33,941 nucleotides of DNA, from assembly GCA_028694405.1 (NCBI GenBank), contig JAQUTM010000003.1, positions 1 through 33,941 on the forward strand, given 5' to 3'. This document shows positions 1 through 33,941 of this stretch, piece by piece (the stretch's first letter is position 1; every line of letters starts with the position of its first letter). The position numbers and the translations under genes were made by a program. The notes below the pieces were generated by a model that did no database searches, had not been told where the DNA came from, and worked only from the letters and a program-made list of their open reading frames with translations. This DNA is from Oscillospiraceae bacterium (lineage in GTDB: Bacteria > Bacillota > Clostridia > Oscillospirales > Ruminococcaceae).

Positions 1-2
1 AT

Positions 3-791
3 AATGACAGCCTTTTACGCAACAATGCTTTTGTTACAATGGACTGTAGTGTGTGGCTGCCGGAGACGCTGGACACCATGCTGTTTGGAAATTATACAAC
101 ACGCCGTGACGCAAACGCCTGTATGGCAGAGCTGGCACAGGGAGGCACGCTATATTTACGTCATGTAGAGGCATTGCCTTTTGAGACGCAGTACAAGCTG
201 TTAAGTTTAATCCGCGGCAAATTTTTGCACAATGGCTCTAATCAGCCTGTAGCCGCCAATGTGCGGGTAATTGCCTCAACTACGGTAAATTTGTTAGCAG
301 CAGTAGAACGCGGAGATTTTAGAAGTGACCTGTACTATGCCTTAACTGTGCTTAGTATAGAATTGCTGCCCTTACGGCGCAGGCGCGAAGAAATTGCTCC
401 CTGGGCAGACTACTATTTTTCTGAATGGCAGGAGCGTTATAAGCGCTATATTCACTTGACACAAGATGCGCGCCGCTTTATGCAAGAGTATGACTGGCCA
501 GGCAACTTAGACCAGCTTAACAGCGTGTGTGAGCGTATTATTTTGCTTACGGAAAAACGTGACGTTGACGCTGTGTTTTTGAAAAAGCAAGTACAGCAAA
601 TTGCTCCAAAGCGCTTGCCGGGAACCGAGAAAATAGTGCTTTATAAAGACGAAAAAGCGGTACAAATTACCGAGCTGCTGCGCAAACACCAAGGCAACAG
701 AGATAAGGTAGCAACCGAATTGGGTGTAAGTAAAACTACTTTATGGCGCTACATGAAAAAATATGGCATAGAGCAAGACTATTCTTATTAA
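3..791 (+). CDS. C-terminal part of a sigma-54-activator-like (EBP, AAA+) transcriptional regulator with Fis-type HTH; 5' end outside window
   Basis: Reading frame is open from position 3 (NDSLLRNNAFVTMDCSVW...), so the ATG at 39 is internal. EBP-like core (LFG, GGTLYL, VRVIAST, FRSDLYY, WPGNLDQL) and C-terminal Fis-like HTH (GNRDKVATELGVSKTTLWRYMKKYGI). Confidence 0.8.
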   Translation, partial: NDSLLRNNAFVTMDCSVWLPETLDTMLFGNYTTRRDANACMAELAQGGTLYLRHVEALPFETQYKLLSLIRGKFLHNGSNQPVAANVRVIASTTVNLLAAVERGDFRSDLYYALTVLSIELLPLRRRREEIAPWADYYFSEWQERYKRYIHLTQDARRFMQEYDWPGNLDQLNSVCERIILLTEKRDVDAVFLKKQVQQIAPKRLPGTEKIVLYKDEKAVQITELLRKHQGNRDKVATELGVSKTTLWRYMKKYGIEQDYSY

Positions 792-846
792 AAGATAAAC
801 GGTTAAGTGGAAGCTTAACCTGAAAAATACAGATAAACCACAAAAC

Positions 847-887
847 AAAGCCCCGCATTTTGATGTTACACAAAATGCGGGGCTTTT
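847..887. terminator. Bidirectional rho-independent terminator
   Basis: Stem aaagccccgcattttg / caaaatgcggggctttt with 8-nt loop, between convergent genes (791+ and 930-), A/T tracts on both sides. Confidence 0.9.
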
Positions 888-929
888 AAGTATTATAATG
901 AGATAAAGAGGCTTAGCAAAAAAAATAAG

Positions 930-2036
930 TTATACCAGCTGGCGACGTCTGCGTTCTTCCTCTGCGGCTTTGTCCTCTACAGGATACCACATGGGGTCGA
1001 TAAAGTTTACACAGCAGCTTTCTCCCTGTGCAAAAGTAACGCGGTGAGGTGTTTGAACTTTCATTGTTTGGTCGCCTATTTGTACCAGATATTCTGTGCG
1101 GTCGGTTAAGAAGATGCGTTTTTTAATAAAAGTTTTATAGCCTTTATTGCCCGTTAGCTCAATGGCGTTGGGGCGTGTGGCTAAAATCATCTCTTCCTCT
1201 GCATTTGCGGGAATATCCAAATCAAGCGGGTTTTCCATATCACCCTTTGCGTACACTTTTCCGTCTTTGATTACCACGTTTAAAAATGTACTTTCGCCCA
1301 AAAAGCTGTGAACAAAACGATTGATGGGCTTATTGTAAAGGTTTTCCGGTGTATCAATTTGCATGATACGGCCCATATCACAAACCATCATTCTGTCAGA
1401 CAAAGCCATGGCTTCTGATTGGTCATGTGTAACAAAGATAATGGTAAAGTTAAACTTGCGCTGTAATTCCTTCAGTTCAAAGCGCATGCTTTCACGCAGC
1501 TTGGGGTCTAAATTGGAAAGAGGCTCATCTAAAAGCATAACCTTGGGATTGGTAACAATAGCGCGTGCCAAGGCAATGCGCTGTTGCTGGCCGCCGGAAA
1601 GGTCAGAAGGATAAACATCTTCCAAGCCTTGCAGACTTGTGTGACGCAGAGCTTCTTTTACACGTTTTTCTACATCTGCGCGGTTTAATTTTTGAATACG
1701 CAATGGGAAAGCAACGTTTTCAAACACCGTCATATGAGGCCAAACGGCAAAGGCTTGGAACACCATGCCCAAACCTCTTTCTTCGGGCGGTACATAAAGG
1801 TTTTTGTTTTTAACAGAAACAGGATTTCCGCAAAGGTGAATTTCACCCTCTGTCAAGTCTTCAAAGCCTGCAATCATACGAAGTGTAGTAGATTTTCCGC
1901 AGCCGGACGGCCCCAAAAAGGAAAAACATTCGCCTTCGTATACTTCTAAGTTAAAATTATCAACGGCTACAATATCGCCAAGTGTCTTAGTGGTAAAACG
2001 CTTGGTTACATTTTTTAAAACAACCTGTGCGTCCAT
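930..2036 (-). CDS. ABC transporter ATP-binding protein (Fbp/Pot/2-AEP type)
   Basis: Walker A GPSGCGKST, signature LSGGQQQR, Walker B VMLLDEP, H-loop THDQ, C-terminal TOBE-like region. Confidence 0.93.
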   Translation of the reverse strand: MDAQVVLKNVTKRFTTKTLGDIVAVDNFNLEVYEGECFSFLGPSGCGKSTTLRMIAGFEDLTEGEIHLCGNPVSVKNKNLYVPPEERGLGMVFQAFAVWPHMTVFENVAFPLRIQKLNRADVEKRVKEALRHTSLQGLEDVYPSDLSGGQQQRIALARAIVTNPKVMLLDEPLSNLDPKLRESMRFELKELQRKFNFTIIFVTHDQSEAMALSDRMMVCDMGRIMQIDTPENLYNKPINRFVHSFLGESTFLNVVIKDGKVYAKGDMENPLDLDIPANAEEEMILATRPNAIELTGNKGYKTFIKKRIFLTDRTEYLVQIGDQTMKVQTPHRVTFAQGESCCVNFIDPMWYPVEDKAAEEERRRRQLV

Positions 2037-2039
2037 GCA

Positions 2040-3761
2040 TTAAACTCCTTTTCTGTCTTTTGTAATAGCTGTTACAATGGTGTTGCACACAATAATCATT
2101 ACAATGGCAACGGAGCCCAAAGCGGCAGCCTGCGGCATCATGCCTGCATCACGCAGAGAATAGATTTGCACGCCTAATGTTCTTGTGTAGGGGCCATACA
2201 ACAGTACAGAAGTTGTTACCTCGCGCATGGCCGGCAGGAAGATTAAGAAGAAACCGGATACCATGGCGGGCCGAATTAACGGCAGGGTTACGTCTTTCAG
2301 GCTTTCTGTATGAGAAGCGCCGCATGTGCGGGCAGCTTCCTCCAAAGAGGGGTGAACCTGCAACAGAGCAGCAGAGGAAGTTTTCATAGAGAAGGATAAA
2401 TAACGTGCCAAATAGGCGATTAGAATAATCCAAATGGTGTTGTAAAGGTTTACGCCCAATTTGCCGGACCAAGCTAAAATTACGCCGATAGCCAGTACGG
2501 TGCCGGGGATAGAGTAGGGCAGAACCGATAAAACTTCCAAAACGCCTTTGCCGCGTGGTTTGATTTTTTGTACAACATAAGCAATAAGTGTACCAAGGAA
2601 CATACAAATAATACCGGCAGCAATAGATACAAACAGAGAGTTGCTGATAGAATTGAAGGTACCGCTGCTTGCAAATACTTTGGTGTAATTGGCTAAAGTA
2701 AAGTTTTCGGGAATTAAGGGTAAGCCGTAAGCTTTAACAAGGCCAACTAAGAAAATCATAGCCAGTGGAACAATTACGATTAGAACCAGTGTTAAAACAG
2801 CCAGTACAAACAAGGGAATACGAGCGCCGCGCAGTTTTATAAGGGTAGGACGCATACTTTTTCCCTTGATGATATCATAACTACCGGAACTAAGCACTTT
2901 TTTCTGGATAATAAGTGCCGCGGCAACTACCACAACCAGCATAATAGAAAGTGCCGCGCCTTGGCGTATGCCTTCAAAGCTGCCGCCGGAACGAGAAATT
3001 ACAGCATATATCTTAGTAGGTAAGGTGTAAATGCCTTGAGAGAAACCAAGGATAGAGGGAACACCAAAGTGTGCCAACGAGCTAATAAGAATGAGCAAAG
3101 CACCGGCAGAAATAGCAGGTGTTACCAGTGGAAGTGTAATTTTACGAATAACAGTACCTTGACGGGCACCTGCAATTCGGGCACATTCCTCCAGTTTGGG
3201 GTCCATACGCTCAAAAGCACTAACTACCTGCATAAATACAAACGGAAAGTAATAAGAAAGCTCTACAAACACAATGCCGCCAATACTGTTTATATTAAAC
3301 GGTGCAGAGGAAAGGTTGAAAACGTCTACAAACCATTTGTTTAAATAACCGGAGCGACCGTTTAACAATAAGTCCCATGCCATAGCGCCCAAAAAAGGAG
3401 GGAACATGTAGGGTATGTTAAACAGTGCACGCATCAGCCCTTTGCAGGGAATATCGCTTCGACCAAGCAGCCAAGCGTAAAATACACCCATTATAGTACC
3501 TAAAATGGTAACCAAAACTGCAATCTTAATGGTGTTCCACATAGATATTAGGTTATCTTTTTTTGATAGCTGCTCGCAAATTAAATCCAAAGAAAATTTG
3601 CCTTGGTCAAAAAATGCATTGTAAACAATCATGAAGATGGGAACGACAACGATTACAAGCAAAAGTATAAAGCTTAAAACTGTCATTGCTCCGTCCAAAC
3701 TAAAGTGCCTGCCGTCTATGGCCGCAAGGTCACGTTTTTTTCTTTTTAAAGAAGCAATCAT
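2040..3761 (-). CDS. ABC transporter permease, FbpB-like fusion of two binding-protein-dependent permease domains
   Basis: 573 aa, about 12 hydrophobic segments, two EAA-like loops (EECARIAGARQGTVIRKITLPL and EEAARTCGASHTESLKDVTLPL). Confidence 0.92.
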   Translation of the reverse strand: MIASLKRKKRDLAAIDGRHFSLDGAMTVLSFILLLVIVVVPIFMIVYNAFFDQGKFSLDLICEQLSKKDNLISMWNTIKIAVLVTILGTIMGVFYAWLLGRSDIPCKGLMRALFNIPYMFPPFLGAMAWDLLLNGRSGYLNKWFVDVFNLSSAPFNINSIGGIVFVELSYYFPFVFMQVVSAFERMDPKLEECARIAGARQGTVIRKITLPLVTPAISAGALLILISSLAHFGVPSILGFSQGIYTLPTKIYAVISRSGGSFEGIRQGAALSIMLVVVVAAALIIQKKVLSSGSYDIIKGKSMRPTLIKLRGARIPLFVLAVLTLVLIVIVPLAMIFLVGLVKAYGLPLIPENFTLANYTKVFASSGTFNSISNSLFVSIAAGIICMFLGTLIAYVVQKIKPRGKGVLEVLSVLPYSIPGTVLAIGVILAWSGKLGVNLYNTIWIILIAYLARYLSFSMKTSSAALLQVHPSLEEAARTCGASHTESLKDVTLPLIRPAMVSGFFLIFLPAMREVTTSVLLYGPYTRTLGVQIYSLRDAGMMPQAAALGSVAIVMIIVCNTIVTAITKDRKGV

Positions 3762-3765
3762 GATT

Positions 3766-4842
3766 TTAGGCCTCCTTCGCTTCGTAGTAATGTGGATTTA
3801 AAAACTTTATGCCTACTTCACTGCCTTCTTTGGCAACGCCTAAGCATACAGCGTCTAGGGTGTTTTGCTGAACGCGCAGTTCTTTACCGTTTATGTCAAT
3901 AAAATAGTCATATTCGCTGCCCAAAAATACACTTCTATGTACTTTGCCGCGTATAGGAGAATCGTCGTCAAAAACAATATCGTTAGGGCGCACGCCAACT
4001 TCCATTTTTTTGGTTTTGTCCATATCGGGCAAGGTATCGGTCCATATTTGCTTCTTCCCCTCAAAATCTAAATAGCACTGTCCGTTTTCAAACAGCATAG
4101 GGATAAAATTAGATACACCGATAAATTCAAAAGTGAAGCGGTTTGCGGGACGCAAAATAATATCTTCATCATTACCTAGCTGGCATAGACTGCCGTTTTG
4201 CTCCATAATGGCCATTTTGTCGCACAGCTGCAACGCAGACTGCTGGTCGTGGGTAATATAGAGAATGGTGGTACCGATATTGCGCTGAATTTCCCGTATT
4301 TCCAATAGCATCTGCTCGCGCAGCTTTGCGTCCAGATTGGTGATGGGTTCGTCCATTACAATCAATCCGTCGCTGCTTACCAGTGCGCGGGCAATGGCAA
4401 CACGCTGTTGCTGTCCACCGGAAAGCTGGCTGGGCAAATGGTTGGCATACTCGGTCATATTTACTTGAGCTAAGGCGTGCATCGCACGTTTTTCAATGTC
4501 AGCCTTGGCCATATGGCGCTTTTTCATGGGATAGCATACGTTTTCTTTTACGGTCATATGCGGCCAAACGGCATAATCTTGGAATACGATACCGATTTTA
4601 CGGCGCTCGGCGGGGATATTGATGTGTTTTTCGGCACTGAATACACAGGTTTCACCCACATAAATAGAACCTGTTTCAGGTTTACTTAAACCTAATAAAC
4701 AACGAACCAAAGTTGTTTTTCCACAGCCTGAAGGACCTACCAAACACAAGATTTGGCTTTCCTCAACAGTGAGAGAAAAGTTTTTTAAGATGTAATTGTC
4801 GCCATAGCGAAAAGATATATTATCAAATTTAACGCTTGCCAT
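3766..4842 (-). CDS. Second ABC transporter ATP-binding protein (same family as 930..2036)
   Basis: Walker [18 protein letters not shown], Walker B LIVMDEP, THDQ; same gene cluster. Confidence 0.93.
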
Positions 4843-4862
4843 GTTTCCTCCCGTTTTTGTAT

Positions 4863-4902
4863 AAAAAGACAGCAGCGGATAAACAGGTGATTACCCGCTG
4901 CT
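4863..4902 (-). terminator. Stem-loop/attenuator between SBP gene and downstream ATPase gene
   Basis: Minus strand reads AGCAGCGG...CCGCTGCTgtcTTTTTat; 8-bp GC-rich stem then T-run. Confidence 0.65.
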
Positions 4903-4939
4903 TTTAAGCTACTTTGTTTAAATTTTAAAACACAAAAAA

Positions 4940-6022
4940 TTAGTTTATGCCAAAGATTTTATCAAATGCGGCGCTGTTCTCGGCAGATTTTTCAGCCATA
5001 ACGGCTAAATCTGTAGGCAAAGCTTTGGAAGCAATGGCAACAACATTTGTATCACCTTGGTCGATGTCGTTTCTTACAGAGATTAAATTATTGGAAACCA
5101 AAACTTCTTGGCCCTCTTTAGAAAGGATAAAGTCGTAAAGCAATTTGCCGTTGTCCTCATTGGCACAATTTTTTACAAGACCGATGGGGCTAAAGATAGA
5201 AACAGTATCTTTAGGGAATACAAAGGCGATAGGAGAACCTTCTTTAGAAAGGTTTGCAGTAACGTAGTCTAGGCAGATACCAACTTTGTAAGCGCTGGCA
5301 GCAAGTTGATTGTGGCAAGCTGTTGTGCCGCTTTCTAGGTAGCAGCCGTTATCTTTTAATTTTTGAACATAGTCTGCACCGTATTTTTCGCTGCTCATAA
5401 TAGCATTCATCCAATATTTAGATGTGCCGGAGCTGCCCGGGTCAGTCATAACAATTTGGTCGTTCCATTTGGGGTCTAACAAATCTTCCCAGCTTTGAGG
5501 AGCTTCCTCGGGAGTAACCAAAGCTGTATTATAAGAAATACCCATGTTCATCATACGAGCGCCGGTATAATAACCGTCTGCATCAATATAAACGCTATCG
5601 ATGGCAGCTGCTTCGGGAGAAGTGTAGGGCTGCAAAATATCTTGTTCTTTAAAGGATACATAGTCAGCGGGGTCACCAACCCAGATAACGTCAGCATCTA
5701 CTTGGCCTGCTTGTGCCTCAGTAGCAATTTTTGTAATTACTTTACTGGTGCCTGCAAAGTAATACTCCATTTTTACTTTGGGGTATTTTGCTTCAAAAGC
5801 TTCTTTAATTGCAATTAATTGGTCTTCCTGCATAGAAGAGTAAAGCATTACGGTACCGCTGGCGTCTGTGTTCTGGGTAGGTGCGGCAGCTGATTCTGAC
5901 TCTGCAACAGCAGAAGGAGCAGCGGAGGATACAGGAGCAGCTGTATTACTGTTACATGCTGCAAGAGACAGGCCTGTGATGATTGCGAGAAGGATTGTAA
6001 CAATTCTGGATTTGTTTTTCAT
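4940..6022 (-). CDS. ABC transporter substrate-binding lipoprotein (FbpA/AfuA/2-AEP-like family 1 SBP)
   Basis: Lipobox LSLAAC after signal peptide; VMLYSSMQEDQLIAIKEAFEAKYPKVKMEYYFAGTSKV; upstream aggag RBS. Confidence 0.92.
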   Translation of the reverse strand: MKNKSRIVTILLAIITGLSLAACNSNTAAPVSSAAPSAVAESESAAAPTQNTDASGTVMLYSSMQEDQLIAIKEAFEAKYPKVKMEYYFAGTSKVITKIATEAQAGQVDADVIWVGDPADYVSFKEQDILQPYTSPEAAAIDSVYIDADGYYTGARMMNMGISYNTALVTPEEAPQSWEDLLDPKWNDQIVMTDPGSSGTSKYWMNAIMSSEKYGADYVQKLKDNGCYLESGTTACHNQLAASAYKVGICLDYVTANLSKEGSPIAFVFPKDTVSIFSPIGLVKNCANEDNGKLLYDFILSKEGQEVLVSNNLISVRNDIDQGDTNVVAIASKALPTDLAVMAEKSAENSAAFDKIFGIN

Positions 6023-6120
6023 GTGATTACACTCTCTTTCTTTTTTCTCCTAATGTTATATTTTTCTTTGCAAAGGAACAATTTTGTAAATGTGGGATTG
6101 ATTGTTCACTTTGCATATTT

Positions 6121-6150
6121 ATTATAGCTTGAAGGATTAAATAATGTGAA
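6121..6150 (-). promoter_or_regulatory. Candidate sigma-A-type promoter for the SBP/ABC operon
   Basis: On the minus strand TTCACA - 18 bp - TATAAT (-10 = 6126..6121). Confidence 0.45.
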
Positions 6151-6204
6151 GTTTGAATACACTAGAACCGCTGTGAGTATAAATTTTAAACTTTTTAAAG
6201 GGGA

Positions 6205-6233
6205 TTGACATATTTTTACTATTACTTTAAGCT
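6205..6233 (+). promoter_or_regulatory. Candidate promoter of the AraC-type regulator
   Basis: TTGACA (6205-6210), 17-bp spacer, TAAGCT (6228-6233; weak -10). Confidence 0.4.
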
Positions 6234-6286
6234 AAAGAGGTACAAAGTCTTTTATACATATTGACAGAAATAGCTAGGAGTATAAA

Positions 6287-8344
6287 ATGAATAGAAAGTT
6301 AAATTCTATAAAAAATATACTGCGCCGTCGTTGGATGGCTGTTTTAATTGCTGTAGCAGTGGTTCTTTTTATATTTTTAATGCTGTTTACTTCCTTTGAA
6401 AAAATAACCATACAGGCTCTATCACAACTTAACGGAGAGTTTGTAAAACAAGTAGACACAATTTCTGCCACATCTTTGGATATGATTTGGAACTCTGCTA
6501 TGCAGATTTACTACTCCTCTTCTGTACGCATATTGCGCACCAGCAAAGAGATGACCAACGCACAGAGGACGTTAGGACTGCGCGATTTAGGCAATTTTGT
6601 AAGCAGCTGTACTTTTTTAACAAATGCCATGATTTACAATCCTACAATGGATTACATTTTTACGTCTGACAGTGACCACCCCTCTGCACCGGTAGACAAA
6701 TTTTATGATAGCACAGCCGCCTCTCTTTTAACAAATGCAGATACGCGCAGCTTTTCTGTTTCGGAAAAGAAAGTGGGAAGAAACGGAGAGTATTACTCTT
6801 TTGTTTTTTATGAGGCAAATGAGCCTTCCAGCGGTGTGCTTTTATTAAATGTAAGAGCCAAGTGGTACGAAAGTCAGCTGTTGGGTATCTCCTCGGGAGA
6901 CAGCTGCGCAATTTTAGATGCCAGCGGAAAAGCTTTGGCTGTAGGCAGCCACGAAGTGGGACAAGCAGCTGAAGAAATTTGGCCTACGATTATAGAAACC
7001 TGCGAAGAAGACACGCCGGGCTTTATTTTAGATCAACGTACCGCACAAGGGTGGATGTACTGTAAACTGAAAAATTCCGGCTGGCTGTATTTGCGCTCTT
7101 TTAACGCAAATACAATCGTACCATCTCTTACAAAAATGCAAAATATCGTTTTTATTATATTAACTGCGGTTTGCGGCGTTTTGATACTTGGAGCAGCTTA
7201 CACCTTTATAAATCTTTACACACCTTTTAATGCTGTGCGGCAGGCGCTTATTAATGCAGGCGAGACAGCAGGAGAAGTTTCGCAGCAGGTTGATGACCTT
7301 TTAGAACGACAGCGCGAACAGAGGCTTTTAAGGCAGTTTAAACTGATTTTAGAAGGAAAGGCACAAACAGCAGTTCCGTATCCCATATCTCTTATTTTAA
7401 CAGATTGTGCTCAAGTGCAGGAGATACGAGATAAAATAGGGCAAAGTATGGAGCAATTAGCGGTCAACAGCGATTTTGGCAGTGCCATTTTGCTGTTTGG
7501 CGCATCGGAAGAAGAGACAAAGCAGCTTTGTGAGGAAATGGTACAGGCTTTTTCCTGCCACTGTTTTTATGGGGCGCCGCGAACAAACGCTCAAGAGCTT
7601 GTACAGTGCCGAGAAAACTTAAATGAACTTTGGCAAATGCGCTTTTTGTACGTTGGCCGAGATGTTTTACCCGAAAGCACTTTAAACAACCATAATGTAC
7701 CTGGGTTTCAGTCAAAGGACTGCGCTGCGCTGCTTGCCGCTTTACGCAATGGACAGTTGGAAGAAGCACGCTTGTGCTGGCAAAACATATTTTCTATTAT
7801 TCAGCGCTGCCGATTTGCCGATTTGCGCTTTTCGGTGCGTTATTTAATCAAAAGCCTGAACAATCTTTATAAAGAATTTTCAACTGAGCCACTGAATTTG
7901 TCGCCGGATATTATAGATACCATTGAAAATGTAAATCAGGTTACTGCCGCAATGGACGCCGCGTTTGTGCGCATCGTAGATGCGGAGGAAAAAGAGCGCA
8001 TGAAACGGCTGGACCAAATGGCACAGCAGATTATAGAATACATAGAAATGCAATACGCGGATAATTTGCTGTCTGTACAAGAAATTGCCGATAAAATGGG
8101 TATGAATGCGGTATATTTGGGACGTCTTTTTAAAAAAAGCACAGGTATTTCTATTAGCGAAGCCATTAACCGACAACGTGTAGAAAACGCAAAACGCTTA
8201 CTGAGAGAGACAAAGGATTCCATTGAGGAAATTGCACGTCAAGTGGGATTTGATAATGTAAAATATTTTTTTGTGGTGTTTAAAAATATAGTAAACTCTA
8301 CCCCGAAAAAGTATCGAGACGATATAAAAGAGCAGCTTGTTTAA
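6287..8344 (+). CDS. Membrane-anchored AraC-family transcriptional regulator (extracellular Cache-like sensor plus C-terminal AraC HTH)
   Basis: N-terminal TM (MAVLIAVAVVLFIFLMLF), about 250-aa extracytoplasmic segment, second TM (IVFIILTAVCGVLILGAAYTFI), C-terminal double HTH (LLSVQEIADKMGMNAVYLGRLFKKSTGISISEAINRQRVENAKRLL). Confidence 0.9.
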   Translation: MNRKLNSIKNILRRRWMAVLIAVAVVLFIFLMLFTSFEKITIQALSQLNGEFVKQVDTISATSLDMIWNSAMQIYYSSSVRILRTSKEMTNAQRTLGLRDLGNFVSSCTFLTNAMIYNPTMDYIFTSDSDHPSAPVDKFYDSTAASLLTNADTRSFSVSEKKVGRNGEYYSFVFYEANEPSSGVLLLNVRAKWYESQLLGISSGDSCAILDASGKALAVGSHEVGQAAEEIWPTIIETCEEDTPGFILDQRTAQGWMYCKLKNSGWLYLRSFNANTIVPSLTKMQNIVFIILTAVCGVLILGAAYTFINLYTPFNAVRQALINAGETAGEVSQQVDDLLERQREQRLLRQFKLILEGKAQTAVPYPISLILTDCAQVQEIRDKIGQSMEQLAVNSDFGSAILLFGASEEETKQLCEEMVQAFSCHCFYGAPRTNAQELVQCRENLNELWQMRFLYVGRDVLPESTLNNHNVPGFQSKDCAALLAALRNGQLEEARLCWQNIFSIIQRCRFADLRFSVRYLIKSLNNLYKEFSTEPLNLSPDIIDTIENVNQVTAAMDAAFVRIVDAEEKERMKRLDQMAQQIIEYIEMQYADNLLSVQEIADKMGMNAVYLGRLFKKSTGISISEAINRQRVENAKRLLRETKDSIEEIARQVGFDNVKYFFVVFKNIVNSTPKKYRDDIKEQLV

Positions 8345-8377
8345 CAAATTGTTTTGATATTAAAAACGCAACAAAAG

Positions 8378-8425
8378 AAAAAGCCAATTTACTTGCTGTT
8401 TAAAGCAGGTATATTGGCTTTTATT
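8378..8425 (+). terminator. Rho-independent terminator
   Basis: aaaagccaat...gctgtttaaagc...attggcttttatttt: stem-loop plus T-tract after the AraC gene. Confidence 0.75.
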
Positions 8426-8487
8426 TTGTACGAAAAGTGAATATTATAAATAGATACAAGCAAAAAACAAAGTTTTGATACAAAGAG

Positions 8488-9246
8488 TTATATTTTTGTT
8501 GAAACAACAAGAAGTTGAAGAAATTTTGAAGATGATTCTGTTCCGTAGTAGTCTGAAAAAGTGCTCTCCACTTTCATACTACGCGCACTAAAAATTTCTG
8601 CAATTTCTTTTGCGGAATAAAGGCGCGTGGGGTCTCCGGCGGGAATGTCGGGTTTAGAAAGAGGTGCACCATAGGGAATATCGCAGCCGCCAAATAACAT
8701 TCGTCTGCTTGCAGGGTCCCAGTCAAATTGAGATAAGGCAAGCGCCTCTTTGCCGGCTTCCCAGTTAGCACGCGGAAAGTAAAGTTCGGCGTGTTCAGCA
8801 TTGCAAATATCCATAAAATGTTTGCCGCCAACTTTTAATGCATTAGAAATTGTATCAAAAATTTTTAAATTTTCCGCGTCATTTTCTAAGTATCCAACTG
8901 CTCCATCTGCTAAGTTTAAAACTACGTCAAATTCATTTTTATAAGAGAGGTTTCGAATATCTTCCTGTATAAATTGAGCATTTAACCCATTTTCTTTAGC
9001 GGTTTGCGCGGCGTCTTCAATATATATTTTTGTAATATCTACCCCAACAACCCAAAAACCTCTTTTGGCAAAAGAAAGTGCGTGTCGGCCATACCCGCAA
9101 GCCAAATCGAGTATGCGTTCGTTGCCTTTTAACTGAAGTGTGCGGATAATGAAATTAACTTGATTTTCGGTATCTTCTGTCCAAGATTGATTTTTTACAT
9201 CTAAAGACCAACCGTGCTTATACCAATCAGAATTTTTTGCCTTCAT
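8488..9246 (-). CDS. Class I SAM-dependent methyltransferase
   Basis: Motif I ILDLACGYGRHALSFAKRGFWVVGVD; FDVVLNLADGAVGYL. Confidence 0.9.
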   Translation of the reverse strand: MKAKNSDWYKHGWSLDVKNQSWTEDTENQVNFIIRTLQLKGNERILDLACGYGRHALSFAKRGFWVVGVDITKIYIEDAAQTAKENGLNAQFIQEDIRNLSYKNEFDVVLNLADGAVGYLENDAENLKIFDTISNALKVGGKHFMDICNAEHAELYFPRANWEAGKEALALSQFDWDPASRRMLFGGCDIPYGAPLSKPDIPAGDPTRLYSAKEIAEIFSARSMKVESTFSDYYGTESSSKFLQLLVVSTKI

Positions 9247-9628
9247 AAAATCTCAACCCTCCTGTTTTGGCTTTTTATTAACAGTTTTAAATTTATTATA
9301 TTACAACATTATAAATGTTAAAGCTTTATTTTGTTTTTTAAATTATCTTAAAAAGCTAAAATGGTATCCATTTTGCGTAATATATAATAATTTTGTACGG
9401 AAAAAGATTTTTTTGATTTTTATTGCAATCAAAAAAATATTTTAAACAGCGCTTTTAAGAACTTAAACCAGACAAAAAGCTGCTAAACAAATTATAGCTT
9501 ACTATAAAATTTGTGGTAACTTTGCTTTTTCGTTTTATAAAAAGATAAAAAGATGTAAGAATAATAAAACAATTTTATGGTTTGTAATATTGGCAAGAAA
9601 AAACAAGAATTATTAAAAAATAGGGAAT

Positions 9629-9643
9629 AAGAAACCGTTTTCA
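9629..9643 (+). promoter_or_regulatory. cre-like/LacI-family operator-like site upstream of the lacI-family gene
   Basis: AAGAAACCGTTTTCA, one mismatch from the cre consensus WTGNAANCGNWNNCW. Confidence 0.4.
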
Positions 9644-9718
9644 CAGGCATTATATTAGAAAATATGTACAAAAATAACACACATATATTATTACTAAAGT
9701 GAAAAATATATAAAATGC

Positions 9719-9747
9719 TTGACATTTTAAAAGAGTTTTATTAGACT
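9719..9747 (+). promoter_or_regulatory. Promoter of the LacI-family regulator
   Basis: TTGACA (9719-9724) - 17 bp - TAGACT (9742-9747), just upstream of the operator at 9763. Confidence 0.6.
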
Positions 9748-9762
9748 AAAAACATAAAAGAT

Positions 9763-9777
9763 ATGGAAACGGTTACA
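9763..9777 (+). promoter_or_regulatory. LacI-family operator (autoregulatory candidate)
   Basis: ATGGAAACGGTTACA; differs at two positions from the perfect palindrome at 10914; located between promoter and start codon. Confidence 0.65.
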
Positions 9778-9800
9778 CCACCATGCTAGGAGTGAAAAAA

Positions 9801-10820
9801 ATGATAACGATAACAGATGTAGCAAACCTGGCAGGTGTTTCCAAGGCTACGGTATCCCGTGTATTAAATAATAGTGGTTATGTAAACGAGGATACTCGTA
9901 AACGCGTGGAACAAATAGTAAAAGAAAACCACTATGTGCCCTCCGCCAGTGCCATCAAATTATCTAAACAGGAGTCTACTGCCATTGGCGTAGTCGTACC
10001 CGAAATTGACAACTTGTTTTACGGTGATGTTTTACACGGCATTACCGAAATTGCTGACCAACATGATTTATCTCTGGTGTTTTTTGATACACAAAACAAG
10101 GCAGAAAAAGAGGTACGTGCCTTACATACATTAAGTCAACAACGGGTAAGAGGGTTAATTTTGGCTCCGGCGGTAGATTATTCCCTCAGCTCGCTTGGCA
10201 GAGAACTACGAAAGCAGCTGAAAGCATTGGATATTCCCGTTGTTATCGTCGACCGTGATTCTGAAAATATGCACTGGGACGGCGTTTTTTACGAAAGCTA
10301 CCAAAGCTCGTATCGCGCCGCACAAATTTTACATAAAGCGGGACACACCCGCCTGGGCATTATTACAGGTGATTTGGCACTGAAGATAGGTCGAGACCGT
10401 TTGCAGGGGTTTCGGCAGGGCGTACTGGATAATGGCTTAGAGCTGCGCGATGAGGACATTTTTGAGGGTGACTTTTTAGAGGAACGCGCTTATGAACTAA
10501 GCAAAAAAATGTTTTTAAGCGGAGATTGGCCAACCGCTGTGTATACCTGCAACAACCGCACAAGCTTAGGCTTTTTAAAGGCTGCGCGAGAGTGCAAAAT
10601 ACGCATTGGCAAAGATATTGCCGTAATTGGAAACGACCGCATTGCTATGATTGATCAGTTGGGTATTCCTTTTAGCTGTGTGTATCGAGATAATATTGAA
10701 ATGGGACGCATGGCGTTAAAAATGCTGTTAGAGCGCATTGAAAATCCCACAAGACCACGCAATATTTGTATGATTCCCTATCAGGTTCATCTGTGCGGTA
10801 CTGAAAAACTAAATCCATAA
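9801..10820 (+). CDS. LacI-family transcriptional regulator
   Basis: MITITDVANLAGVSKATVSRVLNNSGYVNEDTRKRVEQ N-terminal HTH, periplasmic-binding-like core. The ATG at 9801 has RBS taggag; the ORF track start at 9783 is less likely. Confidence 0.95.
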   Translation: MITITDVANLAGVSKATVSRVLNNSGYVNEDTRKRVEQIVKENHYVPSASAIKLSKQESTAIGVVVPEIDNLFYGDVLHGITEIADQHDLSLVFFDTQNKAEKEVRALHTLSQQRVRGLILAPAVDYSLSSLGRELRKQLKALDIPVVIVDRDSENMHWDGVFYESYQSSYRAAQILHKAGHTRLGIITGDLALKIGRDRLQGFRQGVLDNGLELRDEDIFEGDFLEERAYELSKKMFLSGDWPTAVYTCNNRTSLGFLKAARECKIRIGKDIAVIGNDRIAMIDQLGIPFSCVYRDNIEMGRMALKMLLERIENPTRPRNICMIPYQVHLCGTEKLNP

Positions 10821-10841
10821 GTTAGTGCTTTGATAAATTAA

Positions 10842-10875
10842 AGTTTGCTGTAACAGTGTTTTGTTACAGCAAACT
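10842..10875 (+). repeat. Perfect 13-bp inverted repeat (stem-loop) downstream of the lacI-family gene
   Basis: AGTTTGCTGTAAC (10842-10854) / GTTACAGCAAACT (10863-10875), 8-nt loop, no clear T-tract after it. Confidence 0.8.
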
Positions 10876-10912
10876 GGTTAAAATTGCACGCTTACTATTA
10901 TTTTTTTAATAA

Positions 10913-10930
10913 TATGTAACCGGTTACATA
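10913..10930 (+). promoter_or_regulatory. LacI-family operator upstream of the sugar catabolic operon
   Basis: TATGTAACCGGTTACATA, perfect 18-bp palindrome, next to a candidate -35 TTGCAC (10884) and an AT-rich -10 region. Confidence 0.75.
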
Positions 10931-11035
10931 AAATAAAATTGGTTTCCTCTTTTGTTAAAACCCTCTGCAAACACCTCTGTAAAATCTTTATATGTAACAG
11001 TGAAACAGTAAATGAAAGCAAGGAGTAGAACGGCA

Positions 11036-12022
11036 ATGATTTATAAGAAAGTGGCAAAAATTAAAGAAGAAATTTCTGCAGTGGGCATTGGATGCTGGAA
11101 CATGGGCGGTGATTGGGATTCTTGCGAAGAGCAAAATTCTATCGACATTATTCACGCGGCTATGGATTTGGGCATCAACTTTTTTGATGTTGCACCTGTA
11201 TACGGCTGGGGTGTATCCGAAACTGTGCTTGGAAAAGCACTGGCGCAGGATAACCGACGCAGCAAGGTGATTATTGCAAGTAAGGGCGGTCTTTTGTGGA
11301 ACGATAAGCACGAGACCACAAACAATCTTTCTAAGGCAAGCCTTTTAAAAGAGATTGATGAAAGCTTACGCCGTCTGCAAACCGATTATATTGATATTTA
11401 CCAAATGCACTGGCCCGACCCAAGCGTGCCTTTGGAAGAAACCGCTGAAGCGCTGCAAATTATGAAGGACAGCGGCAAGATACGCTATGTGGGACTTAGC
11501 AATTTTGCACAGAGCGATGTAGAAAAAATGATGACGATGATAAGTGTAGATTGCCAGCAAAGCTTGTACAATATGCTGGAGCGCAACCCTGCAAGCTATC
11601 ACGGTATTCCCCTTGACTACCGCACCGAGGACGAGGTTTTGCCTACTGTACGCAAATATGGGCAAGCATTTTTACCCTACAGCCCGTTTTTTCAAGGCTT
11701 GTTGGCAGGTAAGTTTTTAAAGGGAATAGATTTTTCAAGCCACGACATTCGCAATGCAAACCCCAAGCTGGTTGGCAAAAACTTTACCGTTTACTTAGAG
11801 GCTGCACGCAAAATAAAAGCGTTGGCAGACGAGATAAACCGCCCCATGAACGAGCTTGCGCTTAACTGGCTGCGGCAAAAGCCGGAGGTTACTTCCATCA
11901 TCGGCGGCGCCTCTACCGTGCAGCAGCTACAAGACAATATTTGCTGTACCACATGGGAAATTACGGACGAACAAATGCAGAAAATAAATGAAATATTAGT
12001 CCCATTTAAATCAATGGGCTAG
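11036..12022 (+). CDS. Aldo/keto reductase family protein
   Basis: VGIGCWNMGGDW, GINFFDVAPVYGWGVSETVLGKAL, YIDIYQMHWPD, IRYVGLSNF. ATG at 11036 preferred (aaggag at 11020) over the track start 11012. Confidence 0.92.
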   Translation: MIYKKVAKIKEEISAVGIGCWNMGGDWDSCEEQNSIDIIHAAMDLGINFFDVAPVYGWGVSETVLGKALAQDNRRSKVIIASKGGLLWNDKHETTNNLSKASLLKEIDESLRRLQTDYIDIYQMHWPDPSVPLEETAEALQIMKDSGKIRYVGLSNFAQSDVEKMMTMISVDCQQSLYNMLERNPASYHGIPLDYRTEDEVLPTVRKYGQAFLPYSPFFQGLLAGKFLKGIDFSSHDIRNANPKLVGKNFTVYLEAARKIKALADEINRPMNELALNWLRQKPEVTSIIGGASTVQQLQDNICCTTWEITDEQMQKINEILVPFKSMG

Positions 12023-12034
12023 GGAGAAAAGAGT

Positions 12035-13552
12035 ATGCCAAGCTATTTAATTGCCCACGACTTGGGTACCTCGGGCGACAAAGCAACCCTTTTTACGACT
12101 GATGGTCAGCTTGTAAAAAGCGTTACATACACATACGATACCCATTTTTTTAACAGCACCTGGGCGGAACAAAACCCCCAAACTTGGTGGCAGGCGCTGT
12201 GTGAAAACAACAGAATACTTTTAAAAGATATTGATGCAAAGCAGGTGGCAGGCGTTGCATTTAGCGGGCAAATGATGGGCTGTGTGGTAGTAGATAAAAA
12301 CGGTACTCCTTTACGTCCCGCCATTATTTGGGCCGACCAACGCAGCCAAAGCCAAGAGGCATATCTGCGCAGCAAAATGGACGAAACCGAATTTTACCAT
12401 ATTACGGGACACAAAATAAGCGCTTCGTACAGCATTGAAAAGTTGATGTGGATACGCGACAACGAGCCTGAAATTTACAGGCAGATATATAAGATGTTGC
12501 AGCCAAAGGACTATTTGATTTATCGTCTTACAGGCAGCTTTGTCACCGACTTTTCTGATGCATCAGGTACCAACTGTTTGGATTTAAACCGTTTAGAGTG
12601 GTCAGACAAAATATTGCAAATTGCCAACATTGACAAAGATTTGCTTACACCGGTACTGCCTTCTACCCATGTGGCAGGTGAGATAACACCCTCCATCGCG
12701 GCAGAATGTGGCTTAGCAGTGGGAACCCCCATTATTATTGGCGGAGGCGATGGTGTTTGTGCGGCGGTAGGCGCCGGTAGTGTACGCAGCGGAGATACGT
12801 TTAATTATCTTGGTTCGTCCTCTTGGGTGGCACTTACAAGCGACACCCCAATTTATGACCCACAGCTTCGCACCTACAACTGGGCACATCTGGTGCCGGG
12901 TAAATATTCTCCCAACGGTACCATGCAGGCAGCAGGCAATTCTTATCACTTTATAAAGAAAACACTCTGCAAGGATTTAGAGCTGATAGCAAAGCAGCAG
13001 GGCGGCAGTGCCTACCGATTGATGGATAACGAAATTGCCGCATCACCCGTTGGCGCAAACGCGCTACTGTATTTACCCTATATTTTAGGTGAGCGCAGCC
13101 CGCGGTGGAATAGTGAGGCACGAGGAGCCTTTATCGGCTTAAAAATGGAGCACACAAGAGGAGATATGCTGCGTGCATGTGTAGAGGGCATATTGATGAA
13201 CCTATGTGTGATACTGGACGTGTTTCGCAAGGAGATGGATATTACCTCTATAAACGTAATCGGCGGCCTTGCAAAGGGAGACCCGGTACGCCATGCCTTG
13301 GCTGACATCTACGGCGTAAAAGCAAACCGGTTAAACTGGCTAGATGAGGCAACCTCAATGGGAGCTGCTGTTGCGGCGGGTGTTGGAGCAGGCGTGTTGG
13401 CAGACTTTACGGCGATTGATAAATTTATTCAGGTAGATGATGTTATCGAGCCAAACTGGGAAAACCACAAAAAATATAATGAGTTAAAGGCAATTTTTGA
13501 TGAAAGTTATTTTGCCTTGCTAAATACATATCACAATTTGGCGAAGTTTTAA
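12035..13552 (+). CDS. FGGY-family carbohydrate kinase (xylulokinase-like)
   Basis: LIAHDLGTSGDKATLF, AGVAFSGQMMGCVVVD, PAIIWADQRS, IIIGGGDGVCAAVGAGSV, INVIGGLAKGDPVRHALADIYG. Confidence 0.93.
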   Translation: MPSYLIAHDLGTSGDKATLFTTDGQLVKSVTYTYDTHFFNSTWAEQNPQTWWQALCENNRILLKDIDAKQVAGVAFSGQMMGCVVVDKNGTPLRPAIIWADQRSQSQEAYLRSKMDETEFYHITGHKISASYSIEKLMWIRDNEPEIYRQIYKMLQPKDYLIYRLTGSFVTDFSDASGTNCLDLNRLEWSDKILQIANIDKDLLTPVLPSTHVAGEITPSIAAECGLAVGTPIIIGGGDGVCAAVGAGSVRSGDTFNYLGSSSWVALTSDTPIYDPQLRTYNWAHLVPGKYSPNGTMQAAGNSYHFIKKTLCKDLELIAKQQGGSAYRLMDNEIAASPVGANALLYLPYILGERSPRWNSEARGAFIGLKMEHTRGDMLRACVEGILMNLCVILDVFRKEMDITSINVIGGLAKGDPVRHALADIYGVKANRLNWLDEATSMGAAVAAGVGAGVLADFTAIDKFIQVDDVIEPNWENHKKYNELKAIFDESYFALLNTYHNLAKF

Positions 13553-13569
13553 TAAAGGAGAATTTACAA

Positions 13570-14265
13570 ATGGACATTAAAACCTTAACCGCCGCGCAGC
13601 TTGCCGGCATGATTGACCAAACCCTGCTAAAACCCTATGTAACACTAGACGAATTGAAGGCACACTGTGAGGGTGCTGCTAAGTACAAATTTAAAACAGT
13701 GGCAATTAACAATGCACCGGTACCTTTTTGCAAAAAGGTGTTAGAGGGCTCGGGTGTGCTTTGCGATGCCGCAGTAAGCTTTCCCTTGGGACAGTGCACC
13801 ATTGAGACAAAAGTGTTTGAAACTATTGATGTAATCGAAAAAGGCGCAGGCGAGGTAGACTATGTAGTAAATCTGGTAGAGCTGAAAAGCGGCAACTGGG
13901 ACTATGTAGAAGAAGAGATGACCAGAATTGTGCAGGCGTGCAGCGAGCGCAATATTACCAGTAAAGTTATTTTTGAAAACTGCTATCTAACAGATGATGA
14001 AAAAAGACATCTTTGCGAAATTGCACTGCGTGTAAAGCCAACCTTTATCAAAACCTCTACAGGGTTTGGCACAGGCGGCGCTACAATAGAAGATGTAAAG
14101 CTGATGAAAGAATGTGTGGGCGACAAGCTTAAAATTAAAGCAGCAGGCGGCGTGCGTACAGCTGAGCAGGCACTGGCTATGATTGAGGCAGGCGCAGACC
14201 GTATTGGCACAAGCTGCGGCATCGAAATTGTAGAAGGCTTTACGGCAATGCAGCATCAAAGATAG
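13570..14265 (+). CDS. deoC: DeoC-family class I aldolase (deoxyribose-phosphate aldolase-like)
   Basis: IDQTLLKPYVT, GEVDYVVN, FIKTSTGFGTGGAT (Schiff-base Lys motif), IKAAGGVRT; RBS aaaggag. Confidence 0.88.
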   Translation: MDIKTLTAAQLAGMIDQTLLKPYVTLDELKAHCEGAAKYKFKTVAINNAPVPFCKKVLEGSGVLCDAAVSFPLGQCTIETKVFETIDVIEKGAGEVDYVVNLVELKSGNWDYVEEEMTRIVQACSERNITSKVIFENCYLTDDEKRHLCEIALRVKPTFIKTSTGFGTGGATIEDVKLMKECVGDKLKIKAAGGVRTAEQALAMIEAGADRIGTSCGIEIVEGFTAMQHQR

Positions 14266-14279
14266 GAGATGCAAACCGC

Positions 14280-15566
14280 ATGAAATACGGTATCTATTAT
14301 GCCTACTGGGAAAAAGAATGGGGCGCCGATTATACGGTGTATGTAAAAAAGGCAGCAGAGCTGGGATTTGATATTTTAGAAATTTCTTGTGCAGGATTGT
14401 GCGACATGACAGCACAGCAAATTGAACAGCTTTGGCTTTGCAGCCGTGAGTACAACATACAGCTAACAGCCGGATACGGCCCTACAGCACAAGAAAATCT
14501 GGCATCACAAGATGCGGACATTGTGCAAAATGCCTTTCGTTTTTGGCAAAAAACCTTTGCGGTGCTAAAGGCGTTACATATCACACAGGTGGGCGGCGGC
14601 TTGTACACCTATTGGCCAGCCAACTACGCTGCCCCTATTGATAAGCAGGGCGATTTACAGCGCAGTATTCAGAATATGAAAAAGCTTGCAAAAATGGCAA
14701 AGCAATACAACATTACCCTTTGCATGGAGGTGCTTAATCGGCACGAAGGATACTTAATTAACACATGTAAAGAGTGTGTGGAATATGTAAAAGCCGTAGA
14801 CGAGCCCAACGTAAAGGTAATGCTGGATACCTATCATATGAATATGGAGGAAGATGACCTTTACGATGCTATTATTATGGCAAAAGGGCATTTGGGTCAC
14901 GTTCATGTGGGAGAAAACAATCGCCGTTTGCCGGGGCAAGGAAAACTTATCGATTGGCAAAGCATTGCCGCGGCACTCCACAAAATCGGCTATGACGGCA
15001 CTGTGGTAATGGAGCCGTTTGTGCTAAGCGGTGGGCAGGTTGGTACGGATATTCGAGTTTGGCGAAATTTGATAGACAGTCCCTCGCAAGCGCGTTTAGA
15101 TGCAGATGCAGCAAAATCGGTGCAATTTTTACGCAGTGTTTTTGAAGATTTCACCTGCGCCGAACAGCAGCTGCCTATGAAGAATCTTGCACATGTAGGA
15201 CTGTTTATTACAGATATGCAGCAGACGGTAGCGTTTTATACCTCGCTGCTTCAGTTTAACGTTATTTGGCAAAACACAAATCCCTCACCGCAGGGTGATA
15301 TACAGGTAACATTTGTACAAAACGGAAATTTGATTTTGGAACTGGTACAGTTTCCTGTGCCGCAGCAGCGAGGCGACGGTTGGTTTGACCATGTGGCAAT
15401 TAAGGTAAAAAACTTAGACACGGTAATACAAAAGCTTCAGCAAAAAGGAATAACCTTCGAAGAAGGCACACGAGAAGATGCACCGCAGGTATTTGAAAAC
15501 GGCTCTCGCTGGGTACTGTTTCGCGGCCCCGATAATGAGCATATAGAGCTGAATGAGGTACTGTAA
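14280..15566 (+). CDS. D-psicose/D-tagatose 3-epimerase-like TIM barrel fused to a C-terminal VOC/glyoxalase domain
   Basis: N-terminus MKYGIYYAYWEKEWGADY, MEVLNRHE, VKVMLDTYHMNMEE, GHVHVGENNRRLPGQG, GTVVMEPFV; C-terminal about 129 aa with HVGLFITDMQQTVAFYTSLL, NLILELVQF, FDHVAIKV, GPDNEHIELNEV. Confidence 0.9.
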   Translation: MKYGIYYAYWEKEWGADYTVYVKKAAELGFDILEISCAGLCDMTAQQIEQLWLCSREYNIQLTAGYGPTAQENLASQDADIVQNAFRFWQKTFAVLKALHITQVGGGLYTYWPANYAAPIDKQGDLQRSIQNMKKLAKMAKQYNITLCMEVLNRHEGYLINTCKECVEYVKAVDEPNVKVMLDTYHMNMEEDDLYDAIIMAKGHLGHVHVGENNRRLPGQGKLIDWQSIAAALHKIGYDGTVVMEPFVLSGGQVGTDIRVWRNLIDSPSQARLDADAAKSVQFLRSVFEDFTCAEQQLPMKNLAHVGLFITDMQQTVAFYTSLLQFNVIWQNTNPSPQGDIQVTFVQNGNLILELVQFPVPQQRGDGWFDHVAIKVKNLDTVIQKLQQKGITFEEGTREDAPQVFENGSRWVLFRGPDNEHIELNEVL

Positions 15567-15626
15567 TTAAGGTAGTAGATGCCCGTCCGGGCATTACAAA
15601 TGATAATAATAAAGGAGAAACGACTT

Positions 15627-16709
15627 ATGAAAAAAGCACTTGCACTTTTGCTTTCCCTGGCTATGGCGCTAAGCTTGGCAGCTTGTGGCAACTCTGGTAG
15701 CACCGCAGCTTCCACACCCGCTTCTACAGCATCCGATACTGCACAAAGCACCGCCCAATCAAAAAATGTTAATGTAACATGGGTATCCTGCTCTACAGAA
15801 TCAGAATTTTGGCAATATCAAGAGCTTGGCATCCGTGCTGCCGCCAAGGATATGGAAGCCAAACACGGCATTACCGTAACGGTTTCTACAGTTGGCCCTG
15901 CAACCGAGGCGGAAACCGAGGCATACATTCGCGCATTTGAAAATGCTATCGCCTCCAAACCCGATGCTATCATCAGTGCAACTCAAGTACCAGATTCTAC
16001 ACGCAACGTGTCTAAAGAAGCCATGAACCAAGGTATTGTTGTAAACTTTACAAACTGCGGCCTTGAAGTTATGGATTCTACCGAATTTGCCGATTGCTAC
16101 AACCAATTTTACACAACCGTTAGTGCAGACGTTGGCGATTTGGCAGGCAAAATTATGCTAGAGCAGCTTGAGGCAGCCGGTATTCCCTTAGAGGGCGTAA
16201 TTGCAATGGAATTTTCTAACGTAAACCCTGCCCTGCAACCTCGTATGGATAACTTTAAAGCTTATGTTGAGGCAAAAGCACCCGGTATTAAAGTATTGGA
16301 TACGCTTTACAACAACAACAGCTTAGAGCAGGCACAGGCTGACATTGAAAACCAAATTGCAACACACGGCGCTAAATTGATTGGTATCTACGGTGCAAAT
16401 AACATCTCCGTTGACGGCATTGCTCTTGCAGTTGAAAACGCCGGTATTGCCGATAAAGTAGTAACCATCGGTGTTGACTCTGACCCCGTTGAAATTGCCG
16501 CTTTAGAGGCAGGTAATCTGGATTGCATTATTGTTCAAGATGCTTACGGCCAAGGCTATGCTTCTATGGTAAACGCCATTGAGACCATTATGACAGGTAA
16601 AAACCCCGAGAGTGCCCAAAAAATTGCTATGGCACCCGAAGCTGTAACCACAGCTAATATGAAAGAGGCAAAATATGCCGCTTTACTAGACCCCACTCTG
16701 CTGGCATAA
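15627..16709 (+). CDS. Ribose-type ABC transporter substrate-binding lipoprotein
   Basis: Lipobox SLAACG; periplasmic-binding-protein fold region (DAIISATQVPDSTRNVSKEAMNQGI). ATG at 15627 with aaaggag RBS preferred over 15579. Confidence 0.9.
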   Translation: MKKALALLLSLAMALSLAACGNSGSTAASTPASTASDTAQSTAQSKNVNVTWVSCSTESEFWQYQELGIRAAAKDMEAKHGITVTVSTVGPATEAETEAYIRAFENAIASKPDAIISATQVPDSTRNVSKEAMNQGIVVNFTNCGLEVMDSTEFADCYNQFYTTVSADVGDLAGKIMLEQLEAAGIPLEGVIAMEFSNVNPALQPRMDNFKAYVEAKAPGIKVLDTLYNNNSLEQAQADIENQIATHGAKLIGIYGANNISVDGIALAVENAGIADKVVTIGVDSDPVEIAALEAGNLDCIIVQDAYGQGYASMVNAIETIMTGKNPESAQKIAMAPEAVTTANMKEAKYAALLDPTLLA

Positions 16710-16726
16710 TTAACATAAATGTTCTG

Positions 16727-16760
16727 TTTACATTCGGGCGCTATGTCGCCCGAATGTAAA
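16727..16760 (+). repeat. Perfect 14-bp inverted repeat (stem-loop) between SBP and ATPase genes
   Basis: TTTACATTCGGGCG / CGCCCGAATGTAAA with 6-nt loop ctatgt. Confidence 0.9.
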
Positions 16761-16861
16761 TAAATAGAGAGGCAACCTATTTTAAAGTGCTGTTTAGGGC
16801 TGTCGCCATAATCTCTTATAAAACGCACCCGATAGGTATTACAGAAAGGAAAGAGCAACGT

Positions 16862-18400
16862 ATGGATGACAATATCCTGTTGAAAATTGAGGGTGTCGTA
16901 AAAACCTATCCGGGTGTTCAAGCGCTCAAGGGCATTACGACAACAATTAAGCAGGGCGAAGTGCGTGCCCTGGTTGGAGAAAACGGTGCAGGTAAATCAA
17001 CCCTTATTAAATGTATTATGGGCGTAGAAACACCTACCGAAGGAAAGGTTGAAATAAACTGTGACGGCGTGTGGAAAAGTGTCAAAAATGCGGTAGAGGC
17101 AAAGGCATTGGGAATGCACGCAAACTATCAAAATGTAAACATAGCAAAAAATTTAAGCATAGCCGAAAACTATTATCTGGGCCGCCTGCCAAAAACAAAG
17201 CTGGGCACGGTGGACTGGACCACAATGTACGAAGACAGTCAGAAGGTTATCGACAAGTTTCAGCTAGGGGTAAACCCTACCGCCACCATTGCCTCCCTGC
17301 CTGTGGCATTGCAGGCTATGGTAACCATCAGTAAAATATCGGTAAACGAAAATATTCGTCTGGTTATTTTTGATGAGCCAACGGCTTTGCTGGAAAATGA
17401 TAAGGTCGAAACTCTGTTTCACTATATTAAAGAACTAAAACAAGCGGGCGTAAGCATTATTTACATTTCTCATCGTCTGGAAGAGATTATGGAAATATGC
17501 GATACTGTTACCATTATGAAAGACGGCACATACGTGGAGACAAAAGATGTTGCCGAGGTTGATAAGGATTATCTTATTTCCAAAATGGTTGGGCGTGATA
17601 TGGCGGATATTTATAATATACAACGCCAAAACCCGGGACAGGAATTGCTGCGTGTAGAAAACTTGAGTAACTCTAATTTTACAGATGTAAATTTTTCTTT
17701 ACACAAGGGCGAAATTTTAAGCTTTTTTGGATTAGTTGGCGCAGGGCGCAGCGAGGTGATGCGGGCAATATTCGGTGTAGACAAAATTACCGCAGGCAAA
17801 GTGTATGTAAAGGGTAAAGAGGTACACTACAAATCACCTAAAGAAGCCATGATAGATGGCATTGGCTTTTTAACCGAGGACCGTCGAACCGACGGTTTGG
17901 CTTTACCGCAAAGCGTAGAACTTAACACCAATATGTACTCTTACGACATGATTAGCAAGCTGGGTGTTATTGATTTAAAAAAAGAAAAGCAGCGAGCTGA
18001 AGAGTATCGTACAAAAATAGCAGTAAAAACGCCAAGCGTAAAGCAGTGTGTAAATAACCTATCGGGCGGCAACCAGCAAAAAGTTGTAATTGCAAAGCTG
18101 CTGTGTCGTAATCCGGATATTTTAATTTTTGACGAGCCAACAGTTGGTGTAGACGTTGGTGCAAAAGACGAAATTTTTAAAATTATCGAAACACTTACAA
18201 AACAGGGCAAGGGTGTTATTATTGTTTCTTCCTATTTGCCGGAGGCAATGGGTCTTGCTGACCGCATGATTGTTATGGCGGAGGGACATATAGCAGGTAC
18301 TTTTGACAATGAGCAGATGAAGCAGGTAGAGGAAGAAGACGTATTGCGCATTGCCTCTACTATATACGACAGCGAAAACGTTTCGGCGGAGGTAAAGTAA
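16862..18400 (+). CDS. Sugar ABC transporter ATPase with two nucleotide-binding domains (RbsA/MglA-like)
   Basis: LVGENGAGKSTLIK, VIFDEPTALL, second half LSGGNQQKVVIAKLL, LIFDEPTVGVDVGAK. ATG at 16862 with aaagga RBS preferred over 16787. Confidence 0.94.
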   Translation: MDDNILLKIEGVVKTYPGVQALKGITTTIKQGEVRALVGENGAGKSTLIKCIMGVETPTEGKVEINCDGVWKSVKNAVEAKALGMHANYQNVNIAKNLSIAENYYLGRLPKTKLGTVDWTTMYEDSQKVIDKFQLGVNPTATIASLPVALQAMVTISKISVNENIRLVIFDEPTALLENDKVETLFHYIKELKQAGVSIIYISHRLEEIMEICDTVTIMKDGTYVETKDVAEVDKDYLISKMVGRDMADIYNIQRQNPGQELLRVENLSNSNFTDVNFSLHKGEILSFFGLVGAGRSEVMRAIFGVDKITAGKVYVKGKEVHYKSPKEAMIDGIGFLTEDRRTDGLALPQSVELNTNMYSYDMISKLGVIDLKKEKQRAEEYRTKIAVKTPSVKQCVNNLSGGNQQKVVIAKLLCRNPDILIFDEPTVGVDVGAKDEIFKIIETLTKQGKGVIIVSSYLPEAMGLADRMIVMAEGHIAGTFDNEQMKQVEEEDVLRIASTIYDSENVSAEVK

Positions 18401-18403
18401 GTT

Positions 18404-19390
18404 ATGAGTCAGTCTACAAAAAATTTGGCGGAACGCAAAAGGTCTGCCGAGCTGAAAAAATTATTGATGCGCACCGAAATTTCAATGGTACTTATTATTG
18501 TATTGTTGTTTTTGGCCGCTACCTTTGGTACAGAAAACTTTTTAAGTGCATATAATCTTACTAACATTTTAAAACAGTGCGCGATTATCGGTGTTATCTC
18601 TGTTGCACAAACCTACATTATCATCACCGGCGGCATAGATATTAGCTGTGGTGCTATAGTGGGTATGTCTACCTTAATGGTGGCAATGGGTCAGGCACGC
18701 TGGGGTATGGGCGTTTTAGGCTCTATGGTTGTAGCGCTTGTTGTAGCCATTGTATGCGGCCTGTTTAATGCAGTGTTAATTCACGAATTTAACGTTCCCG
18801 CATTTGTTGCAACTTTGGGCACTCAAACCATTTTGCGCGGCCTAATCAAGGTTATTTCTAATGGCGGTACCGTTTCGGGGCTAAGTGCCAAGTTTTCCGC
18901 ATTTGCCAGCGGTAGCACCTTTATGATTCCCAATCTTGCTCTTATATGGTTTTTAATTGCCATTGTCGGATTTTTAATTTTGAAATATACAGTGTTTGGA
19001 CGCAATTTGTTTGTTTTGGGCAGCGGCTCCGAGGTTGCTAAACTAAATGGTATATCTATTCGCAAAACTACCTATGCAGCATATGCATTTGCCGGCCTTA
19101 TGTATGGCGTTGCAGGCATTATGCTTGCCGCACGCATTAACTCGGCCATTCCTACAGCAGGTGAGGGATACGAGACAAACGCCATTGCCGCAAGCGTATT
19201 GGGTGGTGCTTCCTTAGCCGGCGGTCAGGGCTCTATTGCAGGCACATTGCTGGGTACTATGCTTATTATTTTAATTGATAACGTTGGTACACAGTTTGGT
19301 ATTCACTCCTTTGTTATGCAGGTTATCACCGGCTGCGTAATTGTAATTGCTATTGTAGTAGACCAAGTTAAAAAACGCAAAAACCGCTAA
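18404..19390 (+). CDS. Sugar ABC transporter permease (RbsC-like)
   Basis: Hydrophobic; TYIIITGGIDISCGAIVGMS, FVATLGTQTILRG, SVLGGASLAGGQGSIAGTLLG. Confidence 0.94.
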   Translation: MSQSTKNLAERKRSAELKKLLMRTEISMVLIIVLLFLAATFGTENFLSAYNLTNILKQCAIIGVISVAQTYIIITGGIDISCGAIVGMSTLMVAMGQARWGMGVLGSMVVALVVAIVCGLFNAVLIHEFNVPAFVATLGTQTILRGLIKVISNGGTVSGLSAKFSAFASGSTFMIPNLALIWFLIAIVGFLILKYTVFGRNLFVLGSGSEVAKLNGISIRKTTYAAYAFAGLMYGVAGIMLAARINSAIPTAGEGYETNAIAASVLGGASLAGGQGSIAGTLLGTMLIILIDNVGTQFGIHSFVMQVITGCVIVIAIVVDQVKKRKNR

Positions 19391-19423
19391 ACACAATAAA
19401 ATACTTTTTTGTAAAAACAGTTT

Positions 19424-19464
19424 AAATACGGCAGCCGTGATACATTTCGCGGCTGCCGTATTTT
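19424..19464 (+). terminator. Rho-independent terminator of the sugar operon
   Basis: AAATACGGCAGCCG ... CGGCTGCCGTATTTT. Confidence 0.9.
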
Positions 19465-20017
19465 GGGTTTAAACAACTATTTGATTTTGTTGCGGTTATA
19501 AATAAAATTTTGTGCTTAATTTCTGTACAAAAGTCTCTCGGCACTTTTTTAGTTTTTTCTGTAGCGGTTAATATTTGTACGTTACTCTATTTTAAACATT
19601 TTATTTGTCGGTGTGGTTTTTGGGGGCTATGCAAACATAAAAACGGCTACCTCTAGGGAGTGCTTTTGCACCTTTGAGATATATTTTATTTTAGCGGGTA
19701 TCGCGGCATGGCTGAAGAAACCTCCATAATGTTAACTATGACTTTGCCTGTTAATTTTCATTTTTGCTATAAGGCAAACTCCGTTGGTGATTTTTAAAAA
19801 AGATGACATATTTTTTAGGAGAAAGGCGAAAGGCAAAGTGCCTACCTGTATAAATAGAAAGATTTCCTTTTTAATAAGCGACGTTTGGCATGGAGCAAAC
19901 TTTATTTTATGGGGGCAATTTATAGGTTTTCATCAAAAAGGTGTTTTGTACTTTATGCAAAGTAATAAATTAAAAATATAAAAATTTAAAATAGAAAACA
20001 ATTTATGATAAAAATAA

Positions 20018-20052
20018 AAAATGTCATCGGTATTTTTACCGATGACATTTTT
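20018..20052. terminator. Rho-independent terminator (bidirectional-looking; ends the minus-strand esterase/SDR unit)
   Basis: AAAATGTCATCGGTA tttt TACCGATGACATTTTT. Confidence 0.85.
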
Positions 20053-20071
20053 AGCAAAGAAAAAGAGATTC

Positions 20072-20094
20072 AAACCAAGTTTTTCTTGGTTTTA
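20072..20094. terminator. Second short stem-loop with A/T tracts
   Basis: aaaccaag ttttt cttggttttag, between the esterase 3' end and the terminator at 20018. Confidence 0.4.
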
Positions 20095-20152
20095 GAAAAA
20101 TATTTCAAGTCAACAAATTTTTTTATCGCCTTGGTGTATTTGCTTTTGGTGT

Positions 20153-21673
20153 TTATTTATATAAAAGCTGCTGAAAGTAGGATATTTTTTCTTCATCTTT
20201 CAGTGGTGCGGATTCCATTTTCTGATTGAAATAGTACATCATTTTGCGGTCGGCTTCAAATTTATCCCACGGTGTGCTGTCCGGCAGAGAAAACCCTTTA
20301 TTTGGGTTGCCGTTTGCAATAAAGTTACACCACATGGTGTGCATTTGCTCGGCAACAAATCCGTCATATTCACCTTCCGTTAAGCCGGAAGCGGGAATGG
20401 TGTCAAAGGTGTAAAGAATATCTACGGCATGATGCGCGCCCAATTCTTTCATAGGATAGTTTCCGTCAGGCATAAAGTCAAACTGATAGCCGTATACGGT
20501 GTTTCCTTGGTTTGCAAGCTCTTGCATCATTTTAATAGTGCCTGCTTTAAAATAGGAGTAGGTTACAAGGTCGGGGATAAGCGCAAGACCCTCAAGACCT
20601 TGATTTTTATAGTAATCTTTAACTTCTTGTGCTTTTTCTTTAAACACTTGGTCAATAAACCACTCGGCACCTTCTGGGGTAGAGGTCTCTGAAAGGAAAA
20701 CCATGCCTTCGTTTTGATTAAAGCCCATGAGATATTCTGCTTTATTATACTCTCCTTGCTTTAGCGCTTCTTCCGGGTTTTTGGGAAGCACCGCTCCATC
20801 TAGGGTTGGCCAAAAAGCGAGAGGCGCCGATACCGTTACATCAGATGAGAAAAAGCCTGTTTCCCATAGCTGATAGGCATCACACTGACGCAATTTTTCC
20901 AAGCCCTCAGGAGAATCATCAGCTCCAAATTTTTCGGCAAATTTTCTAGAGGCTTCAATCGATGCTTCAAGGTTTGCTTGTGTATATGGCATAGACACTT
21001 TGTTGGAAAGTAAGTTTCCGCTTTGCATAACGGCTCTTTTAAAAAGCCCTTTTGCTTTGGGGGACATAACCAAATTGGTTACAGAGAACGAGCCGGCAGA
21101 TTCACCGCCAATAGTAATTTGCTCGGGGTCACCGCCAAATGCAGCAATATTTTCTTTTACCCATGTCAGTGCCGCAATTTGGTCCAGCGTACCCCAGTTA
21201 CCTGTGGTACCATATTGTTTCATCAGGGTTTCCAAGGCCAAAAAGCCCATTGCGCCCAGACGATAGTTTATTGTAACTAAAATAACATCTTTATTTACAA
21301 ATTCTGTACCATCGTAATAATTCATGGTGCCACAGCCATTAAAATAACCACCGCCATGAATCCAGAAAAATACAGGATATTTTTTGCCTTCGGATTTTTC
21401 GGGTGCCCATATATTAAGATACAGGCAATCCTCGCTGGGTTTGGTATTGACGAGAATTGTTTCCATTTGTGTTGCACTGGAACCAAATTCTAAACAGTCT
21501 TTTACATCGTCCCAAGGCTCCATCTTTTGTGGTGGTGTAAATCTTAAATTGCCAATGGGCGGTTTGGCGTAGGGTACGCCTTTAAATACAGCAACACCGG
21601 ACGCAACGGTGCCTCTTATCTTTCCCTGTTTTGTATCTACAATCATTGTCTGATTTGTTTTTTTGTTATCCAT
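20153..21673 (-). CDS. Type-B carboxylesterase (alpha/beta hydrolase; para-nitrobenzyl esterase-like)
   Basis: VDTKQGKIRGT, FKGVPYAKPPIGNLRF, EDCLYLNIWAP, FWIHGGGY, ITIGGESAGSFSV nucleophile elbow. Internal ATG at 21673 has aaagga RBS; ORF track start is 21706. Confidence 0.93.
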   Translation of the reverse strand: MDNKKTNQTMIVDTKQGKIRGTVASGVAVFKGVPYAKPPIGNLRFTPPQKMEPWDDVKDCLEFGSSATQMETILVNTKPSEDCLYLNIWAPEKSEGKKYPVFFWIHGGGYFNGCGTMNYYDGTEFVNKDVILVTINYRLGAMGFLALETLMKQYGTTGNWGTLDQIAALTWVKENIAAFGGDPEQITIGGESAGSFSVTNLVMSPKAKGLFKRAVMQSGNLLSNKVSMPYTQANLEASIEASRKFAEKFGADDSPEGLEKLRQCDAYQLWETGFFSSDVTVSAPLAFWPTLDGAVLPKNPEEALKQGEYNKAEYLMGFNQNEGMVFLSETSTPEGAEWFIDQVFKEKAQEVKDYYKNQGLEGLALIPDLVTYSYFKAGTIKMMQELANQGNTVYGYQFDFMPDGNYPMKELGAHHAVDILYTFDTIPASGLTEGEYDGFVAEQMHTMWCNFIANGNPNKGFSLPDSTPWDKFEADRKMMYYFNQKMESAPLKDEEKISYFQQLLYK

Positions 21674-21731
21674 ATACTTTGTGCTTTCCTTTTCTTTAAC
21701 TGACATATTTTAATGTATGGCTTGTATGTTA

Positions 21732-22541
21732 TTAAAAACACACAAAGCCACCGTCTACGGGAACTGTGGTTCCGGTCATATTACTGGCCTCATCACTTGC
21801 AAGAAACAAAATGACATCTGATACTTCTGTCGCGGCTGCCACTCGTGCCTGTGCCGATACAATTTTTGGCGGACATATCGGTTTATCGGACGGAGTAGTT
21901 TCTTTTGCTTGGGCAGCTTTTTTGGTTGAAAGAAATGCAAGTGCTTCTTGATACATTGGAGTGTCGGTTGTTCCCGGATTAACGGCGTTAACCCGAATAC
22001 CGTATTTGGCATAGTCCATAGCCATATTTTTCGTAAGTCCACTTAACGCATGCTTGGAAGTTACATAGGCAGAGTGACCGGGAAATCCCGTTAATCCTGC
22101 AACTGAGGATACATTGACAACGCAAGAGGCTCCGCCTTGTTCAATCATATGAGCTAATGCGTAATGAGAGCAAAAAAATGCGCTATAAACATTACAGGCC
22201 ATAACTTCCATAAACATCTGTGTACCCATTGTGTGTACCGGTGCAGGAATTCCTGTAATGCCGGCATTGTTGATGAGAACATCAATTCGCCCGTACTTAT
22301 TCCAAGCAGTATCAATTAACTCCTTGCAATTTTCCTCGGCTGAGAGATCTAAAATTAAAAAAGTCACATCACTTGTGATTTTCATTAGCTTCTCAAGGGC
22401 TGTTTTACTCATTTCTTCCTTACGGTCAGCCAAAACCAGCTTTGCCCCTTCTTCAGCGGCTCTGTGCGCCGTAGCAAATCCAATGCCACCGGCGGCTCCG
22501 GTTATGACAAACACTTTGTCTTTAAATCGATTTTTAATTAT
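21732..22541 (-). CDS. Short-chain dehydrogenase/reductase (SDR) with apparent non-canonical start
   Basis: VFVITGAAGGIG, NNAG, YVTSK, VNPGTTDTPM. Homology-like N-terminus extends upstream of the track's GTG (22514) to an ATA codon at 22541, 7 nt from GGGAGG. Confidence 0.85.
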   Translation of the reverse strand: MIKNRFKDKVFVITGAAGGIGFATAHRAAEEGAKLVLADRKEEMSKTALEKLMKITSDVTFLILDLSAEENCKELIDTAWNKYGRIDVLINNAGITGIPAPVHTMGTQMFMEVMACNVYSAFFCSHYALAHMIEQGGASCVVNVSSVAGLTGFPGHSAYVTSKHALSGLTKNMAMDYAKYGIRVNAVNPGTTDTPMYQEALAFLSTKKAAQAKETTPSDKPICPPKIVSAQARVAAATEVSDVILFLASDEASNMTGTTVPVDGGFVCF

Positions 22542-22983
22542 ATTAAAACCTCCCTTTAGTTAGTATTTCACAATATACACCTATTTATTTTGTCAGTTGT
22601 TATTAAAATGTAAATATAATAATATTAAATTATTAATTTGTGTGCTGATAGTTTTATGCAAACCAGAACGCTAAATCTTGCGGTATGCTTTTAAAAAGAG
22701 ATAAACAGTCTTATTATCGCTGCTATTTAGTAAATAAAGTAATTACTTTAAAAGAGGTGTCCAAAAGTCTGAAAATTATGCGGTTTTAATTTTAGAATTT
22801 ACAAACTTTCGTTTATTTGAAGGAAGAGAGCGCTTAAAATAAAAACAGCAACAGTGCAGTTTAAAGCAGTTGAATGCCATAAAAATTTTAAATTGCTGTT
22901 AAAATTACCGTAAATAATACTCTTTTATAAGCTGTGTCTTGGATTTAAGGGGAATAACTTACTGTGACTTTTTATTTCATAAG

Positions 22984-23017
22984 ATAACCCCACTTTTTCA
23001 AATAAAATAACCCACTT
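22984..23017 (+). promoter_or_regulatory. Direct repeat, candidate AraC-type (YesN) activator site
   Basis: ATAACCCCACTT (22984-22995) and ATAACCCACTT (23007-23017), CCCACTT cores offset 22 bp, upstream of the promoter at 23037. Confidence 0.45.
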
Positions 23018-23036
23018 AAGAAAGAAATCTGTCTAA

Positions 23037-23065
23037 TTGTTATAAAAAAAGGATATTGCTATAAT
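23037..23065 (+). promoter_or_regulatory. Promoter of the glycan-uptake operon
   Basis: TTGTTA (23037-23042) - 17 bp - TATAAT (23060-23065). Confidence 0.65.
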
Positions 23066-23137
23066 AAAATCACAAAAGCAACAGGGATTATATAAAAAGT
23101 TAGCCTAAAGGTTGCGTAAAATGATAGGAGGATACTT

Positions 23138-24493
23138 ATGAAAAAAACAGCAATGCGATTTTTGAGTTTAGCACTTTTGGCGGCAATCTGCTTAACCGGA
23201 TGCGGTAAAACAGCCAGTTCCGTTTCTCAACAAGCAACTTCTCAGCCAACTACAGCAACAGAAAAAACAAAAATTGTTTTTTGGACAAATCAACGCCATG
23301 ATATGGAATATCTAGAGGCAAAAATTAAAGAATTTAATGACACCAACGACAAAAACATCGAAGTTACCTGTGAGATTATGACTGATAACTACGATAACAA
23401 TCTGGAGCTTTCTTATCAAAGTAACCAAGCACCGGACGTATTTCGTGCCAAAAGCGAAATTGTGCCTTACATCAAAAAAGATATGATTATTCCCATTGAT
23501 GAATTTTTGACCGAAGAAGATAAAGCTCGCTTTGGCGATACTTTGGGCATACAAAATATCAATATGTATGAAGATAAGTTGTATAGTTTGCCTGCATTTG
23601 GTAATAACTTCCGCCTGATTTATAACAAAGATGTATTTGCAGCTGCCGGGTTAGACCCTGAAGCTCCTCCCACTACAATGGAAGAGGTGCGCGAATATGC
23701 TAAAATCATTACAGAAAAACTGAGTAATCAAGGCGTATATGGCTTTGCCATGAACTTAAAGGGCGCATATAGCTCTATGTACCGCTCTGTAGACGAAGTT
23801 GCCCGTCTTTCCGACATGTTCTATTATGATTACAAAGAGGGTAAATACAATTTTAATGAATATGCAAAAGTGGTACAAAATTTTGCTGACATTTATGCAG
23901 ACGGCTCCTTCTTCCCCGGCGCAGAAAGCTTAGATATTGACCCCTTGCGCACACAATTTGCGCTTGGCAAAATAGGTATGTATATGTCCGGCTACTGGGA
24001 GGTTGCAGTATACAACAGCCAATTCCCAACCGAACAAGAGTGGGCAGCATGCCAATTACCTACTTATGACGGCGTAGTAGACGGCGTAAACACTATGAAC
24101 TCAGCTGGCCGCAGCTATGTAATTTCTAACCAGTGCAAAAACCCAGAAGCTGCATGGGAGCTAATAAAATTCCTTACCAGCGATGATTACATGGTTGGGT
24201 ACCAAGCCGGAGGCTATGGCAATATTGTTGTGCCTAGCGTTGCTAAAATAGCAAAACCAAGCGAAATCTACGGTTCTAGTTTCTTTACACTTTCTGACAC
24301 AGATTCTATCGAGCCTCTTGCACCAGAGATGGCAGGTTTGACCATTGAGGGGAAAACTTTCTATGAAGAATATGCAGCAGTTATTTTTGGAGAGGCTGAT
24401 TTAAACGATGTAACAGAGCGGGTTACCAAAACCTATAATGACGCATTGGAAGCAGCAATTTCCTCCGGAAGTATGCAGCCCATTTTGAAATAG
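23138..24493 (+). CDS. Sugar ABC transporter substrate-binding lipoprotein (family 1)
   Basis: Lipobox CLTGCG; KIVFWTNQRHDMEYLEAKIKEFN; aggagg RBS. Confidence 0.93.
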   Translation: MKKTAMRFLSLALLAAICLTGCGKTASSVSQQATSQPTTATEKTKIVFWTNQRHDMEYLEAKIKEFNDTNDKNIEVTCEIMTDNYDNNLELSYQSNQAPDVFRAKSEIVPYIKKDMIIPIDEFLTEEDKARFGDTLGIQNINMYEDKLYSLPAFGNNFRLIYNKDVFAAAGLDPEAPPTTMEEVREYAKIITEKLSNQGVYGFAMNLKGAYSSMYRSVDEVARLSDMFYYDYKEGKYNFNEYAKVVQNFADIYADGSFFPGAESLDIDPLRTQFALGKIGMYMSGYWEVAVYNSQFPTEQEWAACQLPTYDGVVDGVNTMNSAGRSYVISNQCKNPEAAWELIKFLTSDDYMVGYQAGGYGNIVVPSVAKIAKPSEIYGSSFFTLSDTDSIEPLAPEMAGLTIEGKTFYEEYAAVIFGEADLNDVTERVTKTYNDALEAAISSGSMQPILK

Positions 24494-24500
24494 TACGACA

Positions 24501-24539
24501 GGTTCCTTGATGGTAAATTTCATCAAGGAACCTTTTTTT
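24501..24539 (+). terminator. Stem-loop with T-run after the SBP gene (partial terminator/attenuator)
   Basis: GGTTCCTTGATG gtaaattt CATCAAGGAACC TTTTTTT. Confidence 0.9.
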
Positions 24540-24645
24540 ATACAGCATTTATCATTGAGATAAAATCAGTAGGTTTTGTAACATGAAAAACCAATGTGAA
24601 AAAGGTTTGATATCTTACAAATGGAGGAAAGGAACTCTTATTATC

Positions 24646-25569
24646 ATGAAACAAAAATGTGCCAAATTAGGTAGGCAAATCAGTCAAAATAAAACCGTTT
24701 ATTTTATGCTGTTGCCCGGTTTGTTTTTTTTGACTATATTTGCAGTGTATCCCATTACATGGATACTTAAAAATATGTTTTACCAGTTTACATCTTACGG
24801 AGATTATAATTTTATAGGCTTGGAAAACTTTGCAAGGCTTGTTACAGACCCTCAGTTTTTTAATGCGCTTAAAAACACGATTGTATACGCGTTTTTTAAA
24901 TTGCTTATAACCATTCCCCTCGCGTTTTTGCTCGCCTATTTTTTAAACCTGAAACTGCGAGGAAGAATGATTTACCGCACTGTTTTTTTTATGCCTACCA
25001 TAATTAGTGTTTCGGTTATGAGCATGGTGTTTTACTTAATTTTTAACCCCTATAACGGTTCTGTAAACGGTATGTTACAGGCTTTGGGTATTATCAAGCA
25101 ACCCATTAACTGGTTTAACAGTAAAAATGCAATGATTACAGTTTTAATTGTAGCTATTTGGGGTGCTATTGGTAATTACATGATTTATTTTTTATCCGGC
25201 TTACAAACCATTCCGCAAGAAGTATATGAAAGCGCAGAAATTGACGGTGCTACGGGTTGGAAAAAACTGCGTTACGTTACAATCCCAATGATGGCTCCCA
25301 TTACGCAAATGGTTATTATGCTTGCGTTAATACAAGCTTTTAAAGATTATGAAAATATTTTGGTACTTACTGCGGGTGGACCAAACAATAAAACAGAAGT
25401 GCTTTATTTATACATTTATCGATTGATGTTCCCCATGGGAGATTCTATGGGAAATGTAGTTTTACAATACGGTTACGGTGCAACGGTTGCTTTTGCAACA
25501 GCTGTTTTGGTAGGCGTAATTACAATGCTGTATTTGCGTTGGACTCGTAAAACAGATGACACATTTTAG
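24646..25569 (+). CDS. Sugar ABC transporter permease (MalF/UgpA-like)
   Basis: YFMLLPGLFFLTIFAVYPI, EAA loop EVYESAEIDGATGWKKLRYVTIPMM. ATG at 24646 with ggaggaaagg upstream preferred over 24583. Confidence 0.93.
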   Translation: MKQKCAKLGRQISQNKTVYFMLLPGLFFLTIFAVYPITWILKNMFYQFTSYGDYNFIGLENFARLVTDPQFFNALKNTIVYAFFKLLITIPLAFLLAYFLNLKLRGRMIYRTVFFMPTIISVSVMSMVFYLIFNPYNGSVNGMLQALGIIKQPINWFNSKNAMITVLIVAIWGAIGNYMIYFLSGLQTIPQEVYESAEIDGATGWKKLRYVTIPMMAPITQMVIMLALIQAFKDYENILVLTAGGPNNKTEVLYLYIYRLMFPMGDSMGNVVLQYGYGATVAFATAVLVGVITMLYLRWTRKTDDTF

Positions 25570-25580
25570 GAGGAGACAAC

Positions 25581-26426
25581 ATGAGTACAAAATATAAAAA
25601 ATTGCTACAAAAATTGATTGTATATGTGTTACTTACATGTGTGGCAGCAGCATTTATCTATCCTGTATTGTATGTAATATGCGGCAGCTTAAAAACCAAC
25701 ATGGAGATGCTGGCAGGCGGCAGCCTGCTGCCTAAAAGCTGGCAAATACAAAACTATGCAGAAGTATGGGAAAAAGCGAATTTTGCGCAATATACTTTTA
25801 ATAGCTTATATATCTGCTTTTTTTCTACTTTAGGCGCTGTAATTTTGTCTGCACTAACTGCGTATTGCCTGGAACGCTGTAATTTTCCAGGCAGAAAAAT
25901 AATAGAAAAAGTTTATTTGGCAACTATGTTTATCGCTTTGGGCTCTGTTACGCTGCGTCCGCTTTATCTGTTAGCAGTAGAAGTAAACCTGCAAAATTCT
26001 CTTTGGCCTATCATTTTAATTACCATTGGTGCACAGGGTACAAATGTGTTTTTAATTACTAAGTTTATTCGTGGATTGCCCAGAGAGTTAGATGAAGCTG
26101 CAATTATAGATGGCTGCGGACCTTTTAAAATATTTTCTCGTGTTTTACTGCCCTTGTTAAAACCAATTTTAGCGGTAGTAGCATTGTTCCAATTTCGTCT
26201 TTCTTGGAATGACTATATTACATCTTCTGTATTTACCATGACACGTCCCGATTTACGACCCTTAACGGTTGGTGTGGTACAACTGAAATACGGTGCTTCT
26301 GCCGCAATGGAGTGGCACTTGATGATGGCAGGTGCAGCGGTTTCGATTTTGCCCATGTTATTGGTGTATTTTGCTTGCAACAAATACTTTATTTCGGGTA
26401 TTACAGAAGGGTCGGTAAAGGGATAA
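25581..26426 (+). CDS. Sugar ABC transporter permease (MalG/UgpE-like)
   Basis: EAA loop ELDEAAIIDGCGPFKIFSRVLLPLLKP; RBS aggagg. Confidence 0.93.
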   Translation: MSTKYKKLLQKLIVYVLLTCVAAAFIYPVLYVICGSLKTNMEMLAGGSLLPKSWQIQNYAEVWEKANFAQYTFNSLYICFFSTLGAVILSALTAYCLERCNFPGRKIIEKVYLATMFIALGSVTLRPLYLLAVEVNLQNSLWPIILITIGAQGTNVFLITKFIRGLPRELDEAAIIDGCGPFKIFSRVLLPLLKPILAVVALFQFRLSWNDYITSSVFTMTRPDLRPLTVGVVQLKYGASAAMEWHLMMAGAAVSILPMLLVYFACNKYFISGITEGSVKG

Positions 26427-26430
26427 AAAT

Positions 26431-28143
26431 ATGGAAATGACAAACTTATATATAAAAAACTTGATAAAAAAGATGACGCTGGACCAAAAAGTTGGGGCAG
26501 TCCTTACACTGGGTTTTGCAGGTACGGTGCCGCGTCCGCATATTTATGAATTTGTAGAAAAATATCACTGTGGGGGGCTGCGTCTTTCTTGTGATATGCG
26601 CACCTTTGGCAGCTATGTAAACCCAAAAAGCGCTAAGGTGGTTGTTTCGGTAGAAAACGACAATGGAATTAAATATCGAGGTGATGCACCTGTTTGCACA
26701 GCCAGCGAATACAAAGCTGTTTTAGACGACTTACAGGAGGCTGCACGCAAGCGTCCGCTGGGGATTCCTTTGCATTTTTCTTATGACCAAGAAGGCGGGA
26801 CCAGTGCCGATTTTTGTTTTGGAGGCGTAAATTTATTTCCAAAGCCCATGGGGATTCGCGCTACAAATGATGCACATTTAGCCTATGAAGTGGCGTGTGC
26901 AGTGGCAAAACAAAGCAAAGCGGTTGGGTTTAACTGGATACATTCCCCCGTTCTGGACGTATGTTCTGAACCCAAAAACCCCGAAATTTATACACGCGCT
27001 TATTCAGACGATGCAGAGGTGGTTTCGGAATATGCTCTTGAAACATGCAGAGGCTTTAAGCAAGAAAACATGATTGCCACAGGCAAACACTTCCCCGGCA
27101 GAGGTCATTCTGATATAGATGCGCATTTTGAAGTGCCTGTAATTGATGTGGATTATGAAACCTTGCAAAAAAGAGAGTTACTGCCGTATAAGCGTCTGAT
27201 AGAAAAAGGTTGTTTGCCTTCTATTATGATTGCGCACAGTATCTTTCCTGCTATTGATCCCGACAATATTGCAACGGTATCAAAAAAAGTGGTTACAGGT
27301 CTTTTGCGTAATACGCTGCATTTTGACGGCGTAATTACAACAGACAGCATGACTATGGGAGCCATTGCCACTCGCTATGGCGTAGCAAATGCATGTGCTT
27401 TGGCGCTGGAAGCAGGAGCCGACTTGGTTTTGATGAAAGCAGAAACCGATTTGGTAAAAGATACTATAGATGCGATTAAAGATTTTATACATACAGGGCG
27501 CATTACAGAAATGCAATTAGAGGAAAAAGTATATCGCATTTTAAATTTAAAATACGAATACGGAATGTTTTTTGATAACACCAACCATGATGAAATGCCC
27601 GAAAAAGTTTTGCAAGACCCTGCTATTAAAAATTTGGCAAAATTGGTGGCCAGACGTTCGGTAATAGTTGCAAAACAACAGGATAGCGCATTGCCGCTTT
27701 GTGCAACCGAAAACGTATTGGTAGTGGAACAAAAGGTAAAGGGTTATAACAATACCCAGTGGCATTCCGGTATTTTATACGAAGCAATTTTAAAATACAA
27801 CCCCAAAGCCAATTATGTGGAAACATCTTACACCTACGATGAAGAGGACAAATTGCGCATTTTGGCAAAGGCACAACAAGCCGAAACCCTTGTATTTACA
27901 AACTATTTTATAAGAGGAAGCCTATGCAATAAAGACTGGCTGGCCGATTTTATCGGCAATACAAATAAAAAAGTTATTGTAGTTACCAATACGCCTTTTA
28001 ACGAGATTTCTATTCCCGAAAACGCAAGCAATGTGGTGGTTACATTTGCAACCTCACCCGAAAATATTAAAGTTACCGCAGGTGTGTTATTTGGAAAGAT
28101 ATATCCGGAGGGGGTATGGCCCATTGAAAAAGCGATACTTTGA
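26431..28143 (+). CDS. Glycoside hydrolase family 3, NagZ-like (beta-N-acetylhexosaminidase-type), no signal peptide
   Basis: DQEGGTSADF, GFNWIHSPVLDV, IATGKHFPGRGHSDIDAHFEVP, GVITTDSMTMGAI, ALEAGADLVLM. Confidence 0.88.
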   Translation: MEMTNLYIKNLIKKMTLDQKVGAVLTLGFAGTVPRPHIYEFVEKYHCGGLRLSCDMRTFGSYVNPKSAKVVVSVENDNGIKYRGDAPVCTASEYKAVLDDLQEAARKRPLGIPLHFSYDQEGGTSADFCFGGVNLFPKPMGIRATNDAHLAYEVACAVAKQSKAVGFNWIHSPVLDVCSEPKNPEIYTRAYSDDAEVVSEYALETCRGFKQENMIATGKHFPGRGHSDIDAHFEVPVIDVDYETLQKRELLPYKRLIEKGCLPSIMIAHSIFPAIDPDNIATVSKKVVTGLLRNTLHFDGVITTDSMTMGAIATRYGVANACALALEAGADLVLMKAETDLVKDTIDAIKDFIHTGRITEMQLEEKVYRILNLKYEYGMFFDNTNHDEMPEKVLQDPAIKNLAKLVARRSVIVAKQQDSALPLCATENVLVVEQKVKGYNNTQWHSGILYEAILKYNPKANYVETSYTYDEEDKLRILAKAQQAETLVFTNYFIRGSLCNKDWLADFIGNTNKKVIVVTNTPFNEISIPENASNVVVTFATSPENIKVTAGVLFGKIYPEGVWPIEKAIL

Positions 28144-29821
28144 TTTACTGAAAAATTGGTGCGACAGCTTACTGGAACTGCAGGTATGGGATACAGGACA
28201 AAAGAGATTAGACGGGGGTATTTTGTGCCCTGCCTGTATGAATATGCATGGCCGTACCTCAGAGCTGGTGTATCCGCTGCTTTATTTAGCAGAAGAAACA
28301 GGAGAAGAAAAGTATCTTGTTGGAGCAAAAAGACTGTTTGTGTGGGGCGAAAATCTTTTATGTGACGACGGCAGTATGTACAACGATGCACAAAGCAGCT
28401 GGAATGGAATTACTGTTTTTGCAGCCGCGGCTCTGTGCGAGGCTTTAGGCAAGCATGGCACGATGTTGGATAAGGATACAAAAGCGGATTGGGAAAAACG
28501 TCTTACAAAAATGGCAAAATGGATTTATAAAAATCTTACCATGGAGTTTGTAACCAACATCAATTATCATGCAGCCTGTGCAGGTGTTATGGCGCTTTTG
28601 GGTAAATATTTTGCCTATGCGCCCTATTTGCAGCGTGCAAGAGAAATGGCGGCTTCCTGCCTTGCGCATGTTACACAGGAGGGCTTACTTTATGGTGAGG
28701 GCAAGCCTATGGACAAAATAACACCAAAAGGCTGTAGACCTGTAGATATAGGGTATAACGCAGAAGAGTCGTTGCCGCTGTTATTGCTTTATGCGCGGAC
28801 AATGCAAGATGAACAGGCTTTGCGCCAAATAAAAGAAATGCTGCACCGACAGTTATTGTTTATGCTGCCTGACGGCGGCTGGGATAACAGCTTTGGCACC
28901 CGAAACTTTAAATGGAGCTATTGGGGCAGCCGTACTTCAGACGGCTGCCAACAGGCATATGGAATATGGGGCAACAAAGAGCCCGTTTTTGCAGAGGCGG
29001 CTTTGAGAAACTTGGAACAGTACAAAGCGTGTACCCACAATGGTCTATTGTATGGCGGGCGGGATTATTACCGTCATGGGGAAGCTGCGTGTATCCATCA
29101 CACATTTAGTCATGCCAAGGCGTTGGCAACTGCACTGGACGCCGGTGTTACACCATTTAAAAGATGTCAGCTGCCCTCGGATAATATGCAGCCTGTTCAA
29201 TATTATCCAACGTTAGATACCTATCGTATTCATATGGGCGATTTTATTGCTGATGTAACAGGATATGATTTTGAGTATTTAAAGGGCGGGCATACCTCCG
29301 GCGGTACGTTATCTATGCTGTGGCATAAAAAGTTAGGGCCTGTCATTATGTCTTCTATGGTGGATTATAGCTTATATGAAGCGCACAATATGCAGCTTTC
29401 CACTCAAACAGCTTGCTGCGGCAGTTTAACGCCGCGCATATTTACAGAGATAGAAGGTATCACCTATTCAAATTGCTATGATTATCAAGCTAAATTAAAT
29501 ATGCAACAAAGCCAAGCGTGCATACAGGTAATGGTAGACGGCACTTTGTGCACGGTAGACCAAAAAGCGGCGGCTGCTCCTATAGGGTACAAAATTGTTT
29601 ATACTTTTACAAAACAAAAGGTTTGTATAGAAATTCGGCTTACCTCTGCATACACAAAAAATGTGTTTTTTGCGTTGCCGCTTATAGGCAATATAAAGCC
29701 AACTGCCTCCAAAACGCAAAAACCTGTCTTTAATTTAGCGGGAGGATTTGAAGCACAAGAGCACTTATATGAATTTAACGCAGCGGGAGAACTATGTGTA
29801 GAGCTTGCTACAAGCAGTTAG
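28124..29821 (+). CDS. Uncharacterised protein, probable alpha/alpha-toroid plus beta-rich C-terminal domain (heparinase II/III-like architecture suspected)
   Basis: Likely TTG start at 28124 with ggaggggg RBS, overlapping the GH3 3' end by 20 nt. Helix-rich repeats then beta-rich C-terminus; motifs DGGILCPACMNMHGRTSELVYPLLYLAEETG, NINYHAACAGVMALLGKYF, WSYWGSRTSDGCQ. Confidence 0.6.
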   Translation: MKKRYFDLLKNWCDSLLELQVWDTGQKRLDGGILCPACMNMHGRTSELVYPLLYLAEETGEEKYLVGAKRLFVWGENLLCDDGSMYNDAQSSWNGITVFAAAALCEALGKHGTMLDKDTKADWEKRLTKMAKWIYKNLTMEFVTNINYHAACAGVMALLGKYFAYAPYLQRAREMAASCLAHVTQEGLLYGEGKPMDKITPKGCRPVDIGYNAEESLPLLLLYARTMQDEQALRQIKEMLHRQLLFMLPDGGWDNSFGTRNFKWSYWGSRTSDGCQQAYGIWGNKEPVFAEAALRNLEQYKACTHNGLLYGGRDYYRHGEAACIHHTFSHAKALATALDAGVTPFKRCQLPSDNMQPVQYYPTLDTYRIHMGDFIADVTGYDFEYLKGGHTSGGTLSMLWHKKLGPVIMSSMVDYSLYEAHNMQLSTQTACCGSLTPRIFTEIEGITYSNCYDYQAKLNMQQSQACIQVMVDGTLCTVDQKAAAAPIGYKIVYTFTKQKVCIEIRLTSAYTKNVFFALPLIGNIKPTASKTQKPVFNLAGGFEAQEHLYEFNAAGELCVELATSS

Positions 29822-29856
29822 TTAAGTTAAAATAGTTTATAAGAGGTGACTTAACT
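29820..29856 (+). repeat. Inverted repeat spanning the unknown/kinase gene junction
   Basis: AGTTAAGT (29820-29827) / ACTTAACT (29849-29856), flanking the SD gaggtg and ending 1 nt before ATG 29858. Confidence 0.6.
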
Positions 29857-29857
29857 T

Positions 29858-31531
29858 ATGAAAATGGCATTTGCTACTTTAAAAATGCGACAAAAAATTA
29901 TTGTGGTAGTGGGAATATCTGTTTTTTTGGTATGGGTTGTAGTTGTTGCGGTAGCAATGTCCGGTATGCAAAAAATTTACGATAAAAAGATAGATCGTAT
30001 TATAGGGCAAACAGTAGAGCAGACCTCAAAATATGTAAGCAGTGAATTGCAAAATATTTTAAACTTGGTGCACTATAGTGTTTTGGACGACCGTATGCAA
30101 ACAGCGCTTCGCTTAGATGTAAATAACAATCCCGCAGTGTATGCCCAAGCACAATCTGCAATCGCACCCATTTTAACCCAGCTGCAAATACAAAACGCCT
30201 TTATAGAATCCACAGGATTGGTTTTAAAGGGCGAACTGTTTTTGGGAAGTAATTATCCTATTAGCTATGACACCAATTATTTAGTAGAGCGTGCGGAACA
30301 ATCTCGGTTGGTATATTGGGCAGATGAGCCTATTTTAAATGCCAGTACCCGTCACTTGGTTCTGCCCATTGTAGTGCGGGTTCCCAGCGGAGATTTTTCC
30401 AGCGCCAACGAAGCCTACATGCTCATCAATATCGATGCAGATATATTGTTTTCTTATATACATCGCTTAGAGGAAAATTTGGAGTGCTCGTTGGTTTTAC
30501 ATAACAAAAATAATGTTATTTATGGTGATACACAGCTATTTGAAAACCGTTTTGGCAAGGACTATATAACCAATGACACCGAAATTGCCATTAATGACTG
30601 GTATATTGCCTGCATTATGGAACGAAAAGTTTTGTACGCAGACCGCAACCAAGCTATGATAAACATAATTATTATTTCTTTAGTGGTTATGAGTATGTGT
30701 ATGCTGTTAGCGGTTTATGTTGCAAAAACCATAGCAAAGCCGATTACTGCACTGAGAGAAACTACCCAGCAAATAGAACAGGGAAATTTTGCGGTTCGGG
30801 TAAACTTTACGGCTAGAGACGAAATTGGAGACTTGGGGCGCAGCTTCAATGCTATGTCTCAAAAAGTACAGGAATATATTTCTATGCTTGAAAAAGAAAA
30901 ACAGCAAGTTGAATATATGGAAGAACAAAAGCGCAAAGCGGAAATGCGTACTTTGCAGGCGCAGATAAACCCTCACTTTTTGTACAATACGTTAGACTCG
31001 CTTTATTGGTATTCTCTTTCGGGACGTAAGCAGGAGATAGGTTATATAGTAGAACATTTATCAGCTATGCTTCGCATTGGATTAAGCAAAGGCTCAGAAA
31101 CAATTTTAGTGGAAAAAGAGATAAGCCATGTAGAAAGTTATTTAAAAATTCAAAAAATTATTTTTAGCGATAAATTTGACTATACACTTTTTTATCAGCC
31201 GGAGGTGCTTCGCTACACTGTAATAAAAATATTATTACAGCCTTTAGTAGAAAACAGCTTAAATCATGGTTTAAAAGATATGGTACAAGGCGGAAAAATA
31301 GATATAAGCGTTACAATACAAGACGATTACATGGTGTTTTCGGTAACAGATAACGGCTGTGGATTTGGAAATGTGACCCCAAAGCCGTATAGGGAATTTT
31401 CGGGGTATGCTTTAAAAAATATTCAAGAAAGATTAAGGCTGCATTACGGAGAAACTGCAAGGTTAAACATTGCAGACCAAGAAGACAAAAAAACAGTTGT
31501 GACGATTTATATACCGCTAAGTAAAATGTAA
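29858..31531 (+). CDS. YesM-like sensor histidine kinase
   Basis: Two TMs, HAMP (KPITALRETTQQIEQGNFAVRVNFTARDEIGDLGRSFNAM), LQAQINPHFLYNTLDSLYW, HATPase (QPLVENSLNHGLKD, DNGCGF). Confidence 0.95.
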   Translation: MKMAFATLKMRQKIIVVVGISVFLVWVVVVAVAMSGMQKIYDKKIDRIIGQTVEQTSKYVSSELQNILNLVHYSVLDDRMQTALRLDVNNNPAVYAQAQSAIAPILTQLQIQNAFIESTGLVLKGELFLGSNYPISYDTNYLVERAEQSRLVYWADEPILNASTRHLVLPIVVRVPSGDFSSANEAYMLINIDADILFSYIHRLEENLECSLVLHNKNNVIYGDTQLFENRFGKDYITNDTEIAINDWYIACIMERKVLYADRNQAMINIIIISLVVMSMCMLLAVYVAKTIAKPITALRETTQQIEQGNFAVRVNFTARDEIGDLGRSFNAMSQKVQEYISMLEKEKQQVEYMEEQKRKAEMRTLQAQINPHFLYNTLDSLYWYSLSGRKQEIGYIVEHLSAMLRIGLSKGSETILVEKEISHVESYLKIQKIIFSDKFDYTLFYQPEVLRYTVIKILLQPLVENSLNHGLKDMVQGGKIDISVTIQDDYMVFSVTDNGCGFGNVTPKPYREFSGYALKNIQERLRLHYGETARLNIADQEDKKTVVTIYIPLSKM

Positions 31532-31541
31532 GGAGCTGTAA

Positions 31542-33140
31542 ATGTTTAATCTGGTTTTAGTAGATGATAAAAAAGATGTAGTGCAAGGCATATCCGCCGC
31601 CTTAAACTGGGAGGCAAAAGGCGTATCCATTCACTCTTTTTATAATGGTGCGGACGCTTTGGCTTACTGCCTAGAAAACCCGCCGCACATGGTAATAACG
31701 GATATTTGTATGCCTCTTATGAGTGGGCTGGATTTAGCAAAGGCCGTTTTGCAGGTGCATAAAAAAGTACGGTTTATTATTTTAACAGGATACGATGATT
31801 TTTCTTACGCAAGAGCGGCTTTGCGGTTGGGTGTAGTGGAGTATTTGTCAAAGCCTGTGCGTATTGAAACCATTGAACAGCTGGTAGATAAAGAAGTTCT
31901 TTTGGCAAAAAACAGTGTTACCGAAAATTACAATCGCGTAGAGATGTGGCGCAAATATCGCAGAAGCTTACCCTCTTTAAAAAGCAAGCTGTTACAGGAC
32001 TTGTTGAACGCCAAAGAAGAATTGAGCCAAGAAAAAATACAGGAGCGTTTTACAGAGCTGGAAATACCTTTGTCACAAGAAAATGTGGTAGCTGCCATAA
32101 TAGAGATAGACTCAATTTTGGGGGCAGAAGAAGACAGAGATGTGCTTTTTTATGCCGTGGAAAATATAAGCAAAGAAGTTTTAAGTGAACAGTATATTTG
32201 TGACAGCTTTCGGTGCGGAGAAAACAGAATTGTTTTTTTATTAAATTATCAGCCGCAGGATAACAGCATTCTTACTTATTATCAGTTGTATAACCTTTTT
32301 AGCACCATACAAACACATTGTAGAAATTTGCTGGAAAACACGGTTTCGGTGGGTGTTGGCGGCTGTCAAAAAAGCTTAAGTGAAGTTGCGCTTTCTTATA
32401 ATCAGGCTTGTTTTGCTTTGGAACAAAAGTATTTTAAAGGCAACCAAGCTTTGGTTACGCATCTTGATTTGCAAATAAGCGAAAACAGTAAAGCGGAACA
32501 CACATATTTGCTGTTACAGCAGCAAATAGATGCTTCTTTGCAAAAAAAAGATATTGAAACGTTAAAATTGCAGCTGCAAAAGCTTTTTGATGAACTGAAA
32601 AAGCCGGGGCAACAAGAGCCTGTAAAAATTCGCGAATATTTGCTGAACCTTGCGTTGCAACTGTGCAAAGAAAAAGCAATCGCAGAAAAATTCAGCTGTA
32701 TAGAAATATTGGAAGAATTTAAAAAGCAGGCTACACTGCAAGAAACCCAAGAGTGGTTTTTTGCACTGATTTCTTATTTTTTGGCGGAAACAGAAAAGCA
32801 AAAAAACGACATGACACAAAATATCTTAAAAGTAAAAAATTATATCTTTGCGCATTATGGAGAGAATATTTCGCTTAAAACAATGGCGGATTATATTTAT
32901 ATCAGCCCAACCTATCTCTCGTTTTCATTCAAAGATATATTGGGTGTAAATTTTAGCGACTATTTGGCAAGCGTGCGCATAGAAAAAGCAAAAGAGCTTT
33001 TAGAAACCACAGATTACAAGGTTTACGAAGTTTGCACTTTAGTAGGTTATAAAGATAAAAAGTATTTTTCGGATTTATTTAAAAGATATACAGGTTTTTT
33101 GCCCAAAGAGTGGAAAAGGAAGGACAGAGAAAATGAGTGA
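31542..33140 (+). CDS. YesN-like response regulator with AraC-type HTH
   Basis: Receiver LVLVDDKKDVVQGI, MVITDICMPLMSGLDL, LSKPV; C-terminal AraC HTH ISLKTMADYIYISPTYLSFSFKDILGVNFSDYLASVRIEKAKELL. Confidence 0.95.
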   Translation: MFNLVLVDDKKDVVQGISAALNWEAKGVSIHSFYNGADALAYCLENPPHMVITDICMPLMSGLDLAKAVLQVHKKVRFIILTGYDDFSYARAALRLGVVEYLSKPVRIETIEQLVDKEVLLAKNSVTENYNRVEMWRKYRRSLPSLKSKLLQDLLNAKEELSQEKIQERFTELEIPLSQENVVAAIIEIDSILGAEEDRDVLFYAVENISKEVLSEQYICDSFRCGENRIVFLLNYQPQDNSILTYYQLYNLFSTIQTHCRNLLENTVSVGVGGCQKSLSEVALSYNQACFALEQKYFKGNQALVTHLDLQISENSKAEHTYLLLQQQIDASLQKKDIETLKLQLQKLFDELKKPGQQEPVKIREYLLNLALQLCKEKAIAEKFSCIEILEEFKKQATLQETQEWFFALISYFLAETEKQKNDMTQNILKVKNYIFAHYGENISLKTMADYIYISPTYLSFSFKDILGVNFSDYLASVRIEKAKELLETTDYKVYEVCTLVGYKDKKYFSDLFKRYTGFLPKEWKRKDRENE

Positions 33141-33941
33141 TTGGGCTCAACATGTTTTTGAAAAATTAGATTTAAAATTGCAAGCCGAATGCAATCGTAT
33201 GGGGGATAAGATTCCCTACATTGCACAAAACGGACAATATATACAAGATATGCGCCAAGAGAATTTATCTTGGTGGACAAATGGATTTTGGGCAGGTATG
33301 CTTTGGCAGATGTATCACGCTACACAGAATGCTGTCTATCAGCAGCAAGCGCAAAAAACAGAAATTGAATTTGATACTGCCCTGCAAAATTTTGAAGGCT
33401 TACATCATGATGTAGGTTTTATGTGGTTACATTCTGCGGTGGCGGATTACAGACTAACGCAAAATCCGCAAAGCAGAGTGCGGGGCTTACATGCAGCAAC
33501 TTTACTGGCGGGCAGATATAACCCTATTGGTAAATTTATTCGTGCTTGGAACGGCGATAAAGTAGGGTGGATGATAATAGATTGTCTGATGAATCTTCCC
33601 TTACTGTATTGGGCACAAAGCCAAACTCAAGATAACCGATTTGGCTACATTGCACAGCAACACGCAGATACAGCCATGCGCGTGCTGTTGAGAGAAGATG
33701 GCTCTTGCAACCATATTGCTGTTTTTAATCCCGAAAGCGGAGAGGTAGAAGAACTGCCCGCAGGGCAAGGGTATGCCGAAGGCTCTGCTTGGTCAAGAGG
33801 GCAAGCATGGGCAATATATGGATTTGCGCTTTCGGCGTTACACACGGGAAAAGAGGCTTATCTTTCGGCGGCAAAAAAGGCTGCCCATTATTTTATTGCA
33901 AATATTGCCCAAACAAATTGGGTGTCTTTAGTGGATTTTCG
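33133..33941 (+). CDS. GH88-like unsaturated glucuronyl hydrolase, truncated by window end
   Basis: Open frame from ATG 33133 to the window end (missing from the ORF track): WWTNGFWAGMLW, HHDVGFMWLHSAVADYRLT, GWMIIDCLMNLPLLYWA, GQGYAEGSAWSRGQAWAIYGFALSAL. Overlaps the RR stop by 8 nt. Confidence 0.92.
   Translation, partial: MSDWAQHVFEKLDLKLQAECNRMGDKIPYIAQNGQYIQDMRQENLSWWTNGFWAGMLWQMYHATQNAVYQQQAQKTEIEFDTALQNFEGLHHDVGFMWLHSAVADYRLTQNPQSRVRGLHAATLLAGRYNPIGKFIRAWNGDKVGWMIIDCLMNLPLLYWAQSQTQDNRFGYIAQQHADTAMRVLLREDGSCNHIAVFNPESGEVEELPAGQGYAEGSAWSRGQAWAIYGFALSALHTGKEAYLSAAKKAAHYFIANIAQTNWVSLVDF

Follow-up and report, generated by a model that had tools for sequence, protein, structure and literature searches.

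The analysed window, a 33,941-nucleotide stretch of contig JAQUTM010000003.1 from an Oscillospiraceae bacterium, contains an operon in which genes for a LacI-family regulator, an aldo/keto reductase, an FGGY sugar kinase, a DeoC-type aldolase, a ketose 3-epimerase + VOC fusion protein, and the binding protein, ATPase and permease of an ABC importer lie on one strand. Identities in the following list refer to two related clusters, L036 from Firmicutes bacterium HGW-Firmicutes-16 and L084 from Eubacteriales S21M_St_13.

9783-10820, forward strand: LacI-family regulator (Pfam LacI; 76% identical orthologue in L036)
10913-10930, forward strand: LacI-type operator, a perfect palindrome, TATGTAACCGGTTACATA, found by palindrome scan upstream of the operon, before the aldo/keto reductase gene
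11012-12022, forward strand: aldo/keto reductase (Pfam Aldo_ket_red; 76% identical in L036, 71% in L084)
12035-13552, forward strand: FGGY sugar kinase, xylulokinase-type (TIGR01312, 388 bits, cut-off 380; 79% identical in L036, 52% in L084)
13570-14265, forward strand: DeoC-type aldolase (TIGR00126, 228 bits)
14280-15566, forward strand: fusion gene, ketose 3-epimerase + VOC, a single open reading frame of 428 amino acids (Pfam, NCBIfam; full-length homologue in L036)
14280-15146, forward strand: epimerase domain, residues 1-289 (NF051856; PDB 7x7w, 3vni, 3vnk)
15147-15176, forward strand: linker of about 10 residues, 290-299 (modelled at low confidence; free-standing relatives end near residue 289)
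15177-15563, forward strand: VOC domain, residues 300-428 (Pfam Glyoxalase; AlphaFold2 VOC fold)
15579-16709, forward strand: sugar-binding lipoprotein of an ABC importer (Peripla_BP_4)
16787-18400, forward strand: double ATPase subunit of a ribose/arabinose-type ABC importer (ABC_tran x2; AraG/RbsA relatives, below cut-off)
18404-19390, forward strand: ABC permease (BPD_transp_2)

A near-identical operator palindrome occupies the same place in L036 (5314-5329), where the operon is syntenic at 60-80% identity and lacks DeoC (LacI, aldo/keto reductase, FGGY kinase, fusion and SBP-ABC-permease genes). It continues there with genes for a dehydrogenase-like protein (recognised by eye), a GPI-type cupin, a phospho-furanose-lactonase relative, a KDPG aldolase and a hydroxyacid dehydrogenase. 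The window DeoC-type aldolase had no match in L036 or L084. A lactonase-like PTE, a KDPG aldolase and a PfkB kinase are common to L036 and L084 and hint at a branch of Entner-Doudoroff type, but in the window DeoC stands in their place, and the gene content therefore does not fix the substrate. Pfam and NCBIfam recognised none of the usual aldose-ketose isomerases in the operon, which leaves room for one. The aldo/keto reductase, used as an anchor for further clusters across 392 genomes of the class, recovered only its own genome. Downstream of the operon, on the reverse strand, a carboxylesterase-family gene (PF00135) lies beside a short-chain dehydrogenase-like gene (20153-22514).

The fusion gene runs from ATG to TAA over 428 codons with zero internal stops. 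Pfam places AP_endonuc_2 at residues 22-261 (E = 1.9e-42) and Glyoxalase at residues 303-423 (E = 7.3e-14; 52.6 bits, cut-off 20.6), the latter agreeing with an earlier note on this DNA, which had put the start of the VOC unit near residue 300 (15177). A frameshift or assembly artefact, named beforehand in that note as grounds for refutation, is ruled out by the same full-length fusion in the independent L036 genome and by a codon-position composition with no break across the epimerase/VOC junction. An internal start yielding a separate VOC protein was also rejected: the window has a methionine at position 300, but L036 has none there, and no ribosome-binding site is evident upstream. AlphaFold2 modelled the full-length protein with a pLDDT of 80 and a disordered linker (pLDDT <50 at 293-303), which is 5 residues shorter in the L036 fusion. 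Among the best 50 matches listed, the full-length model matched epimerase-type barrels only, and the VOC domain was for this reason modelled alone.

Residues 1-288 are spanned by the NCBIfam model for D-psicose 3-epimerase (NF051856) at 434 bits (cut-off 300), placing this half in the family and bearing out the proposal that an epimerase occupies residues 1 to about 290. Its PDB relatives are 7x7w, 3vni and 3vnk (E down to 9e-95), with 49% identity over 288 columns to the Clostridium cellulolyticum enzyme 3vni. The metal ligands E150, D183, H209 and E245 and the substrate residues E156, H186 and R215, with roles as given in PMC3639893, are invariant in 21 sequences. The N-terminal half thus shares all metal and substrate residues with the D-allulose (psicose)/D-tagatose 3-epimerases (3vni, 7x7w, NF051856), although the known enzymes end at about 290 residues and the matched solved ones have no VOC domain. 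Family membership and residues together strongly suggest a ketose 3-epimerase that would epimerise free ketoses at C3.

The VOC half belongs to the VOC superfamily (PF00903) by family score and by its predicted paired beta-alpha-beta3 fold. Modelled alone, it adopts a VOC fold (pLDDT 83) whose best PDB match is E. coli Ni-glyoxalase I (1f9z; TM 0.74-0.76). The four ligands that the earlier note had picked out correspond to H305, E354, H371 and E423, which match the H/E/H/E positions of 1f9z, the structure on which the ligand comparison rests. The set is present in both fused copies, whose VOC halves are 59% identical, and in the aligned free-standing VOC relatives. No NCBIfam equivalog model reached its cut-off on the VOC half, including the glyoxalase I models TIGR00068 (23.9 bits, cut-off 120) and NF050074 (28.2 bits, cut-off 165) and the methylmalonyl-CoA epimerase model TIGR03081 (29.6 bits, cut-off 115). 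Glyoxalase I (1f9z) and the glyoxalase-like proteins SMU1112c and YaeR have the fold and ligand positions in common with the window VOC, but identity is about 25% and scores fall far under the family cut-offs; unlike them, the window VOC is fused to a sugar enzyme. Glutathione synthesis was not found with a GshF-type model. Methylmalonyl-CoA epimerase, a VOC-fold enzyme and distant sequence match, shows by precedent that the fold can support epimerisation by proton transfer, but no CoA pathway lies near the window VOC.

The ketose 3-epimerase + VOC architecture is real and rare. A scan of genome contigs from 85,462 species, which used exact 8-residue patterns and is thus insensitive and not exhaustive, yielded one more full-length fusion, the 63% identical protein of L036, and none beyond it. 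Full-protein searches in genomes of the same family and order and in relatives found no other fusions. At most other epimerase loci the enzyme stands alone and ends at about residue 289, and most of the ketose 3-epimerase loci found are without any related VOC. In the epimerase tree, the window protein and L036 cluster with the free-standing L037 and L045, a grouping in line with a single fusion event. The fusion is not recent, since both genomes retain it although the two proteins have come to differ at 37% of positions. The L037 gene (2482-3357), a close free-standing relative, has a glycogen synthase-like gene on one side and a glycogen phosphorylase-like gene on the other.

Epimerase and VOC genes also meet unfused in sugar clusters. 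L084 encodes them as separate genes (8001-8876 and 12518-12919), the epimerase falling on another branch of the tree. L167 (genome G590) has the order rbs-type ABC importer, three DeoC-like aldolases, VOC, epimerase-like gene and second VOC. This epimerase-like gene (249 bits to the D-psicose 3-epimerase model, just under the cut-off of 300) is followed by one TAA, 12 nt and the in-frame second VOC, and residues 1-427 of the fusion protein align to the L167 pair with one stop between. Against the fused VOC, those of L084 and L167 reach only 25-26% identity (25% for L084). A close relative of L167, G1088, is without the second VOC, and the epimerase-VOC neighbourhood is missing there. Pairing of the two is thus recurrent and not obligatory, and the fusion unites two activities that otherwise occur side by side in sugar operons.

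The three DeoC-family aldolase genes of L167 (3013-5134) are consecutive in the sugar ABC operon; the first passes TIGR00126 and the other two were recognised by eye. In the 3.0-Mb genome G590 (L149, L151, L165, L167), ketose 3-epimerase homologues number at least five and there are several VOC relatives, with some in different sugar operons. Another ketose 3-epimerase cluster, with no VOC (L085, 1-5882; L086, 4269-13614), comprises an FGGY kinase, the epimerase, a 472-amino-acid fucose/arabinose-isomerase-like protein, a DeoC aldolase 62-65% identical to that of the window, and a large glycoside-hydrolase-2-like protein.

Close relatives of the VOC half occur in 26 of 392 Clostridia genomes, its own genome counted. 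The closest free VOC (47% identical) has as neighbours a zinc dehydrogenase, a class II aldolase, a ketohexokinase, a transketolase and a fucose-isomerase-like protein. In L115 and L116 the VOC relative lies between a class II aldolase and a PfkB kinase, in L153 near a dehydrogenase and a kinase, and in L148, L154, L156 and L165 in ABC sugar operons (neighbours in these last five recognised by eye). The surroundings of the branch formed by L157-L164 and L166 are unrelated, and L150 and L151, two of the three closest VOC relatives, both adjoin another kind of ABC transporter. Thus only about one in two related VOC genes has recognisable sugar genes beside it, a tie that is frequent and not universal. 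Three VOC relatives (L155, 1609-2160; L160, 6573-7106; L164, 6505-7059) carry a cysteine-rich tail of about 40 residues with a metal-binding look.

The nearest known architecture is that of the two-domain dehydroshikimate dehydratases QuiC and QsuB, in which a sugar-isomerase-like barrel is joined to an HPPD-like module for which a stabilising role has been proposed (PMC9324987); the precedent claimed in the earlier note is thus sound. QuiC/QsuB (5HMQ) and the window fusion both place a sugar-isomerase-like TIM barrel before a VOC-superfamily module in a single chain. They differ in barrel family, the window protein scoring 23.3 bits against the QuiC model NF042435 (cut-off 1200), and whereas QuiC/QsuB have a larger HPPD-like C-terminal half and act in an aromatic-acid pathway, the window fusion has a single glyoxalase-sized VOC and lies in a sugar operon. 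The literature searched contained no description of a VOC-bearing ketose 3-epimerase; the earlier note, too, knew of none that had been characterised.

From the gene context we infer that the VOC domain probably participates in the pathway of the epimerase, and the unfused epimerase and VOC genes in the L084 and L167 sugar clusters make two activities of one pathway the best reading. On this basis we favour, with about even confidence, a bifunctional enzyme of an operon for sugar import and catabolism under LacI control, coupling C3 ketose epimerisation to a second, metal-assisted proton transfer in the VOC half. The metal-dependent TIM barrel would, by way of an enediolate, swap the C3 configuration of a free ketose, and the epimerised ketose would then be phosphorylated by the adjacent FGGY kinase. 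The VOC domain, on a short flexible linker, would bind a divalent metal via its four ligands. Judged from the retained ligands and the gene context, its most likely reaction would be another proton transfer of the enediolate type, an aldose-ketose isomerisation or an epimerisation of a sugar in the same pathway, either ahead of the kinase step or following it. The nature of this reaction and the actual substrate are speculative. The fusion itself probably arose through loss of the stop codon between adjacent epimerase and VOC genes. The metal site of glyoxalase I is formed between two subunits; speculatively, the epimerase oligomer could hold VOC domains in pairs to give a GlxI-like active site. 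More tentatively, the VOC may be a new kind of sugar isomerase or epimerase, a glyoxalase-fold enzyme of Clostridia catabolic operons with free or phosphorylated sugars as substrates; the fusion would then be a two-step sugar-interconverting enzyme.

A structural VOC domain, which would stabilise or pair epimerase subunits or bind sugar without catalysis, is somewhat unlikely. Such a role is the one proposed for the HPPD-like half of the two-domain dehydroshikimate dehydratases (PMC9324987), and a dimerising add-on is plausible because most known epimerases of the family are tetramers (PMC3639893), but both fused copies retain all four ligands despite the divergence of the VOC halves, and in L084 and L167 VOC is a separate gene and no appendage of an epimerase. 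We consider it improbable that the VOC detoxifies methylglyoxal or a pathway-derived sugar dicarbonyl in the manner of a glyoxalase. Its top structural match is Ni-glyoxalase I, with an equal ligand set, and the best NCBIfam relative of the neighbouring aldo/keto reductase is the methylglyoxal reductase YdjG, below cut-off; yet the glyoxalase I models score far under their cut-offs, a general detoxifier has no need of fusion to an epimerase, and glyoxalase I requires a thiol adduct, whereas a GshF-type glutathione-synthesis model found no match in the window's own genome (86% complete; the search covered this thiol only). Of the two options raised in the earlier note, a bifunctional enzyme on successive intermediates gains from the unfused pairs in L084 and L167, and dicarbonyl detoxification is left weak by the missing GshF-type match. 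Least probable of all is an accidental fusion without functional consequence, the halves acting as if apart and the VOC perhaps on something unrelated: linker length is variable and, as the L167 pair illustrates, one stop loss would be enough, but an idle domain would have decayed, and the fusion is too old to be a recent accident.

Allulose/tagatose 3-epimerases have been much studied for rare-sugar production, although their natural pathways are poorly known. The retention of the fusion in two genomes and the occurrence of VOC relatives beside aldolases and ketose kinases point to a VOC reaction in sugar catabolism.
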